Below are positions 1 to 64,000 of a DNA stretch of 64,000 nt, piece by piece. The translations under genes and the position numbers were made by a program. The stretch comes from Sphingomonas caeni (lineage in GTDB: Bacteria > Pseudomonadota > Alphaproteobacteria > Sphingomonadales > Sphingomonadaceae): the NCBI RefSeq assembly GCF_026013415.1, contig NZ_JAPDOK010000002.1:1-64000 (forward strand), given 5' to 3'. The notes beneath the pieces are model-generated. The model saw nothing but the letters and a program-made list of their open reading frames with translations, was not told where the DNA came from and did not search any database. Within the stretch, counting starts at the first letter, position 1, and every line of letters begins with the position of its first letter.

Positions 1-60
1 CGCGCCGCATACTTCCTCGCCTTCATCCACCTCGCCGCAGCCATGATCTGGATGCGTTGA
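1..60 (+). CDS. C-terminal end of a gene entering from the left, probable membrane protein
   Basis: Frame 1 is open from the first base to a TGA at 58-60. The 19 residues end in a hydrophobic helix (FLAFIHLAAAMIWMR), as at the C-terminus of an inner-membrane protein. There is too little sequence to name a family. Confidence 0.5.
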   Translation, partial: RAAYFLAFIHLAAAMIWMR

Positions 61-129
61 ATGTCGATTCGTCCTAGTTGACCGCATCCGCTCCCTGCTT
101 ACAACGATGTAAGCTCAGGAGAGGATCGC

Positions 130-1269
130 ATGGCCGAAGCCTATATCGTCGAGGCGGTTCGCACCGCCGGAGGCCGCCGCAACGGCAAGCTGATGGGCTG
201 GCACCCCAATGATCTGGGCGGGGCGGCGCTGTCGGCGATCGCGGCGCGCAGCGGGATCGATCCCAAGGCGATCGACGATGTGATCATGGGCTGTGTCGGC
301 CAGGCGGGCGAGCAGGCGCTGCATATCGGGCGCAACTGCGTGCTGGCTTCGACGCTGCCGCAATCGGTGCCGGCGGTGAGCATCGACCGGCAATGCGGCA
401 GCTCGCAGCAGGCGATCCAGTTCGCGGCGCAGGCGGTGATGAGCGGCACACAGGACGTGGTGATCGCCGCGGGGGTCGAACATATGAGCCGCGTGCCGAT
501 GGGGACCAGCGTCGCGGGCGGCAAGCCGTTCAGCGACGCGGTGTTGGCGCGATTCGGGGTACGCGGGTTCAGCCAGTTCACCGGCGCGGAGATGATCGCG
601 AGGAAGTACGGCTATTCGCGCGAGCAGCTCGATGCCTATGCGCTGGAGAGCCACCGCCGCGCCGCTGCGGCGACCGAGCGGGGGGATTTCGATGGGGAGA
701 TCGTGCCGCTCGAGATCGAGGGCGGACATCATACGATCGACGAGGGCATCCGCTTCGACGCGACGCTCGACGGACTGGCCTCGCTCAAGACCCTGGTCGA
801 GGGCGGCGCGATCACCGCGGGCAATGCCAGTCAGATCTGCGACGGATCCTCGGCGGTGCTGGTGGTGTCGGAACAGGCGCTCAAGGATCACGGGCTGACC
901 CCGCTGGCGCGGATCGTCAACCTGACGGTGACCGCGGGCGATCCGGTGATCATGCTCGAAGAGCCGCTGTTCGCGACCGACAAGGCGCTCAAGCGCGCCG
1001 GGATGACGCTCGCCGATATCGACCTGTACGAGGTCAACGAGGCCTTCGCCCCGGTGCCGCTCGCGTGGCTGGAGCACACTGGCGGCGACCCCGCGAAGCT
1101 CAACGTCAATGGCGGCGCGATCGCGCTGGGGCATCCGCTGGGGGCCTCGGGCACCAAGCTGATGACGACGCTGATCCATGGCTTACGCAGGCGCGGGCTC
1201 AAATACGGGCTCCAGACGATGTGCGAGGGCGGCGGCATCGCCAATGTGACCATCGTCGAAGCGCTGTGA
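130..1269 (+). CDS. Acetyl-CoA C-acyltransferase (thiolase)
   Basis: 379 aa, about the usual length of thiolases. The nucleophilic cysteine is Cys89 in DRQCGSSQQA. The NEAFAPVPLAW segment, the GGAIALGHPLGASG histidine loop and the C-terminal CEGGG cysteine are all present, so the active site looks complete. It would cleave 3-ketoacyl-CoA with CoA, or condense acetyl-CoA. An AGGAGAGG ribosome-binding site precedes the ATG. The CoA transferase and acyl-CoA dehydrogenase that follow on the same strand point to degradation of a fatty or branched acyl-CoA. The precise chain specificity cannot be read from the sequence. Confidence 0.93.
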   Translation: MAEAYIVEAVRTAGGRRNGKLMGWHPNDLGGAALSAIAARSGIDPKAIDDVIMGCVGQAGEQALHIGRNCVLASTLPQSVPAVSIDRQCGSSQQAIQFAAQAVMSGTQDVVIAAGVEHMSRVPMGTSVAGGKPFSDAVLARFGVRGFSQFTGAEMIARKYGYSREQLDAYALESHRRAAAATERGDFDGEIVPLEIEGGHHTIDEGIRFDATLDGLASLKTLVEGGAITAGNASQICDGSSAVLVVSEQALKDHGLTPLARIVNLTVTAGDPVIMLEEPLFATDKALKRAGMTLADIDLYEVNEAFAPVPLAWLEHTGGDPAKLNVNGGAIALGHPLGASGTKLMTTLIHGLRRRGLKYGLQTMCEGGGIANVTIVEAL

Positions 1270-1283
1270 GGCTGGCCTTCTTC

Positions 1284-1426
1284 ATTCCTCCCCGGAACGG
1301 GGAGGGGGACCGCCGCCGAAGGCGGTGGTGGAGGGGGCCCCGCTCTCCCCAAATTCCAGCGCTCGCGGATGGCGGGGCTCCTCCACCAGCCTGCGGCTGG
1401 TCCCCCTCCCCGTCCCGGGGAGGAAT
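1284..1426. repeat. Palindromic intergenic repeat, family A, copy 1
   Basis: About 140 bp bounded by inverted CCTCCCC/GGGGAGG arms, with internal CCGCC and CTCCACCA segments. Its right arm ends in GGGGAGGAATTTA, which lies directly before the GTG start of the next gene and looks like that gene's ribosome-binding site. Six further copies occur in the window. Confidence 0.85.
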
Positions 1427-1429
1427 TTA

Positions 1430-2491
1430 GTGGGCGCCCTTACCGGCGTCCGCATCATCGAGTTCGCCGGGATCGGCCCCGCGCCGTTCGCGGGTATGAT
1501 GCTGGCGGATCATGGCGCCGAGGTGATCCGGATCGAGCGGCCGGGCGAGGGCTTCATGCCGCACTCGCTGGCGCGCGGGCGGCGGTCGATTTCGCTCGAT
1601 CTCAAGACTGCCGAGGGCGCGGCGCTGGCCCGCCAGCTCTGCGCGACGGCCGACGGGCTGATCGAGGGCAACCGGCCCGGCGTGATGGAACGGCTGGGGC
1701 TGGGGCCCGAGCTGCTGCTCGGCGACAATCCGAAGCTCGTCTATGGCCGCATGACCGGCTGGGGACAGAGCGGGCCGCTCGCCCAGGCGCCGGGGCACGA
1801 CATCAATTACATCGCCGTGTCGGGCGTGCTCGAGGGGGTCGGCCATCCGGGCGGACGGCCGGTGGCGCCGGTCAATTATGTCGGCGATTTCGGCGGCGGG
1901 GGCATGCTGCTCGCCTTCGGGATGGTGAGCGCGCTGCTCGCGGTGAAGATGGGCGCGCCGGGGCAGGTCGTCGATGCGGCGATGACCGATGGCTCGGCTT
2001 TGCTCGCGACGATGAGCTGGGGGTTCAAGCGCGCCGGCCTATGGCCCGACGGTCCCGGCAACGCCATGCTGAGCGGCGCGGCGCCCTTCTACCGGACCTA
2101 TGAATGCGCCGACGGCAAGTTTGTCGGGGTCGGCGCGATCGAGCCGCAATTCTGGGCGGCGCTGCTCGCCGGATTGAGCCTGAGCGACGATCCCGATTTC
2201 GCGCAGCAGCGCGATCCCGCGGCCTGGCCCGCGCAGACCGCCAAGCTCGAAGCCCTGTTCGCCGAACGCACCCGTGACGACTGGGCCGGGCATTTCGCGC
2301 CCGAGGCGTGCGTGTCGCCGGTCCTGACCTTCGACGAAGCCGCGGCGCATCCGCACAATCTCGCGCGCGGAACCTTCGCCTCGGGAGAGCCGGCCCCCGC
2401 CCCGCGCTTCTCGGCCACCCCCGCCGCCGCGCCTCGCCCGCCGGTGGTCGAAGCGGCGGACGCGGTGATCGCCGAACGCAAGGAACGCTGA
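1430..2491 (+). CDS. CaiB/BaiF family CoA transferase (alpha-methylacyl-CoA racemase-like)
   Basis: 353 aa from GTG 1430. The open frame extends further upstream, but only through the repeat. The family N-terminus (LTGVRIIEFAGIGPAPFAGM) begins at this GTG, and GGGAGG lies 6 bases upstream. His123 and Asp153 (GHDINY and VGDFGGGG) match the catalytic pair of alpha-methylacyl-CoA racemase. It probably epimerises 2-methylacyl-CoA or moves CoA between acids. It is followed after one base by the acyl-CoA dehydrogenase, which fits beta-oxidation of methyl-branched or terpenoid acyl chains. Confidence 0.88.
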   Translation: MGALTGVRIIEFAGIGPAPFAGMMLADHGAEVIRIERPGEGFMPHSLARGRRSISLDLKTAEGAALARQLCATADGLIEGNRPGVMERLGLGPELLLGDNPKLVYGRMTGWGQSGPLAQAPGHDINYIAVSGVLEGVGHPGGRPVAPVNYVGDFGGGGMLLAFGMVSALLAVKMGAPGQVVDAAMTDGSALLATMSWGFKRAGLWPDGPGNAMLSGAAPFYRTYECADGKFVGVGAIEPQFWAALLAGLSLSDDPDFAQQRDPAAWPAQTAKLEALFAERTRDDWAGHFAPEACVSPVLTFDEAAAHPHNLARGTFASGEPAPAPRFSATPAAAPRPPVVEAADAVIAERKER

Positions 2492-2492
2492 C

Positions 2493-3656
2493 ATGCCCGT
2501 GCTCGACGTACCCCCTCCGGCTTGCATGCAGGACCCCGAGATCGTGCTGCTCGCCGACGCCGCCGCGCGCTTCTTCGAACGCGAGGCGACGCCCGAGCGC
2601 ATCCAGGGCTGGCGTGACGCCGGACAGGTCGAGCGCGCCTTTTGGCGGCAGGCGGGCGAGGCGGGGCTGCTCGGCGCATCGATCCCGGCCGAATATGGCG
2701 GCGGCGGGGGCGATTTCCGGCATGAGGTCGCGCTTGTCGAGCAGGTCGCGAAGCATGGCGTCGAGGGCTTCGCGCTCTCGCTCCACAACGTCATCATCCT
2801 GCCCTATGTCCTCGCGCACGGGACCGACGAGCAGAAGCAGCGCTGGCTCCCGAAGCTCTGCTCGGGCGAGAGCGTCGCCGCGATCGCGATGAGCGAGCCG
2901 GGCGCGGGATCGGACCTGCAGGCGATCCGCACCACCGCGCTCAAGGACGGCAATGGCTACCGGATCAACGGCGCCAAGACCTTCATCTCGAACGGGCAGA
3001 TTGCCGACTTCATCATCGTCGTCGCCAAGACCGATCCGGCGGCGGGCGGCAAGGGCGTGTCGCTGCTGATCGTCGATACCAACGATGCCGAGGGCTTCCG
3101 CCGGGGCAAGGCGCTCGACAAGATCGGGCAGGATGCGCAGGACACGTCCGAGCTGTTCTTCGACGATGTCTGGGTGCCCGCCGACAATCTGCTGGGGCAC
3201 AGCGAGGGCCAGGGCTTTCGCCAGCTGATGGCCGAACTCCCCCGGGAAAGGCTGATCATCGCGGTCGGCAGCATCCAGACGATGGAACGCGCGCTTGCGT
3301 GCACGATCGACTATGTCAAGGAGCGCGAGGCGTTCGGCCAGCGCATCTTCGATTTCCAGAACACCCAGTTCAAGCTCGCCGAGTGCAAGGCCAAGGCGAC
3401 GGTGGCCAAGGTGTATGTCAACGACTGCGTCCAGCGCTACATGGACGGGACGCTGGACCTGACCACCGCGGCGATCGCCAAATTGTTCGCCACCGAGGCG
3501 GAGTGGGAGGTGGTCGATGCCTGCCTCCAGCTGCATGGCGGCTATGGCTATATCAACGACTATCCGATCGCGCGGCTGTGGCGGAATGCGCGGGTCCAGC
3601 GCATCTATGGCGGATCGAGCGAGATCATGAAGCTGCTGATCGCGCGGTCCTTGTAG
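2493..3656 (+). CDS. Acyl-CoA dehydrogenase, long-chain type
   Basis: 387 aa, normal for the family. The FAD and substrate motif is AIAMSEPGAGSDLQA. The C-terminal helix reads IYGGSSEIMK, with Gly where medium-chain enzymes carry the catalytic Glu of YEGT. As in long-chain and isovaleryl enzymes, the base is therefore expected in an earlier helix, and a Glu near residue 265 (SIQTMERAL) fits. It would oxidise acyl-CoA to trans-2-enoyl-CoA, passing electrons to ETF. ATG lies one base after the stop of the CoA transferase, so the two are almost certainly cotranscribed. Confidence 0.92.
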   Translation: MPVLDVPPPACMQDPEIVLLADAAARFFEREATPERIQGWRDAGQVERAFWRQAGEAGLLGASIPAEYGGGGGDFRHEVALVEQVAKHGVEGFALSLHNVIILPYVLAHGTDEQKQRWLPKLCSGESVAAIAMSEPGAGSDLQAIRTTALKDGNGYRINGAKTFISNGQIADFIIVVAKTDPAAGGKGVSLLIVDTNDAEGFRRGKALDKIGQDAQDTSELFFDDVWVPADNLLGHSEGQGFRQLMAELPRERLIIAVGSIQTMERALACTIDYVKEREAFGQRIFDFQNTQFKLAECKAKATVAKVYVNDCVQRYMDGTLDLTTAAIAKLFATEAEWEVVDACLQLHGGYGYINDYPIARLWRNARVQRIYGGSSEIMKLLIARSL

Positions 3657-3663
3657 GCGGGCG

Positions 3664-4077
3664 GTGCCGCCCTATGTCGGGGAGGTGACCGAACCGCGCG
3701 CCTCTGACCCGAGCGACGTGCCGACGCCGCTGCGTTCGGCGGCCGGCGCGGTGTTCGGGATCGCGGCGGCGCTGCTGCTGTCGCTGCTCGGCGGGGGCGT
3801 CCATGCCACAAGGGCGCATTCGGCGGTCAGCGTCGCGGTGGCGGATCAGTGCCTGCCGAGCGCGGGCGACCGCGCCGGCGATGCGCGGCGGGCGGTCCAT
3901 CCCAAGGGGGCGAACGCACGGCGCCCCGATTTCGACAGCGGGCTCGCGCTGGCCGCGTTCGGTTTCGCGCTTCCCTGCGCCGCTCCGCAAACGGCGCGGC
4001 ACCGGGCGGTCGCCGGCGCGCAAGCCCGGACAAGCTGGCCCTCCACCACTCGGGCACGCGCGCCTCCGCGCGCCTGA
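3664..4077 (+). CDS. Hypothetical protein with one hydrophobic segment
   Basis: An open frame of 137 codons beginning with GTG. Third positions are mostly G/C over the first two thirds. A hydrophobic stretch of about 20 residues (AAGAVFGIAAALLLSLLGGG) lies near residue 30, followed by an Ala/Arg-rich tail. No family is recognised and the ribosome-binding site is weak; GTG at 3685 is an alternative start. It fills an otherwise empty 530-bp gap, and could be non-coding GC-rich DNA that happens to stay open. Confidence 0.33.
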   Translation: MPPYVGEVTEPRASDPSDVPTPLRSAAGAVFGIAAALLLSLLGGGVHATRAHSAVSVAVADQCLPSAGDRAGDARRAVHPKGANARRPDFDSGLALAAFGFALPCAAPQTARHRAVAGAQARTSWPSTTRARAPPRA

Positions 4078-4185
4078 GTCCTTCCCCCGTTGACGCAATC
4101 GCCCGCCCGGCCCCGCGCCGCGCGGGTTCCGACGACTGCGCGCGGCCGCCCCCAGGGAGCGGCTGCGCGAAAAGAGGCAATTCGC

Positions 4186-4509
4186 ATGATCATCGAACAT
4201 GAAGACAATCCGAGCTGGTCCGTCCCCGCCACGCGCAAGCCCGCGCCGGGCCCGGTCGACGAGGTCGAGACCCTGCTCAAACGCTATCCACTGCTGAGCA
4301 CCGAGGAGACGCGGCGCTGCGTCGCCTTCCTCGCCGAGGCGCCGATCGCCGAGCGCGGCAGGCTCTCGGCGCGGCCCGGCATGGCGGCGAAGATGGACCA
4401 GCTCCGCCGCGACCATCCCAAGCCGTTCAAGCCCTCGATCGCCAGCTATCTTATGTTCGGCACGCTGATCGCCGCGATCCTGGTGTCGGGTTTCCTCGTA
4501 GCTGGATGA
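4186..4509 (+). CDS. Small membrane protein, unknown function
   Basis: 107 aa from ATG 4186 (MIIEHEDNPSWS). The frame is open further upstream, but the Arg/Pro-rich extension looks non-coding. The N-terminal 80 residues are soluble and charged (VETLLKRYPLLSTEETRRC). One transmembrane helix (YLMFGTLIAAILVSGFLVAG) ends the protein, so it is probably tail-anchored in the inner membrane. No family is recognised. It converges on the aldehyde dehydrogenase gene. Confidence 0.6.
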   Translation: MIIEHEDNPSWSVPATRKPAPGPVDEVETLLKRYPLLSTEETRRCVAFLAEAPIAERGRLSARPGMAAKMDQLRRDHPKPFKPSIASYLMFGTLIAAILVSGFLVAG

Positions 4510-4515
4510 TGCCCC

Positions 4516-4552
4516 AAGGTCCGCGCGCGACTTCCCGGTGCGCGCGGACCCC
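4516..4552. terminator. Strong GC hairpin between convergent genes
   Basis: GGTCCGCGCGC (4518-4528) pairs perfectly with GCGCGCGGACC (4540-4550) around an 11-nt loop. It sits between two converging genes. There is no U tract, so it may act as a weak bidirectional terminator or a 3' end stabiliser. Confidence 0.4.
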
Positions 4553-4611
4553 GGCGCGGCGTGGCGCCCCTCCCGTCTTTCCCCGGGGGGCGTCACGCCG
4601 TTGACCGGCGG

Positions 4612-6090
4612 CTAGAGATCGAACTCCACGCCCTGCGCGAGCGGCAGCGTCCGGCCGTAATTCACATTCTGGGTCTGGCGGCGCATATAGGCTTTCCACG
4701 AGTCCGAGCCCGACTCGCGCCCGCCGCCCGTCTCCTTCTCGCCGCCGAACGCGCCGCCGATCTCGGCGCCGCTGGTCCCCATATTGACGTTGGCGATGCC
4801 GCAATCGGAGCCGGTGGCCGACAGGAACGCCTCACCCTCGCGCAGATCGTTGGTGAGGATCGAGGAGGAAAGGCCCTGCGGCACGTCGCGCTGGATCGCG
4901 ATGGCCTGGGCGAAGTCGGTGTAGCGCAGGACATAGAGGATGGGCGCGAAGGTTTCCTCGCGCGCCAGGTCGCTCTGCGCGGGAAGTTCGGCGAGCGCGG
5001 GGCGGACATAATTGCCGTCGAGCTGCTCGCCGCCGGTGACCTCGCCCTCGGCGCGGGCGCGGGTCAGCGCCGAAGCCATCGCGGCGACGGCCTGGCTGTC
5101 GATCATCGGGCCGATCAGCGTCTCGGGATCGCGCGGATCGCCGATACGGAGCGACGCGAACGCCTTTTTCAGCCGCGGGATCAGCGCGTCATAGACCGAG
5201 TCATGGACGATCAGCCGGCGCATCGTCGTGCAGCGCTGGCCGGTGGTGCCCGCCGCGCTGAAGGCGATCGCGCGCACGGCGAGATCGAGATCGGCCGAGG
5301 GGCAGACGATCGTCGCGGCATTGCCGCCGAGCTCGAGCAGCGAGCGGCCGAGCCGGGCGGCGACGGCCTGCGCGAGCGCGCGGCCCATCGGCACGCTGCC
5401 GGTGGCGGAGACGAGCGGGATGCGCGGGTCGGCGGCGAGCGCCGCGCCGGTCTCGCGGCCGCCGGTGACCAGCTGGGCGAGGCCTTCGGGAGCGCCGAAA
5501 TCCTTGGCGACGCGGTCGAACAGCGCCTGGACGGCGTGGGCGGTGACGGGGGTCTTCTCGCTGGGCTTCCACAGGACCGAATCGCCGCAGACCAAAGCGA
5601 TGCACGCGTTCCACGCCCAGACCGCGACGGGGAAGTTGAACGCGCTGATCACCGCGACCGGCCCCAGCGGATGCCACAGCTCGCGCATATGATGCTCGGG
5701 GCGCTCGCTGGCGATGGTGAGGCCGTAGAGCTGGCGCGAAAGCCCGACCGCGAAGTCGCAGATGTCGATCATCTCCTGCACTTCGCCCACGCCTTCGGAG
5801 AGGGGCTTGCCGGTTTCGATGGTGACGAGGCGGCCGAGCGCGTCGCGGTGGGTGCGCAGCGCCTCGCCGAACTGGCGGACGAGTAGGCCACGGACCGGAG
5901 CCGGCACGCTGCGCCAGGCCTCGAACGCGGTCACCGAGGCGGCGATGGCGGCGGCGGGATCGGCATGGTCGGGAACCTGCGGCATCGGCGTGCCGTCGAT
6001 GGGGGAAGGCAGACCGGTTTGCGGGAGGGGACAGCCCAGGACCTCGAGGATGGCGGCGGCCTCGGCGCCGGCGGGGGGGAATGTGCTCAT
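4612..6090 (-). CDS. ALDH7-type aldehyde dehydrogenase (aminoadipate semialdehyde / piperideine-6-carboxylate dehydrogenase)
   Basis: 492 aa from ATG 6090. The open frame runs upstream only through a palindromic repeat, so that extension is rejected. The NAD-linked ALDH core is complete: ISAFNFPVAVWAWN, LLELGGNAATI with the catalytic Glu, and GTTGQRCTTMRR with the catalytic Cys. The C-terminus (ANVNMGTSGAEIGGAFGGEK, then GGGRESGSDSWK) is characteristic of antiquitin/ALDH7 rather than other ALDHs. It would oxidise alpha-aminoadipate semialdehyde in lysine breakdown. No other lysine-catabolism gene is adjacent, so the substrate is inferred from family only. Confidence 0.88.
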   Translation of the reverse strand: MSTFPPAGAEAAAILEVLGCPLPQTGLPSPIDGTPMPQVPDHADPAAAIAASVTAFEAWRSVPAPVRGLLVRQFGEALRTHRDALGRLVTIETGKPLSEGVGEVQEMIDICDFAVGLSRQLYGLTIASERPEHHMRELWHPLGPVAVISAFNFPVAVWAWNACIALVCGDSVLWKPSEKTPVTAHAVQALFDRVAKDFGAPEGLAQLVTGGRETGAALAADPRIPLVSATGSVPMGRALAQAVAARLGRSLLELGGNAATIVCPSADLDLAVRAIAFSAAGTTGQRCTTMRRLIVHDSVYDALIPRLKKAFASLRIGDPRDPETLIGPMIDSQAVAAMASALTRARAEGEVTGGEQLDGNYVRPALAELPAQSDLAREETFAPILYVLRYTDFAQAIAIQRDVPQGLSSSILTNDLREGEAFLSATGSDCGIANVNMGTSGAEIGGAFGGEKETGGGRESGSDSWKAYMRRQTQNVNYGRTLPLAQGVEFDL

Positions 6091-6110
6091 GATGGCTTCC
6101 CTACCCTCAC

Positions 6111-6197
6111 CGTCATCCCGGCGAAAGCCGGGGCCCAGAACCACAGGCGACGCGGCAGCGTTACGCTGGGTCCCGGCTTTCGCCGGGATGACGATTT
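6111..6197. repeat. Palindromic intergenic repeat, family B, copy 1
   Basis: Two inverted copies of TCATCCCGGCGAAAGCCGGG-type arms, the left at 6112 and the right ending near 6196, separated by about 35 bp. Each arm is itself a hairpin. It lies between divergent genes. Confidence 0.85.
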
Positions 6198-6242
6198 AGG
6201 GGCAGGGTTGAAGCCGGTTCGGCCGAGGCGTACCTCGCCTCC

Positions 6243-7658
6243 ATGACCGACTCCACCGCCCCGCTCGCCTATATCGAGAGCCATCTCGACGACACGCTCG
6301 ACCGCCTTTTCGCGCTGATGCGCGTCCAGTCGGTCTCGACCGACCCAGCCTATGCGCCCGAATGCCTAAAGGCGGCGCAATTGCTTGCCAACGAGCTGAC
6401 CGGGCTCGGCTTCGATGCCCGCGTCGCGCCGACGCCGGGGCACCCCATGGTAGTCGCGCATCACGACGGCCCCGGCCCGCATATATTCTTCTACGGCCAT
6501 TATGACGTCCAGCCCGTGGACCCGCTCAACCTGTGGCGGCGCGATCCGTTCGACCCCGCGATCGAAACCAAGGCCGATGGCGCCAGGATCATCGTCGGGC
6601 GCGGCGCCTCCGACGACAAGGGGCAGTTGCGGACCTTTGTCGAGGCGTGCCGGGCGTGGAAGGAGACGACGGGCGCCCTCCCCTGCAAGGTGACGATCCT
6701 GTTCGAGGGCGAGGAGGAATCGGGATCGGTCAGCCTCGATCCCTTCCTGCGCGCCAATGCCGAAGAACTGAAGGCCGATTTCGCGCTGATCTGCGACACG
6801 CTGATGTGGGACGCGGACACGCCCGGCCTGACCATTGGCCTGCGCGGCATGGCGGCGGGCGAGGTGACGATCCACGCGGCCAGGCGCGACCTCCACTCGG
6901 GCCTGTACGGCGGCGCCGCGCGCAATCCGATCCAGCTGCTCGCGACGATCCTGGGCGAGATGAAGGACGCCGACGGCCATGTCACGCTCGACGGCTTTTA
7001 CGACGGCGTCGATCCGGTGAGCGCCGATGTCCGCAAGTCATGGGACGCGCTCGGCTTCGACGATGGCGAGTTTCTCGGCGATGTCGGCCTGCGCGTCCCG
7101 GCGGGCGAGAAGGGCACCGACGCGCTCGAACAGATCTGGGCGCGGCCGACCGCCGAAGTGAACGGCATCTGGGGCGGCTATACCGGCGAAGGGTTCAAGA
7201 CGGTGATTCCCGCCGAGGCGCATGCGAAAGTCAGCTTCCGGCTGGTCGGGCGGCAGGACCCCGACAAGGTCTGGGCGGCCTTCGAAAAACATGTCCGCGA
7301 TCGCCTCCCCGCCGATTGCAGCGCCGAGTTCGCCTCGCGCGGCCCCGGCAGCCCGGCGGTCAGCGTGCCGAGCGACAGCCCGCCGCTTGCCGCCACCCGG
7401 GCGGCGCTCGACGCCGAATGGGGCAAGGCGGCGCTGATCGGCTGCGGCGGGGGCATTCCCGTCGTCACCTCGATCCGCACCATCCTGGACATGGACACGG
7501 TGCTGGTCGGCTTCGCGCTGCCCGACGACAATATCCATTCGCCCAACGAGAAGTACGAGCTGAAGAGCTTCCACAAGGGAATGCGCAGCTGGGTGCGGAT
7601 CCTGGGCGCGCTGGGCGAGATGAAGGCCGCGAAAACGGTACAGGCGGCTGCGGCGTGA
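6243..7658 (+). CDS. M20 family metallopeptidase (dipeptidase/carboxypeptidase)
   Basis: 471 aa. The zinc-binding motifs of the M20 clan are in order: GHYDVQP near residue 83, GASDDKGQ near 121, EGEEESGS near 156, and a C-terminal His in NIHSPNEKYEL. The M20 dimerisation domain interrupts the catalytic domain around residues 200-360. No signal peptide is visible, so it is probably cytoplasmic and hydrolyses short peptides. ATG 6243 follows CGCCTCC with no good ribosome-binding site. It stands alone on this strand between two unrelated genes. Confidence 0.9.
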   Translation: MTDSTAPLAYIESHLDDTLDRLFALMRVQSVSTDPAYAPECLKAAQLLANELTGLGFDARVAPTPGHPMVVAHHDGPGPHIFFYGHYDVQPVDPLNLWRRDPFDPAIETKADGARIIVGRGASDDKGQLRTFVEACRAWKETTGALPCKVTILFEGEEESGSVSLDPFLRANAEELKADFALICDTLMWDADTPGLTIGLRGMAAGEVTIHAARRDLHSGLYGGAARNPIQLLATILGEMKDADGHVTLDGFYDGVDPVSADVRKSWDALGFDDGEFLGDVGLRVPAGEKGTDALEQIWARPTAEVNGIWGGYTGEGFKTVIPAEAHAKVSFRLVGRQDPDKVWAAFEKHVRDRLPADCSAEFASRGPGSPAVSVPSDSPPLAATRAALDAEWGKAALIGCGGGIPVVTSIRTILDMDTVLVGFALPDDNIHSPNEKYELKSFHKGMRSWVRILGALGEMKAAKTVQAAAA

Positions 7659-7718
7659 CATTGTCCTCACCCCGGCGAATCGGCTAGAATCGCCGCGTTC
7701 GGGGTTGGGGAGTTGCTC

Positions 7719-8183
7719 ATGTCGCGTTTGCTTGCCCTATCTGTGTTGGCGTCCGCCGCGCTGTTGCTCGCCGGCTGCAACCCCGCTGCACCGCCGCCCG
7801 CCAACAATGATGCGGCCGCGCTGGTCAACGAGGCCGAGCCCGCCGCGCCGCCACACCTCGCCGACACCGCGCCGCTGCCCGCAGGGGGCTTGAGCGAATG
7901 GCTGGTCGGCACCTGGTCGTTCGAGAAGGAATGCGCGAGCGACTTCGTAGTCCACTACAACGCCGACGGCAGCGTCGATAATTCGGGCGATGTCGGCACC
8001 TGGAAGGTCGCCGACGGCAAGATCACCGAGACGATCACCGAGCGCGGCGATCTGGGCGGCGAGGCTGCGCAGAAGGTCAATCCGCCCGAGGTCCGCAGCT
8101 TCGCGGTCGAGCGGATCGACCAGAATCACGGCGTGGTGACCTCGCCCTTCAACGGCAAGAAGGTCCCGATCCTGCGCTGTTGA
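7719..8183 (+). CDS. Small lipoprotein, unknown function
   Basis: 154 aa. ATG 7719 follows GGGGAG; a TTG two codons earlier is less likely. A lipoprotein signal peptide ends in the lipobox LLAGC (Cys about 20). After an Ala/Pro linker, one compact domain of about 100 residues follows (SEWLVGTWSFEKECASDF ... HGVVTSPFNGKKVPILRC). The WLVGTW segment resembles lipocalin-like small lipoproteins, but I cannot place it in a family with confidence. It is probably anchored in the periplasm or outer membrane. Confidence 0.75.
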   Translation: MSRLLALSVLASAALLLAGCNPAAPPPANNDAAALVNEAEPAAPPHLADTAPLPAGGLSEWLVGTWSFEKECASDFVVHYNADGSVDNSGDVGTWKVADGKITETITERGDLGGEAAQKVNPPEVRSFAVERIDQNHGVVTSPFNGKKVPILRC

Positions 8184-8252
8184 GCCCGCCGCTGGCGGGG
8201 TGTTGAGCCCGCCGCTGGCGGGGTGTTGAGCCCGCCGCTGGCGGGGTGTTGA
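8178..8252. repeat. Three tandem 23-bp hairpin units
   Basis: Three identical 23-bp units occupy 8178-8200, 8201-8223 and 8224-8246, followed by a partial TGTTGA. Each contains the perfect hairpin CCCGCCGCTGGCGGG. The first unit contains the stop codon of the preceding lipoprotein gene. They may act as a run of transcription or mRNA-decay stops. Confidence 0.9.
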
Positions 8253-8282
8253 CGGCGTGGGGCGTCAGGGCGATAGCAGGGC

Positions 8283-8942
8283 ATGGTTCCCCTTTCGTTC
8301 GCCGGCCACGATCTGATGGCGCTGCCCGAGGGCGCGCTCTACTGGCCGGCGCGGCGCGCGCTGCTGGTGGCGGACCTGCATTTCGAGAAGGCGAGCTGGT
8401 TCGCTGCGCGCGGGCAGATGCTGCCGCCCTATGATTCGATCGCGACGCTGAGCGCGCTGGGCGGCCTGGTCGCGCGGACCGGCGCGGCGGAGCTATGGTG
8501 CCTGGGCGACAGCTTCCACGATTCGGCCGGGTGCGAGCGGCTGCCGGCGGAGGCGCGGACGTTGCTCGAGGGGCTGACCGCGCGGCTCGACTGGCACTGG
8601 ATCACCGGCAATCACGATCCCGTGGTCGATCCGTTCGGCGGGTCGATCGCCGAGGAGGCCGAGGTCGACGGGCTGCTGCTGCGCCACGAGGCCGACCCAT
8701 GCGAGGTGCGGCCCGAACTGTCGGGGCATTTCCACCCCAAGCTGCGCGTCAGCGTGCGCGGGCGGCTGGTGTCGCGGCGCTGCTTCGTCGCGACCGGCAC
8801 CAAGCTGATCCTGCCCGCGTTCGGTGCGCTCACCGGCGGGCTCGACGCGCATCACCCCGAGATCGTGCGCGCAGTGGGGCCCCGGGCGGAGGCTTTGGTC
8901 GCGGTCGAGGGGCGGCTGCTGCGGTTCCCGCTGGCGGCCTAG
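8283..8942 (+). CDS. pdeM: Ligase-associated DNA damage response endonuclease PdeM-like phosphoesterase
   Basis: 219 aa. Calcineurin-type metallophosphoesterase motifs are all present: DLHFEKASW near residue 31, LGDSFHD near 75, TGNHDPV near 110 and SGHFHPK near 149. This set with DLHFEK is typical of PdeM, which normally sits beside an LHR-type helicase and an ATP-dependent DNA ligase. Those partners are not in this window, so the gene is isolated from its usual cluster or the cluster is split. The symbol rests on motif resemblance. Confidence 0.82.
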   Translation: MVPLSFAGHDLMALPEGALYWPARRALLVADLHFEKASWFAARGQMLPPYDSIATLSALGGLVARTGAAELWCLGDSFHDSAGCERLPAEARTLLEGLTARLDWHWITGNHDPVVDPFGGSIAEEAEVDGLLLRHEADPCEVRPELSGHFHPKLRVSVRGRLVSRRCFVATGTKLILPAFGALTGGLDAHHPEIVRAVGPRAEALVAVEGRLLRFPLAA

Positions 8943-8947
8943 GGAGG

Positions 8948-9029
8948 CCGTGCTCCGGCGAAGGCCGGAGCGCTGTGTTCGAGGGACATCGGTTGCGGCC
9001 AAGGCTCCGGCCTTCGCCGGAGCACGGGA
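8948..9029. repeat. Inverted repeat related to family B
   Basis: Arms GTGCTCCGGCGAAGGCCGGA (left) and its complement (right, ending at GGAGCACG) flank about 35 bp. The hairpin arms have the same design as family B but a different sequence. It lies between convergent genes. Confidence 0.8.
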
Positions 9030-9034
9030 TCGAT

Positions 9035-9733
9035 TCAACGCGTCCGGATGATCTGGCCCGCGCATTCGACGGGCCCGGGGCCGCTGATCGTGCAGGTCGG
9101 AGTCCCCCCGATGGTCACCCGCCCCAGCCCGAGCGCGAAGACGCGGACCGTATAGCGAACGCCGAGCCCGATATCGCCCGAGCTTTCCGAGACGATCGTC
9201 GCGTCCCCCGCCTGCAGCTTCGCCGCATCGATCTGCCCTGCCCCGTTCAGCCGCAGCCGGGCGCGGCGCGCGTTTCCGGCGGCGGCGATCCGGCCGGTGC
9301 CGATCAGGGTGAGGTTGAGATCGTCGGTCTGGAGCGCGGCGATATCGATCGTCCCCGCGCCGCTCACCGCGACATCGATGCGGTCGCCGCGCATATCCTC
9401 GACCTTCACCTGCCCGCCGCCATTGACGAGCAGCCCGCGCAGCGCCGGGGTGGTGAGGATGATCCGGGGCGACCCCGCCGCCTCGCCGCGGGCGAGGTTC
9501 CAGCCCTGCGCGCCTGCGCCGACGACGAGGGTAGTTCCATCGACATGCAGGTCGAGCCGGTCGAGCAGCTTCGAATCGCCCTCGGCGCTGGCGTGCGTCG
9601 GCCCGCGCACGATCTCGACCGTGAACGGCCCGTCGACGCGGACGCGGTCGAAGCCCGAGACGATGAAGGTCTTTTCCTGCGGCGATGCCGAGGCGGTCAG
9701 CAGGAACAGAGCGACGAGGGCGAGCCAGCGCAT
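9035..9733 (-). CDS. GIN-domain (DUF2807) secreted protein
   Basis: 232 aa from ATG 9733; an in-frame GTG at 9748 is an alternative. A signal peptide (MRWLALVALFLLTASASPQ) is followed by one head GIN domain built of parallel beta strands rich in Gly/Ser/Asp (VNGGGQVKVEDMRGDRIDV, SGAGTIDIAALQTDDL). Such domains form beta-helix adhesin-like or envelope structures of unknown function. It is paralogous to, and on the same strand as, the next upstream gene, and the pair probably arose by duplication. Confidence 0.8.
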   Translation of the reverse strand: MRWLALVALFLLTASASPQEKTFIVSGFDRVRVDGPFTVEIVRGPTHASAEGDSKLLDRLDLHVDGTTLVVGAGAQGWNLARGEAAGSPRIILTTPALRGLLVNGGGQVKVEDMRGDRIDVAVSGAGTIDIAALQTDDLNLTLIGTGRIAAAGNARRARLRLNGAGQIDAAKLQAGDATIVSESSGDIGLGVRYTVRVFALGLGRVTIGGTPTCTISGPGPVECAGQIIRTR

Positions 9734-9784
9734 GACGCTGACTCGCACTCCGTTACGTCACGCGCAAGGCGCCGGCCGCCCAAA

Positions 9785-10516
9785 TTATCCGCAATGCGCC
9801 TCGCCCGATCCGATCGTGCTGACCTTGCACTTGGCCGCGCCGCCCAGATCGACATCGCCCGAGCCCGTGATGCTGATATCGGCGTCGCCCTTGACGGTGC
9901 CGGTCACGTTGCCCGATCCAATCACCGAGACGCGCGCGCTGGTCGCGGTCATGCCCTTGGCGTCGATATCGCCCGAACCCGCAACCGCCGCCGAAAGCTG
10001 GCTCGCAGTGCCCGAGACCTTGAGGTCGCCCGATCCGCCGATCGCGAGATCGACATTGCCGCCGGCCACCGCCGCGACGGTCAGATTGCCCGATCCGGCC
10101 ACGGCGCCCTTGAAGTCGCCCGAGACCTTGTCGACGTCGAGATCGCCCGAGCCCGAGACGGTCGCCCCGCTGAGCGCCGGCATGGTGACATGGATGCGAA
10201 TGCCATCGTGATCGCCCCAGTTCCAATGGCTGTTGCCCTTGCGGCTGATGCGGAGCGTGCCGTTGGTGACCGTGATCTCGAGCTCTTCGAGCAGCTTGGA
10301 ATCGCCCTCGGCCTTGACCGAGAAGGCGCCGCCGACCTTGACATCGACATCGTCCGATCCGCGCAGATCGATCGCGGTGAAGCCGGTCGCATCATAGCTG
10401 CGGCTGGCTGCGACACCGCTCAGCTTTCCGTCGTGGCGGCTGGCGCCGTCATGGTCCCAGCTCGCATGGCAGGCGCCCAACAGCGGCAGGCAGGCGGCGA
10501 TCAACAGGATGCGCAT
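9785..10516 (-). CDS. GIN-domain (DUF2807) lipoprotein
   Basis: 243 aa from ATG 10516 with AGAGGGAAAG upstream. The longer frame passes through a repeat and is rejected. A lipoprotein signal (MRILLIAACLPLLGAC) gives Cys16. The body is a GIN domain with about ten repeats of the G-S-G-[DN] pattern (SGSGDLDVD, AGSGNLTVA, GGSGDLKVS, AGSGDIDAK, IGSGNVTGT, TGSGDVDLG), spaced as rungs of a right-handed beta-helix. It is probably in the periplasm or outer membrane. The function is unknown. Confidence 0.82.
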   Translation of the reverse strand: MRILLIAACLPLLGACHASWDHDGASRHDGKLSGVAASRSYDATGFTAIDLRGSDDVDVKVGGAFSVKAEGDSKLLEELEITVTNGTLRISRKGNSHWNWGDHDGIRIHVTMPALSGATVSGSGDLDVDKVSGDFKGAVAGSGNLTVAAVAGGNVDLAIGGSGDLKVSGTASQLSAAVAGSGDIDAKGMTATSARVSVIGSGNVTGTVKGDADISITGSGDVDLGGAAKCKVSTIGSGEAHCG

Positions 10517-10593
10517 GGCTTTCCCTCTCTGATATCTCGTGTGTTGGTGATGCAATACACTAGTTCGCGGGCGATGGGAAGACCCTTCCCCTT

Positions 10594-10792
10594 CCGTCAT
10601 CCCCGCGAAAGCCGGGACCCAGCTTCTTCTCCGCGCGTCAGCACAATTCAAAAAGAGGAAGGAAGAGGCTCACGCAAAGACGCGAAGGCGCAAAGAGCGT
10701 GATCCTTGCTGAAACCTCTTCGCGTCTTCGCGTCTTTGTGGGAAATCTGGAATCAGCTGGGTCCCGGCTTTCGCCGGGATGACGGTTGGTTA
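10594..10792. repeat. Composite repeat: family B arms enclosing a family D palindrome
   Basis: A left family B arm (10595-10622) and a right one (10757-10785) enclose a family D palindrome (10672-10742), whose arms read AAAGACGCGAAGGCGCAAAG and its near complement. The nesting suggests one repeat inserted into another. It fills most of the 350-bp gap between the GIN lipoprotein and carD; the remainder is the carD terminator. Confidence 0.8.
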
Positions 10793-10807
10793 GGCTACTG
10801 TCCGGAC

Positions 10808-10845
10808 AAAACAAAAGGGGCGGCCACAAAGGGCCGCCCCTGTTG
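10808..10845 (-). terminator. Intrinsic terminator of carD
   Basis: Read on the minus strand, GGGGCGGCC and GGCCGCCCC form a 9-bp perfect stem with a 6-nt loop, followed by CTTTTGTTTTG. It lies just after the carD stop codon. Confidence 0.85.
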
Positions 10846-10866
10846 CTTGCCGGAAAGGTCCGCGGC

Positions 10867-11400
10867 TTATGCCGGCACCTTGTCCTTGTTCCAGATCGCC
10901 GCAGACTTGCGCAGGATATCGAGGATCTTCTCGAGCGCGGCCGGCTCGAGCACTTCCTCCATCGCGGCCAGCTCGCGGGCGAGGCGCGAGGCCGCCGCTT
11001 CGAAGATCTGGCGTTCGGAATAGCTCTGCTCGGGCTGGTCGTCGGCGCGGAACAGGTCGCGGACCACTTCGGCGATCGACACCAGGTCGCCCGAATTGAT
11101 CTTCGATTCATATTCCTGGGCGCGGCGCGACCACATGGTGCGCTTGACGCGCGGCTTGCCCTTGAGCGTCTCGAGCGCTTCCTTGAGCGTCTTGTCGCTC
11201 GACAGCTTGCGCATCCCGACGCTCTCGGCCTTGTTGGTCGGAACGCGGAGCGTCATCCGCTCCTTTTCGAAGCGGAGCACATACAGCTCAAGCTGCATGC
11301 CCGCGATTTCCTGTTTCTGAAGCTCGATCACACGGCCAACGCCGTGCTTGGGGTAAACGACATAATCGCCGACATCGAAGGACAGCGCCTTGGCAGCCAT
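10867..11400 (-). CDS. carD: CarD family transcriptional regulator
   Basis: 177 aa from ATG 11400; a GTG two codons upstream is possible. The N-terminal RNA-polymerase-interacting domain is typical (FDVGDYVVYPKHGVGRVI, MTLRVPTNKAESVGMRKL). A helical DNA-binding C-terminal part follows (KRTMWSRRAQEYESKINSGD ... FEAAASRLARELAAMEE). CarD binds the RNAP beta subunit and stabilises open promoter complexes, especially at rRNA promoters. It has its own terminator. The 272 bp upstream, up to fdxA, should hold its promoter; no clear consensus was recognised. Confidence 0.95.
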   Translation of the reverse strand: MAAKALSFDVGDYVVYPKHGVGRVIELQKQEIAGMQLELYVLRFEKERMTLRVPTNKAESVGMRKLSSDKTLKEALETLKGKPRVKRTMWSRRAQEYESKINSGDLVSIAEVVRDLFRADDQPEQSYSERQIFEAAASRLARELAAMEEVLEPAALEKILDILRKSAAIWNKDKVPA

Positions 11401-11672
11401 TTGCACTTAGCCTTTCCGTGAATACCGGCCCCGACGGGTTAGTGGCGTCGCTCGCTGGCGCGAAGCGGCGCTGCGGGCGGCGAATCGGGGCAATTTTCCT
11501 TGCGTTCTCCGGACGAAGGGCAATTTTTCCTCCGTCTCCGCCCATTTAACACGTTTGCAACAAAATTACCAGTGTTGCATCGCACACACGCGCAAGAAAG
11601 TTGCGCGATGCTGAAGGTTCCTGTGGACGGAGCGCAGGGCGCCTTGTGGATAACCGCCAAAACGGCGGGGAA

Positions 11673-12011
11673 TTACGATCCCGAGCCCGGATTCGACGAG
11701 AAATATTTGTCGAACTTGCCGTCTTCGCCCTTGTGCGCATCGGCATCGGCGGGAACGTCGCCCTTCTGGGTGACGTTGGGCCATTCCTCCGAATAGGTCT
11801 TGTTGAGCTCGAGCCACTGCTCCAGCCCGTTCTCGGTATCGGGCAGGATCGCCTCGGCCGGGCATTCGGGCTCGCACACGCCGCAATCGATGCACTCGCT
11901 CGGATTGATGACGAGCATGTTCTCGCCCTCGTAGAAACAGTCGACCGGGCAGACCTCGACGCAGTCCATATACTTGCACTTGATGCAGGCGTCGGTGACG
12001 ACATAGGTCAT
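11673..12011 (-). CDS. fdxA: Seven-iron ferredoxin FdxA
   Basis: 112 aa. The cluster ligands are [18 protein letters not shown] near the N-terminus and [12 protein letters not shown] after residue 39, the standard pattern of a [3Fe-4S][4Fe-4S] ferredoxin. The C-terminal extension ([19 protein letters not shown]) is typical of the FdxA type. It is a cytoplasmic electron carrier. Its place beside carD and the S4-protein gene is a common alphaproteobacterial arrangement. Confidence 0.95.
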
Positions 12012-12097
12012 GGCGATGCGGCTCCGTACGGTGTTGCGCTCCTGCTATGCCCGTGATTCGCGCCCGTCAATCAATCGGGGCTTTCTGCGAGACGTTC

Positions 12098-12406
12098 TTA
12101 TCTTTTTGCGCTGCGCTGGGCCGCGGCACCGGCCCGCTCGTCGAGCGTCAGCTCGACATAACAAGCCCGCGCCTCGGCCGGGGGGCCGCGGCGCGTGGGG
12201 AGCGCTTCTATCCGGACGACGCGGATCTTGTGGTCATGGGTCAGGAAGGCAAGGACGTTGCCGGGGCGTACGGCCGCCGCGGCCTTCTCGATCCTGCGGC
12301 CGTCGATGCGGAGATGGCCGCCATGCGCCAGATCCTGCGCCCAGCCGCGCGTCTTGGTGAGCCGCGCGAACCAGAGGAAGCGATCGAGGCGCATGCTGTC
12401 AGCCAT
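12098..12406 (-). CDS. S4-domain RNA-binding protein (Hsp15-like)
   Basis: 102 aa. An N-terminal S4 domain (MRLDRFLWFARLTKTRGWAQ ... GHLRIDGRRIEKAAAAVRPG) is followed by a short basic tail. Hsp15-type proteins bind stalled 50S subunits carrying nascent chains. Its ATG overlaps the stop of the helicase gene by 8 bases, so translation is probably coupled. Confidence 0.88.
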   Translation of the reverse strand: MADSMRLDRFLWFARLTKTRGWAQDLAHGGHLRIDGRRIEKAAAAVRPGNVLAFLTHDHKIRVVRIEALPTRRGPPAEARACYVELTLDERAGAAAQRSAKR

Positions 12407-14939
12407 CGCGCAACCCTGCGAGCGCGGCGAAGGCGTTGCCCTCGGGCGCGGCCTTGGGCTTGGCCGCGGGGGTGAGGCCCTGCCAGATCCACGCGCCCTC
12501 CCTGCCCCGCGCGGTGCGGAAGCCGAGCTGCGCCATCAGCCGCGCGAGCGTCTCGGGCTGGAGCCCCATCGAGGTGGCGAGCGCGGGATCGGGGATGAAG
12601 GGCTTCCTCCCTTTGCGCGACTCATGCGCGGCGCAGGCGATGCGCTCGACCAGATCGACGCGGACGGCCTGGCTCCCAAGCGGGCGGAAGCCGTGCGCGA
12701 GATCGGCGCCGGGGGCGCCCCGCGGGAGGACGGTGGCGCCATCGGGCGGGCCGGTGTCGAGCCCCACCAGCATCCGCCGCCAGCGCGCGGCCCCTGGCTT
12801 GAGCAAGCCCGGGGCGAACAGATCGAGCGTGCCGATGGTCACCCCGATCCGGCGCAGCGCCTGCCGCGCCTGGGTGTCGAGCGCCTCGACCATCGGCCCC
12901 GCGGCCCGGCGCGGAAGCAACCCGCCCGCTTCGATCAGCGCGCCGGCGATGGCGCGCAGGCGCGGGCCGGCCTGCGGATCGCGGGTGGCGGCGTCGAGCT
13001 TGGCGAGGACGGGGAGATGGCGCGCGAGCTGGGCGGCGAACCACGCCTCGAGGCGCGCCTGGATCGCGCCGCGGGCCTGTGCATCGAGGACATCGAGCGC
13101 GCGGTCGAGGATGATGCGCGGCCGGGCGAGGTTGGCGCCGGGGTGAAGTTTGGCCACCACGCTACCCTCCCAAACCACCGTTCGCCCTGAGCTTGTCGAA
13201 GGGCTGTTCTTCTTCTCGGCGGAAGGGAAGGACTGTGCTTCGACAAGCCCAGCACGAACGGATTGAAGGGTCAGTTCGTGATCCTCAGCTCCCGCCAGCG
13301 CCTCCCCCCGCTTCCTCAACTCCGCCCCCAGCCGTTTCTCCGCCGCCGCGAGCAGCATCCGCTTGTCCGCCGCACGCGCATCGGGATCGACGATGAAACG
13401 GAACCCCTCGAGCCGCCCCAGCGCATGTTCCTCGACGCTCACCTCGCCATCGTCGCCGATCGTCACCGGCAGGCTGCTCGCCCCCGCCCCGATCTGGCGC
13501 AGCAGCACCGTGGTGCGCTTGTCGACGAAACGCTGGGTGAGGCTGGCGTGGAGCGCGTCCGAGAGCCGCTCCTCGATCGCCCGCGTTCGCTCGGCCCAAT
13601 GCTCGGGGCTCTCCAGCCAGTCGGACCGGTGCGCGATATAGGCCCAGCTGCGCGCCGCGGCGATGCGGCCGGCGATCGTCTCGACATCGCCGCCCATCTG
13701 ATCGAGCCGGGCGATCTCGTCGGCGAACCATTGATGGGGGACGTGGCCCTGCCCCTCGCTCAGATGCCCGAACAGCCGCCCAACGAAACGCGCATGCGGA
13801 TCGGCGCCGAGCTTGCGGAAATCGGGCAGCCCGCACGCCGCCCAGAGCCGCCGCACCATGACCCGAGAACCTACTCTGTCGCGCACCCAGGGCTCGTCGG
13901 CGAGGCGCTTGAGCACCGCGAGATCGACCGCCTCGGGGGCAGCGCGGAGCACCGGTTCGAACGGCTTGCGCTCGAGGCTGGCGATGAGGTCGTCGATGCT
14001 CGAAAGGTCGGGCTCGCCCTCGCGCCAATAGAGATGTTCGAGCCGGGGCACGCGGTGCGCCTCGATCGCGAGCACCTCTTCCGGGGTGAAGGCCTCGGGC
14101 CCTTGCTCGTGAAGCGCGCCGAACGTCCCGTCCTTCTGGTGCCGCCCCGCGCGCCCGGCGATCTGCGCCATTTCGGCCAGCGTCAGGCGGCGCTGGCGGC
14201 GCCCGTCGAACTTGTGGAGCGAGGCGAAGGCGACATGCGCCACGTCCATGTTGAGCCCCATCCCGATCGCGTCGGTCGCAACGAGATAATCGACCTCGCC
14301 CGCCTGGAACATCGCGACCTGGGCGTTGCGGGTGCGGGGGGAGAGCGCGCCCATCACCACCGCCGCGCCGCCGCGCAGGCGCCGCAGCGCCTCGGCCACG
14401 GCATAGACTTCCTCCGCCGAGAAGGCGACGATCGCCGAGCGGCGCGGCAGCCGCGACAGTTTCTTCGCCCCGGCATAGCCGAGCGTCGAGAAGCGCGGGC
14501 GGCCGACGATCTCGGCCTCGGGGACCAGCGCCTTGAGCATCGGCTTCAGCGAATCGGAGCCGAGGATCATCGTCTCCTCGCGGCCCCGCGCGCGGAGCAA
14601 CCGGTCGGTGAAGACGTGGCCGCGCTCCGGGTCCGCGCCCAGCTGCGCCTCGTCGAGCGCGACGAACGCCAGCTCGCGGTCCAGCGGCATCGATTCGGCG
14701 GTGCACAGGAACCAGCGGGCATTGGCGGGCAGGATCTTCTCCTCGCCCGTGAGCAGCGCGACTTCGCCCGGCCCCTTCATCCGGACGACGCGCTCATACA
14801 CTTCCCGCGCGAGCAGCCGCAGCGGGAAGCCGATCATGCCCGAGGCATGACCGCATAGCCGCTCGACCGCCAAATGGGTCTTGCCCGTGTTGGTCGGTCC
14901 GAGAACGGCAGTGATGGAGGAACGCGCGAACCGACTCAT
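12399..14939 (-). CDS. SUV3-like ATP-dependent helicase
   Basis: 846 aa from ATG 14939 (MSRFARSSITAVLGPTNTGK). The upstream open frame is only a repeat. Walker A is GPTNTGKT near residue 14 and motif II is LDEAQ near 95. The helicase C-terminal domain contains MGLNMDVAHVAFASLHKFDG and IAGRAGRH (motif VI). This arrangement, with a short RecA-like N-domain and SUV3-type core, suggests RNA or RNA/DNA unwinding in RNA turnover. Residues of about 560-587 are encoded by an in-frame palindromic repeat (13178-13261). The downstream S4 gene overlaps it. Confidence 0.88.
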   Translation of the reverse strand: MSRFARSSITAVLGPTNTGKTHLAVERLCGHASGMIGFPLRLLAREVYERVVRMKGPGEVALLTGEEKILPANARWFLCTAESMPLDRELAFVALDEAQLGADPERGHVFTDRLLRARGREETMILGSDSLKPMLKALVPEAEIVGRPRFSTLGYAGAKKLSRLPRRSAIVAFSAEEVYAVAEALRRLRGGAAVVMGALSPRTRNAQVAMFQAGEVDYLVATDAIGMGLNMDVAHVAFASLHKFDGRRQRRLTLAEMAQIAGRAGRHQKDGTFGALHEQGPEAFTPEEVLAIEAHRVPRLEHLYWREGEPDLSSIDDLIASLERKPFEPVLRAAPEAVDLAVLKRLADEPWVRDRVGSRVMVRRLWAACGLPDFRKLGADPHARFVGRLFGHLSEGQGHVPHQWFADEIARLDQMGGDVETIAGRIAAARSWAYIAHRSDWLESPEHWAERTRAIEERLSDALHASLTQRFVDKRTTVLLRQIGAGASSLPVTIGDDGEVSVEEHALGRLEGFRFIVDPDARAADKRMLLAAAEKRLGAELRKRGEALAGAEDHELTLQSVRAGLVEAQSFPSAEKKNSPSTSSGRTVVWEGSVVAKLHPGANLARPRIILDRALDVLDAQARGAIQARLEAWFAAQLARHLPVLAKLDAATRDPQAGPRLRAIAGALIEAGGLLPRRAAGPMVEALDTQARQALRRIGVTIGTLDLFAPGLLKPGAARWRRMLVGLDTGPPDGATVLPRGAPGADLAHGFRPLGSQAVRVDLVERIACAAHESRKGRKPFIPDPALATSMGLQPETLARLMAQLGFRTARGREGAWIWQGLTPAAKPKAAPEGNAFAALAGLRDG
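13178..13261. repeat. Palindromic element inside the helicase coding sequence (family E)
   Basis: The left arm CCGTTCGCCCTGAGCTTGTC and the right arm (CTTCGACAAGCCCAGCACGA and following) are imperfect inverted repeats around about 35 bp. The 84-bp length is a multiple of three, so the helicase frame stays open. It encodes a Ser/Thr-rich stretch (NSPSTSSGRTVVW). The same arm sequence is, from general knowledge, a widespread dispersed repeat in sphingomonads and xanthomonads. Confidence 0.8.
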
Positions 14940-14976
14940 TATGCTCTTTTGCTTGATCGCCTCTCGGCGATGAGCG

Positions 14977-15052
14977 GTGCCGGCCCGCTCCCCCACCCGG
15001 CCTCCCATAGGCTACTAGAGTAAGGGAGGCCGGGTGGGGGAGCGGGCCGCAC
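14977..15052. repeat. Palindromic intergenic repeat, family C, copy 1
   Basis: GGCCCGCTCCCCCACCCGGC arms in inverted orientation with a 17-nt AT-richer centre. It is in the leader of the helicase gene. Confidence 0.85.
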
Positions 15053-15123
15053 CGCGACTCAAAGACAGTATAATCTCGTACCGAGTCGCGCCTTAAGCAA
15101 CACTCCCGGATAGCCATTTGTCG

Positions 15124-15131
15124 TTAACCAT
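15124..15131 (+). promoter_or_regulatory. Possible CtrA half-site upstream of the M23 peptidase gene
   Basis: TTAACCAT occurs about 95 bp before the peptidase start and matches the extended CtrA half-site known from alphaproteobacteria. It is followed by GGTTTAG, an imperfect mirror. A single 8-mer match is weak evidence; cell-wall endopeptidases are reasonable CtrA targets. Confidence 0.25.
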
Positions 15132-15224
15132 GTTGGTTTAGTTAGCGAATATCGTGAAAGCTTCCCTTCATCTTGGGTGTGGCACAGGTCACCGCAGGGT
15201 GAGCTGCCGTAAGGGCCGGTTAGT

Positions 15225-16784
15225 TTGACTTTAAGCACCTCCTTCCACAGTGATCATGGCCATGCCGGGGGTTACGGCACGACCATCGACAACGATCCTT
15301 TGTGGGGGCAGCGCGCCTTGTTCACGCGCAATGACTATGGACTGGAAGGTGGCGGCGGGAGCGCGAAGGCGCGGCCCGGACTGATCCAGCGCCATTTCCC
15401 CGATCTCGATCTCACCCCCGATCTCGGCTCGCGGATCGGCACGCTCACTTGGTATCGCGGCGCCGCGACCTGCATCGGGCTTTGCGCGCTCACCTTCCTG
15501 ATGTCGCCGGGCTTCGAAAATCCGATCTACGGCTTCGCCCCCGCCGCGCTCAAGGGCAAGGACTATGAGGCGACCAGGGCGCAGTCGATCGCGCCGCTCG
15601 CGAAGGGCGCCACCACCGGCTATCACATGGCGGCGACCAAGTTGGTCGCGCCGCTCGCCGACACCCCCGAACGCCCGCAGATCGAGATCAACGCCAAGCT
15701 CGCCCAGGGCGGCTCGCTGATGAGCGTGCTCAAGCGCTCGGGCGTGGGCGGCGGCGATGCCGATGCGACGGTCGCGCTGATCGGCAAGGCGCTGGCGCTC
15801 GGCGATATCGAGGGCGGCGTGCCCGTCGACATCACGCTCGGCCGCCGTTCGGACAAGACCCAGCCGCGGCCCCTCCAGGCGCTGGCCTTCCGCGCGCGCT
15901 TCGATCTCAATCTCCAGATCACCCGCGGCGCCAATGGCGAGCTGTCGCTCAAGGAAATGCCGATCCGGATCGATAACACGCCGCTGCGCGTCCAGGGCGA
16001 GTTCGGGCAGAGCCTCTATCGCGCCGCGCGCGCGGCGGGCGCGCCGGCCAAGGCGGTCGAATCCTTCATCCGATCGGTCGGCACGCGGATGCCGATCAGC
16101 CGCATGGGCGCGGGTTGCCGCTTCGACATCATCGTCGAGCAGGCGCGCGCCGAGACCGGCGAGGTCCGGATGGGCGAGCTGATGTATGCCGGGATCACCG
16201 GCTGTTCGAACAAGATGCAGCTCGTCCGCATGACGATCGACGGGCGCGACGAATGGGTCGACAGCTCGGGCCGCGGCGAGCGCCGGGGCAGCATGGCGAT
16301 GCCGACCCCCGGCCGCATCTCCTCGGGCTTCGGGATGCGCCGCCATCCGATCCTCGGCTATGTCCGCATGCACAAGGGGATGGACATCGCCGCGCCCTGG
16401 GGCACCCCCGTCTATGCCGCGAGCGACGGCGTGGTCCAGTTCGCGGGCCGCGCGAGCGGCTATGGCAACCTCATCCGCATCGCGCATGCCGGACCCTATG
16501 GCACCGGCTACGGCCATCTCAGCCGCATCACCGTCCGTCCGGGCCAGCGCGTCCGGCGCGGCCAACTGATCGGCGCGGTGGGCAATGTCGGCCTCTCGAC
16601 GGGGCCGCACCTCCATTACGAACTTTACCGCAACGGCATTCCGATCAATCCGCGCTCGGTCGCCTTCTCGGTCGAACGCCAGCTCGACGGCGGTGCGATG
16701 GCCGCGCTACGCTCGCGGCTCGGACGGCTGATGGCGGTGCCCGTCGGCGCCGGCGCACGCCCGCACGAGGACGACGAGGACTGA
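15225..16784 (+). CDS. M23 (LytM) peptidoglycan endopeptidase
   Basis: 519 aa if translation starts at TTG 15225; the start is uncertain because no strong ribosome-binding site is visible. One transmembrane helix near residues 83-98 (ATCIGLCALTFLMSPGF) anchors the protein. A LysM/OapA-like and helical middle region follows. The C-terminal LytM domain (from about residue 370) has the zinc motif HKGMDIAAPWG and the catalytic GPHLHYEL. It should cut peptidoglycan cross-bridges in the periplasm, linked to cell separation or wall growth. It converges with the HerA gene. Confidence 0.88.
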   Translation: MTLSTSFHSDHGHAGGYGTTIDNDPLWGQRALFTRNDYGLEGGGGSAKARPGLIQRHFPDLDLTPDLGSRIGTLTWYRGAATCIGLCALTFLMSPGFENPIYGFAPAALKGKDYEATRAQSIAPLAKGATTGYHMAATKLVAPLADTPERPQIEINAKLAQGGSLMSVLKRSGVGGGDADATVALIGKALALGDIEGGVPVDITLGRRSDKTQPRPLQALAFRARFDLNLQITRGANGELSLKEMPIRIDNTPLRVQGEFGQSLYRAARAAGAPAKAVESFIRSVGTRMPISRMGAGCRFDIIVEQARAETGEVRMGELMYAGITGCSNKMQLVRMTIDGRDEWVDSSGRGERRGSMAMPTPGRISSGFGMRRHPILGYVRMHKGMDIAAPWGTPVYAASDGVVQFAGRASGYGNLIRIAHAGPYGTGYGHLSRITVRPGQRVRRGQLIGAVGNVGLSTGPHLHYELYRNGIPINPRSVAFSVERQLDGGAMAALRSRLGRLMAVPVGAGARPHEDDED

Positions 16785-16817
16785 GTCACCTCCCGCGAAG
16801 CGGGAAATCAGCTGAAC

Positions 16818-16900
16818 CTTCTTCTCTTCGTGTCTTTGCGTCTTTGCGGAAATCTATTTTTCTAGAATTTCCGCAAAGACGCGAAGACGCAAAGAAGAAG
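16818..16900. repeat. Palindromic repeat, family D, between convergent genes
   Basis: CGTCTTTGCGGAAAT and ATTTCCGCAAAGACG arms form a near-perfect long hairpin around a T/A-rich centre (CTATTTTTCTAGA). Its position between convergent ends suggests a bidirectional terminator. A degenerate family B arm follows at about 16903-16925. Confidence 0.75.
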
Positions 16901-16942
16901 CCGGATCCCGCTTTCGCGGGGATGGCGTTTTGGGGTGGGAAC

Positions 16943-18607
16943 TTATTTCCCCTGCGAGCGCCAGCGCTTGATCGTGCGTTCGAGGATGCCGTCCTCGCCG
17001 CCTGTCTCGCGCCACAGTTCGGAGAAGAGCGGATCCTCGGAGGCCGGGCGCTTGCTCTCTTCGAGACTGTCGAACAGCAGGCGGACCGGGGTCGAGACGC
17101 CCTCGCCCACCGCGATGCATTCGCGGTTCCGAAGCGCGGGAATCGAATCGAGGAAGCCGCGCGCGCCCTCGGGCATCGCCGCGCGGACGAACGCCTGGTC
17201 GCGCTCGTTGTTGAGGCGCATCGACAGGATCGTGCCGCACTGCGAGAGCACGCCCTCGGCCAGGTCCGAGGGCCGCTGCGTGATCAGCCCCAGCGACACG
17301 CCATATTTGCGGCCTTCCTTGGCGATCCGGCTGAGGATGCGCCCCACCGACGAGCCATCGGCGTTGCGCTCGTTGGGAACGTAGCGGTGCGCCTCCTCGC
17401 AGACGAGCAGGATCGGGCGCTTGGCTTCGTTGCGCGACCAGATCGCGAAGTCGAATACCATGCGGCTGAGCACCGCGACCACCACCGACGTGATTTCGGA
17501 AGGGACGCCCGACACGTCGATGATCGAGATCGGCTTGCCGTCTCCGGGAAGCCGGAAGATGCGTGCCAGAAAGGCCTGCATCGTATCCGCGACGAGCATG
17601 CCCGAGAACATGAAGGCATAACGCGGATCGGCCTTGATCTCGTCGATCTTGGAGCGGAGGCGCAGATAGGGCGCCGTATCGGTCGCCTTGTCCATCTTGC
17701 CCATTTCGAGCTGGATGATCTGGGTCAGGTCGCTCAGCAGATAGGGGATCGGCGCATCGACGGTGAGCTTGCCGATCTCCTGCGACAGGCGGTTCTTGCC
17801 CTTGGCGAGCAGGATGCACTTGGCGAGGATATCGGCATCGACCTGACGGTCCGATCCGTCGGTGGTCACGAAGACCTCGCAATGCTCCTCGAAATTCATC
17901 AACCAGTACGGCATCTGCAGGTTCGAGACGTCGTAGAGCGCGCCGATATTCTTGAACGCCGACGAATATTCGCCGTGCGGGTCGATCATCACGATATGAC
18001 CCTGGGGCGCGGCTTCGCAGATGCGGTGGAGGATCAGCGCGGCGCTGGTCGATTTTCCGGTACCGGTCGAGCCCAGCAGCGCGAAATGCTTGCCGAGCAT
18101 CGCATCGATATAGAGCGCGGCGCGGATGTCCTTGGTCGGATAGACGTTGCCGATCTCGATATGCGCGCGGTCCTCGGCGGCATAGACCTGCTTCAAGTCG
18201 GCGGTCGAGACGGGGAAAACCTGGGTGCCGGGCACGGGGTAGCGAGTGACGCCGCGGCGGAAGCGGTAGAGCTTGCCGGTCAGTTTCTCCTCATCGCCTT
18301 CGCCCAGGAAGTCGATCTGCGCGGCGATCCCGCCATCGGCGAGCTTGAGCGAACGAACGTTCGCGATGAGCCAGGTGCCGCCGACGCGGACCTTGACCTG
18401 GCTGCCAACCGTACCGGCATTGGCGATCGCGATATCGGTGCTGGCGTTGCAGGCCTCGAGCGCGGCCGAATCGAACATCACGACGCTCGACGAACCGGCG
18501 ATCTCGATCACCGCGCCGATCGCGCGCAAGGGCGTCTGGGAAGGCAGGGCCTCCGCTGAAACTGGCGCTGCACCTTCAAACGCGCGCGCGCCAAACTGGC
18601 CTTCCAT
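16943..18607 (-). CDS. HerA-like ATPase/helicase
   Basis: 554 aa. An N-terminal HAS-barrel-like beta region (residues of about 25-120) precedes a FtsK/HerA-type ATPase. Walker A is GSTGTGKSTSAALIL near residue 177, Walker B is LLVCEEAHRYVPNE near 400, and GLITQRPSDL is the sensor region. HerA proteins form hexameric DNA pumps that work with NurA-type nucleases in end resection or in defence. No NurA or SIR2 partner is adjacent here, so a housekeeping role is more likely than a defence one. Confidence 0.88.
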   Translation of the reverse strand: MEGQFGARAFEGAAPVSAEALPSQTPLRAIGAVIEIAGSSSVVMFDSAALEACNASTDIAIANAGTVGSQVKVRVGGTWLIANVRSLKLADGGIAAQIDFLGEGDEEKLTGKLYRFRRGVTRYPVPGTQVFPVSTADLKQVYAAEDRAHIEIGNVYPTKDIRAALYIDAMLGKHFALLGSTGTGKSTSAALILHRICEAAPQGHIVMIDPHGEYSSAFKNIGALYDVSNLQMPYWLMNFEEHCEVFVTTDGSDRQVDADILAKCILLAKGKNRLSQEIGKLTVDAPIPYLLSDLTQIIQLEMGKMDKATDTAPYLRLRSKIDEIKADPRYAFMFSGMLVADTMQAFLARIFRLPGDGKPISIIDVSGVPSEITSVVVAVLSRMVFDFAIWSRNEAKRPILLVCEEAHRYVPNERNADGSSVGRILSRIAKEGRKYGVSLGLITQRPSDLAEGVLSQCGTILSMRLNNERDQAFVRAAMPEGARGFLDSIPALRNRECIAVGEGVSTPVRLLFDSLEESKRPASEDPLFSELWRETGGEDGILERTIKRWRSQGK

Positions 18608-18690
18608 CGGCTGCTCCCCGTTACCCCGGAGATCACCATGCGCAAGTGGAGGTAAAGATTAGGTGTTTGCGCGCTTTTTGTTTGGGGTAC

Positions 18691-18770
18691 CGCACCAGCC
18701 CGCTCCCCCACCCGGCCTCCCTTACTTTAGTATTCCATGGGAGGCCGGGCGGGGGAGCGGGCTGGTGCAG
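18691..18770. repeat. Palindromic intergenic repeat, family C, copy 2
   Basis: Inverted CAGCCCGCTCCCCCACCCGG-type arms with a 19-nt centre, between the starts/ends of two minus-strand genes. Confidence 0.85.
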
Positions 18771-18796
18771 TAAGCTCAGCGCAGCCGAAAAAAGCG

Positions 18797-19594
18797 TTAG
18801 AATCTTCGCCAGATCGCGCCGGCGCCCCAGCCGAGCAGCACCGACAGCGCCACCGCGACCAGGCCGTAAATGACCGAATAGCGGTCGGCCGAGCGCGCCA
18901 CGAAGCGCTCGAACCCCGATTTGCGGATATCGATCGGGCGCACCGCGGCGGCGAGGACGCGGCCGTCGCGAATCAGGAAGGTCTCGGCGGTGAAGCGCCC
19001 GACCGGCACGCGCGCCGGGATGGTGAGCCGGGCGCGATAGAGCACGCCGCTGGTGATCTCGACCGCGCCAGGCGCCTCGTAATAGAGCCCGCCGCGCTTG
19101 CGCAGGTCGACCAGCCCCGCGTCGAACCGCCGCTGGACGTCGGGCGAGGCGCCCGAAGCGGGGGACAGGGCGAGGCTGTCGACCCCGAGCTCGTAGATCG
19201 CGCGGGTGCGCTCGTCGACCAGGGCCTTGATCGGCTTGGACGAGGCGATCGCGTAGAAGCTCGGCGCCGAACGGTAGCGCATCCGGTCGGCATTGACCCA
19301 GATGCCCGCGACCTTCTCCTTCTCGCGCACCAGCACCGATTGGGTGGGCCCCTTGATCACCACCACCACGTCGGTCCTCCCGCTCTCGGCCGGGGCCTGG
19401 CCCTTGGGATAGAGGATCGCGCCGAACAGCAGCAGGTCCGCGCCGGTGAAGGAGTAAGCGATCTCGATATCGCGCTGCGACACATCGGGGATGAGGACCG
19501 GCTTTGCCGGACTCTGGGCCTGGCCCAACAGCAACGGCGCCAGCAGGATCAGGGCGCTTTTTCTAATGAGTGCCGCACCGGCCCGCTCCCCCAC
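18797..19594 (-). CDS. TIGR02186-like secreted/membrane protein
   Basis: 265 aa from GTG 19594. The start lies inside a family C repeat, whose AGGGAGG sits 4 bases upstream and acts as ribosome-binding site. From this GTG a good signal peptide is read (ERAGAALIRKSALILLAPLL). The body resembles the TIGR02186 family (DVSQRDIEIAYSFTGADLLL, GPTQSVLVREKEKVAGIWVN). A C-terminal transmembrane helix (SVIYGLVAVALSVLLGWGAGA) follows. Members commonly sit beside a TauE-type exporter, as here. The function is unknown. Confidence 0.75.
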   Translation of the reverse strand: MGERAGAALIRKSALILLAPLLLGQAQSPAKPVLIPDVSQRDIEIAYSFTGADLLLFGAILYPKGQAPAESGRTDVVVVIKGPTQSVLVREKEKVAGIWVNADRMRYRSAPSFYAIASSKPIKALVDERTRAIYELGVDSLALSPASGASPDVQRRFDAGLVDLRKRGGLYYEAPGAVEITSGVLYRARLTIPARVPVGRFTAETFLIRDGRVLAAAVRPIDIRKSGFERFVARSADRYSVIYGLVAVALSVLLGWGAGAIWRRF

Positions 19595-19653
19595 CCGGCC
19601 TCCCTTACTATAGGGTATCCTATGGGAGGCCGGGTGGGGGAGCGGGCCGGTGC
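19572..19653. repeat. Palindromic intergenic repeat, family C, copy 3
   Basis: Inverted GCCCGCTCCCCCACCCGGCC arms flanking TTACTATAGGGTATCCTA. One arm overlaps the start of the TIGR02186-like gene and provides its GTG and AGGGAGG. Confidence 0.85.
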
Positions 19654-19695
19654 GGCGTTTCAGCGAAGCTGAAACCTGACGGAGAAAATCGCGCT

Positions 19696-20610
19696 TCACA
19701 GCAGTTCGACCGAATAGATCTCGTCGGGCCGCCAGGCGAGACCGAGCAGCATGCGGATCGCGACGACGAGCACGATCACCGCGAGCGCGAGGCGGAGCTG
19801 CTCGGGCTTGGCCTTGGAGGCGAAGCGCGCGCCGAGCTGCGCGCCGACCACCGATCCGAGCAGGAGGAGCGCCGCCAGGACGATATCGACCGCCTTGGTG
19901 GTGGTGGCATGGACCATCGTCGCCCAAGCGGTGACGAACAGGATCTGGAACAGGCTGGTGCCGACCACCACCGCGGTTCCCATGCCGAGCAGATAGATCA
20001 TCGCCGGCACCAGGATGAACCCGCCGCCGACCCCCAGCAGCATCGTCAGGATGCCGGTCAGGAAGCCGAGGATCACCGGGGCCAAGGGCGAGATATAGAG
20101 CCCCGAACGGTAGAAGCGCCACCGCAGCGGGAGCATCGCCACCAGCGGATGATGCCGCTTGCGCCGCGGCCTGGGCGCGATCCCGGCGCGCGCCGCGCGC
20201 ATCGAATAGATGCTCTCATAGAGCATCAGCCCGCCGATCGAGCCGAGCATGAGGACGTAGAGGATCGCGATCACCGTATCGATCAGCCCGCGCGCCTGGA
20301 GCAGGGTGAACAGCCCCGCACCGGCGAAGCTGCCCAGCACCCCGCCGAAGACGAGCACCATCCCCATCTTGATATCGACCCCGTCGCGGCGGAGATGCGC
20401 GAACACCCCCGAGACGCTGGCGCCGGTCACCTGGCTCGCGGCGGAGGCGGCGGCGACGGTGGGCGGGATGCCGTAGACGATCAGCAGCGGCGTGGTGAGA
20501 AACCCGCCGCCCACCCCGAACATCCCCGACAGCAAGCCGACGCCGAGCCCCAGCGCGACGATCACGAACGCGTTGACCGAGAGATTGGCGATGGGGAGGT
20601 AAAGGTCCAC
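19696..20610 (-). CDS. TauE/SafE family transporter (sulfite/organosulfonate exporter-like)
   Basis: 304 aa, GTG start. Two homologous halves each carry the GVGGG signature (SGMFGVGGGFLTTPLL and TMLLGVGGGFILVPAM). About eight hydrophobic helices are separated by a basic cytoplasmic loop (APRPRRKRHHPL). The family exports sulfite, sulfoacetate or related anions across the inner membrane. It lies upstream of the TIGR02186-like gene on the same strand; the two probably act together. The substrate is not deducible. Confidence 0.88.
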   Translation of the reverse strand: MDLYLPIANLSVNAFVIVALGLGVGLLSGMFGVGGGFLTTPLLIVYGIPPTVAAASAASQVTGASVSGVFAHLRRDGVDIKMGMVLVFGGVLGSFAGAGLFTLLQARGLIDTVIAILYVLMLGSIGGLMLYESIYSMRAARAGIAPRPRRKRHHPLVAMLPLRWRFYRSGLYISPLAPVILGFLTGILTMLLGVGGGFILVPAMIYLLGMGTAVVVGTSLFQILFVTAWATMVHATTTKAVDIVLAALLLLGSVVGAQLGARFASKAKPEQLRLALAVIVLVVAIRMLLGLAWRPDEIYSVELL

Positions 20611-20676
20611 GATGGAGGCGATAACGCGGCTGGGCGCTGAGCAAAAGGCGTCGGGTTCAGAAATCGCCCTTCCTCA

Positions 20677-20799
20677 ATCCTCCCCCGCCAGGGGGAGGTG
20701 GCGCCGAAGGCGTCGGAGGGGGAGGAAACGTGCCGCTATGTTGGGGATTCCTCCCCCTCCGTCAGCTTCGCTGCCACCTCCCCCTGGCGGGGGAGGATT
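20677..20799. repeat. Palindromic intergenic repeat, family A, copy 2
   Basis: TCCTCCCCCGCCAGGGGGAG and its inverted counterpart flank about 80 bp including GGAGGGGGAGG and CCCTCCGTCAGC. It ends exactly at the stop codon of the barrel-like gene. Confidence 0.88.
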
Positions 20800-21807
20800 T
20801 CAGAAATCGCTCCCCAGGGTCAGCGCCACGCCCGAGCCGGGCCGCGCATCGCCCGCGACGCGCTGGCGCCAGTCGAGCGCGAGGCGGAAGCGCTGGCCGC
20901 GAACGGGGACGGTGAGCGTCGCCGACGGCCCCAGATCGAGCCGCGCCGCGTCGCGCTGCGCCGCTCCCCAGGCGCCCGCCCCGAGCGCGAGCCGCGTGCC
21001 CCCGATCGGGTGCGTCGCCCGCACCGCGCCATCGGCATAGGGCTCGATCCGCGCGCGCCGGATCGCGCCCGCCTGGCCGTAGGATTCGAGCCGGAAGCCG
21101 CCGGGGATGCGGGTATCGACCCCCGCGACCAGCCCCAGCCCCGGCCCGCCCTTCCCGCCATCGACGGCGATCCGCTGCTCGGCGACGAGGCGGACGGGCG
21201 CGCGCACCGGCTGCCACTCGACCCCGACCGCCGCCTCGCGCCCCGGGCCCGAGAGCGGCGTCACGAAGCGGCCGAACAGCGCGATCCGGTGGCGCCGGTC
21301 GGCCAGCCACGCGATCCGCATCCCGGCCTGGCTCCCGCCCAATTGCCCGCCGGGCGCCGCGCCGATCCCGCTCCCCTGCCGCAACGTGAGCCAGCCGCTG
21401 GCGGACCAGCGCGACGGCGCGGGATCGAACCGGGTCTGGGCGGCCTCGGGCGCGGCGGGACCGGGGGGTGCGTCGGTATATTCGGCGGCGCCGAACTGGA
21501 AGACGCCGAGCGTCGCCAACTCGACCCGGACCGGATCCGAGGCCGGCGCCGGAAGGATCGCATGGTGCAGGCGGAGCGGAACGGCGGTGGCGGGGATCAC
21601 GGGGGCCGGCGCAGCCGGGATCGCCCGCGCCTCGGGCACCGGCGCCTCGCGCGGCGAGAAGGACGGGAGCGGCAGCGCCTGCCGGATCGCCTCCGGAAGC
21701 GACCCGGTCTGGGGCCACAGGATCGCGACCCGCACCACCACCCAGCCGATGGCGACCAGCGCCAGGAACCGCAGCGGGCGTCCCTTGCCGTGAACCATCG
21801 CGGTCAT
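20800..21807 (-). CDS. Membrane-anchored protein with predicted beta-barrel, partner of NfrB-like glycosyltransferase
   Basis: 335 aa from ATG 21807, which overlaps the glycosyltransferase stop codon as ATGA. One transmembrane or signal helix (FLALVAIGWVVVRVAILWP) is followed by a Pro/Ala-rich linker to about residue 90. The last 200 residues alternate as in outer-membrane strands and end in GVALTLGSDF with a C-terminal Phe. The last part resembles the C-terminal domain of phage N4 adsorption protein NfrA, but lacks its TPR region; this is inference from pattern. It probably cooperates with the glycosyltransferase in surface glycan secretion. Confidence 0.6.
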   Translation of the reverse strand: MTAMVHGKGRPLRFLALVAIGWVVVRVAILWPQTGSLPEAIRQALPLPSFSPREAPVPEARAIPAAPAPVIPATAVPLRLHHAILPAPASDPVRVELATLGVFQFGAAEYTDAPPGPAAPEAAQTRFDPAPSRWSASGWLTLRQGSGIGAAPGGQLGGSQAGMRIAWLADRRHRIALFGRFVTPLSGPGREAAVGVEWQPVRAPVRLVAEQRIAVDGGKGGPGLGLVAGVDTRIPGGFRLESYGQAGAIRRARIEPYADGAVRATHPIGGTRLALGAGAWGAAQRDAARLDLGPSATLTVPVRGQRFRLALDWRQRVAGDARPGSGVALTLGSDF

Positions 21808-23195
21808 GCGGCGGCGCGCTCGTCGTCGGGGAAATGGTGGGCGGTCTTGTCCCATTCCGGGACGGCGCCGGCGAGCATGCGGACATAAGCGAACATCGCC
21901 CGCCGCGCCGCCATCAGCGCGATGACGTTGCCGATGATCACGCGCGGGATCGAGAGCAGGGCGTCGCGCCAGCCATAGGCGCCGCCCGTCACCGCCGCGC
22001 GCACCAGCAGCCGCCAGCCGAGCAGGCCGAAATTGACCGCGAGCAGCCAGCGCATCGAGGGCGCCAGCGCACCTGGGGTGATTCCGCTCAGCGCATGCAC
22101 GGTGAAGGAGAGGCCCCATAGCAGCAGCGCGGCATAGGCGAGCGCCAGCACCGGAATTTCGAGGATCGCGCGCCGGTCGCGCATCCGCATCCAGTGATCG
22201 CCGATCCGTCCGGGCGCGCCCCAGCCGGTCCGGTCCCAGCCGGCGAGCGCGATGCCCGTCATCCAGCGCGCCTTTTGCCGCACCGCCGCGCCGATCTGGT
22301 GCGGGAAATAGGCCTCGACCGCGATCGGCCGGCCATAGGGCCGCTCGGGCGCCCGCACGAACGCGGTGCGCCCGCCCATCGCCGCGACGGTGAGCCCCAG
22401 CTCATAATCCTCGGTCAGGCTCGCCTCGTCGAACGGCGCCCCGCCCCGCGCCGCGGCGATCCGCGCCAGCATGCCGCGCCGGATCGCGCAGCCGACGCCT
22501 GCGAACGGCATCGCCGCCCCCAATGCCTGCCGCACCACCAGCTCGCGCGCATGCGCCTGGGCGAACTCGTCGCAATAATGGCCCGAAACCAGAGGCGACC
22601 CGCGCTTGCGCAAGGGCCGGACGGGCAGCTGGACCGCGTCGAAATCCACCAGGCGCTCGGCGAACAGCCGCAGCTCGAGCGGATGGACCCGGTCCTCGGC
22701 ATCGTGGAGCACCACCGCCAGCACCTCGTCCCCCGCCTCGTCGCGGAGCAGGGCGCGCCACAGCGTGTTGAGGCAATCGGCCTTGGTCGTCCCCCCCGAA
22801 CGCGACCCGATCACGAGGCGGATCCGGTCATCCTCCTCGGCGACATCGGCCACCGCCGCGATCGTCATCGGATCGTTGGGATAGGTGCCGACATAGATGC
22901 GGTAATCGGGGTGATCGAACCGCGCGAGCGCGGTACGCAGCATCGGACCGATCACGCTCGCCTCGTCCCAGGCGGGCACGAACACCGCGATCCGTCCCGG
23001 CGGCAGCGCGGGAGACCGCTTTTCGGCCGCAGACGGACCATAGAGCCAGCCGCGCATCCAGCCCCGTGCCGCGCGCGCGCCATAGACGAGATCGACCAGC
23101 AGATCGTCGAGCCCGCCGATCAGGAACCAGATCGCCGCGAACAAGGTCGCCTCGCGCATCAGCGCGTCGAGTATGATGAGACCGGCTTCCCCCAC
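21804..23195 (-). CDS. NfrB-like family 2 glycosyltransferase
   Basis: 463 aa from GTG 23195, preceded by GGGGGGAA; ATG 23159 is a possible alternative. An N-terminal membrane segment (REATLFAAIWFLIGGLDDLL) is followed by a GT2 domain. Its substrate motifs are PAWDEASVIGPML, HDAEDRVHPLE (DxD-like), LTEDYELGL, and QKARWMTGI corresponding to QxxRW. Two or more C-terminal membrane helices follow. This arrangement matches the N4-glycan synthase NfrB, a c-di-GMP-controlled inner-membrane synthase in E. coli, although no separate GGDEF gene or MshEN domain is visible here. The gene is coupled to the barrel-like gene. Confidence 0.83.
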   Translation of the reverse strand: MGEAGLIILDALMREATLFAAIWFLIGGLDDLLVDLVYGARAARGWMRGWLYGPSAAEKRSPALPPGRIAVFVPAWDEASVIGPMLRTALARFDHPDYRIYVGTYPNDPMTIAAVADVAEEDDRIRLVIGSRSGGTTKADCLNTLWRALLRDEAGDEVLAVVLHDAEDRVHPLELRLFAERLVDFDAVQLPVRPLRKRGSPLVSGHYCDEFAQAHARELVVRQALGAAMPFAGVGCAIRRGMLARIAAARGGAPFDEASLTEDYELGLTVAAMGGRTAFVRAPERPYGRPIAVEAYFPHQIGAAVRQKARWMTGIALAGWDRTGWGAPGRIGDHWMRMRDRRAILEIPVLALAYAALLLWGLSFTVHALSGITPGALAPSMRWLLAVNFGLLGWRLLVRAAVTGGAYGWRDALLSIPRVIIGNVIALMAARRAMFAYVRMLAGAVPEWDKTAHHFPDDERAAA

Positions 23196-23340
23196 CCCGT
23201 TCCCCCCGATTCGGAGGAGACCTTATCCGAAGCGGAGAGACCGCGATCAACCCGCTGTCCCGGAACATGCTTAATTCATTGCTGGACTCGGCCCCGCGCC
23301 GGTTTAGTCTCCCCGCGCTGCCTGTAGGGGGACGGTCGAA

Positions 23341-26300
23341 ATGAAGCTCGCTGCACGTGTCGCGATTCTGGCTCTGGCACTGTCGCCGATCGGTGCGTTC
23401 GCCGCCTTCGGCGACAATAGTCCCCAGGTCGAAATGGCCACCCCCGGCATCGGCGACGGCGCGATCGAGCGCTTCACGGTGCGCTTCACCGAGGCGATGG
23501 TGCCGCTGGGCGATCCCCGCGCCGAAGCCCCCTTCAAGGTCGAATGCCCGGTCGCGGGCGAGGGCCGCTGGGTCGATCAGACCACCTGGGTCTATGAATT
23601 CGCCAACCCGCTCCCCGGCGGCACGACCTGCAAATTCTCCTTCCGCGACAAGCTGCGCAGCCTCGCCGGCTATGCCGTCACCGGGCAGAGCGAGTTCACC
23701 GTCGATTCGGGCGGGCCGATCGCGCGTGCGGTGCTGCCGGGCGCGTTCGGCGACGATATCGAGGAAGACCAGGTCTTCCTCGTCGCCGCGAACATGGGCG
23801 TCGACCGCGCTTCGGTGTCGGCGAACGCCTATTGCTCGGTCGACGGGGTGGGCGAGAAGATCCCGGTCGACGTGCTGGGCGCCGACATTCCCGCCAAGCT
23901 GCTGAGCGACCTCGGCACCGATCGGTGGGAGGTGCGCAACTTCCTCGAATCGGCGGGACTGCCGCAGACGCTCCCCGCCAAGGCCGAGGACCGCGCCAGG
24001 GCGACCGAGAGCCTGGTCGCGGTCAAATGCCATCGTCCGCTCCCGCCGGGCCGCGACATGGCGCTGATGTGGGGCAAGGGGATCAAGAGCCCCTCCGGCC
24101 GCCTCGCGGGCGCCGATCAGCGCTTCGACTATACGGTGCGCAAGCCCTTCACCGCGCGCTTCGAATGCTCGCGCGTCAATCCCCAGGCCGGGTGCAGCCC
24201 GGTCGAGGATGCCTGGGTCCGCTTCAGCGCGCCGATCCCGCGCGAACAGGCGGCGGCGGTGCGCATCAAGCTTGCCGACGGCAAGGAATTGGCGCCGGTC
24301 ATCAGCAAGGAGGATGAGCGCAAGGCGACGCTCTCCGATCTCAAGTTCAAGGCGCCGCTCCCGGTCGCGCAGACCGCCAAGCTGGTCCTGCCCGCCGATG
24401 TGAAGGACGAGAGCGGGCGCGCGCTCTCCAACGCCGAGCGCTTCCCGCTCGACGTGCGGTTCGACGAGGCGCCGCCGCTGGTGAAGTTCGCCGCGGACTT
24501 CGGCATCCTCGAATGGAAGGAAGGCGGCGTGCTGCCGCTCACCGTCCGCAATGTCGAGGGCCAGCTCGCCGCCAGCCAGCTCACGCTTTCGGGGCAGTCG
24601 CTCAAGGTCGACAGCGACGGCGAGGTCGCGCGCTGGCTGCGGGTGATCGACGATGCCGGCGACGACAAGTTCGACGAAGTGAAGCGCGGCAAGGAGACGC
24701 TGCGCATCAACCAGACCGGCACCAAGTCGATCCTCAAGGGCGTCGCGGGCGGATCGACCTTCAACCTCGGCCTGCCGAGCGCGGGCAAGGAATTCGAGGT
24801 GATGGGCATCCCGCTCAACAAGCCCGGATTCTATGTCGTCGAGATCGCGTCGCCGCGGCTCGGCGAGGCACTGCTCGGGCGCAAGGCAACGCGCTATGTC
24901 TCGGCGGGGGCGCTCGTCACCAACATGGCGGTCCATTTCAAATGGGGCCGCGAGGGGTCGCTCGTCTGGGTGACCGCGCTCAACAGCGGCACCGGCGTCG
25001 GCAGCGCGGACGTGCGCGTGACCGACAGCTGCACCGGCCAATTGCTCGCCCAGGGCAAGACCGACGCCTCGGGGCGCCTCGGCGTCCCCGCCGGGCTGCC
25101 CGAGCCGGCGAGCTATGGCAGCTGCAACGACAATAGCAGCCAGCATCCACTGATGATCTCGGCGCGTTCGGGCGAGGATTTCAGCTTCAACCTCACCGCC
25201 TGGGGCGAGGGCATCAGCCCCAGCGATTTCGAGCTCTCCTATGGCTGGAGCAAGCCGGATCAGATTCTCCATACCGTGTTCGACCGCGCGCTCGTCCGCC
25301 AGGGCGAGGCGATCCATATGAAGCATATCCTCCGCCTGCCGGTCGCCGCCGGCTTCAAGGCGGGTGAGCCCCTCACCGGCACGCTGCGCCTGTCGCATCG
25401 CGGCTCGGACACCCAGTTCGATATCCCGCTCAAGATCGACGCGAGCGGATCGGGCGAAACCGACTGGACCGCCCCGCAGGGCGCGCCGATGGGCGATTAC
25501 GACCTGCAGGTGATCGCCAAGGACAAGGATGGCGACGAGCGGACGATCTGGACCGACCAGTCGTTCAAGATCGACGAATATCGCCTGCCGACGATGAAGG
25601 CGAGCGTCAGCGGTCCCAAGGACCCGGCGATCCGCCCAACCACCATGCCGCTCGATCTGTTCGTCGGCTATCTCTCGGGCGGCGGCGCGTCGAACCTGCC
25701 GGTCGAGGTTCGCATCGGCTATTTCGACGGCAGCCGCACTCCCGCCGGTTATGACAGCTACACCTTTGGCGGCCGCGCGCTGGCCGAGGGGGTCACCGAC
25801 CTGAACGGCGACGGCGACGAGGAGGAGGATAGCGGGTCGGCGCTGCCGCCGACCCAGACGCTGCCGGTGACGCTCAACGCCGAGGGCTCGGCGCGCGCCA
25901 CCGTCGATGTCCCTGCCACGCTCGAGCTCGACAGCAACATGCTCGTCGAGATGGATTATCAGGACGCCAATGGCGAGGTGCTGACCGCATCGAGCCGCAT
26001 TCCGCTCTACGCCTCGGCGGTCCAGCTCGGCATGAAAACCGATGGCTGGCTGATGAAGCAGGACGATATGCGGCTGCGCTTCGTCGCGCTCGACGTGTCG
26101 GGCAAGCCGATCGCCAACCAGGCCATCTCGGTCGAGCTCTACAGCCGCGAGATCCTCACCGCCCGGCGCAAGCTGATCGGCGGCTTCTACGCCTATGACA
26201 ACAAGGTGAAGGTGACCAAGCTGGGCGCGACCTGCTCGGCGACCACCGACAGTTTGGGGCTAGCCCAGTGCCAGATCAACCCGGGCGTGTCGGGCGAGGT

Positions 26301-29115
26301 CTATGCCGTCGCCACCACCAAGGATGCCAACGGCAACGTCTCACGCTCGGTGCGCTCGGTATGGCTCGCGGGCGAGGATGAATGGTGGTTCGGCGGCGAC
26401 AATGGCGACCGCATGGACGTCATCCCCGAGAAGCAGGAATACAAGGCGGGCGAGACCGCGCGCTTCCAGGTGCGCATGCCCTTCCGCGAGGCGACCGCTT
26501 TGGTCACCGTCGAGCGCGAGGGCGTGCTCTCGAGCTTCGTCGTCGGCCTCAGCGGCACCGATCCGGTGATCGAGGTGCCGATGCCGGGCGATTATGCCCC
26601 CGACGTCTATGTCTCGGTCATGGCCGTGCGCGGCCGCGTCGAGGGCTGGTCGCTCTGGTCGTCGAACACCGCGCGCGACTGGGGCCTGCCCTTCTTCTCG
26701 AAGGACGGCGCCAAGCCCACCGCGACGGTCGATCTCGCCAAGCCCGCCTATCGCGTCGGCATCGCCAAGGTGAAGGTCGGCTGGGACAGCCACCGGCTCG
26801 GCGTCACCGTGAAGGCCGACCGCGAGAAATATGCCGCGCGCGATACCGCGACGGTCGATGTCGCGATCAAGGGCCCCGACGGCAAGCCCGCCGCGAGCGC
26901 CGACGTCGCCTTCGCGGCGGTCGACGATGCGCTGCTCCAGCTCGCGCCCAACCCCAGCTGGGATGTGCTCACCGCGATGATGGGCGAGCGCCCCCTCTCG
27001 GTGCTCACCTCGACCGCGCAGATGCAGGTCGTCGGCAAGCGCCACTATGGCAAGAAGGCGGTCGAGGCCGGCGGCGGCGGCGGCGGCGATCTCTCGGGGC
27101 TCAACCGCGAGAATTTCCAGCCGGTGCTGCTGTGGCAGGGCAAGGTGGCGCTCGACGCCAATGGCCATGCCCAGGTCAAGGTTCCGCTCAGCGACGCGCT
27201 CACCAGCTTCCGCCTCGTCGCGATCGCGACCAACGGCGCGCAGCAGTTCGGCACCGGCGAGACCAGCGTGCGGACCGCGCAGGATTTGAGCCTCTTCTCG
27301 GGCCTCCCGCCCCTGGTGCGCACCGGCGACAGTTTCGGCGCGACCTTCACGCTCCGCAACGGCTCCGACAAGCCGATGCGCGTCACCGCCTCGGTCAAGC
27401 TCAACCCCGAGATCGCCAAGGGCAACCCGATGACGGTCGATGTGCCCCCGGGCGGCGCGGTGCCGGTGGTGTGGAACCTCAAGGCCCCCGCCAACGAGAG
27501 CAATCTCAGCTGGACCGTCACCGCCAAATCGGCCGACGGCAAGGCCAACGACCAGATCACCGTCACCCAGGAGGTCGCGCCCGCCGTGCCGGTCGAAACC
27601 TGGCAGGCCAGCATCGCGCGGGTGGGCCCCAATACCAGTTTCACCATCGCCCCGCCCGTGGGCTTCATCCCCGGGCGCGGCAGTATCGACGTGACGCTGA
27701 TCGATACGCTCGCCCCGCCGCTCCAGGGCGTGCGCGATTACATGACCATGTACCCGTATAATTGCCTCGAGCAGCGCACCTCGCGCGCGATCGCCAATGG
27801 CGATGGCGGCGCCTGGACGCTGATCGCGAGCGAGCTGCCCGCCTATCTCGATGAGGACGGGCTGCTGCGCTATTTCGCGTCGGGCAATTTGCGGGGCTCC
27901 GAAGCGCTGACCGCGTACATCCTCTCGGTCACCGCCGAGGCCGGATTGCCGCTGCCCGAAGGGCCGCGCGCCAAGATGCTCGAGGCGATGAAGGCGGTGC
28001 TCGACGGCCGCCTGCGCCACGAGGATTATGAGGATGTCCGCTACCAGAAGGTCGCGGCGTTCGCGGCGCTGGCGCGGCAGGGCGCGGCGACCCCGGCGAT
28101 GCTCGGCCAGCTCGCCTTCCCGCCCGCCGACATGCCCACCGCCTTGCTCTCCGACTATATCGTCGGGCTGCAGAAGACCGAGGGCCTCGCCAACGGCAAT
28201 GCACTGCGCGCCGATGCCGAGAAGATCCTGCGCACGCGGCTCGTGTACGAAGGCACGCGGATCGATCTGGTCGACAAGGACAACCAGCCCTGGTGGCTGA
28301 TGTCCTCGGGCGACGAGGCCGCGATCAAGGCGCTGCTCGCCACGCTTGGCCGGCCGGGCTGGCAGAATGACTCGGGCAAGATGATGATCGGCGTCGGCGC
28401 CCGCCAGACGCGTGGCCATTGGGATACCACCACCGCCAATGCCTGGGGCGCGATCGCCGCGCGCAAGTTCATGGCGCTCTATCCCGCCGAGGCGATCGCC
28501 GGAGTGACCACCGCCAGCCTCTCCGGCACGTCGATCACGCGCAGCTGGCCGTTGCTCGAGCCGCAACGCAGCTTCAGCTTCGCGCTGCCTTCGGCCAGCA
28601 CGCCGCTGACGATCGGCCAGTCGGGCGGGGCCGGGCCCTGGGCGCTCGTCTCGGTCAAGGCCGCGGTGCCGCTCACCCAGCCGCTCAACGCCGGCTACAA
28701 GATGACCAAGTCGATCGAGGTGGTGCAGGCGTTCAAGCCGGGCCAGCTCACTCGCGGCGATGTCGTCAAGGTGACGATCACGGTCGAAGCCACGGCGGAA
28801 CGCAACTGGGTGGTAATCAGCGATCCCGTCCCCGGCGGCGCGACGGTGGTGTCGAACCTGGGCGGCCAGTCGCAGATGCTCGCCGATGCGGCGGGCAGCG
28901 GATCGGGGGTCCAGCCCAGCTATGTCGAACGCGGCCGCGACGCCTGGCGCGCCTATTTCGGCTGGGTGCCGCGCGGCAGCTTCACCGTCTCGTACGTGAT
29001 GCGGGTCAATTCGGCGGGCACCTTCAGCCTGCCGGCGACGCGGGTCGAGGCGATGTACTCCCCCGATATCCGCTCGCAGGTGCCCAACCAGCCGATGACG
29101 GTGGCGCAGCGGTGA
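23341..29115 (+). CDS. Alpha-2-macroglobulin family protein
   Basis: 1924 aa, the largest gene in the window. A signal peptide (MKLAARVAILALALSPIGAF) with AFA cleavage and no lipobox suggests a periplasmic, soluble form. Serial MG-type beta domains occupy the first 1300 residues. The thioester motif CLEQ is intact at Cys1475 (YNCLEQRTSRAIA), followed by the alpha-alpha toroid and a receptor-binding-like end. It would trap proteases that breach the outer membrane. The penicillin-binding protein 1C gene follows after one base, a known pairing for wall repair and defence. Confidence 0.95.
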   Translation: MKLAARVAILALALSPIGAFAAFGDNSPQVEMATPGIGDGAIERFTVRFTEAMVPLGDPRAEAPFKVECPVAGEGRWVDQTTWVYEFANPLPGGTTCKFSFRDKLRSLAGYAVTGQSEFTVDSGGPIARAVLPGAFGDDIEEDQVFLVAANMGVDRASVSANAYCSVDGVGEKIPVDVLGADIPAKLLSDLGTDRWEVRNFLESAGLPQTLPAKAEDRARATESLVAVKCHRPLPPGRDMALMWGKGIKSPSGRLAGADQRFDYTVRKPFTARFECSRVNPQAGCSPVEDAWVRFSAPIPREQAAAVRIKLADGKELAPVISKEDERKATLSDLKFKAPLPVAQTAKLVLPADVKDESGRALSNAERFPLDVRFDEAPPLVKFAADFGILEWKEGGVLPLTVRNVEGQLAASQLTLSGQSLKVDSDGEVARWLRVIDDAGDDKFDEVKRGKETLRINQTGTKSILKGVAGGSTFNLGLPSAGKEFEVMGIPLNKPGFYVVEIASPRLGEALLGRKATRYVSAGALVTNMAVHFKWGREGSLVWVTALNSGTGVGSADVRVTDSCTGQLLAQGKTDASGRLGVPAGLPEPASYGSCNDNSSQHPLMISARSGEDFSFNLTAWGEGISPSDFELSYGWSKPDQILHTVFDRALVRQGEAIHMKHILRLPVAAGFKAGEPLTGTLRLSHRGSDTQFDIPLKIDASGSGETDWTAPQGAPMGDYDLQVIAKDKDGDERTIWTDQSFKIDEYRLPTMKASVSGPKDPAIRPTTMPLDLFVGYLSGGGASNLPVEVRIGYFDGSRTPAGYDSYTFGGRALAEGVTDLNGDGDEEEDSGSALPPTQTLPVTLNAEGSARATVDVPATLELDSNMLVEMDYQDANGEVLTASSRIPLYASAVQLGMKTDGWLMKQDDMRLRFVALDVSGKPIANQAISVELYSREILTARRKLIGGFYAYDNKVKVTKLGATCSATTDSLGLAQCQINPGVSGEVYAVATTKDANGNVSRSVRSVWLAGEDEWWFGGDNGDRMDVIPEKQEYKAGETARFQVRMPFREATALVTVEREGVLSSFVVGLSGTDPVIEVPMPGDYAPDVYVSVMAVRGRVEGWSLWSSNTARDWGLPFFSKDGAKPTATVDLAKPAYRVGIAKVKVGWDSHRLGVTVKADREKYAARDTATVDVAIKGPDGKPAASADVAFAAVDDALLQLAPNPSWDVLTAMMGERPLSVLTSTAQMQVVGKRHYGKKAVEAGGGGGGDLSGLNRENFQPVLLWQGKVALDANGHAQVKVPLSDALTSFRLVAIATNGAQQFGTGETSVRTAQDLSLFSGLPPLVRTGDSFGATFTLRNGSDKPMRVTASVKLNPEIAKGNPMTVDVPPGGAVPVVWNLKAPANESNLSWTVTAKSADGKANDQITVTQEVAPAVPVETWQASIARVGPNTSFTIAPPVGFIPGRGSIDVTLIDTLAPPLQGVRDYMTMYPYNCLEQRTSRAIANGDGGAWTLIASELPAYLDEDGLLRYFASGNLRGSEALTAYILSVTAEAGLPLPEGPRAKMLEAMKAVLDGRLRHEDYEDVRYQKVAAFAALARQGAATPAMLGQLAFPPADMPTALLSDYIVGLQKTEGLANGNALRADAEKILRTRLVYEGTRIDLVDKDNQPWWLMSSGDEAAIKALLATLGRPGWQNDSGKMMIGVGARQTRGHWDTTTANAWGAIAARKFMALYPAEAIAGVTTASLSGTSITRSWPLLEPQRSFSFALPSASTPLTIGQSGGAGPWALVSVKAAVPLTQPLNAGYKMTKSIEVVQAFKPGQLTRGDVVKVTITVEATAERNWVVISDPVPGGATVVSNLGGQSQMLADAAGSGSGVQPSYVERGRDAWRAYFGWVPRGSFTVSYVMRVNSAGTFSLPATRVEAMYSPDIRSQVPNQPMTVAQR

Positions 29116-29116
29116 C

Positions 29117-31420
29117 GTGAGCGACGATCAGAGTGAAACGAGTACGTCACCCCGGCGAAAGCCGGGGCCCAGCTTCCTTGCTCTCCGCGAGCGCGCCGGC
29201 ACTTGGGTGGAAAAGGTAAGAAGCTGGGTCCCGGCTTTCGCCGGGATGACGGTTGGGAGAGTTCGCGGCCTGATCCGCGATTGGGACGAACGCGGCTGGC
29301 GCGGAGTCTTCACCCCACCGCGCATCGTCCTGATCGCCTCGCTCACCCTGATCGCGGCCTATGCCGCGCTCGACTGGCGCACCCTCCCCCCGCCGCTCCC
29401 CGATTACGCCACCGCCAAATCCGCCTACACCCCGTCCGAAGCCTGGCTCTACGACCGCAACGGCCGGCTGATCGACAGCGCCCGCGTCAATTTCGCGGTG
29501 CGCCGCCTCGCCTGGACCCCGCTCGACCAGGTCTCCCCCGCGGCGCGCACGGTGATCCTCGCCGCCGAGGACAAGCGCTTCGCCAGCCATGGCGGGGTGG
29601 ACTGGCTCGCGGTCGGCGGCGCGATCCGCAACAGACTTGAGGGCAAAAGCGGTCGGGGCGCCTCCACCCTCTCGATGCAGGTCGCCGCCTTCCTCGCCCC
29701 CGAGCTCGACCGGCCGGGATCGCGGGGCGCCTGGACCAAGCTGCGCCAGATGCGCGCCGGCATGGGGCTCGAAGCGCGCTGGTCCAAGGACCAGATTCTC
29801 GAGGCCTATCTCAACCTCGCGGGTTTCCGCGGCGAGGCGCAGGGGATCGGCGCGGCGGCGCTCGGGCTGTTCGGCAAGACTCCCGCGGCGCTGACCCGCG
29901 ACGATGCGCTGCTGCTCGCGGCCCTGCTCCCCGACCCCGGGGCGAGCGCGGACAAGATCGCCAAACGCGCCTGCGCGCTCGCGCATGAAAGCGATTGCAC
30001 CCGCTTCACCGGCATGGCCGCCTCGATGCTCGGCCCCGCGCGCAGCCTTGCGCTCGATCCCGGCCTCGCCCCCCACCTCGCCAACATGCTGCTCACCGAG
30101 CCGGGGATGAAGATCACCACCACGATCGACGCCTCGGTCCAGCAGGTCGCGATCGAGGCGCTCAAGCGCCAGCTCCAGGGCCTGGGGGGAACGCGCGCGC
30201 GCGACGGGGCGGTGGTGGTGGTCGACAATGCCACCGGCGATATCCTCGCGATGGTCGGCGGGATCGGCGGCAATTCGACCGCACCGTCGGTCAACGGCGC
30301 CACCGCCTATCGCCAGGCGGGGTCGACGCTCAAACCCTTCCTCTACGCCCAGGCGATCGAGAAGGGCTATCTCACCCCCGCCTCGATCCTCGACGATTCG
30401 CCGGTCCAGCTCGACACCGCCTCGGGGCTCTATGTCCCGCAGAATTACGACAAGGGGTTCAAGGGCCCCGTGTCGGCGCGGGTGGCGCTTGCGGGCTCGC
30501 TCAACGTCCCCGCGGTTCGCACCCTGCTGCTGGTCGGGGTCGAGGCGTTCCGCGACCGGCTGTTCGACACCGGCTATGCCGGGCTCACCGAAGCGGGCGA
30601 CTATTACGGCTTCAGCCTCGCGCTCGGCTCGGCCGAGGTGACCCTGGTCGAGCAAGCCGCCGCCTATCGCAGCCTCGCGCTCGGCGGGCGCTGGACACCG
30701 TTGCGCATCGTCAAGGGCGACGCGATCGACGGCGAGCGCCGCACCACCAGCCCCCAGGCCGCCTGGATCGTCGCCGACATGCTCGCCGATCCCAATGCCC
30801 GCGCCGCGACCTTCGGGATCGATTCGGCGCTGCGCCTCCCCTTCTGGGCCGCCGCCAAGACCGGCACGTCGAAGGCAATGCGCGACAATTGGTGCGTCGG
30901 CTTTTCGGACCGGTTCACCGTCGCGGTCTGGGTCGGCAATCTCGAGGGGGATCCGATGCGCGCGGTCTCGGGTACCAGCGGCGCGGCGCCGGTGTGGCGC
31001 GACGTGATGATGGCGCTCCATGCCGGCCAGCCCGGCAAGGCGCCCGCGCGGCCCGCTGGCATCGACGAGCGCCGCGTGACCTTCGCCGGCGGCATCGAAC
31101 AGCCGCGCCGCGAATTTTTCGTGGCGGGCACGGGCATGACCCAGGTCGCCGCCACGCCCCCCGAATCGCGCCGCCCGCGCATCACCAATCCGGTCACGGG
31201 CAGCGTCTATGCACTCGATCCCGACATCCCGCCCGAGCGCCAGCGGATGGCGGTGGCGGTGGGTGGCGATGTGACGGGGCACCGGCTGCTGCTCGACAAG
31301 CGCGATCTCGGCAGCGCCGACTCGCACCCGATGATCCTCGCCCCGCCGGGGCGGCACACGCTGAAGCTGATCGATCTGAGCGGACGCGTGGTGGACCAGG
31401 TTCTCTTCACGGTGCGCTAG
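29117..31420 (+). CDS. pbpC: Penicillin-binding protein 1C
   Basis: 767 aa if translation begins at GTG 29117, one base after the alpha-2-macroglobulin stop. The first 43 codons are then a family B repeat read in frame (SPRRKPGPS ... WVPAFAGMTVG). ATG 29246 after the repeat gives 724 aa and is an equal or better candidate. A transmembrane helix (IVLIASLTLIAAYAALDW) is followed by the glycosyltransferase domain (AAEDKRFASHGGVDW, GASTLSMQVA). The transpeptidase domain has STLK, SLN and KTGTSK. A C-terminal BiPBP_C domain ends it. It polymerises and cross-links peptidoglycan. Confidence 0.93.
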   Translation: MSDDQSETSTSPRRKPGPSFLALRERAGTWVEKVRSWVPAFAGMTVGRVRGLIRDWDERGWRGVFTPPRIVLIASLTLIAAYAALDWRTLPPPLPDYATAKSAYTPSEAWLYDRNGRLIDSARVNFAVRRLAWTPLDQVSPAARTVILAAEDKRFASHGGVDWLAVGGAIRNRLEGKSGRGASTLSMQVAAFLAPELDRPGSRGAWTKLRQMRAGMGLEARWSKDQILEAYLNLAGFRGEAQGIGAAALGLFGKTPAALTRDDALLLAALLPDPGASADKIAKRACALAHESDCTRFTGMAASMLGPARSLALDPGLAPHLANMLLTEPGMKITTTIDASVQQVAIEALKRQLQGLGGTRARDGAVVVVDNATGDILAMVGGIGGNSTAPSVNGATAYRQAGSTLKPFLYAQAIEKGYLTPASILDDSPVQLDTASGLYVPQNYDKGFKGPVSARVALAGSLNVPAVRTLLLVGVEAFRDRLFDTGYAGLTEAGDYYGFSLALGSAEVTLVEQAAAYRSLALGGRWTPLRIVKGDAIDGERRTTSPQAAWIVADMLADPNARAATFGIDSALRLPFWAAAKTGTSKAMRDNWCVGFSDRFTVAVWVGNLEGDPMRAVSGTSGAAPVWRDVMMALHAGQPGKAPARPAGIDERRVTFAGGIEQPRREFFVAGTGMTQVAATPPESRRPRITNPVTGSVYALDPDIPPERQRMAVAVGGDVTGHRLLLDKRDLGSADSHPMILAPPGRHTLKLIDLSGRVVDQVLFTVR
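29146..29256. repeat. Family B repeat overlapping the 5' end of pbpC
   Basis: CACCCCGGCGAAAGCCGGGG (left) and GGTCCCGGCTTTCGCCGGGA (right) flank about 50 bp. The whole element is open in the pbpC frame. Confidence 0.85.
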
Positions 31421-31445
31421 AGTCGGATTCATTCCCCTCTAACCC

Positions 31446-31475
31446 GTCATCCCGGCGAAAGCCGGGATGACGGAT
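31446..31475. repeat. Minimal family B hairpin
   Basis: A single hairpin, GTCATCCCGGCGAAAGCCGG followed by GATGAC, 26 bases after the pbpC stop, with no T tract. The rest of the 300-bp gap up to 31721 holds a second palindrome (CCCCGGGGCGGA / CTCCACCCCGGGG, about 31653-31682). No gene is seen in it. Confidence 0.75.
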
Positions 31476-31721
31476 AGGGTTCAATCTTGGCGGATCACAC
31501 TCTAGCGGGCTCCTGCTTTCCGCAATCCCGATCAATTTTCATTTCCGAGGCGAACCAAATGCGGATTCCCGCGTTGCGCACCTTGGTCCCTCCCCTTTCG
31601 GGACTGGTGCCTGGGGCACCGGCCGCGCCGTCCCCCAACAGCGGCGCGGCCAGACCCCGGGGCGGATATCTCCACCCCGGGGCCCGGCTTTGCTGCGGTG
31701 ACGAACCTCGCGCTACCGGGG

Positions 31722-32189
31722 TTACCAGTAGAAGTTGTCGATCACCCGGATCACGACGCCGCGGCGGGTATCGACCAGCAGCAGATCGTCATAGTGACGC
31801 ACCCAGACCCGGCCATAGCCGGCGCGCGGCAGGTGATAGCGCCACGGGTCGTTGATCACATAGCGCGGACCGAAATAGTCGAACCCGATGCGCACGCCCG
31901 GACGGAAGTGCTGATAGCGGAACGGCGCGCGCCAGTTGCCGCGCGAATAATAGCCGCGATTGGAATTGCGGTGATCGCGCCAGTCATTGTCGCGCCAATT
32001 ATGGTCGCGCTCGTCGAACCGGCGATCGGACCAGCCGCGGTCGCCGCGATCATGGCGGTCACCGCGATAATCATGGCGGTCGCCCCGGTAATCGTGGCGG
32101 TCGCCGCGATGCTGGGCCTGGGCCGCAACCGGCGCGGCCATCGGAACGATGACGGCGGCGGCAAGCGCGGCGGCGATGAGTTTCTTCAT
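31722..32189 (-). CDS. RcnB-like periplasmic protein
   Basis: 155 aa. A signal peptide (MKKLIAAALAAAVIVPMAAP, cleaved near AQAQ) is followed by a His/Asp/Arg-rich tandem repeat (HDYRGDR repeated three to four times). The conserved C-terminal RcnB domain then follows (PGVRIGFDYFGPRYVINDPW ... VWVRHYDDLLLVDTRRG). RcnB in E. coli modulates nickel and cobalt efflux; in alphaproteobacteria the family is broad and the metal link is not proven. The repeat region could bind metal through its histidines. Confidence 0.85.
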   Translation of the reverse strand: MKKLIAAALAAAVIVPMAAPVAAQAQHRGDRHDYRGDRHDYRGDRHDRGDRGWSDRRFDERDHNWRDNDWRDHRNSNRGYYSRGNWRAPFRYQHFRPGVRIGFDYFGPRYVINDPWRYHLPRAGYGRVWVRHYDDLLLVDTRRGVVIRVIDNFYW

Positions 32190-32406
32190 GATGTCCTCCT
32201 CAAAAGCAGTTTACCTGCTGGCAGGACGTCCTTCCCGGGACGTTCCCGCCTGCAGTTGCGTTTCTGGAGGAGTCGCGGTGAACCGACTTCGAACGCGACC
32301 GTCAGCCAATTGACAGAATGGTTACCGGACCGCCTTCTTGCGAAACTCGCGAAACAGCGCGTTTCGATACGGTGCCGGCCCGCTTCATCGGCGTGAGCCG
32401 ATCAGA

Positions 32407-32892
32407 TCATTGCCCTTCGCCGCCCGCCGGTGCGCCGCCCGCGCCGACCTGGCCGATATTGCCGAACAGATCGTCGAAGAAGCTGCGCTTGCGGCCCAGG
32501 GTCGGGGTGGTCTTGTTCGACGGATTGACCGAGGCGACCAGCTCGATGCCGGTCTGCTTCACCTCGGCGACATTGCCCGCGCCGTCGAAGGTCACGCGCA
32601 GCGTGACCTGGCTCTTCGCGTTGGGCGAGTTGTACGCCATGTTCGAGCTGTCGCGCGCGACATAATACCATTCCTTGCCGTCGAACTGGCTCACAAAGGT
32701 CGGGCGGCCGAGCGTCTTGAGCACCGAGTCGCGGTTATCGACGCCAGGCTGGATCGACGCGACGAGCTCGCCATCGACGACATAGCCCTGATGCGTGCGC
32801 ACGGGGGTGCACGCCGCGGTGGCGGCAAGGGCGATAAGGACCGCGGCCGACGCGAGAGCGCGGACGGGAGCGCGGACAGAAAACACCGGCAT
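32407..32892 (-). CDS. bamE: Outer membrane assembly lipoprotein BamE
   Basis: 161 aa from ATG 32892. A lipoprotein signal with lipobox TAAC (Cys about 28) precedes the SmpA/OmlA fold (YVVDGELVASIQPGVDNRDS, VLKTLGRPTF, KEWYYVARDSS). BamE supports the BAM complex that inserts beta-barrel proteins. The Gly-rich C-terminal tail (FGNIGQVGAGGAPAGGEG) is an alphaproteobacterial extension. It is divergent from the cytochrome-c chaperone gene, with a shared 106-bp promoter region. Confidence 0.92.
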   Translation of the reverse strand: MPVFSVRAPVRALASAAVLIALAATAACTPVRTHQGYVVDGELVASIQPGVDNRDSVLKTLGRPTFVSQFDGKEWYYVARDSSNMAYNSPNAKSQVTLRVTFDGAGNVAEVKQTGIELVASVNPSNKTTPTLGRKRSFFDDLFGNIGQVGAGGAPAGGEGQ

Positions 32893-32998
32893 CGAATTCT
32901 CCAGGCAATACGCCACACGCCGCGCATTGCGCGGCAACCAAGGCCTCAATATGCGCCTAATTGCGGCCAAACAAGGTCGCGGCTTATACGGAAACAAG

Positions 32999-33511
32999 AT
33001 GCGACTGCTCCAGCGGCTGTTCGGCCGTCCCGATCGGGGAACGGCTCCCGCACTCTATCAGGCGGTGGTGGCGCGTGCGCGCGAGCCGCATTGGTATGCG
33101 CAAGGCGCGGTGCCCGACACGCTCGACGGGCGATTCGACATGATCGCGGCAATGCTCTCGCTGGTGCTGATCCGGCTCGAGGGCGATCCCGCGGGCGTGG
33201 CGCAGGGCGCGATGCTCACCGAGGTGTTCATCGAGGATATGGACGGCCAGCTGCGCGAGATCGGCATCGGCGACATCGTCGTCGGCAAGCATGTCGGGCG
33301 GATGATGGCGATGCTCGGCGGGCGAATCGGCGCCTATCGCGAGGGGCTGGCCGCGCGCGACCTCAAGGCGGCGCTGGTGCGCAACCTCTATCGCGGTGCC
33401 GAGCCGGCCCCCGAAGCGCTGGCGCATGTCGAGTCGGCCATGACCGCGCTGAGCGAATCGCTGGGGGGCGCGAGCATCAGCTCGCTGCTCGCGGGCGCGC
33501 TGCCGCGATGA
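32999..33511 (+). CDS. Ubiquinol-cytochrome c chaperone (CBP3 family)
   Basis: 170 aa from ATG 32999. The frame is open upstream, but the family N-terminus (MRLLQRLFGRP) starts here. The CBP3 core is visible (YQAVVARAREPHWY, LDGRFDMIAAMLSLVLIRL, FIEDMDGQLREIGIGDIVVG). In mitochondria CBP3 aids assembly of the bc1 complex. Its stop codon overlaps the ATG of the DUF177 gene (ATGA), so the two are translationally coupled. Confidence 0.9.
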   Translation: MRLLQRLFGRPDRGTAPALYQAVVARAREPHWYAQGAVPDTLDGRFDMIAAMLSLVLIRLEGDPAGVAQGAMLTEVFIEDMDGQLREIGIGDIVVGKHVGRMMAMLGGRIGAYREGLAARDLKAALVRNLYRGAEPAPEALAHVESAMTALSESLGGASISSLLAGALPR

Positions 33512-34023
33512 CCCCCGAATTCAGCCGCCCCCACCCGCTCGACCGGATCGGCGCGGGCGAGGTCTCGGTCTCGGTCGCCGCCGACGAAGGCGAGCGCGCG
33601 CGGCTGGCGCGGCGGTTCGGCCTGATCGCGATCGACGCGCTCTCCGCCGATTACCGCCTGCGCCGCGAGGGCGAGGCCGTCCATGCGGGCGGGCATCTCT
33701 CGGCCAGGGTGACGCAGGCCTGTGTCGCGACCGGCGATCCGGTGCCCGCGAGCGTCGAGGAGGATTTCGACCTGCGCTTCCTCCCCGAATCCGCTGCCGG
33801 CGACGAGGTCGAGATCGATTCGGAGGAGCTCGACACGGTCTTCTATACCGGCGGCGCGATCGATCTGGGCGAGGCTGCCGCCGAAACGCTCGCGCTCGCG
33901 CTCGATCCCTTCCCGCGCAGCCCGGAGGCCGCGGCGGTGCTCCGGGCGGCGGGGGTGATCGGCGAGGATGAGGTGGTGCGCTCGAGCCCGTTCGCGGCGC
34001 TCAAGGACAAATTCCCGAAATAG
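33508..34023 (+). CDS. YceD/DUF177 family protein
   Basis: 171 aa. The DUF177 signature is present: a beta-rich N-terminal half, CVATGDPVPASVEEDFDLRF, then an acidic stretch EVEIDSEELDTVFYTGGAID and the C-terminal SPFAALKDKF. In most bacteria this gene precedes rpmF and is thought to act in rRNA or ribosomal-protein biogenesis. Here no rpmF follows; a family A repeat and a minus-strand operon come next. It is coupled to the CBP3 gene. Confidence 0.88.
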   Translation: MTPEFSRPHPLDRIGAGEVSVSVAADEGERARLARRFGLIAIDALSADYRLRREGEAVHAGGHLSARVTQACVATGDPVPASVEEDFDLRFLPESAAGDEVEIDSEELDTVFYTGGAIDLGEAAAETLALALDPFPRSPEAAAVLRAAGVIGEDEVVRSSPFAALKDKFPK

Positions 34024-34049
34024 GCTCAGGACGGATCGGCATTCAACTC

Positions 34050-34172
34050 ACCCTCCCCCGCCAGGGGGAGGTGGCACGCGTAGCGTGACGGAGGGGGAGG
34101 GCGGCGGCCACGTTTGTTTCGTGTCCTCCCCCTCCGACGCCTTCGGCGCCACCTCCCCCGCCAGGGGGAGGA
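34050..34172. repeat. Palindromic intergenic repeat, family A, copy 3
   Basis: CTCCCCCGCCAGGGGGAGGT and its exact inverse (ACCTCCCCCGCCAGGGGGAG) flank about 75 bp with GGAGGGGGAGG and CCTCCCCCTCC. It separates convergent genes. Confidence 0.88.
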
Positions 34173-34198
34173 TCAACCTTGCTCGCTGAATGTCGATA

Positions 34199-34405
34199 CT
34201 AGTCGTTCGCGGGCTCGCGCTCGATCGGCAGCGCCCAGCGGATCTGGTCGCGCAGCAGCTTTTCGAGATCCTCGGCGCCGACATTATGCGCCGCTGCGCG
34301 CTTGCGCAGCAGCGTGGCGAGCAGGCTCGCGCGGCTCGGCGGCGGCGCCGGTTCGGCGCGGCCCCGGGCGAGCGCGCGCGAGAGCTGGAGCGAGAGCTTG
34401 GTCAT
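34199..34405 (-). CDS. Small hypothetical protein downstream of crtB
   Basis: 68 aa from ATG 34405 (MTKLSLQLSRALARGRAEPA). It is basic at the N-terminus and predicted mostly helical (ASLLATLLRKRAAAHNVGAE, then DLEKLLRDQIRWALPIERE). No family is recognised. It lies 50 bp after the crtB stop on the same strand and may share its transcript. Confidence 0.5.
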   Translation of the reverse strand: MTKLSLQLSRALARGRAEPAPPPSRASLLATLLRKRAAAHNVGAEDLEKLLRDQIRWALPIEREPAND

Positions 34406-34454
34406 GCGTCCGCGCATGCCGTGGCCGACCTTATCAACTTCTTTCAGGGGCTGG

Positions 34455-35345
34455 TTAACGCGGCCGCGTCCAGAGATTCCCGGGCCTTTCCTGTGGATAA
34501 AGCCGCTTGCGGTTCCAGGCCGGGCCCAGGCTCCGCGCGATCCAGCCGAGTTTCCCGACGATGCCGGTCGAGACGCGTTTGTCCCATGCCGCCTCTCCCC
34601 GCTCGGTCACCTTGCACGCGATATCGCCATAGATCCCCGCCGCCGCCAGTACCGCCCAGGCCGAGCGGAACCCCAGTGCCGCGGTCCCCCCGCGCCCGCT
34701 TGCCGCATAGGCCGCCGCCCGCTCCGCCAGCTTCGCCGCCGCTGCCACACGGCCCTCGGCCAGCCATTCGGGCGGCAGGTAGCAGCGTCCGGCCGCCTCA
34801 TCCTCGGCAATGTCGCGCGCGATATTGGCGAGCTGGAAGCCGATGCCGAGATCGCAGGCCCGATCGAGCACCGCCGCGTCCGTCACCCCCATCGCCACCG
34901 CCATCAGGCAGCCCACCGCCCCCGCGACATGGTAGCAATAACGGTAGAGATCGTCCTCGCTCGCCGGCCGCCACCCCTGGGCATCGAGCGCGAACCCCGC
35001 GACGACATCGCGCACCAGCCCTTCCGGCGCCCCGGTCTCGGCCAGGAAGATGCGCAGCCCGTCGAACCCTGCGTCGCCGATCCATTCGCCCGCGAGCGCC
35101 GCCTCGGTCCGCAGCCTGATCGCTTCGATCCGCGCCTCGGGATCGGCGACGGCATGGGCCCCATGCCCATGATCCTGCCCATCGGCGATATCGTCGGCGC
35201 GGCGGCACCAGGCATAGAGCAGCCACGCCCGCTCGCGCGTCCGCCGGTCGAACAGCCGGCTCGCCGCCGCGAAGCTCCGCGACCCGCGCGCGATCGATTC
35301 CCCCGCGGTCGCGACGATCGCAGCGCGGCCAGGCCGGGTCGACAT
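34455..35345 (-). CDS. crtB: Phytoene synthase
   Basis: 296 aa. Both Asp-rich prenyl-diphosphate motifs are present: YAWCRRADDIAD (near residue 46) and FQLANIARDIAED (near 172), plus the GRCYLPPEWL segment. It condenses two geranylgeranyl-diphosphate molecules to phytoene, the first committed step to carotenoids. It is on the same strand as crtY and crtI but separated from them by the LOG gene and a family A repeat of about 125 bp. Confidence 0.93.
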   Translation of the reverse strand: MSTRPGRAAIVATAGESIARGSRSFAAASRLFDRRTRERAWLLYAWCRRADDIADGQDHGHGAHAVADPEARIEAIRLRTEAALAGEWIGDAGFDGLRIFLAETGAPEGLVRDVVAGFALDAQGWRPASEDDLYRYCYHVAGAVGCLMAVAMGVTDAAVLDRACDLGIGFQLANIARDIAEDEAAGRCYLPPEWLAEGRVAAAAKLAERAAAYAASGRGGTAALGFRSAWAVLAAAGIYGDIACKVTERGEAAWDKRVSTGIVGKLGWIARSLGPAWNRKRLYPQERPGNLWTRPR

Positions 35346-35360
35346 TCAGCGAGCCAGGTT

Positions 35361-35486
35361 GATCCTCCCCCGCCAGGGGGAGGTGGCGCCGAAGGCGACG
35401 GAGGGGGCGGACACGGAACAGACGTGGCCGCCGCCCTCCCCCTCCGTCAGGCTATGCCTGCCACCTCCCCCTTGCGGGGAAGGATC
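35361..35486. repeat. Palindromic intergenic repeat, family A, copy 4
   Basis: GATCCTCCCCCGCCAGGGGG and a right arm CCCTTGCGGGGAAGGATC in inverted order, between the LOG gene and crtB. It may weaken readthrough into crtB or act on mRNA stability. Confidence 0.88.
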
Positions 35487-35512
35487 AGCTGAATGACCGT
35501 TCGGCCTGGTTC

Positions 35513-36094
35513 TCACAGATCCTCGCGCTTCATATGGATGATGGGAACGGCGGCTTCGGCATTGGCCATCCTGTCGAGCAGCCCGTCGAGCGTGTCGTCG
35601 ACCAGCAACAGCCCCTGATGCTGCGGCCGCACGAAGCCGACCGCGCCCATATGCTCCCAGAATTCGACGAGCTTGTCATAATAGCCCGCGATATTGAGCA
35701 GCCCGATCGGATCGCTGTGATAGCCGAGCTGCGCCCAGCTCAGCGCCTCCCACAGCTCGTCCATCGTCCCCGTGCCGCCCGGCAGGTTGATGAACCCGTC
35801 CGAGAGATCGACGAAGCGCGCCTTGCGCTCGTGCATCGTCTCGACGACCTCGAGGCGGGTCAGCCCGCGATGCGCCACCTCGGCATTGACGAGCGCGGTC
35901 GGGATGATCCCGATCACCTCGCCCCCGGCCGCCAGTGCGCTGTCCGCCACCGCGCCCATCAGCCCCAATTTGCCGCCACCATAGACGACACCGATCCCGC
36001 GCTTGGCGAGCCCATGCCCCACCATCCGCGCCGCCTCGATATAGACGGGGTCTGCGGGGGTCGCCGATCCGCAATAGACTGCGATACGCTTCAC
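35513..36094 (-). CDS. LOG family (TIGR00730) protein
   Basis: 193 aa, Rossmann fold. The signature PGGTGTMDELWEAL (near residue 105) and the N-terminal VYCGSATPADPVYIEAAR are typical of cytokinin riboside 5'-monophosphate phosphoribohydrolases, also called lysine decarboxylase-like. It hydrolyses nucleoside 5'-monophosphates. The GTG start overlaps the crtI stop (GTGA), so it is expressed with the carotenoid genes although no pathway link is known. Confidence 0.9.
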   Translation of the reverse strand: MKRIAVYCGSATPADPVYIEAARMVGHGLAKRGIGVVYGGGKLGLMGAVADSALAAGGEVIGIIPTALVNAEVAHRGLTRLEVVETMHERKARFVDLSDGFINLPGGTGTMDELWEALSWAQLGYHSDPIGLLNIAGYYDKLVEFWEHMGAVGFVRPQHQGLLLVDDTLDGLLDRMANAEAAVPIIHMKREDL

Positions 36095-37581
36095 TTATGT
36101 TCTCCGATCATCAGCGCCGCCGTTGCCCGGGCGCTGCCCAGCACGCCCGGGATTCCGGCGCCCGGATGCGTCCCCGCGCCGACGAAGTACAGGTTCGATA
36201 TGTCGTCGTCGCGATTATGCGTGCGGAACCACGCGCTCTGGCTCAGCAGCGGTTCGAGGCTGAACCCGCTCCCCAGATGCGCGTTGAGATCGGCCGCGAA
36301 ATCGGGCGGGGCATAGCTGAATTGGGTGACGATCCGCGCGTCGAGATCGGGGATCAGCCGCCGCTTCACCTCGGCCAGCATCCGCGCTTCGAGCACCGGC
36401 CCCACCTCGCCCCAGTCCGCCGGGAACTTGCCCAGATGCGGCACCGGCGCGAGCGCGTAGAAGGTCGAATGCCCTTCCGGCGCCATGCGTGGATCGGTCG
36501 CGCTGGGATGATGGAGATAGAGCGAGAAATCCTCGGGCAACACGCCATGCGTGTAGATATCGTCGAGCAGCCCGCGATAGCGCGGCCCGAACAGGATATT
36601 GTGGTGCGGGATTTCGGGGAAGCTCCCCTTCACCCCGAAATGCACGAGGAACAGCGAGGGCGAGAAGCGCTTGCGCACCAGCCGCGCCGCGGTCCGCTGT
36701 GCGCTGCGCGAGCCCTTGAGCAGGTCGCGATAGCTATGGACCACATCGGCATTGCTCGCGACCATCTCCGCCGCCAGCTCGGCCCCGCTGCGGGTGCGCA
36801 CCCCCGTCGCCCGGTCGCCCAGCGTATCGATCGCGGCGACCGGATCGCCGAGCCGCATCACTCCGCCCAGCCGCTCGAACAGGGCGACCATGCCCGCGAC
36901 GAGCCGGTTGGTCCCGCCCTCGGCCCACCAGACGCCGCCATCGCGCTCGAGCTTGTGGATCAGCGCATAGATGGCGCTGGCGGTCATCGGATTGCCCCCG
37001 ACGAGCAGGGTGTGGAAGCTCAAAGCCTGGCGCAGCTTCTCGTTCTTCACATAGTCGCTGACGATCGAATAGACCGACCGCCACGCCTGATGCTTCACCA
37101 GCGACGGCGCCGCGCGCACCATCGACATGAAGTCGAGAAACGCGACATGGCCGAGCCTCAGATACCCCGCCTCATAGACCCCCGCCGAATAGGCGAGGAA
37201 GCGCCGATAGCCCTCGATATCCTCCGGGCTGAGCCGCGCCAGCTCGGCGCGCAGCTGCCGGTCGTCGTTGGAATAGTCGAACCGCGTCCCATCGGGCCAG
37301 CTCAGCCGGTAGAAAGGCGAGACGGGGACGAGCTTCACATCCTCGCTGATATCGCGGCCCGAAAGCCGCCACAGCTCGCGCAGGGCATCGGGCGCAGTGA
37401 TCACGGTGGGGCCCGCGTCGAAGGTGAAGGTGCCGGCTTCGGTTGGCTTCTCCCAGAAATAAGCCCGCCCGCCCGGGCGGTCGCGCGCCTCCACGACGGT
37501 GGTGTCCACCCCCGCCGATTGCAGCCGGATCGCGAGCGCCAGCCCGCCAATCCCTGCGCCAATGACGACCGCGCGCCTCAT
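36091..37581 (-). CDS. crtI: Phytoene desaturase
   Basis: 496 aa from ATG 37581; the longer open frame upstream is a shadow of crtY. An N-terminal FAD-binding motif (VVIGAGIGGLALAIRLQSAG) is followed by PGGRAYFWE and DAGPTVITAPDAL. The C-terminal signature is NLYFVGAGTHPGAGIPGVLG. It introduces double bonds into phytoene to give lycopene. ATG overlaps the crtY stop by ATGA, so crtY, crtI and the LOG gene form one coupled operon. Confidence 0.95.
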   Translation of the reverse strand: MRRAVVIGAGIGGLALAIRLQSAGVDTTVVEARDRPGGRAYFWEKPTEAGTFTFDAGPTVITAPDALRELWRLSGRDISEDVKLVPVSPFYRLSWPDGTRFDYSNDDRQLRAELARLSPEDIEGYRRFLAYSAGVYEAGYLRLGHVAFLDFMSMVRAAPSLVKHQAWRSVYSIVSDYVKNEKLRQALSFHTLLVGGNPMTASAIYALIHKLERDGGVWWAEGGTNRLVAGMVALFERLGGVMRLGDPVAAIDTLGDRATGVRTRSGAELAAEMVASNADVVHSYRDLLKGSRSAQRTAARLVRKRFSPSLFLVHFGVKGSFPEIPHHNILFGPRYRGLLDDIYTHGVLPEDFSLYLHHPSATDPRMAPEGHSTFYALAPVPHLGKFPADWGEVGPVLEARMLAEVKRRLIPDLDARIVTQFSYAPPDFAADLNAHLGSGFSLEPLLSQSAWFRTHNRDDDISNLYFVGAGTHPGAGIPGVLGSARATAALMIGEHK

Positions 37582-38741
37582 CTCTTCTTTCCCATGACCG
37601 CCGACATCGCGCGCTTGACCGGCACCGGCGGCTTGCCGGCGAGGATGCGCGCGCGATCGACCATAGACGATTGCCCCGCATAGAAGCGCGCGATCAGCCC
37701 CGCGTCCAGCCGGTAGAAGCGTTCGAGGATGCGATAGCGCTCGCCCGGCTCGGCCGCGCGGAACAGCATTGCCGCGAGCATCCGGTAATAGCCGCGCCGC
37801 TTCCACTGCTTGCGCGCGAAGCCGTGGAGCAGCTCGTGCAGCGCCGCCCCGCCCAGATCGCTCGCCCGGGCCACCAGCGCCGCCGCCTTGACCGCATCGG
37901 GCAGCGCATAGCTGGTCAGCGGGTGGAACATGCCCGCCCGCGCGCCCGCCTTGGCGACCTTGCTGCCCCCCGACACCCAATAGCCCTCGAAATCGCCCCC
38001 CATCACCACCGGCAGCGATCCACCCTCCTCGCGCGTCACCCGCTCGACCTGCCAGCCGCGCGCCGCGACCCATGCGTCGATCCGCGCCGCCGAGGCGTCG
38101 ATGTCGAAATCGGGCGTGTCGCTGTAATAGGTATCCTCGACGAAGGCCCGCGTCGCCGCGAAGGGCAGGGCATAGAGGAACCGGTACCCGTCGATCTGCT
38201 CGACCGTCGCGTCCATGATCATCGGATTGGCCAGGTCGTGCGCATCGCCCAGCGCCATCTCGCGGCCATAGAATTTCTGCCAGCCCAGATCGAGCAGCCC
38301 CAGCTCGCCCGGTCCCCGGCAATCGATCACGCCCTTGGCCTCGATCCGGTCGCCATCCGCGAGCACCACCGCGGTGCTGCTCGCCGCCAGGACCTTGCGC
38401 CGCATCATGAGCGCATCCTCGGCCAACGTCTCGCGCACCACCCGGCCGAACCGCTCGGATTCGATCGTGTAATAGGGCAGCCGGATCGTTCGCCGGTGGG
38501 CCGGGAAGGCGACGTCGTAGCGGCTCCAGCCGTACGAGATGAGCGGCGCCACCAGCCAGCGGTCGGCGGCGGCGACATCGGTCGCGAAGAAGGACCAGAG
38601 ATGGTTCCCCCCGATCCGCTTGCTGCCCTCGATCAGCCTTACCGCGCATCCGGGCCGCTTCTTCGCCAGCGCCAGCGCGATCAGCCCGCCCGCAAGTCCC
38701 CCGCCTACGATTGCGACGTCGCAGTGGTGGGTGGTCGGCAT
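37578..38741 (-). CDS. crtY: Lycopene beta-cyclase
   Basis: 387 aa from ATG 38741 (MPTTHHCDVAIVGGGLAGGL). The upstream frame is only repeat. The FAD/NAD motif is VGGGLAGGLIALALA. Cyclase signatures are GGNHLWSFFATDV, GVIDCRGPGE and YRFLYALPFAATRAFVEDTY. It converts lycopene to beta-carotene. It is the first gene of the crtY-crtI-LOG operon; a family A repeat lies directly upstream. Confidence 0.95.
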   Translation of the reverse strand: MPTTHHCDVAIVGGGLAGGLIALALAKKRPGCAVRLIEGSKRIGGNHLWSFFATDVAAADRWLVAPLISYGWSRYDVAFPAHRRTIRLPYYTIESERFGRVVRETLAEDALMMRRKVLAASSTAVVLADGDRIEAKGVIDCRGPGELGLLDLGWQKFYGREMALGDAHDLANPMIMDATVEQIDGYRFLYALPFAATRAFVEDTYYSDTPDFDIDASAARIDAWVAARGWQVERVTREEGGSLPVVMGGDFEGYWVSGGSKVAKAGARAGMFHPLTSYALPDAVKAAALVARASDLGGAALHELLHGFARKQWKRRGYYRMLAAMLFRAAEPGERYRILERFYRLDAGLIARFYAGQSSMVDRARILAGKPPVPVKRAMSAVMGKKR

Positions 38742-38789
38742 GGCTTCGCCTAGCGCACGCCGCGCGCCTTGTGAATCCCACCACGCCAG

Positions 38790-38916
38790 TCCTCCCCCGG
38801 AGGGGGAGGGGGACCATCCGCAGGATGGTGGAGGGGTAGTCGCCACGAACGGTATCGCCTGCGGACAATACCCCTCCGTCAGCTACGCTGCCACCTCCCC
38901 CTCCGGGGGAGGATTT
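38790..38916. repeat. Palindromic intergenic repeat, family A, copy 5
   Basis: TCCTCCCCCGGAGGGGGAGG and its inverse (CACCTCCCCCTCCGGGGGAG) flank about 80 bp. It lies between the GST terminator and the crtY start, inside the probable crtY promoter region. Confidence 0.88.
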
Positions 38917-38924
38917 ACCGTCAG

Positions 38925-38960
38925 AAAAAATGCCCGCCCTCGCCGGAGCGAGAGCGGGCA
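38925..38960 (-). terminator. Intrinsic terminator of the GST gene
   Basis: On the minus strand TGCCCGC..GCGGGCA with an inner CTCGC/GCGAG stem is followed by TTTTTT. It is 40 bp after the GST stop. Confidence 0.88.
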
Positions 38961-38999
38961 GTGGATGGGAGCCGCCGTGATGCGAGCGAGCTCCGGAGA

Positions 39000-39614
39000 T
39001 CAGGCCGCCTGGAGCAGCGGATATTCCTCGGCCATCGCCCGCGCGATCGAGGGCCGCGCGCGCAGCCGGGCGCGATAGGCCTTGAGCACCGGCCAGTCGG
39101 CCAGCGCGATCCCGGCATGTTCGCACCAGTTGAGGATGACGAGCAGATAGGCGTCGGCCACGGTGAAGCCGCCCTCGAGATAGTCGCGGGTCGCGAGATG
39201 GCTCGACAGATGATCGAACGGCTTGCCCACCCGCGCCGTCGCCGCCGCGCGCTCCTCGGGTCCGGCGCTGCGCCCCAAAAGCGGCGTGAACACGCCCTTG
39301 TGCAGCTCGGTCGAGACGAAGTTCAGCCACGCCAGCATCCGGTAATGCGCATCCGAAAAGGCCGGCGGGGCGAGCACGCCTTCGGGCGCCAGCTCGGCGA
39401 TATAGCTGAGCACAGCGGGCCCCTCGCTCAGCACGAAGCCGCCGCGCGTCTCGATCGCGGGAACATAGCCCATCGGGCTCACCGCGGTGAAATCGCGCCC
39501 GTCGGGCAGCGGCCGCCCGGGCTCGACCCGGACATAATCCGCGTCCAATTCACCCTCCTCGATCGCGATCCGCGCCGCCAGCGAGCAGGCAAAGGGCCGG
39601 AAATAGAGCTTCAT
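39000..39614 (-). CDS. Glutathione S-transferase
   Basis: 204 aa from ATG 39614, preceded by GGAGG. The N-terminal thioredoxin-like domain begins MKLYFRPFACSLAARIAIEE, with Cys10 and Ser11 as in beta-class bacterial enzymes. VPAIETRGGFVLSEGPAVLS is the glutathione site. The C-terminal helical domain carries FTVADAYLLVILNW. It conjugates glutathione to electrophiles, in the cytoplasm. It is divergent from a TetR regulator that probably controls it. Confidence 0.9.
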   Translation of the reverse strand: MKLYFRPFACSLAARIAIEEGELDADYVRVEPGRPLPDGRDFTAVSPMGYVPAIETRGGFVLSEGPAVLSYIAELAPEGVLAPPAFSDAHYRMLAWLNFVSTELHKGVFTPLLGRSAGPEERAAATARVGKPFDHLSSHLATRDYLEGGFTVADAYLLVILNWCEHAGIALADWPVLKAYRARLRARPSIARAMAEEYPLLQAA

Positions 39615-39686
39615 CACGGCGCCTCCTTCTTCTGGCCCTTGATTTCTATACCATCTCGCATACAAATAGGGCAGTCAAGGATTTAA
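39615..39686. promoter_or_regulatory. Divergent promoter region between GST and tetR
   Basis: This region is AT-rich compared with its surroundings. For tetR, TTGATT (39639-39644) and TACAAA (39661-39666) are spaced by 16 bp. ATTTCTATACC (39642-39652) recurs inverted with one mismatch as GGTACAGAAAT at 39696-39706, at the start of tetR. CCTTGA and TCAAGG form another spaced inverted pair (39637-39642 and 39675-39680). These are candidate operators; none is a textbook palindrome. Confidence 0.4.
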
Positions 39687-40316
39687 ATGCAAACCGGTAC
39701 AGAAATAGCACGACCGAGAGGACGCCCGCCCGGCTTCGACCGCGACGTGGTCCTGCGCGCCGCGCTCCAGCGCTTCCGCACCTATGGCTTCGCCGCCACC
39801 TCGCTCGACGAACTCGCCGACGCGACCGGGCTCGCCCGCCCCAGCCTCTATGCCGCGTTCGGCGACAAGCGCTCGCTCTACCTCGCCGCGCTCGCCCGCA
39901 CCCATGACTGGCTGACCGAAAGCTTCCGCCAGCTGCGCGAGGCCGACCGGCCGATGCCCAGGATGCTCCGCGCGGTCTTCCGCGCCGGGATCGATACCTA
40001 TCTCACCGGCGAGGTCGGCCCCTCGGGCTGCATCGCGGTCAACACCGCCGCGACCGAGGCGGTGACCGATCCCGATATCCGCGCCGCGCTCGCCCGCATC
40101 CTCGAGCTCGAGGACCGCGAGATCGAGGCCGCGCTGCGCCAGGCCGGCAGCCCCACCCCGCGCGCCCACGCCAATGTCGTGACCGCCGTCCTCCACTCGC
40201 TCAGCGTGCGGGCGCGCGCCGGCGAATCCCGCGAAGCCCTTGAACGCATCGCCCAGGACTGCACCGACCTGATCGTCGCCGCCTCCGCAGTCGACAGCCC
40301 GCCGCCACCCGCCTAA
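39687..40316 (+). CDS. TetR family transcriptional regulator
   Basis: 209 aa. The N-terminal HTH is typical (LRAALQRFRTYGFAATSLDELADATGLARPSLYAAFGDK), preceded by a basic arm RPRGRPPGF. The C-terminal ligand domain has the TetR_C form with GPSGCIAVNTAATEA. It probably represses itself and the divergent GST gene until an electrophile or drug binds. Confidence 0.9.
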   Translation: MQTGTEIARPRGRPPGFDRDVVLRAALQRFRTYGFAATSLDELADATGLARPSLYAAFGDKRSLYLAALARTHDWLTESFRQLREADRPMPRMLRAVFRAGIDTYLTGEVGPSGCIAVNTAATEAVTDPDIRAALARILELEDREIEAALRQAGSPTPRAHANVVTAVLHSLSVRARAGESREALERIAQDCTDLIVAASAVDSPPPPA

Positions 40317-40341
40317 CCTCTCGCACAGGCGAAGAGGGAGG

Positions 40342-42162
40342 ATGCAGGTGAAAAGACGCACATTGCTCAAGGGGATGTCCGCGCTCGCCGCCGCCCCGCT
40401 CGCCGGACCCGCCTTCGCCGCCGCCAAGCCCCGCGCCCCGATCGACGAATGCGCGCATGGCGACGTCACCCTGCTCGACGGCCTCGCCCGCACCCAGGCC
40501 GACCGGACCCTCGCCGCCCTGATCGCGATGGACGAGGACATGCTGCTCCGCCCCTTCCGCGAGGCGGCGGGCATGCCCGTCGGCCCCGCCCATTTCGGCG
40601 GCTGGTACGATCGCGCGGCGGAGTTCGACCCGCCGCGCAACATGACCGGCTTCATCCCCGGCCACAGCTTCGGCCAATATGTCTCGGCGCTCGCGCGCGG
40701 CTATGCCGTCTCGGGCAACGCCGAGGCAAAGGCGAAGATCGACCGCCTCCTCGCCGGCTTCGCCCCCACCATCACCCCCGATTTCTACAAGGGCTATCCG
40801 CTCCCCGCCTATACCTATGACAAGCATGTCGTCGGCCTGATCGATGCCCACACCTATGCCGGCAACCGCCAGGCCAGGGCGTTGCTCGCCCGCGCCACCG
40901 ATGCCGTCCTCCCCTGGCTCCCTGGCCGCGCGATCGACCGCAGGGTCGCCGAGAAGGGCCACTATGCCAATGCCGCGTTCGGCTGGGACGAGACCTACAC
41001 GCTCCCCGAAAACCTCTATCTCGCCGCCGAGCGCATGGGCGGTGACCGCTACGCCAAAATGGCGCGCGCCTATCTGCTCGACGGCACCTATTTCGCCCTG
41101 CTCGCGGCTGGAAAGAACGACCTGCCGCACCGTCACGCCTATAGCCATGTCAACGCGCTCGCCTCGGCGGCAAAGGCCTGGCTGGCCGATGGCAATCCGA
41201 TGCACCGCGACGCCGCGCGCAACGGGCTCGGCTTCGTCATCGACCAGAGCTATGCGACCGGCGGCTGGGGCCCCAATGAAGGCTTTGTCGAGCCCGGCAC
41301 CGGCGCGCTTGGCGAGCTGCTGGCAAAGGGCCAGGCCAGCTTCGAGGCGCCCTGCGGCACCTATGGTCACTTCAAGGTCGCGCGCTATCTGATGCGCATC
41401 ACCGGCGACAGCCGCTGGGGCGACTCGATGGAGCGGCTCTTCTACAATTCGGCGCTCGGCCTGCTTCCGCTCCAGAGCGATGGCCGCGCCTTCTACTATG
41501 CCGAATATGCCGATGGCAGGACCAAGGATTATTATCCCGCGCGCTGCCCCTGCTGCTCGGGCACGATCGGTCAATTGACCGCCGATTACGGGATCAACGC
41601 CTATCTGCGCGACGAAACCGGCCTCTACGTCAATCTCTACACCAATTCGCGCGCGGTCTGGCGCCGCCGGGGCGAACCCGTGCTGACGCTCGATCAGCGC
41701 CCCGATTATCCGCTGACCGGCGATATCGCGATGGCGGTCAGTGCACCGAGGCCGGTCAGGATGGCGCTCCGCCTCCGCATCCCCGCCTGGGCCGGGCCTG
41801 CAACGCGAGTCGCGGTCAATGGCGGCCCGCCCCAGCCGGTGACGCCCGGCCGCTTCGCCACGATCGACCGCGTCTGGAAGGATGGCGACGGCATCGCCCT
41901 CTTCATCGATCGCCCGCTCCGCCTCGAACCCGTCGATGCCCAGCATCCGAACCGTGTCGCCTTGGTCCACGGGCCCCTCGCGCTGTTCGCGATCGGCAGC
42001 GACATCCCCTCCTTCACCCGCGCGGAATTGCTCTCGACTCGCCAGGCGCCCAACCCCGCCGACCTCGTCTGGACCCTCGAAACCGGCGGCCGCCGCCAGA
42101 CCTTTCTCCCGTGGTTCGGCATCCAGGACGAGAAGACGCGGCTCTATCAGGCGGTGGTGTGA
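40342..42162 (+). CDS. Tat-exported GH127-like glycoside hydrolase (DUF1680)
   Basis: 606 aa. A twin-arginine signal (KRRTLLKGMSALAAAPLAGP, cleaved near AFA) directs folded export. The (alpha/alpha)6 barrel has the features of beta-L-arabinofuranosidases. These are FEAPCGTYGHFKVARYLM (Glu and Cys ligands) and CPCCSGTIGQLTADYG, which supplies the Cys pair of the zinc-thiolate site. A C-terminal beta domain follows (LRIPAWAGPATRVAVNGGPP). It probably releases arabinose-type or related furanosyl residues in the periplasm. No transporter or arabinose gene lies adjacent. Confidence 0.82.
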   Translation: MQVKRRTLLKGMSALAAAPLAGPAFAAAKPRAPIDECAHGDVTLLDGLARTQADRTLAALIAMDEDMLLRPFREAAGMPVGPAHFGGWYDRAAEFDPPRNMTGFIPGHSFGQYVSALARGYAVSGNAEAKAKIDRLLAGFAPTITPDFYKGYPLPAYTYDKHVVGLIDAHTYAGNRQARALLARATDAVLPWLPGRAIDRRVAEKGHYANAAFGWDETYTLPENLYLAAERMGGDRYAKMARAYLLDGTYFALLAAGKNDLPHRHAYSHVNALASAAKAWLADGNPMHRDAARNGLGFVIDQSYATGGWGPNEGFVEPGTGALGELLAKGQASFEAPCGTYGHFKVARYLMRITGDSRWGDSMERLFYNSALGLLPLQSDGRAFYYAEYADGRTKDYYPARCPCCSGTIGQLTADYGINAYLRDETGLYVNLYTNSRAVWRRRGEPVLTLDQRPDYPLTGDIAMAVSAPRPVRMALRLRIPAWAGPATRVAVNGGPPQPVTPGRFATIDRVWKDGDGIALFIDRPLRLEPVDAQHPNRVALVHGPLALFAIGSDIPSFTRAELLSTRQAPNPADLVWTLETGGRRQTFLPWFGIQDEKTRLYQAVV

Positions 42163-42182
42163 CGCGTCGGTATCGGCCCGTC

Positions 42183-42342
42183 TATTCCTCCCTCGCTGCG
42201 CAGACAGCGGGGGAGGTGGCACGCGAAGCGTGACGGAGGGGGCTTCACACATATCAGCACGCTATGACGCGAGCGGTGAAACCCCCTCCACCACCGCTTC
42301 GCGGCGGTCCCCCTCCCCCGCAGGTGCCCTGCGAGGGAGGAA
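42183..42342. repeat. Palindromic intergenic repeat, family A, copy 6
   Basis: TATTCCTCCCTCGCTGCGCA and a right arm ending GTGCCCTGCGAGGGAGGAAT, about 160 bp. The right arm's GAGGGAGGAA directly precedes the start of the hydroxylase gene. Confidence 0.88.
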
Positions 42343-43050
42343 TTGAGCGCCCTCCTCCTCTCCGCCCTCGCGATGATTCTCATCGTCGCCATCCGCTACC
42401 TCGTCACCGGCGGCGCCTTCGCCCTCGCCACCCGCCTCCGCCACCCCGGCCTCTACGCCGGCCTCACCCCGCAGATCCGCCGCGAGATCGGCTGGAGCCT
42501 CGCCTCCGCCGCCATCTACGGCATCCCCGCGGGGCTGGTCGCCTGGGGATGGGCGAACCATGGCTGGACCCAAATCTACACCGATCCCGCCGCGTACCCC
42601 CTCTGGTATCTCCCCCTCTCGGTCCTCCTCTATTTCCTCGCGCACGATGCCTGGTTCTACTGGACCCACCGCCTCCTCCACCGCCCGGCGCTGTTCCGCC
42701 TCGCCCATGCCGTCCACCATGCCAGCCGCCCGCCCACCGTCTGGGCGGCGATGAGCTTTCACCCGCTCGAAGCCGTCACCGGCGCGATCGTCATCCCCGG
42801 CCTCGTCTTCCTGATCCCGATCCACCCCGCCGCACTGGGCATCGTCCTCGCGGTCATGACGCTGATGGGCGTCACCAACCATATGGGCTGGGAGCTCTTC
42901 CCCCGCGCGCTGGCCCAGGGCCGCTGGCTGATCACCGCCAGCCACCACCAGCGCCACCACGAGCGCTACGCCTGCAATTACGGCCTCTATTTCCGCTTCT
43001 GGGACCGGCTCTGCGGCACCGATGGCGGCGCCGCCGACCTGCGCCGCTGA
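42343..43050 (+). CDS. Sterol desaturase / fatty acid hydroxylase family protein
   Basis: 235 aa from TTG 42343, only 2 bases after the repeat's GGGAGG. ATG 42373 has no ribosome-binding site but starts just before the first membrane helix. The three di-iron His motifs are HDAWFYWTHRLLHR, HAVHHASRPP and HHQRHHERYACNYG. Four or five membrane helices surround them. It hydroxylates or desaturates a lipid. CrtG, the carotenoid 2,2'-hydroxylase of Sphingomonas, belongs to this superfamily and the crt genes are about 4 kb away. That assignment is only a possibility. Confidence 0.85.
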   Translation: MSALLLSALAMILIVAIRYLVTGGAFALATRLRHPGLYAGLTPQIRREIGWSLASAAIYGIPAGLVAWGWANHGWTQIYTDPAAYPLWYLPLSVLLYFLAHDAWFYWTHRLLHRPALFRLAHAVHHASRPPTVWAAMSFHPLEAVTGAIVIPGLVFLIPIHPAALGIVLAVMTLMGVTNHMGWELFPRALAQGRWLITASHHQRHHERYACNYGLYFRFWDRLCGTDGGAADLRR

Positions 43051-43121
43051 GGCTTGCCGCTCGAATCGGGAGCGAATAACGCCAAGGAGCGTTTCGAATA
43101 CGCAATGTCCGGAGCTTGCCT

Positions 43122-43976
43122 GTGCCGCGTATTCTGTTCCTGCTGCCCCTGCTGATCGCCAGTCCCGCCCTCGCGCAGGAAGCGGATGCCCCCGCGCCCG
43201 CGCCCCAGATCGATCCGGCCAGGCTCGACGGCGATTCGCTCTCGATCGGCGCCGCGATCGGCTTCACCCCCAGCTATGAGGGGTCGGACGACCGCGTCCT
43301 CGCCATCGTCCCCGGCGTTCGCGGCCGCCTTTCGCGGATCAACTTCACCCTGAGGGGCAACCGCTTCTGGGCCGATATCGTCCCCACCAAGGGCGGCCCC
43401 GGCTGGGACGTCCAGCTCGGCCCCGTGGTCAGCGTCAACTTCAACCGCTCCGCCGCGATCGTCGACGCCCAGGTCCGCGCGCTTCCCCACCGCCGGACCG
43501 CGGTCGAGGTCGGCGGCTTTGCCGGGATCGGCAGGCAGGGCGTGATCACCAGCGATTACGACAAGCTCAGCCTCAGCGTCGCCGGCACCTATGACATCGC
43601 CGGCTCGCACAAAAGCTATGTCATCACCCCGTCGCTCGATTACGGCACGCCGCTCAGCACCAAGGCCTATATCGGGATCAACGTCTCGGGCGATTATATG
43701 GGCGAGGGCTATGCCGGCACCTATTTCAGCATCGACACGGCGGGCAGCACCGCGAGCGGCCTCCCCGTCTTCACCGCGCATCGCGGCTGGAAGGACTGGA
43801 CCGTCAGCACCGTCGGCGTGGTCTCGCTGACCGGCGACCTGACCGGCGGCCTCGCGCTGATGAGCGGCGTCTCGTACCGCCGGATGCTGGGCGACGCGGC
43901 GGATTCGCCCGTCACCCGCATCGCCGGCTCCCCCGATCAATGGACCGGCCTGCTGGGGCTCGCCTACACCTTCTGA
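43122..43976 (+). CDS. MipA/OmpV family outer membrane protein
   Basis: 284 aa from GTG 43122, with GGAG 7 bases upstream; TTG 43116 is too close to it. A signal peptide (RILFLLPLLIASPALAQ) precedes a barrel with the MipA pattern (SIGAAIGFTPSYEGSDDRVL, PGVRGRLSRINFTLRG). The last residues GLLGLAYTF form the C-terminal Phe signature for BAM insertion. MipA scaffolds peptidoglycan enzymes in E. coli; relatives act as porins or adhesins. Confidence 0.85.
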   Translation: MPRILFLLPLLIASPALAQEADAPAPAPQIDPARLDGDSLSIGAAIGFTPSYEGSDDRVLAIVPGVRGRLSRINFTLRGNRFWADIVPTKGGPGWDVQLGPVVSVNFNRSAAIVDAQVRALPHRRTAVEVGGFAGIGRQGVITSDYDKLSLSVAGTYDIAGSHKSYVITPSLDYGTPLSTKAYIGINVSGDYMGEGYAGTYFSIDTAGSTASGLPVFTAHRGWKDWTVSTVGVVSLTGDLTGGLALMSGVSYRRMLGDAADSPVTRIAGSPDQWTGLLGLAYTF

Positions 43977-44026
43977 TCCCCGCTTGATCGCGGTCGCTGC
44001 CCGGCTACCATGGCGCGGGGGCAGGA

Positions 44027-44542
44027 ATGGCGAAGCGCGGCGCGGAACCCGAAGGCATTGGCGGCTGGCTGGCGGCCCTGCTCGTCGCGATCGGCGTGAT
44101 CGGGCCGGTCTTCTACCTCTATCTCATCTACGGCGCGCTCACGGCGCAGGCCAAGCTCGTTGAATATGGCGCGGATAGCCTGGCGATATACCGGGTCCAG
44201 ACCGCCCTCTGGACGCTCAGCCTGGTCAAGCTGGTGCTCGCCTGGAGCATCGTCGGCGCGATGCTGCGCTTCCGCACCCGCGCCGCGCTGCGCTTCGCGA
44301 TCGCGGGCATCTGGATATTGGGGGTCGGCATGGTCCCGGTCGATTGGGCCGCGATTGCGCTGGCCGGCGCCGCGCTGCGCGGCGAAGAACCCTTCCAGGT
44401 GCCGCTCTGGACGGCGGCGATCTGGATCAGCGAGGGGCTGATGCTCGTCATCCCCGCCACCGCCTATCTCCTCCGCTCGAAGCGCGTCGCGAACACCTAT
44501 CTGCGCGCCGGCGCGAAAAGCCTCGAAGAGACGTTCGAATAG
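44027..44542 (+). CDS. DUF2569 membrane protein
   Basis: 171 aa. It begins with the typical GIGGWLAALLVAIGVIGPVF helix, followed by three more hydrophobic segments near residues 62, 88 and 132. The total of four predicted helices and the GIGGWL start match DUF2569. The function is unknown. It lies on the same strand as, but upstream of, the thiC riboswitch. Confidence 0.7.
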   Translation: MAKRGAEPEGIGGWLAALLVAIGVIGPVFYLYLIYGALTAQAKLVEYGADSLAIYRVQTALWTLSLVKLVLAWSIVGAMLRFRTRAALRFAIAGIWILGVGMVPVDWAAIALAGAALRGEEPFQVPLWTAAIWISEGLMLVIPATAYLLRSKRVANTYLRAGAKSLEETFE

Positions 44543-44583
44543 CGCTTCCCCCCGCCAGCCCCCGCGCCTACAACCGCCCCATC

Positions 44584-46608
<2,025 letters not shown>

Positions 46609-46655
46609 ACAAGGAGACTCTGGCGGGGCTCCGTCTCCAAGCAGACTTTAGGTCG

Positions 46656-47271
46656 TTAAGCGAGCTTGTTGGCCGGTAAGTACGCCTCACCGGTCTCGTC
46701 CGCGTGCCGCCAAAGCGTTGCAAGCAGCTCAGGCAATGTTTCACCGCCGGAGAGCACACGCATAAGATGCGTGCCATCGATGCATATAAACTTCAGCGAT
46801 CCTTTGCCATTCAGCGCTTTAAGTGCATCAGGCGAGTAGCCATTAATGGAAATATAGACCCCTCTAGTATCAGCGGTTTTCCCATCGATTTTGAAAATGA
46901 ACGCGCCAAATTCTAAACCGGCGATAGGCTTCTTTACCCACTTCGCTTCCACAAGATTGGTCCGTGAGCGCCATGAAAACGACCCGTCGATTTGTTCTCC
47001 GATCAGTCGGAACGACTTTCTCGGATCGAGATTCTCAAACTCAAACAAGTCATTGAGGAAGGATTCGAGAAGATACCCGCGGGCTTGAGCATTGCCCTCT
47101 GTCGAGAGATTCATAAACCGCTCTCGTAGCGCATCTCGTTCGGACTGCGATTTTGCGAGAGCCGCTGATCGACGGCGATCCTGTTCAGATCGTTGATGGG
47201 TGCGTCGGTCCTCTTCCTCCTGTCTTGCGCGCTGGCGGGTTTCGGCGTCGGATTCCCGCTTCGCTTTCAAA
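46656..47271 (-). pseudogene. 3' part of a PD-(D/E)XK nuclease-like gene cut by the insertion sequence
   Basis: 202 codons of the C-terminal part, plus one copy of the 8-bp target duplication. A charged helical stretch (RQRARQEEEDRRTHQRSEQD) precedes the likely nuclease domain: RGYLLESFLNDLFE (Glu), GEQIDGSFSW (Asp), NLVEAKWVKKP (ExK). That order matches restriction-endonuclease-like folds, as in Mrr-type enzymes. The 5' part is at 50520-50856. GC content is lower than in neighbouring thiC, suggesting acquisition by transfer. A TTG at 47270 could start a truncated product containing the whole nuclease domain. Confidence 0.85.
47264..47271. repeat. Target site duplication, left copy
   Basis: CTTTCAAA, identical to 50520-50527, directly outside the left inverted repeat. 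Confidence 0.95.
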
Positions 47272-47295
47272 GGTAGTGTCTCAGTTTCAAATTAG
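47272..47295 (+). repeat. Left terminal inverted repeat of the insertion sequence
   Basis: 24 bp, starting GGTAGTGTCTCAGTTTC and ending AAATTAG. It is the exact complement of 50496-50519. Confidence 0.95.
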
Positions 47296-47304
47296 GGCCG
47301 AGGG

Positions 47305-48078
47305 CTAACCCTTCAATCCGAGCCTTGGCCTTCCTTCACGCGTGGGCTTCTCTTCCGTTGGAAGGGGCGTAGCGGGCGGCATGGGATCAGTAGCAGGCAT
47401 CCCGTCCATCGGAAGCGCCTGTTGTGCCACAGGGATGATGCTCGGATCGAAGGTGCTTAGCGAGGCGATCCAGTCGCGCGTATCGGGGCAAACCCACCCC
47501 GCCACCTCCAAGATGGTTTCGTGATCCCGGACGAGGTCACGGTGGATAATTCGGCAATGATGCGCGACCCGATTGCGCAAACGGCGGATCGAGTTGAGGG
47601 CGCCTTGGACTGCCTTGCGCTCTGTGCCCTTTGGCCGATGCGGGAAGGCGCGCCAAAGGCACTTTCTCCAAATCTCAGTCTCGTTTTTCGGGCCTAGGAC
47701 GCCAACCCAAAAACCGAACCGAAGGTTCGCGATCACGTCACCATGGGTGTAGTCGCGGGGCTGCCCATCTTCCTCAGACACATCGCTCAGTGCGTTATAA
47801 ACATCCTGGCACTGCGCATGCTGCAGTTTGATAGTCTTCAGGTCGGTCCACTCTTGACCAAAAGTAGTCCTAAATTGCTCATCAATGGAATTACGCACCG
47901 TAACTTCTAAGCCCTGAAGTGGTCCATAGAAGTCGGCGCAAAGTCTCGTATTGACTTCGTACAATCTTATAGCTGTTTCAACATTCCCTTCCGCCATGGC
48001 GAGATAGGGCCCCAACCTGTCGTCGGTGACAGTGCGTCGAATAGCGGCAAGCTTGTCGGGAGCGTAGCTGAAATTCAC
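47305..48078 (-). CDS. HEPN/Abi-like passenger protein
   Basis: 257 aa, GTG start. The N-terminal two thirds are helical (EVTVRNSIDEQFRTTFGQEW, IANLRFGFWVGVLGPKNETE). RLRNRVAHHCRIIH near residue 172 contains the R-N-x-x-x-H motif of HEPN ribonucleases, as in Abi-family abortive-infection proteins. A Pro-rich tail ends the protein 10 bp from the left inverted repeat. It probably cleaves RNA when triggered, limiting phage growth or stabilising the element. No dedicated antitoxin is seen beside it. Confidence 0.72.
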   Translation of the reverse strand: MNFSYAPDKLAAIRRTVTDDRLGPYLAMAEGNVETAIRLYEVNTRLCADFYGPLQGLEVTVRNSIDEQFRTTFGQEWTDLKTIKLQHAQCQDVYNALSDVSEEDGQPRDYTHGDVIANLRFGFWVGVLGPKNETEIWRKCLWRAFPHRPKGTERKAVQGALNSIRRLRNRVAHHCRIIHRDLVRDHETILEVAGWVCPDTRDWIASLSTFDPSIIPVAQQALPMDGMPATDPMPPATPLPTEEKPTREGRPRLGLKG

Positions 48079-48158
48079 TTGATTTTTACGCTTTCGAGCC
48101 TACATAGGCGCCATATGCCCCGGACTCGCCTCTCAACGATGCGGCCGGGGCCACCCCC

Positions 48159-49043
48159 TCAGACTGACTGTTTCGAGCGCGCCTTGTAAGGCCCGCGCAG
48201 CTTGGGCGCTGGCGCCATTGCGTCCATCTTAGCGACAATATCGTCAAACCCCCACAGCGTATCCGTAATCCCAGCCGCCATAGCGGGTGTGACCTTCAGT
48301 GTTTTGTGAATACGACAAAAGTTGTAAAACACAAAATACAGCGCCAGCGCGTGAATATGGTTGTCGAGCTTCTTTGAGAATGCGTTCGTCAGACGAGTAA
48401 AGCGGCGCATCGACATACGCATAGTGAGGTTTTGGCGCTCGACATAGCTGGTAGAGACGTGGGCAATATCCGGGTTGCCCTCGCGGCGGACCTTCTTGGC
48501 CCCGATGCACTCAGCGGGGCTGTAGCGGCCCGGCGCGGCAATCGTGGGGCCGTAGAGTTTCACAAGCTGCGCGTAGTCCACGTCGGCGCCGAACGCGCCC
48601 TCAACGGCTTCAAGATAGGCGCGGTGTCCGTCAGTGGTGAGTTGCACGCGATTGGCGAGACGGGCACGCAGATCGTCCATAAGCACCATCGCGCTTTCGC
48701 CCGAACGGTCGCCGACATAGTAGCTCACGATCAGCTTGGTATCGGCATCAATCGCGGTCCAAGTCCAAACGTCGCCAGCGCCGTCAGGGGCCGCTTTCGC
48801 GGTCGCGACATTCTTTTGCTTGGCATGGCAGAACGACCAGATTTCGTCGCACTGGATGCGGCTCGCCTTCACGTTGCGGACCGTGTCGTCATGCAGGATC
48901 AGTGCCGCCTCTCCGGCCTCCACAAGCAGCTTGCTCACCGTGTTGATGCTCACGTCCGTAATGCGGCTGATCGAACGCATGGAGCTACCCTCGCACAGCA
49001 TGGCGAGGATTTGAGTGCGCTTGGCGAGAGGGAGCTTGTTCAT
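48159..49043 (-). CDS. IS1-like DDE transposase
   Basis: 294 aa from ATG 49043 (MNKLPLAKRTQILAMLCEGS); in-frame ATGs at 49049 and 49082 are alternatives. An N-terminal HTH (SSMRSISRITDVSINTVSKL) binds the ends. The catalytic residues fit D (IQCDEIWSF), D (LTTDGHRAY) and E (STSYVERQNL). The C-terminal HALALYFVFYNFCRIHKTL is typical of this group. It is a single uninterrupted frame, unlike classic IS1 with its programmed frameshift. It reads away from the toxin-antitoxin promoter. Confidence 0.9.
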   Translation of the reverse strand: MNKLPLAKRTQILAMLCEGSSMRSISRITDVSINTVSKLLVEAGEAALILHDDTVRNVKASRIQCDEIWSFCHAKQKNVATAKAAPDGAGDVWTWTAIDADTKLIVSYYVGDRSGESAMVLMDDLRARLANRVQLTTDGHRAYLEAVEGAFGADVDYAQLVKLYGPTIAAPGRYSPAECIGAKKVRREGNPDIAHVSTSYVERQNLTMRMSMRRFTRLTNAFSKKLDNHIHALALYFVFYNFCRIHKTLKVTPAMAAGITDTLWGFDDIVAKMDAMAPAPKLRGPYKARSKQSV

Positions 49044-49112
49044 ACCCATTGAATATGAACTTTTATGCTTAGTGTCAAGCATTCACTGTTTGGCTCTTTA
49101 CCCAATCTTAAC

Positions 49113-49145
49113 TTGACATCCGGCATAAAACTATCATAGTGATAG
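49113..49145 (+). promoter_or_regulatory. Toxin-antitoxin promoter with palindromic operator
   Basis: TTGACA at 49113-49118 is a consensus -35 box. CTATCATAGTGATAG (49131-49145) is a 6-bp-arm palindrome lying over the expected -10 position and ending 3 bp before the toxin ATG. Its placement suits autorepression by the HTH antitoxin. Confidence 0.6.
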
Positions 49146-49148
49146 GTA

Positions 49149-49487
49149 ATGGCCAATCCTGATTCGGGCAAGGTAGTTGTCCAATTCCGTCCCCTGCCGT
49201 CACAACTTCTGGCAATGGTCCAGTCGGCGGCGGCGGAATCGAGAAACGTGAGCTTCGGCTCACACGCCTTGGATCGGATGGAGGAGCGAGGCATCACAAC
49301 GTTGGATGCGCTTCGCGTTCTTCGGTCGGGAGAAATCAAAGGAGGTATTGAGGCAGGACAGAATGCCGGAGAGTGGAAATGCAAAATTATCAAACAGATC
49401 AAGGGGACACGAGAGGTCGGCGTAATCACAATAGTGATGAAAACAGGCCGCCTTTTTGTAAAGACAGTGGAGTGGGAAGATATATGA
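49149..49487 (+). CDS. DUF4258 toxin (RelE-like), passenger
   Basis: 112 aa. The DUF4258 signature is VSFGSHALDRMEERGITTLDALRVLRSGEI, here broken as FGSHALDRMEERGITTLD near residue 37 followed by VLRSGEIKGG. A beta-rich C-terminal half follows (GTREVGVITIVMKTGRLFVK). The family resembles RelE/HigB mRNA interferases. The stop overlaps the antitoxin ATG (ATGA). Codon use is far less GC-biased than in the host genes. Confidence 0.82.
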   Translation: MANPDSGKVVVQFRPLPSQLLAMVQSAAAESRNVSFGSHALDRMEERGITTLDALRVLRSGEIKGGIEAGQNAGEWKCKIIKQIKGTREVGVITIVMKTGRLFVKTVEWEDI

Positions 49488-49996
49488 ACCGCGAAGACTT
49501 CTACCTATCAGGTGAAGACGTCCGCGAGCCGATCCGTTACCGCGCCTGCGGACTGGACGGGATTTACCTTCACAATGGCTACCGCGTTGAAGAGCATGAC
49601 GGAGAAGAGCATATTGCCGTGACCGACGTGGATGGGTTGCATAACGCCATTGGCAGGCACCTTGTCATTCACAGAAAAGGCCTCTCTCCAAAGGAGGTCC
49701 GATTTCTCAGAAATACGATGAACCTCACGCAAGCCGAAATGGCCGAACGCCTTGGCAACAATGCTCAGTCTGTTGCGCGATGGGAGAAAGGCGAGACGGA
49801 AATGCCTGGGACGGCCGAAAAGCTGTTGCGGGCTGTGTTTCTGGCGTCGCTGATGAGCGATAGCGAGTTGGTTCAATTGCGAGATTTCTTGGTGAGCCGT
49901 CTTAACGAGTTGGACCAGATCGACGAATCTGCCGACACTCCAGCAGAGTTCCAATTCTGCGAACATTGGAGCGAGCGCGAGAAGATTGCAGCATAA
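49484..49996 (+). CDS. HTH antitoxin of the DUF4258 system, passenger
   Basis: 170 aa from ATG 49484. An N-terminal beta-rich region (YRACGLDGIYLHNGYRVEEH) binds the toxin by analogy with MqsA-type partners, but has no zinc-ribbon cysteine set. The HTH is LSPKEVRFLRNTMNLTQAEM with RLGNNAQSVARWEKGETEMP, of the MqsA/XRE kind. The toxin-first order is as in hig- and mqs-type loci. It probably represses the shared promoter. Confidence 0.82.
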   Translation: MNREDFYLSGEDVREPIRYRACGLDGIYLHNGYRVEEHDGEEHIAVTDVDGLHNAIGRHLVIHRKGLSPKEVRFLRNTMNLTQAEMAERLGNNAQSVARWEKGETEMPGTAEKLLRAVFLASLMSDSELVQLRDFLVSRLNELDQIDESADTPAEFQFCEHWSEREKIAA

Positions 49997-50027
49997 CGTA
50001 GCGGCGGCGCGACGAACCGTGCCGCCG

Positions 50028-50255
50028 CTATTTGCTCCACCGCTTAGCTGCTGCGGCCTTCGCAATCTCACTCCTACGTTCCGGGGTCATGCCCTCGGCA
50101 CGCGCCTTTCCGCCCTTGCGACCCATCTCAGCCGCCGCACTGGACAGCCTTTCGTCCCGCTCGTCCTCGATCTCGCCGGTAGCGATGCGACCGATCATCA
50201 CGGCTAGGCCAATGGCGTCGGCGGGGCGCTTCTCGCCATTAGGACCCTTGGGCAT
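50028..50255 (-). CDS. Small basic passenger protein
   Basis: 75 aa. The C-terminal GRKGGKARAEGMTPERRSEI and AKAAAAKRW motif is a recurring KGG-type segment in small alphaproteobacterial proteins found near mobile DNA. The N-terminus (RPADAIGLAVMIGRIATGE) may be a helix. It overlaps the gene upstream by 17 bp. The function is unknown; DNA binding is possible from its charge. Confidence 0.65.
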   Translation of the reverse strand: MPKGPNGEKRPADAIGLAVMIGRIATGEIEDERDERLSSAAAEMGRKGGKARAEGMTPERRSEIAKAAAAKRWSK

Positions 50256-50430
50256 TCAGCACCTTTAGAGCTGCATTCACGGCACGCGCAGAGTTGTCCA
50301 CGTCAGCGCGCAAATAGTCGATCAGTGCCCTATTGCCGGTCGCCGACGCCGCGTCGTGCCGGCTCTTTGCGCGCTCATAGCTGTCGAACGCCCTTATCCA
50401 ATCTTGGATCGGACCAACGTCTAGGATCAT
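50239..50430 (-). CDS. Small hypothetical passenger protein
   Basis: 63 aa from ATG 50430, preceded by GGAGG at 5 bp spacing. The in-frame ATG at 50442 lies before that site and is rejected. It is predicted helical (IQDWIRAFDSYERAKSRHDA, DNSARAVNAALKVLNAQG). No family is recognised. It lies 65 bp inside the right inverted repeat and overlaps the 75-aa gene. Confidence 0.6.
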   Translation of the reverse strand: MILDVGPIQDWIRAFDSYERAKSRHDAASATGNRALIDYLRADVDNSARAVNAALKVLNAQGS

Positions 50431-50495
50431 CGTTGCCTCCATGCTTTCCGCTAAGCATATAGGAGAGCGGCCCGGCTGGCGACAGGGATCAGCGG

Positions 50496-50519
50496 CTAAT
50501 TTGAAACTGAGACACTACC
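50496..50519 (-). repeat. Right terminal inverted repeat of the insertion sequence
   Basis: 24 bp, the exact complement of 47272-47295 (CTAATTTGAAACTGAGACAC and four more bases). Confidence 0.95.
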
Positions 50520-50527
50520 CTTTCAAA
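50520..50527. repeat. Target site duplication, right copy
   Basis: CTTTCAAA, identical to 47264-47271. Confidence 0.95.
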
Positions 50528-50856
50528 CCATCGATTGCGTCCTTTGCTGCTAGCGTCGCGTCTGAAAAGTTTCCGCCGATAAGCGCCGTCACAATCGCAG
50601 CGACGGCGCGATCACCGCCCTCCCCTGCTGCGCTGAGGTCAGCGAGAATCTCTTGCACAACGAAGCGCTTTGGAGCGCGGCTGTATTCGCGATGGATCGC
50701 AGCAGACGCCTTATCATCCGCGCGCTTGCGTGCGCTGTCCAACGTCGTGCGCGCGACACCAGATCGAAGCAAAAAGGCGTCGAGTGCGTTATGATACTTA
50801 AAGCACTCACTGAGCGCGTCCTCGACATATCCTAGTATGGCGGCGTCGAATGGCAT
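50520..50856 (-). pseudogene. 5' part of the interrupted PD-(D/E)XK nuclease-like gene
   Basis: 112 codons from ATG 50856, then interrupted by the element; reading into the inverted repeat meets TAG after one codon. Helical N-terminal domain (FDAAILGYVEDALSECFKYH, then RAPKRFVVQEILADLSAAGE). Joined to 46656-47264 with one target copy kept, it gives an unbroken 314-aa protein (AIDGLK then AKRESD). The N-terminal domain is not one I recognise; it may sense a trigger for the C-terminal nuclease. Confidence 0.88.
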
Positions 50857-50924
50857 TCAGAATTATCCCCTTTTTGCCAATCTGGGGACCGTCGTCCCAA
50901 TACTCAATATTTGTCGCCCTAGTG

Positions 50925-50952
50925 ACGGTGAGTGACGGTGACAGGTGCAATA
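50925..50952. repeat. Short tandem repeat upstream of the DUF2971 gene
   Basis: AGTGACGGTG is present twice in tandem and is followed by ACAGGTG. The 212-bp gap between the broken nuclease gene and DUF2971 otherwise shows no gene. Confidence 0.6.
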
Positions 50953-51068
50953 ACCCCTAGTCCCATCCGCATCGCCGCCGTCGCCAGCAAGGCCGCCGCA
51001 CCAAGTCAGCGCGATATAACTTCAGTGCACGATTTCGCGTAACGGAGTTGCCGTGGTAATCACCTCAG

Positions 51069-52070
51069 ATGGACGGGGACGGCGATGATGGGGCGGTGGC
51101 AACGCTCCAAGCGCAGATTGAAGAACTGTACGCGCTTGTCGCTCCGCAGATGGGAGCCGCGAGAGAGCGCCTTAGATCTGGAGAAACACGCTTAGTCCAC
51201 TACACGACGGCTTCGAACGTCTTGAACATTCTGCAAAGCGGCGAGATTTGGCTTCGCAACGTGCGTTGCATGAATGACTATTCCGAAGTCGGGCACGGCG
51301 TCGATGCGGTAATCCAAGCCATTGGCGGAGAGAGCAACGAAAGGCGAGACCGTCTTCTGACGGCTTTTAACCGTCTGGCGCCGGGAGAAGCGCTCGGTGG
51401 TATACAAGCGATCGAGCCGTGGCTTCAGACTCTTAGGACCCATACATTTATTGGCTGTTTCTCGGAGCACGATCCAGAAGAAGATCATCTCGGTCGCCTG
51501 TCACTATGGCGCGCCTATGGCCGGGGCACCTCGGGTATAGCGCTCGTTCTAAATTCCGCTCCATTCATGGCAGAGACGGACGAACTCAAGGCTTATTCGA
51601 CACCGGCTATATACCTGCATCCCGAAGACATAAGTAAGAGCTTCGATGATTCTATCGACAGGCTTAACGAACTTGAAACATGGAGATTTGACCTTCCACA
51701 AGGGACAATAGCCAATTTCGTTTTCTTCTGGTTACTTACATTATTTACAAGTCTAAAGCATCCTGGCTTCCGCGAAGAACGTGAGTGGAGGATCGTGTAT
51801 TCACCTCGACTACGAAGCTCTACAACGATAAAGAAACAGTTGGTGTCAGTGAACTCGATTCCTCAGGAAATACATAAGATCCCCCTGATAAATGATCCGA
51901 CAAATGGCTTATTTGGTGCCGACCCGGACTCACTCATACATCGCGTTATTATTGGGCCCACTGAATATCCAATAGCCATCGTCGACGCCATTATTGAGGC
52001 GTTGCATGACGCGGGGGTCTCCGAGCCAGAGGCGAGAATTGTTATTTCTGATATACCGTTGAGAGGTTAG
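51069..52070 (+). CDS. DUF2971 protein
   Basis: 333 aa. The family start is clear: RLVHYTTASNVLNILQSGEI followed by WLRNVRCMNDYSEVGHG, then CFSEHDPEEDHLGRLSLWRAYG and a late HPGFREEREWRIV. The H-Y-T, N-D and E-E-W positions resemble an ADP-ribosyltransferase-like fold, which is inference. Members are common in genomic islands and defence regions. It diverges from the broken nuclease gene and has lower GC than the core genes. Confidence 0.8.
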   Translation: MDGDGDDGAVATLQAQIEELYALVAPQMGAARERLRSGETRLVHYTTASNVLNILQSGEIWLRNVRCMNDYSEVGHGVDAVIQAIGGESNERRDRLLTAFNRLAPGEALGGIQAIEPWLQTLRTHTFIGCFSEHDPEEDHLGRLSLWRAYGRGTSGIALVLNSAPFMAETDELKAYSTPAIYLHPEDISKSFDDSIDRLNELETWRFDLPQGTIANFVFFWLLTLFTSLKHPGFREEREWRIVYSPRLRSSTTIKKQLVSVNSIPQEIHKIPLINDPTNGLFGADPDSLIHRVIIGPTEYPIAIVDAIIEALHDAGVSEPEARIVISDIPLRG

Positions 52071-52167
52071 TTTTAGGCCGCTGCTCCCAACGCCCCTCCT
52101 CCAACGCCCAAATCTGCGCGTCCGATGCCGCTTTCGCCGCGTCGTACTCGAGACATCGCCGCGCCAA

Positions 52168-52266
52168 GTCTTCCCCCAAAAAACCCCTTTCCTATTTGGA
52201 TTCCCCCTGCTCCAAGCTCGTAGATGAGCAAGCGATCAGACCCCGCAGCCTTCGCGCGCGCCGCTG
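52168..52266 (+). repeat. Duplicated leader plus gene start, copy 1
   Basis: About 98 bp (from CCCCTTTCCTATTTGGATTC through the first 14 codons) nearly identical to 53117-53215. The identity covers non-coding leader as well as codons. Confidence 0.85.
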
Positions 52267-52598
52267 GTGCCGCCGAGCCCGCCACCCTCGCCGAGCCGGC
52301 GCCCGCGCCCGATCCCGCGCCGCCCGAAAGCGTCAATGCGCTCACCGTGCAGGAAGACCCCGCCCCGCCCCCCGAACCCTATGACCCCGCCGACTATCGC
52401 TGGGTCCCCGTCCGCCGCAGGCCGCGGCTCGATGGCTGGACCGAGGAGAAGCAGCGCCGCTTCATCGAGACGCTCGCCGATACCGGGCTCGTCAATGTCG
52501 CGGCGCGGGCGGTCGGGATGACGCGGGAGGGCGCCTATGCGCTGGATTACGGTGACAGTTTACTAAATGCACCAAACCTAAGCACCCCTCACCGATAA
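52224..52598 (+). pseudogene. Truncated paralogue of the HTH protein at 53165
   Basis: The first 107 codons match the full-length gene downstream (MSKRSDPAAFARAAGAAEPA; WTEEKQRRFIETLADTGLVN). Similarity stops after the HTH helix (MTREGAYAL), where the sequence changes to GGTGACAGTTTACTAAATGC and the frame ends 18 codons later. The full copy continues for another 180 codons. It is probably a decayed duplicate cut by insertion or deletion when the toxin-antitoxin pair arrived. Confidence 0.75.
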
Positions 52599-52855
52599 AC
52601 CTCCCGCCGATGCGCCACGCGCACCACCAGGATCAGCACGCGCTCATCCTCGATCCGCGCCACCACCCGGTAGTCCCCGATCCGCCAGCGCCAATATCCC
52701 GCATGCTCCCCAACCAGCGCGCTGCCCAGCGTGCGCGGGTCGTCGAGCACCGCGATCCGCTCCTCCAGCGTCCTGATGATCCGCGCCGTCACCGCTCGGT
52801 CGAGCTTCTTCAGTTCCTTCGCCGCCTCGGGCAGGAACTCAATCCTCCAGGCCAA
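52589..52855 (-). CDS. RelE/ParE family toxin
   Basis: 88 aa, TTG start, overlapping the antitoxin by 17 bp. The full RelE fold is present: MAWRIEFLPEAAKELKKLDR, a central helix RIIRTLEERIAVLDD, GYWRWRIGDYRVVARIEDER and VVRVAHRREVY with the C-terminal catalytic Arg/Tyr. It would cleave mRNA at the ribosome. Confidence 0.92.
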   Translation of the reverse strand: MAWRIEFLPEAAKELKKLDRAVTARIIRTLEERIAVLDDPRTLGSALVGEHAGYWRWRIGDYRVVARIEDERVLILVVRVAHRREVYR

Positions 52856-53057
52856 GCTCGGCCTTCAGATCGGCAAGCGGGATCGCGTCGCCGTCGCGGA
52901 AATCGCGCAGCCGCTCCTCGGCGAGGTAAAAATCCTCGAGATCGTCGAGATGCGCCACGATCGCTTCGCGCGCATAGAAGGTCTTGGTTCGCCCCGTCCG
53001 CGCCGCCAGCGCCTCCAGCCGCGCCTCGGTTTCCACATCGAGCCTGACCGCGAGCAT
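52839..53057 (-). CDS. RelB/DinJ-like ribbon-helix-helix antitoxin
   Basis: 72 aa. The ribbon-helix-helix N-terminus (MLAVRLDVETEARLEALAAR, TGRTKTFYAREAI) binds DNA. An acidic C-terminus (LEDFYLAEERLRDF) wraps the toxin. AAGGAG precedes the ATG. A perfect 16-bp palindrome lies 15 bp upstream, the probable operator. Confidence 0.92.
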   Translation of the reverse strand: MLAVRLDVETEARLEALAARTGRTKTFYAREAIVAHLDDLEDFYLAEERLRDFRDGDAIPLADLKAELGLED

Positions 53058-53071
53058 CGCATATCTCCTTC

Positions 53072-53087
53072 GCTATACATGTATAGC
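53072..53087. promoter_or_regulatory. Operator palindrome of the RelBE pair
   Basis: GCTATACATGTATAGC is a perfect 16-bp palindrome 15 bp before the antitoxin start, overlapping TATACA as a likely -10 box. Confidence 0.8.
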
Positions 53088-53116
53088 AACGGCATCGTTG
53101 GCGCAAGCATATGGAA

Positions 53117-53215
53117 GGCAAAAAAACCTTTCCTATTTGGATTTCGCCTGCTCCAAGCTCGTCAATGAGCAAGCGATCAGACCCCGCAGCCATCGCGCGC
53201 GCCGCTGGTGCCGCC
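53117..53215 (+). repeat. Duplicated leader plus gene start, copy 2
   Basis: Near-identical to 52168-52266, including CCTTTCCTATTTGGATT, GCTCCAAGCTCGT and the codons that follow. Confidence 0.85.
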
Positions 53216-54055
53216 GATCCCGTCACCTTCGTCGGACCGGTGCCCGAGCCGCTCCCCGAAAGCACCGGCACGCTCCTCCCGGCGGCGTCCAGCGCCACGC
53301 TCCCCGCCCCCGCTCTCGACGCCAACGGCTTCGATCCCGACGAATTCGAATGGCGCCCGGTTCCCCGCCGCCCGCGCGCCGATGGCTGGACGCCCGAGGT
53401 CCAGCGCGCCTTTGTCGAGGCGCTCGCCGATACCGGCATGGTCGAATCCGCCGCGCAGGCGGTGAACATGTCGGTCCAGAGCGCCTATCGCCTGCGCCAC
53501 GCGCCCGGCGGGGAGGGTCTCGCCCGCGCCTGGGACGCCGCGCTCGCTTATGCCGCCAATCGGCTTGCCGATATCGCCTTTCAGCGCGCGATCGAGGGGG
53601 TCGATATCCCCGTCTTCGATCGCGACGGATGCCGCATCGGCTCGAAGCGCAGCTATAATGACCGCCTGCTGATGTTCCTGCTGCGCGCCTATCGCCCGGA
53701 TCGCTTTCGCCTCGCCCATCTCGACACGCGCGCTGCCGACGAGCCGGCCCCGCCGCCCGCACCTGAACTCGCCACGGCGCTGGCCGCGCTGATGCCCGTC
53801 ACGCCCGCCGATCCGCACTTGCTGATGCCGCCCGAACGGCTCGAAGCGCTGGCCGACGGCGCCCGGGCCCGGGCCGAGGCTTATGACATCTATCCCGATC
53901 TGGACCGCGAGACCTATCAGCGCCGCATGATCGAGGAGGATCATCCCGTCGCGCATACGCGCCGCCGCCTGCGCCATGCCCGTGCGCGTGATCGCAATGA
54001 GGCCGATCGCGCCCTGCTGGCCGAGCTCGACGGTGAAACCCAGGGTGACGCATGA
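53165..54055 (+). CDS. HTH protein, terminase-small-subunit-like in part
   Basis: 296 aa from ATG 53165. After a Pro/Ala-rich N-terminus, an HTH region (VQRAFVEALADTGMVESAAQ, VNMSVQSAYRLR) resembles that of phage small terminases and related resolvase-like HTHs. The rest is helical (AWDAALAYAANRLADIAFQR, SYNDRLLMFLLRAYRPDRFR) with a charged tail. No phage genes are adjacent, so a terminase role is not supported. It is the intact copy of the gene truncated at 52224. Confidence 0.75.
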   Translation: MSKRSDPAAIARAAGAADPVTFVGPVPEPLPESTGTLLPAASSATLPAPALDANGFDPDEFEWRPVPRRPRADGWTPEVQRAFVEALADTGMVESAAQAVNMSVQSAYRLRHAPGGEGLARAWDAALAYAANRLADIAFQRAIEGVDIPVFDRDGCRIGSKRSYNDRLLMFLLRAYRPDRFRLAHLDTRAADEPAPPPAPELATALAALMPVTPADPHLLMPPERLEALADGARARAEAYDIYPDLDRETYQRRMIEEDHPVAHTRRRLRHARARDRNEADRALLAELDGETQGDA

Positions 54056-54128
54056 CGCCGCACTGGCCTAACTTTTGCCTAACCTTCCGCGATCCCTCTC
54101 GCCGCTCAATCTGCTACACCCTCACCCC

Positions 54129-54635
54129 ATGCGCTCCCGCAACCCCCTCTACGTCATGGCCAAGCCCCCGCCTGAGGCGCAGGCGGCGATCGCCGCCCTC
54201 CCCCGCAACGATCCCTCGCGCGGTCCCGAGCTCCTCCACGTCACCCTGCTCACCTTGTTCGATCTCCACCACGCCCCACCCGAATGGCTGCCCCAGGTCA
54301 TCGCCGCGCTCGACACGCTCGACGCTCCGGCCTTCCCCCTCGCCTTCGACCGGATCGAGAACCGCAAATGCGTCACGCTGCGCACCCGCGATCCGCTCGC
54401 CCAGGCCCGCGCCTTCCAGGCCGCGCTGGTCCGCCACCTGCTCGAGCGCAAGGCCCCGATGATGCTCGGCACCACGCCCGAGCCGCACCTCACGATCAAC
54501 TATCGCGGCGATCGGCTGCGCGCCCAGAAGATCGCGCCGATCGGCTGGACGGTGACGGAAATCCTGCTGATGGAAAGCGTGGTGGGCAAGACCACCCATG
54601 TCGAACATGGCCGATGGCGCCTCCGCGCGGCCTAG
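54129..54635 (+). CDS. 2'-5' RNA ligase family (2H phosphoesterase) protein
   Basis: 168 aa from ATG 54129. The two H-x-T motifs are LLHVTLLTLF (near residue 37) and EPHLTINYRG (near 116), about 80 residues apart as in ThpR-like 2H enzymes. It probably hydrolyses 2',3'-cyclic phosphates or ligates RNA ends. It starts 73 bp after the HTH gene. Confidence 0.87.
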   Translation: MRSRNPLYVMAKPPPEAQAAIAALPRNDPSRGPELLHVTLLTLFDLHHAPPEWLPQVIAALDTLDAPAFPLAFDRIENRKCVTLRTRDPLAQARAFQAALVRHLLERKAPMMLGTTPEPHLTINYRGDRLRAQKIAPIGWTVTEILLMESVVGKTTHVEHGRWRLRAA

Positions 54636-54659
54636 AGCGTATCGACATTCAACCTTCTT

Positions 54660-54823
54660 TCCTCCCTCGCTCGCAGAGCGGGGGAGGTGGCAGCGAAGCT
54701 GACGGAGGGGGCTCACCCCTATCGTCGCGCCCAGGGTGGGTGGTGAAGCCCCCTCCACCACCCACCTTCGCTCCGCTACGGCGGGCGGTCCCCCTCCCCC
54801 GCGGGTGCCCTGCGGGGGAGGAA
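54660..54823. repeat. Palindromic intergenic repeat, family A, copy 7
   Basis: TCCTCCCTCGCTCGCAGAGC and a right arm CCCGCGGGTGCCCTGCGGGG, with CTCCACCACCCACC inside; about 164 bp. Confidence 0.85.
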
Positions 54824-54950
54824 TCAACGTCGAATGTCGATACGGCCTAGGCCCCGGCGCGTCCGATTTATCTCCCGCCGACAACATGATAGAATGGCCA
54901 CGCGGCCCCGGCAGCCCTCGCCCCGGCCCGCCGCGCAAGGGAGAGCCCCC

Positions 54951-55841
54951 ATGCCCCGCCTGCTCCGCCACCTCCTCCTCGCCGCCGCCCTCCTCGCCCC
55001 CGCCGCGGCGCACGCGCAGGACGCGCCGGCCGCCGACGGCCAGATCGTCGTCACCGGTGTGCGCCCGGACAAGGCGGCGATCCAGAGCTTCGTCGATGCG
55101 ACGGTCCCGCGCCTGCCCGGCCAGGACCAGCTCGCGCGCTTCCACTGGGCGATCTGCCCGGTCGCGGCGGGCATGCTCCCCGAACAGGCCGCCGCGGTCG
55201 CGAAGCGCATCCGCTCGGTCGCGCGCGCGGCGCATATCGATGTCGCGGACGAGGGCTGCGCCCCCAATCTCTTCGTCATCGTCACCTCGGACAAGCCGGG
55301 CTTCCTCGCCGCGCTCGCGAAAAGCCGCCCCGAATATTTCGGGGGCCTGTCGCGCGAGCAGCGCCGCGCGCTCGCCGATCCCGCCAACCCCGTCGCCGCC
55401 TGGCATCTGGCCGGCGCGCCGCTCGACGCCGCCGGCCAGCCGCTCGACTATGACGCGGACGGGGGCTTCTACGTCAACCGCACCACGCGCCCGCCCAGCC
55501 GCATCGCCTTCGCGGCCCGCCCGCAATTCGCCGCCGCGATCGTGGTGATCGATGCGCGCGCGCTCGACGGCCTCACCACGATCCAGCTCGCCGATTATGC
55601 CGCGATGCGCACCCTGGTCGCGAGCGATCCCGCCAGACTCGGCGATACTCCCGCGCCCACCATCCTGCGCATCATCGGCGCCCCGATGGGCAGCGAAATC
55701 CCGCTCACCCTCACCAGCTGGGATCTGGGCGTGCTCAAATCCTTCTATGCGAGCGATCCGAAAGTATCGGCCGCCTCGCAGCGCTCCGACGTCCGGCGGC
55801 GGCTGGCATCCGAGCTGGGCGGCGAAGGCGCGCGGAACTAA
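54951..55841 (+). CDS. Secreted hypothetical protein
   Basis: 296 aa from ATG 54951, preceded by AGGGAGAG. A signal peptide (RLLRHLLLAAALLAPAAAHA) is cleaved near AHA-QD. The N-terminal IVVTGVRPDKAAIQSFV is like the start of many sphingomonad periplasmic proteins. Two cysteines (WAICP, EGCAP) may form a disulfide. No catalytic motif is seen. The rest is a single domain of about 250 residues with no recognised family. Confidence 0.72.
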   Translation: MPRLLRHLLLAAALLAPAAAHAQDAPAADGQIVVTGVRPDKAAIQSFVDATVPRLPGQDQLARFHWAICPVAAGMLPEQAAAVAKRIRSVARAAHIDVADEGCAPNLFVIVTSDKPGFLAALAKSRPEYFGGLSREQRRALADPANPVAAWHLAGAPLDAAGQPLDYDADGGFYVNRTTRPPSRIAFAARPQFAAAIVVIDARALDGLTTIQLADYAAMRTLVASDPARLGDTPAPTILRIIGAPMGSEIPLTLTSWDLGVLKSFYASDPKVSAASQRSDVRRRLASELGGEGARN

Positions 55842-55851
55842 CCTATCGATC

Positions 55852-55934
55852 GTCATCCCGGCGAAAGCCGGGACCCAGAGCCAAGCAGTGCATCGCTTGT
55901 GACCCTGGGTCCCGGCCTTCGCCGGGATGACGGT
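55852..55934. repeat. Family B inverted repeat, between same-strand genes
   Basis: TCATCCCGGCGAAAGCCGGG and the inverse CCCGGCCTTCGCCGGGATGA flank about 25 bp. Confidence 0.85.
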
Positions 55935-56001
55935 GCCACAGCTTGACTTGACCGGAACAAATATAGAACATGCCGCGCGAGCCAGTCGCCGGAGCCCCGC
56001 C

Positions 56002-56472
56002 ATGTCCGATCATTGCCCCGATTTCGATTTCCAGCAGGGAAGCTGGCGCGTGAGGCATCGCCGGCTCCGGGCGCGGCTGGCGGGCTGCACCGATTGGGAT
56101 GAATTCGACGGCACCTGCGAGCAGCGGCCCGTGCTCGGCGGCAACGGCAATATCGAGGATAATCTGCTGCACCTGCCCGGCGGCAGCTATCGCGCGGTGG
56201 CGCTGCGCGCGTTCGATCCGGCCAGCCGCCGCTGGGCGATCTGGTGGCTCGATGACCGCGCGCCGCACGCGCTCGAAATCCCCGTGACCGGCGGGTTCGA
56301 GGGGGGTGTCGGCACCTTCCTCGCCGATGACGTGCTCGATGGCCGTCCGATCCGCATCCGCTTGCTCTGGCTCGCCACCGATACCGATACGCCGCGCTGG
56401 GAACAGGCCTTCTCGGCGGATGGCGGCCAGAGCTGGGAGACCAACTGGACGATGGACTTCATGCGCGCCTGA
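56002..56472 (+). CDS. Hypothetical protein (DUF1579-like fold)
   Basis: 156 aa from ATG 56002. It begins CPDFDFQQGSWRVRHRRLRA and continues with WDEFDGTCEQRPVLGGNGNI and FDPASRRWAIWWLDDR. These are typical of small beta-barrel proteins that follow a lipocalin-like pattern (QGSW ... GxG). It is predicted cytoplasmic. The family placement is inference. Confidence 0.72.
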   Translation: MSDHCPDFDFQQGSWRVRHRRLRARLAGCTDWDEFDGTCEQRPVLGGNGNIEDNLLHLPGGSYRAVALRAFDPASRRWAIWWLDDRAPHALEIPVTGGFEGGVGTFLADDVLDGRPIRIRLLWLATDTDTPRWEQAFSADGGQSWETNWTMDFMRA

Positions 56473-56540
56473 GTGCGGGGTGCGACGCGCTGCCCTGGCG
56501 ACAACTTCCCCAACTTCCGCTGGACCGCTAGCATCTGCCC

Positions 56541-56951
56541 ATGCCCCAATCCCTCGCCCATATCGCCCTGGTCGTCCGCGATTATGACGAGGCCATCGCC
56601 TTCTATGTCGGCACGCTCGGCTTCACGCTGGTGGCGGACGAATATCAGCCCGAGCAGGACAAGCGCTGGGTGCTGATCCGCCCGCCGGGCGCACCCGAAA
56701 GCGCGACGACGATCCTCCTCGCCCGCGCCGCCACGCCCGAACAGGAGCGCTTCATCGGCGATCAGGCGGGCGGCCGCGTCTTCCTCTTCCTGCGCACCGA
56801 CGATTTCGACCGCGATTACGCCGCCTATGCCAGGGCCGGGATCGAATTCGTCCGCCCGCCGGCCGTGGCGCCCTATGGCAAGGTCGCGGTCTTTCTCGAC
56901 CTGTACGGCAATCGCTGGGACCTGATCGAGTTCAGCGACGGCCGGGAATGA
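56541..56951 (+). CDS. VOC (glyoxalase/bleomycin resistance) family protein
   Basis: 136 aa. Beta-alpha-beta-beta-beta units are typical of VOC: QSLAHIALVVRDYDEAIAFY with His7, and FLDLYGNRWDLIEFSD with the C-terminal Glu metal ligand. It is probably a metal-dependent lyase or binding protein; the substrate is unknown. Confidence 0.88.
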   Translation: MPQSLAHIALVVRDYDEAIAFYVGTLGFTLVADEYQPEQDKRWVLIRPPGAPESATTILLARAATPEQERFIGDQAGGRVFLFLRTDDFDRDYAAYARAGIEFVRPPAVAPYGKVAVFLDLYGNRWDLIEFSDGRE

Positions 56952-56967
56952 CCAGGATGGATCCGTC

Positions 56968-58410
56968 CTAGAACAGCCCCGGCACCTCGCGCTGCGCGGT
57001 GCTCGGCCGTTCGGGGGCGAGCAGCTCGAGCGGCGCGGCCTCGCGCAGCGCCAGCGTGCCCTGCCCGCCGCCGCTGCTGATCGCGGTGCAGGCGCGGCCT
57101 GCAAGGAAGTCGAGCGCGGCGCGGGTCGAGGCTTCGAGCGGGTCGCCCATCGGGTGGGCGAGGTCGTCGCTCGCGCGGCAGCTCGCCTCGACGGTCCCGG
57201 ACAGGCCGTTGAAATAGGCGCCCTGGTGGCTGGCATTCTCGGTCGCGAAGGCGATCACGCGCAGCCGGTCGTCGCACGCCGCCCGGTCGATCGCGATCTG
57301 GCCGACCGGCTTGCCATAGGTATTGGTGCCGATCAGGCCGGCATTGGCGTGGAGATAGGGGATCTGGGCGTTGATCGTCAGCTCGCTCGCCGAGGCCGTC
57401 CCGCCGGTGCCGATAAAGGCGATGCGGGTGGGGGCCACCGATTGCGCCTGGGGCGAGAAGTAGCGCGTCTCGTTATACGCCGATTTGGAGGCGCGGAAGG
57501 TGGTGAAGTCGAGCACCTGCGAGGTCGTCCGGCTGCGCCCGAGCAGGTCGCCGATCAGCTCGGAGATCGAGACGAGCCCGCCGCCATTGTAGCGCAGGTC
57601 GATGACGATGTCGGTCACGCCCGCGTTGCGGAAGCTCAGGAACGCCGCGCGCAGCTCGGGGTCGGCGGGGGTGATGAAGGTGCGCAGGTTGACATAGCCA
57701 TATTGATGTCCGCCCTCGGTGATGATCTTGGCGCCGTAGCGGCTCGAGACCGGATCGAGCGAATAATCGGCCTTGCTCACCGTCAGGTTGCGCGTGCCGC
57801 CCGCATCGGTGACACGCAGCACGCGGGTCGTGCCCGCGGTGCTCGGCCCCAGCGCGTCGCTGACCGCCTGGGCGCCGCCCGAGGTCATCAGCGCGTCCAC
57901 CGTCTGCAGGTTGGAGGCATTGGTACCGATCGCGAGGATCTCGGTCCCGCGGTCGATCCCCGCGGCCAGCGCCGGGGCGCCCTCGAACGCCTCGGCCACG
58001 AACACCCGGCGCGCGCCGGTATCGTAGGAGAGGCGGATGCCGAAGCCGGCGCTCGATCCGGAGGAATAATAGGCATTCTCCTCGGCGATCGAGGTGAGGT
58101 AGGTGAAGAAACGGTCGCGGCCCTGGCTGCGCGCGGTCGCGGTCAGCGCGTCGATATAGGCTTCGACGCTCGTATAGGGTGCGGGATTGAGGCTCGCGGG
58201 CAGGGTCTCGGGGAAGAGATACCATTCGTTGAGCTGCGCGAACGCCCAGTTCTGCCGTTCGGTCAGCGAGCAGCCGTTCGCGGTCGGCGTCGGGCTGCCC
58301 CCGCCGCCGCCGCTACCGCCGCCGATGCTGCCGCTTCCGCCGCCGCTGCATGCCGAAAGCATCGCGGCCAGGCTGACCATCGCTCCGAAACGCCGAAACT
58401 TCACGCTCAC
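56968..58410 (-). CDS. S41 family peptidase, lipoprotein
   Basis: 480 aa, GTG start. The lipobox MLSAC gives Cys21, followed by a Gly/Ser-rich linker. A PDZ-like region (ARRVFVAEAFEGAPALAAGI) precedes the tail-specific protease core. GGTASASELT (near residue 340) supplies the nucleophile Ser, and NTYGKPVGQ about 27 residues later supplies the Lys. It is a periplasmic endopeptidase, possibly trimming C-termini. It converges with the VOC gene. Confidence 0.88.
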   Translation of the reverse strand: MSVKFRRFGAMVSLAAMLSACSGGGSGSIGGGSGGGGGSPTPTANGCSLTERQNWAFAQLNEWYLFPETLPASLNPAPYTSVEAYIDALTATARSQGRDRFFTYLTSIAEENAYYSSGSSAGFGIRLSYDTGARRVFVAEAFEGAPALAAGIDRGTEILAIGTNASNLQTVDALMTSGGAQAVSDALGPSTAGTTRVLRVTDAGGTRNLTVSKADYSLDPVSSRYGAKIITEGGHQYGYVNLRTFITPADPELRAAFLSFRNAGVTDIVIDLRYNGGGLVSISELIGDLLGRSRTTSQVLDFTTFRASKSAYNETRYFSPQAQSVAPTRIAFIGTGGTASASELTINAQIPYLHANAGLIGTNTYGKPVGQIAIDRAACDDRLRVIAFATENASHQGAYFNGLSGTVEASCRASDDLAHPMGDPLEASTRAALDFLAGRACTAISSGGGQGTLALREAAPLELLAPERPSTAQREVPGLF

Positions 58411-58464
58411 TTCTCCTGTTTCCTCAAGCGCTTATCCGCGCATTACGGCAATAGTCAGGCGGGT

Positions 58465-58896
58465 TCATATCCATCCCGGCGCATGGACGAGTTCGAGCTT
58501 CATCCCGTCCGGATCCTCGAAGAATACAGCATAATAGTCCCCCGAATATTCGGGATAATGCGCCGGCGCGTCCAGCACCGGGATCCCCCGCTCGACCAGC
58601 AGCGCGTGGAGCCGGTCGACATCCTCGCGGCTGTCGGCGCGCCATGCCAGATGGTGGAGCCCGGGGGCGTAGCGATGGTGGCGATGCCCGGCCTCGGCTG
58701 GATCGCAGGCCCGCAAGCCCAGCGATGCCCCGCGCCCGTCGCCGGGTCCGCGCAGGTCCCACTCGTAACCGCCGCTATCCTTGACCTGGGTGTAGCCGAG
58801 AAATTCGAGCACCGGGCCGTAGACCGCCTTCGACGCCTCGAGGTCGGTTACGTTCAGGTCGATATGATGCACGCCGCCGCGGATGATTCCGGTCAT
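58465..58896 (-). CDS. VOC family protein
   Basis: 143 aa from ATG 58896, with AGGAGAGG upstream; the track upstream of this is non-coding. It reads GVHHIDLNVTDLEASKAVYG with His10, GLHHLAWRADSREDVDRLHA, and VFFEDPDGMKLELVHAPGW ending in Glu. This arrangement is typical of VOC metal sites. The substrate is unknown; relatives are lactoylglutathione lyase-like. Confidence 0.85.
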   Translation of the reverse strand: MTGIIRGGVHHIDLNVTDLEASKAVYGPVLEFLGYTQVKDSGGYEWDLRGPGDGRGASLGLRACDPAEAGHRHHRYAPGLHHLAWRADSREDVDRLHALLVERGIPVLDAPAHYPEYSGDYYAVFFEDPDGMKLELVHAPGWI

Positions 58897-59002
58897 GTCG
58901 CCTCTCCTGAAGCGGTTATGCCGCAGCGCGTGGCGACAAGTCCATTGCGCGCTCGTTCCAATGGCGTAACAGTGGCGGCGCCGCGCACAGGGGAGAGTGC
59001 GA

Positions 59003-59425
59003 ATGAGCCGGACCCAGGCCAATGCCGATCGCGTTCGTCATGCCTATGCCCAGTGGCACGAGACGCGGGGCGGCAGCCCCGAGCTGTTTCTCGAGATGAT
59101 GGCGCAGGATGTGCGGATGAACACCGTGCTCGATCCGCCCGAACTTCATCCGCTGGCGCACGAGCGCGTCGGGATCGAGAATGCCCGCGACTATCTCGTC
59201 TCGCTCGTCCTCAATCTCGAGATGATCGAATTCCCGACCGAGGAGGTGGTGGCGCAGGGCGACACCGTCGTCTGGATCGGCAGCTGCCGCTGGCGCGACC
59301 GCAAGACCGGCGCCGAAACGGGCACCGCCAAGGTCGATATCTGGCGGTTCGAGGACGGCAAGGCGGTCAGCGTGATGGAGATGTTCGACACGCTCGGCTT
59401 CGCGCGGCTCAACGGGCTGATCTGA
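59003..59425 (+). CDS. SnoaL/NTF2-like protein
   Basis: 140 aa from ATG 59003, with GGGGAGA at 6 bp. One NTF2-like cone fold is seen: ADRVRHAYAQWHETRGGSPE, a core VVAQGDTVVWIGSCRWRDRK, and a C-terminal KVDIWRFEDGKAVSVMEMFD. This family includes cyclases, isomerases and inert folds, so no substrate is assigned. Confidence 0.82.
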   Translation: MSRTQANADRVRHAYAQWHETRGGSPELFLEMMAQDVRMNTVLDPPELHPLAHERVGIENARDYLVSLVLNLEMIEFPTEEVVAQGDTVVWIGSCRWRDRKTGAETGTAKVDIWRFEDGKAVSVMEMFDTLGFARLNGLI

Positions 59426-59445
59426 GCGGGCAGGCGCGCCGTCTC

Positions 59446-59754
59446 TCAGCGCTTGCGCACGAACTCGGCGCGCAGCACCAGCCCCCTGATGCCCTCATAG
59501 CGGCAGTCGATCTCCTGCGGGTCGCCGGTCAACCGGATCGACTTGATCAGCGTGCCGCGCTTGAGCGTTTGCCCGGCGCCCTTGACGGTCAGATCCTTGA
59601 TCAGCGTCACCTGATCGCCATCGGCAAGCAGATTGCCCACCGCGTCGCGGACCTCCACCGCATCGGCGGACCCGGCCTTGGCCGCGGCCTCGGCGGCGCT
59701 GATCCATTCGCCGCTCGCCTCGTCATAGACGAACGCGTCTTCGTCGCCGGCCAT
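59446..59754 (-). CDS. PhnA/YjdM-like protein lacking the zinc ribbon
   Basis: 102 aa. The C-terminal PhnA domain is clear: VRDAVGNLLADGDQVTLIKD, LTVKGAGQTLKRGTLIKSIR and EIDCRYEGIRGLVLRAEFVR. The usual N-terminal four-cysteine zinc ribbon of E. coli YjdM is absent; a short acidic segment (GDEDAFVYDEASGEWISAAE) replaces it. The phosphonate link of the family is historical, and its real role is unknown. Confidence 0.82.
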   Translation of the reverse strand: MAGDEDAFVYDEASGEWISAAEAAAKAGSADAVEVRDAVGNLLADGDQVTLIKDLTVKGAGQTLKRGTLIKSIRLTGDPQEIDCRYEGIRGLVLRAEFVRKR

Positions 59755-59760
59755 CCGGGG

Positions 59761-59886
59761 TCAGGCCTTGATCGTCACGATGCCGACCGGCTTGTCCTTG
59801 GTCGAGGAGTTGGCGGCGATCGTCTTGACCTTTTCCGCCTTGGGCTTGCGCGCTTCGCGGTTCGATTTCTTCTGGCTCTTGGCCAT
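59761..59886 (-). CDS. Small basic protein, 41 aa
   Basis: 41 codons from ATG 59886, starting MAKSQKKSNREARKPKAEKV and ending KPVGIVTIKA. One third of the residues are Lys or Arg. It lies 6 bp upstream of the PhnA-like start and is probably cotranscribed with it. Similar short Lys-rich proteins are widely conserved in sphingomonads; nucleic-acid binding is a guess from the charge. Confidence 0.7.
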   Translation of the reverse strand: MAKSQKKSNREARKPKAEKVKTIAANSSTKDKPVGIVTIKA

Positions 59887-59974
59887 GATGTTTCCTTCAC
59901 GGGCGGGGCGCCCGTCACCCCCTTACGCCAGAAGCGGTTTCGCGTCGCGCGCAAACCTGCCATGCCGCCCGGTG

Positions 59975-60586
59975 ATGCTCCCGTCGCTGATCATCGTCGA
60001 TGATTTCCTGAGCGATCCGCACGGCTTTCGCCGCCGGGCGCTGGCGCTCGATTATGATCCGCGGGCCAAGAAGGGCAATTATCCCGGCCTGATGTCGGGC
60101 GGGCCGCTGGAGATCGCCGGGCTCGACGCGGCGGTCTCGGCGCGCGCCGGGGTCAAGCTTCAGCCGGCGGCGGGAACGATGCACCAATATTGCCGGCTGA
60201 CGCTCAAGGGCGATGCCGGGCGCAGCGGGGTGCATATCGACCCGGCCTATTATTCGGGCATCCTCTATCTCAACCTGCCCGACCAGTGCCGCGGCGGCAC
60301 CGATTTCTTCCGTCACAAGCCGACCGGGCTCGACGGCGTGCCCACCACCGATATCGCGCTCGCCGCGACCGGCTATTCGGATCCGAACCGCCTGATCGAG
60401 GAGGTCGTCAACGCCGACACGCTCAAGCCCGCGCGCTGGGAAAAGACGATGACGGTGCCGATGCGCTTCAACCGGCTGATCCTGTTCAGCCCCTGGCTGT
60501 TCCACAATGCCGCCCCGGGCTTTGGCGATCGTCCCGAGACCGGGCGGCTCGTGCACCTGATGTTCTTCGCGGCGGCAACGGTCTGA
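59975..60586 (+). CDS. DUF6445-like protein, possible Fe(II)/2OG oxygenase
   Basis: 203 aa from ATG 59975; a GTG one codon earlier is possible. SGVHIDPAYYSGILYLNLPD supplies an H-x-D motif near residue 88 and WLFHNAAPGFGDRPETGRLV supplies the distal His and Arg. This is the order of ligands in the double-stranded beta-helix of 2-oxoglutarate dioxygenases. The substrate is unknown. It is divergent from the small basic protein. Confidence 0.72.
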   Translation: MLPSLIIVDDFLSDPHGFRRRALALDYDPRAKKGNYPGLMSGGPLEIAGLDAAVSARAGVKLQPAAGTMHQYCRLTLKGDAGRSGVHIDPAYYSGILYLNLPDQCRGGTDFFRHKPTGLDGVPTTDIALAATGYSDPNRLIEEVVNADTLKPARWEKTMTVPMRFNRLILFSPWLFHNAAPGFGDRPETGRLVHLMFFAAATV

Positions 60587-60720
60587 GGCTTGGCGCCGCT
60601 TCTGCGTGAATGGCGATTTCAATTGGCTCGACGGGGAATAGCGATTAGGCCCAAAGCTCCGGATGCAGGCAAGAAACCTGCAAGAAGGCGATAGTATCGG
60701 CGGCGAGGAGAGAGCGCTTC

Positions 60721-61179
60721 GTGACCGGGGAAGGTCGGAATCCCGCGTTGCTGTTCAGGGTCCGGACCCGGCTGTGCGCCTTGCCGATCGCTAATATCTT
60801 CGAAACGATGCGCCCGCTTCCTGTCGAACGCGTCGCCGCCGCCCCCGATTTCGTGCTGGGCGTGGCGCTGATCCGGGGCCTGCCCACCCCGGTGGTCGAT
60901 GCCGGCGCGCTGATCGGGGCGAGCGAGCCCGCCGACTTCAACCGCTATGTGACGCTGCGTTCGGGCGAGTCCGGCGTGGCGCTAGCGGTCGAAGAAGTGC
61001 TGGGCGTGCGCGATCTGCCGCCCGCCTCGCTGCGCAAGCTGCCGCCGCTGCTGCGCGAGGCGAGCGTCGAGATTCTGTCGGCGCTGGGCGCGCTCGATGC
61101 CGAGCTGCTGACGATGCTCAAGCTCGCACGGACGCTCACCGACCGCGTCGCGCAGGGGCTGGCGGGAGGCGCCGCATGA
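60721..61179 (+). CDS. CheW-like chemotaxis coupling protein (first of two)
   Basis: 152 aa, GTG start. The CheW fold is visible (LFRVRTRLCALPIANIFETM, VLGVALIRGLPTPVVDAGAL, VALAVEEVLGVRDLPPASLR). It links receptors to a CheA kinase. The stop overlaps the cheR start by 4 bp (ATGA). It is the first gene of the operon; no CheA is in the window. Confidence 0.88.
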   Translation: MTGEGRNPALLFRVRTRLCALPIANIFETMRPLPVERVAAAPDFVLGVALIRGLPTPVVDAGALIGASEPADFNRYVTLRSGESGVALAVEEVLGVRDLPPASLRKLPPLLREASVEILSALGALDAELLTMLKLARTLTDRVAQGLAGGAA

Positions 61180-62684
61180 ACGCCGCGCTCGATATCGGCG
61201 AGGTCGATCGCTTCCGGGAATCGGTGCTGCGCTGGCTCGGGCTCGATTTCGACGATAGCAAGCGCAGCTTCCTGCTCGAGGTGCTCGGGCGCCGCGTCCA
61301 TGCCAATGGCCGCGATGCCGGCGCCTATCTCGCCGCGCTCGAGGGACCCGAGGGTCCGCGCGACGAACTGCGCACGCTCGCCCAGGAACTGACCGTCACC
61401 GAGACCAGCTTCTTCCGCAACGCCGATCAGATCCGCGCGCTCAACGAAGTCGCCCTGCCCGACCGGATGGCGGCGCGCGCCGATACGCGCCAGCTCAGCT
61501 TGCTTTCGGCCGGGTGCGCCTCGGGGGAGGAGGCCTATACGCTCGCGGCGTGCACGCGCGACATGCCCGGCATCCGCGACTGGAGCGTCGCGATCCGCGC
61601 GGTCGATATCAACACCGCGATGCTCCGCAAGGCGGCGGCGGCGCGTTATTCGGAATGGTCGCTGCGCTCGACGACGCCCGCGCTCATACGCAGCCTGTTC
61701 CACCTCGAGGGCCGCGACCATGTCCTCGACGAGAGCGTCCGGCGGATGGTCAAGTTCGAGGAGCGCAACCTTACGGTCGAGGACGAGGGCTTCTGGTCTC
61801 CCGGGCGCTTCGACATCATATTCTGCCGCAACGTGATCATGTATTTCACGCCCGAGATCGCGAGAAGCGTGCTCGCCAGGATTGCGCGCAGCCTCGCGCC
61901 CGGCGGCTATCTCTTCCTCGGGCATGCCGAGTCCCTTCGCGGCATGTCGACCGCCTTCCATCTTCGGCACACCCACGACACTTTCTATTATCAGCGCCGC
62001 GACGGCGCCGATGCCGAGCAGGACAGCGTGCCGCCGCCCCTCCCGGCCGCCGCGATTCCCGCGCCGATCGATCCCGACGAAAGCTGGGTCGACACGATCC
62101 GCAACGCCTCGCAGCGCATCCGCGCGCTCACCGATGCGTCCAAGCCCGGGCGCAAGCGCGCCGCGGTACCGGCCACGCCCGCCGCCGATGTCCGCACCGC
62201 GCTCGATCTGCTCGGCCGCGAACATTATGCCGAGGCGCAGAAGATCCTCGACGCGCTCCCGCCCGAACGCGCCCGCGACCCCGAGGTGCTGCTGCTGAGC
62301 GCCGTCCTCCAGACGCATGGCGGCAAGCTGATCGCCGCCGAAGCGGTGTGCGAGGAACTGCTCCGGCTCGACGAGATGAATGCGGGCGCACACTATCTGA
62401 TGGCGCTGTGCCGCGAGAGCGCGGGCGATTTCGCGCGCGCCGCCGATCACGACCAGATCGCCGCCTATCTCGACCCCAGCTTCGCGATGCCGCGCCTCCA
62501 TCTCGGGCTCCTCGCGCGCCGTGCCGGGGATCGCGAGGGCGCCGCGCGCGAACTGCGCCAGGCACTGCTGCTGCTCCAGCGCGAGGATAGCGCGCGCCTG
62601 CTGGTGTTCGGGGGCGGCTTCGGGCGCGACGCGTTGATGACGCTGTGCCGCGCCGAACTCACCTTGTGCGGAGAGGCGGCATGA
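61176..62684 (+). CDS. CheR-type receptor methyltransferase with C-terminal TPR domain
   Basis: 502 aa. The methyltransferase part covers residues of about 1-270: the SAM site LLSAGCASGEEAYTLA and FDIIFCRNVIMYFTPE are clear, and ELTVTETSFFRN is the CheR signature. Residues of about 340-490 form TPR-like helical repeats (LDLLGREHYAEAQKILDALP, AHYLMALCRESAGDFARAAD). This fusion occurs in alternative chemosensory systems, not in flagellar Che clusters. It is coupled by 4-bp overlaps on both sides. Confidence 0.9.
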   Translation: MNAALDIGEVDRFRESVLRWLGLDFDDSKRSFLLEVLGRRVHANGRDAGAYLAALEGPEGPRDELRTLAQELTVTETSFFRNADQIRALNEVALPDRMAARADTRQLSLLSAGCASGEEAYTLAACTRDMPGIRDWSVAIRAVDINTAMLRKAAAARYSEWSLRSTTPALIRSLFHLEGRDHVLDESVRRMVKFEERNLTVEDEGFWSPGRFDIIFCRNVIMYFTPEIARSVLARIARSLAPGGYLFLGHAESLRGMSTAFHLRHTHDTFYYQRRDGADAEQDSVPPPLPAAAIPAPIDPDESWVDTIRNASQRIRALTDASKPGRKRAAVPATPAADVRTALDLLGREHYAEAQKILDALPPERARDPEVLLLSAVLQTHGGKLIAAEAVCEELLRLDEMNAGAHYLMALCRESAGDFARAADHDQIAAYLDPSFAMPRLHLGLLARRAGDREGAARELRQALLLLQREDSARLLVFGGGFGRDALMTLCRAELTLCGEAA

Positions 62685-63193
62685 AGCGGAACAAGGCCAG
62701 CGACCTGCGCACGGCGTTCGACCGCAGCTTCGCCGAGCCGCCGCCGGGCGAGGCCGAACCGACCCAAGCCTATCTGGGCATCCGCGTCGGCGGCAAAGCC
62801 TATGCCGTCGCGCTCGCCGAGATCGGCGCGGTGGTCGCCGACAAGAAGATCGCGCCGCTGCCGAGCAAGGCGAGCGAGCTGCTCGGCGTCGCGGGCGTGC
62901 GCGGCGATACCGTGCCGGTGTTCAGCCTCGCCGCGTTGCTCGGCGTACGGGGAGGCGAAGAGCGGCCGCGCTGGCTGTTGCTCGCTACGGGAGGCCGGGC
63001 GGGCTTTGCCTTCGATGCGCTCGACGGGCATCTCGACGTGCCGCTGGCCCAGGTCACGCCGCTGGCGGCGCCCAGGGGCTTTATCCATGCGAACGCCGTG
63101 CTCGGCGGCGGCGCGCGCGGAATCGTGAATATCGCATCCCTGATGGATCATCTCGAACGGCGCGCCGGGTCCGGCACGCCCAAGGAGCAATGA
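62681..63193 (+). CDS. CheW-like chemotaxis coupling protein (second)
   Basis: 170 aa, overlapping cheR by ATGA. CheW fold: AYLGIRVGGKAYAVALAEIG, ELLGVAGVRGDTVPVFSLAA and GRAGFAFDALDGHLDVPLAQ. The N-terminal 25 residues are a flexible extension. Two CheW proteins in one operon suggest different receptor or kinase partners. The stop overlaps the receptor start. Confidence 0.88.
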   Translation: MKRNKASDLRTAFDRSFAEPPPGEAEPTQAYLGIRVGGKAYAVALAEIGAVVADKKIAPLPSKASELLGVAGVRGDTVPVFSLAALLGVRGGEERPRWLLLATGGRAGFAFDALDGHLDVPLAQVTPLAAPRGFIHANAVLGGGARGIVNIASLMDHLERRAGSGTPKEQ

Positions 63194-64000
63194 CGATGGT
63201 GAAGAACTGGACCTTCGGACGCATCCTCGCGATCGGCTATGCGCTGGCCGGGCTCGTGCTCCTCGTGGTGGCCGCAGTTGGTTACTGGACCACCCTGGAC
63301 CTGATCGACAATAACAAAGAGGTTGCGCACACGCACGAAGTGCGGCGCGAGCTGGCGTTGATGCTGACTCAACTCGTCAACGTCGAAACCGGCGTGCGCG
63401 GCTTCGCGATCACCGGAAAGGAGGAATATCTCGAACCGTTCGAAGCGGGCGTCGAGGGGAGCAAAGCGGCGTTCGACAATGTGCGCCGGCTCACGAGCGA
63501 CAATCCCACCCAGCAGCAGCGCCTCCAGTCTCTCGCACCCTTGATCGATGCCCGGATCAACCGGTCCAGGGAGAATATCAACACACGCCGTGCGGAGGGC
63601 CTTCAGGGCGCCGTGACGGCCGTCTCGACCGGTGCGGGCAAGGAGATAATGGACCGGATTCGAGTCATCGTCGGGGATATGGACCGCGCCGAATCGGACC
63701 TGCTTGATCAGCGTTCAGCCGCCGCCGAGACAAGTGCACGGCTCGCGGAGTGGATCATCCTGTGGGGCGGGATCGCAGGCGTGATTCTTGTGGCGCTGAT
63801 CGGCTGGTTCACGACGATCTCGCTCACACGCAGGATCGGGACCGCAGTCGGGCTCGTCCAGAGCAGCTCCGCCGAACTCCAGGCCGCCGCCAACCAGCAG
63901 GCGACCAGCGCCAAGGAACAGTCGAGCGCGATGAACGAGATCGCGACCACGATCCGCGAGCTGATCGCCACCTCGCGCCAGATCGCCGAGAGCGCGCAGC
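63190..64000 (+). CDS. Methyl-accepting chemotaxis protein, 5' part
   Basis: 270 codons to the window edge, from ATG 63190 with AAGGAG; ATG 63196 is an alternative. A first transmembrane helix (ILAIGYALAGLVLLVVAAVG) is followed by a periplasmic CHASE3 sensor (VNVETGVRGFAITGKEEYLE), a second helix (IILWGGIAGVILVALIGWFT) and the start of the signalling coiled coil (SSAMNEIATTIRELIATSRQ). No obvious HAMP domain lies between; the linker is short. It is truncated by the end of the window. Confidence 0.9.
   Translation, partial: MTMVKNWTFGRILAIGYALAGLVLLVVAAVGYWTTLDLIDNNKEVAHTHEVRRELALMLTQLVNVETGVRGFAITGKEEYLEPFEAGVEGSKAAFDNVRRLTSDNPTQQQRLQSLAPLIDARINRSRENINTRRAEGLQGAVTAVSTGAGKEIMDRIRVIVGDMDRAESDLLDQRSAAAETSARLAEWIILWGGIAGVILVALIGWFTTISLTRRIGTAVGLVQSSSAELQAAANQQATSAKEQSSAMNEIATTIRELIATSRQIAESAQ

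Follow-up and report, generated by a model that had tools for sequence, protein, structure and literature searches.

In the BIMEs of E. coli, REP monomers of different types are paired in inverted orientation, and these elements are rarely coding. The 84-bp repeat described here, called REP_A, likewise pairs differing monomers inversely; as far as BIMEs are generally known, its sequence, host and spacing differ from theirs.

Intragenic REPs have been catalogued for the GTAG and CGTC superfamilies, where they encode 20–30 residues and are often dimers (Di Nocera et al. 2013; PMC3733652). Their hosts include uvrA, RNA helicases and tRNA-modifying enzymes, nucleic-acid enzymes are enriched among the hosts in other genomes, and S. 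alaskensis and E. litoralis are among the organisms (PMC3733652). A role as RNA elements has been proposed for REPs that lie close to the ends of genes (PMC3733652). Like the GTAG and CGTC REPs, REP_A consists of short hairpins, mostly in inverted dimers that are mostly intergenic, with some wholly within ORFs (PMC3733652). Unlike them, it has neither tag and its dimers are mostly hetero-typic. CGTC REPs are defined by a CGTC (or TGTC/CCTC) tag, an 8–9 bp stem starting with AT, a 4–5 nt loop and a CCA tail, whereas REP_A begins with CCGTTCG and has a stem of about 4 bp around GAGCTTGTCGA. No GTAG tag occurs in the 84 bp of the element.

The RPEs (Ogata et al. 2000, 2002) are in-frame palindromes of Rickettsia, and an RPE-bearing guanylate kinase was reported to be translated and active (PMC2229807). 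Different RPE groups were found at the same loci of orthologues, and the choice between a hotspot and a common origin was left open (PMC3767692). REP_A resembles RPE-1 to RPE-7 in being tolerated in frame in protein genes (helicase, UvrA, E2, MtaB). It differs from them in a sequence unrelated by inspection, in the bacterial order of its host, in being a shorter hairpin dimer and in occupying at least two codon phases. The ATGAC (or GTCAT) motif of RPE-4, RPE-6 and RPE-7, the groups covered by this comparison, is missing from 13178-13261. By this motif and by its REP-dimer anatomy, REP_A is not an RPE. The likeness to the Rickettsia elements proposed in the initial annotation thus stands for the behaviour (in frame, in a functional gene, missing from homologues) but not for the identity of the element. 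The same annotation treated a sphingomonad helicase as an unexpected host; the host is indeed a sphingomonad SUV3-like helicase, but S. alaskensis and E. litoralis already have intragenic REPs on record (PMC3733652), so this is no surprise. Intragenic REPs themselves are known, also from sphingomonads and from uvrA. The present data add two points: the dimers are built from monomers of differing type with covarying stems, and unrelated palindromes recur in the same loops across the genus.

A palindromic element in frame within a helicase gene

The features below lie in the window, i.e. the whole stretch of 64,000 nucleotides that was analysed.

12399..14939, minus strand: SUV3-like DEXQ RNA helicase gene, 846 aa, carrying the insert (Pfam, orthologues, nearest structures)
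13178..13261, no strand assigned: REP_A, 84-bp inverted REP dimer, in frame, read on the minus strand as codons 560-587 (orthologue alignments)
13178..13204, plus strand: hairpin monomer of the GCC/GGC stem type, CCGTTCGCCCTGAGCTTGTCGAAGGGC
13205..13234, no strand assigned: central spacer of the dimer, variable, with CTTCTTC-type, partly complementary tracts
13235..13261, minus strand: hairpin monomer of the GTG/CAC stem type, CCGTTCGTGCTGGGCTTGTCGAAGCAC on the minus strand

The helicase ORF can be extended to 15008, and the start at 14939 agrees with the orthologues. Its Pfam domains are DEXQc_Suv3 and Helicase_C, and the nearest solved structures are SUV3 helicases, which match over residues 5-270. 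The initial annotation had placed a palindrome with inverted arms at exactly 13178-13261, inside this coding sequence and in frame, adding about 28 Ser/Thr-rich residues near position 560, and our results bear this out. The arms (13178-13212 and 13227-13261) are 35 nt each and lie 14 nt apart; they are only 80% complementary because each end forms its own hairpin monomer and the two differ in stem type. The strand folds with −26.7 kcal/mol, compared to −13.1 in dinucleotide shuffles (z −5.5, reached by 0 of 200 shuffles). REP_A runs from base 2 of codon 560 to base 1 of codon 588 and so does not alter the frame. It encodes SVRAGLVEAQSFPSAEKKNSPSTSSGRT, residues 560-587 (S560-T587), with Ser or Thr at 9 of the 28 positions, and this segment is missing from the orthologues of most relatives.

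The flanks of the element, CCAAACCA and ATTGAAGG, share no direct duplication of the target site of the kind that marks a MITE, and no excision footprint was seen in a close sister of the window strain. The site is not cleanly cut, as the host's own loop is a few residues shorter than in most empty orthologues. An Rfam search with the element returned sub-threshold matches only, none above the gathering score, and a search of open-licence papers with the bare sequence TTCGACAAGCTCAG gave no match.

REP_A is a dispersed hairpin dimer

The 13-nt arm core, TGAGCTTGTCGAA, has 46 exact copies in the 4.10-Mb genome, compared to 0 for a reversed control. Read around each genomic copy of this core, the unit is a 27-nt monomer, CCGTTCG-NN-CTGAGCTTGTCGAAG-NNN. 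The bases flanking the core pair with each other and covary (GCC/GGC, GTG/CAC, GGG/CCC, GCG/CGC and GGC/GCC), and a fully paired 3-bp stem of one of these five types was present in 45 of 51 genomic monomers. The genome holds 25 inverted dimers, 22 of which join a GCC monomer to a non-GCC monomer, where 12.6 would be expected at random pairing (P = 1e-4). Among relatives the dimer is patchy, with at least one copy in 33 of 100 genomes and up to 47 in one of them; it was found in 5 of 150 genomes of a phylum-wide sample. REP_A has features by which REP/BIME-like elements are recognized, namely a hairpin monomer in the 20–40 nt range in many dispersed copies, inverted dimers and a predominantly extragenic location. 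We concluded that it is a genuine dispersed repeat, a REP-type hairpin dimer.

Single core matches at three other loci (L081, L096 and L097) are chance matches within genes. Eight further loci (L062, L065, L069, L074, L076, L080, L089 and L095) carry a longer variant, in which the core lies within GAGTAG..CTACTC and TTCGATACG arms. This variant often stands beside a gene end and is apparently a distinct composite repeat.

Genomic context of the copies

Gene calls around the copies were made by codon-position GC on the stretches surrounding the repeats. Intergenic positions account for 20 of the 25 dimers, most of them no more than 30 bp from the end of a gene. A further dimer (L071) immediately precedes a start, and the other four are in frame within genes, namely those of the SUV3-like helicase, UvrA (L092), the linker of the dihydrolipoamide acyltransferase E2 (L078) and MtaB (L090). 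No dimer that interrupts a gene was seen among the 25. As expected from the initial annotation, then, the repeat is dispersed and mostly intergenic, and the genome-wide count of coding-region copies that it proposed gives 4 of 25, all in frame. Even if 75% of the genome is coding, the probability that four or fewer of 25 dimers fall in genes is 1e-9. Open frames are no commoner in the dimers than in shuffles (3.72 and 3.76 per dimer, respectively), which rules out a repeat specially adapted for coding; the four coding copies occupy two different codon phases. Most ORFs running across intergenic copies are antisense shadows by codon-position GC.

Two copies adjoin a true start on its 5' side and were left out of the coding count. 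One (L071:2975-3065) is directly upstream of the likely start of a GNAT gene, the other (L086:3019-3105) of an RNase J-like gene, and in both cases the open frame of the repeat continues into the gene. At such places an automatic gene caller may choose the wrong start and count the repeat as part of the protein.

A RAYT was considered as the mobiliser of REP_A and rejected, as the genome has a single Y1_Tnp gene and the repeats at its ends, GGATTACGGTGACAG, are unrelated to REP_A. The nearest REP_A arm, among those listed, is about 19 kb from the Y1 gene. CGTC REPs likewise have no RAYT association, so its absence is compatible with a REP. This RAYT-like Y1 gene (L269, G000:C18 near 411019) lies between inverted copies of GGATTACGGTGACAGTGCACTAATT, near what may be a tRNA gene; the element is apparently self-contained and unrelated to REP_A.

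Empty, occupied and replaced loops in helicase orthologues

In the first 40 relatives the tblastn alignment was usually broken at residues 558-585. We then compared 80 further helicase orthologues, nearly all from Sphingomonas and partly the same genomes under different names. The loop between D553 and W590 has 11–17 residues in about 70 of these 80, compared to 36 in the window. On these alignments REP_A is an insertion in the helicase, because it is missing from about 70 Sphingomonas orthologues. The alignment proposed in the initial annotation therefore came out as anticipated: residues 560-587 are missing from relatives, and homologues that lack the palindrome also lack these residues. Only S. 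xinjiangensis L104 seems at first to depart from this, and it carries a decayed remnant of the same length.

REP_A or its remnants occupy the same loop in seven orthologues: L099, L100 (S. gei), L103, L104 (S. xinjiangensis), L119, L125 and L136. A different palindrome, CCGGCGAA..TTCGCCGG, is found at this loop in L106 and L141, and an apparent short remnant of it in L102. Among 81 helicases there are ten insertions of at least 15 residues, all of them frame-keeping and all in this one loop. Insert-bearing helicases are scattered among empty ones on the gene tree, which needs at least 8 changes, and in the nearest relative (L101) REP_A is lost or absent. The second palindrome entered the loop at least twice, because L141 lies in a distant clade.

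All REP_A copies in the helicase loop share one orientation and one frame. This fits an ancestral insertion with many losses, and many losses are what a single ancestral insertion requires because of the changes counted on the tree. The left arm of the inserts of L099 and L136, on the other hand, is a chimera in both, with part of the monomer replaced by a CCCCGGACTGGATCCGGGG hairpin, and this chimeric-arm variant is itself dispersed, with 2–4 copies in each of four relatives' genomes. The chimeric arm points to re-insertion or conversion of REP_A in the loop.

Selection on the gene and the predicted loop

Against six relatives, dN/dS in the helicase was 0.14-0.20 for the part upstream of the insert and 0.17-0.27 for the part downstream of it. 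Both flanks, including the downstream half, are thus under purifying selection, which rules out a pseudogene and implies that the insert is read through. Between L103 and L104, pN/pS was 0.36/0.47 in the insert region and 0.05/0.52 in the flanks, with identical length and frame. In S. xinjiangensis L104 both the palindrome and the peptide have decayed, and the length and frame still match those of its sister L103. The inserted peptide hence drifts close to neutrally, and what selection keeps is the frame and the approximate length.

An AlphaFold model was built from a 43-row alignment (mean pLDDT 68, poor in the N-terminal core and good in the C-terminal part). The pLDDT is below 50 at residues 563-583 and about 90 past residue 590. 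The model places the insert as a disordered tip between two predicted strands:

13260..13274, minus strand: predicted beta strand 556-560, upstream side of the loop (AlphaFold model)
13170..13184, minus strand: predicted beta strand 586-590, downstream side of the loop (AlphaFold model)

Unrelated palindromes in the same loops of other proteins

In MtaB the element lies near the C-terminus (L090:3011-3089); two of 29 relatives examined (L267 and L268) have it at the same site and 27 are empty. In E2 it is in frame in the lipoyl-domain linker (L078:3021-3111). REP_A-derived peptides (VRAEPVEA..PFDKLRANG) occur in this linker in at least six relatives (L210-L215), and the remaining relatives have other low-complexity or palindrome-derived peptides there. 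In the UvrA segment before NRIVFSEKFAC, REP_A is present in the window genome (L092:3041-3130). Among the UvrA loci of relatives (L180-L208), three have REP_A in this segment, five have the CCGGCGAA palindrome, and about thirteen have a strongly folding palindrome of a third family, CCCCTCCC..GGGAGGGG. These assignments of insert families in UvrA and E2 rest on regular-expression motifs, with a permissive class C. Most relatives examined have an in-frame palindrome in the UvrA stretch VDTTV..NRIVFSEKFAC; at least three unrelated families are represented, at two sub-sites flanking VREAPQTF. The proportions for UvrA and E2 are biased upward, since the thirty loci compared were those that scored best, out of about 200 genomes, with an insert-containing query.

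Sequence-unrelated palindromes therefore occupy the same loops, two families in that of the helicase and at least three in that of UvrA. This suggests that repeatedly occupied loops are spots where selection tolerates insertions, and implies that repeated insertion into such tolerant loops accounts for some or all of the pattern. The Sphingomonas data thereby separate a hotspot from one ancient, diverged insertion, the alternatives left open for Rickettsia (PMC3767692).

Origin and fate of the insert

We consider it probable (roughly 85%) that a frame-keeping insertion of a REP-type mobile repeat survived in a tolerant loop and is translated as a disordered linker. An ancestral REP_A copy would have entered the helicase gene in an ancestor of this Sphingomonas group, or repeatedly in related species. 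It could persist as its net length kept the frame, the frame read has no stop, and the site is probably a flexible C-terminal tip that joins two beta strands at a distance from the helicase core. Transcription and translation would then turn the element into a disordered linker, and copies elsewhere in genes would have been purged, leaving survivors in loops and linkers. The translation of the insert, the mobility of the repeat and its neutrality for enzyme activity are what we infer on this account.

Alternatively, the insert might have been recruited as a flexible arm for binding a partner or nucleic acid, with selection acting on the peptide. The insert is kept in frame in several species, and its in-frame hosts include nucleic-acid enzymes (helicase, UvrA, MtaB). 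However, the peptide diverges nearly neutrally in L104 and L119, most close relatives, including the nearest (L101), have lost or never had it, L106 has an unrelated palindrome at this position, and the E2 linker, which belongs to no nucleic-acid protein, is also a host. Recruitment is accordingly improbable. We give even less credence to selection for the nucleic-acid structure of the palindrome, in which an mRNA hairpin would slow translation or protect or cleave the transcript and the peptide would be incidental. The strong fold and the RNA role supposed for REPs near gene ends (PMC3733652) would agree with this; the structure has nonetheless decayed in L104 and L119 with the frame kept, and the palindrome is missing from most orthologues. 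A frameshifted pseudogene, named in the initial annotation as a possible refutation, or an assembly or annotation artefact is very improbable, for although the window genome is a single draft assembly of 24 contigs, the 846-codon ORF is unbroken, both sides are under purifying selection (dN/dS 0.14-0.27) and the element is found at the same loop in independent genomes.

Tentatively, and as less likely than not, we propose that the helicase C-terminal hairpin, the UvrA segment before NRIVFSEKFAC and the E2 lipoyl linker are recurrent landing pads, where members of at least three unrelated families of mobile palindromes insert, replace one another and erode without loss of the frame. These loops would be a continuing source of disordered segments, possibly with an insertion bias or selection towards nucleic-acid enzymes. 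Intragenic palindromes offer a route from selfish DNA to protein, and in Sphingomonas, which is free-living, lab-friendly and represented by hundreds of genomes, one can trace how coding repeats are gained, replaced and degraded. The peptides VRAELVEA, FDKLRANG and STSSGRT will appear to gene finders and domain models in unrelated proteins.

Other inverted repeats in the window

Between the helicase start and a gene at 15225, close to the former on its 5' side, there is a near-perfect 34-nt inverted repeat (14981-15049, 91%, 1-nt spacer, CGGCCCGCTCCCCCACCCGGCCTCCC) that resembles the CCCTCCC palindrome class in relatives' UvrA. At 10594-10785, CGTC-like arms (CCGTCATCCCCGCGAAAGCCGGGACCCAGC, 36 nt, 92%) surround an inverted repeat of another family (TCACGCAAAGACGCGAAGGCG, 10670-10743), as if one repeat were nested in another. 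The GCAAAGACGCGAAG inverted repeat occurs a second time between genes at 16825-16895 (29 nt, 90%).
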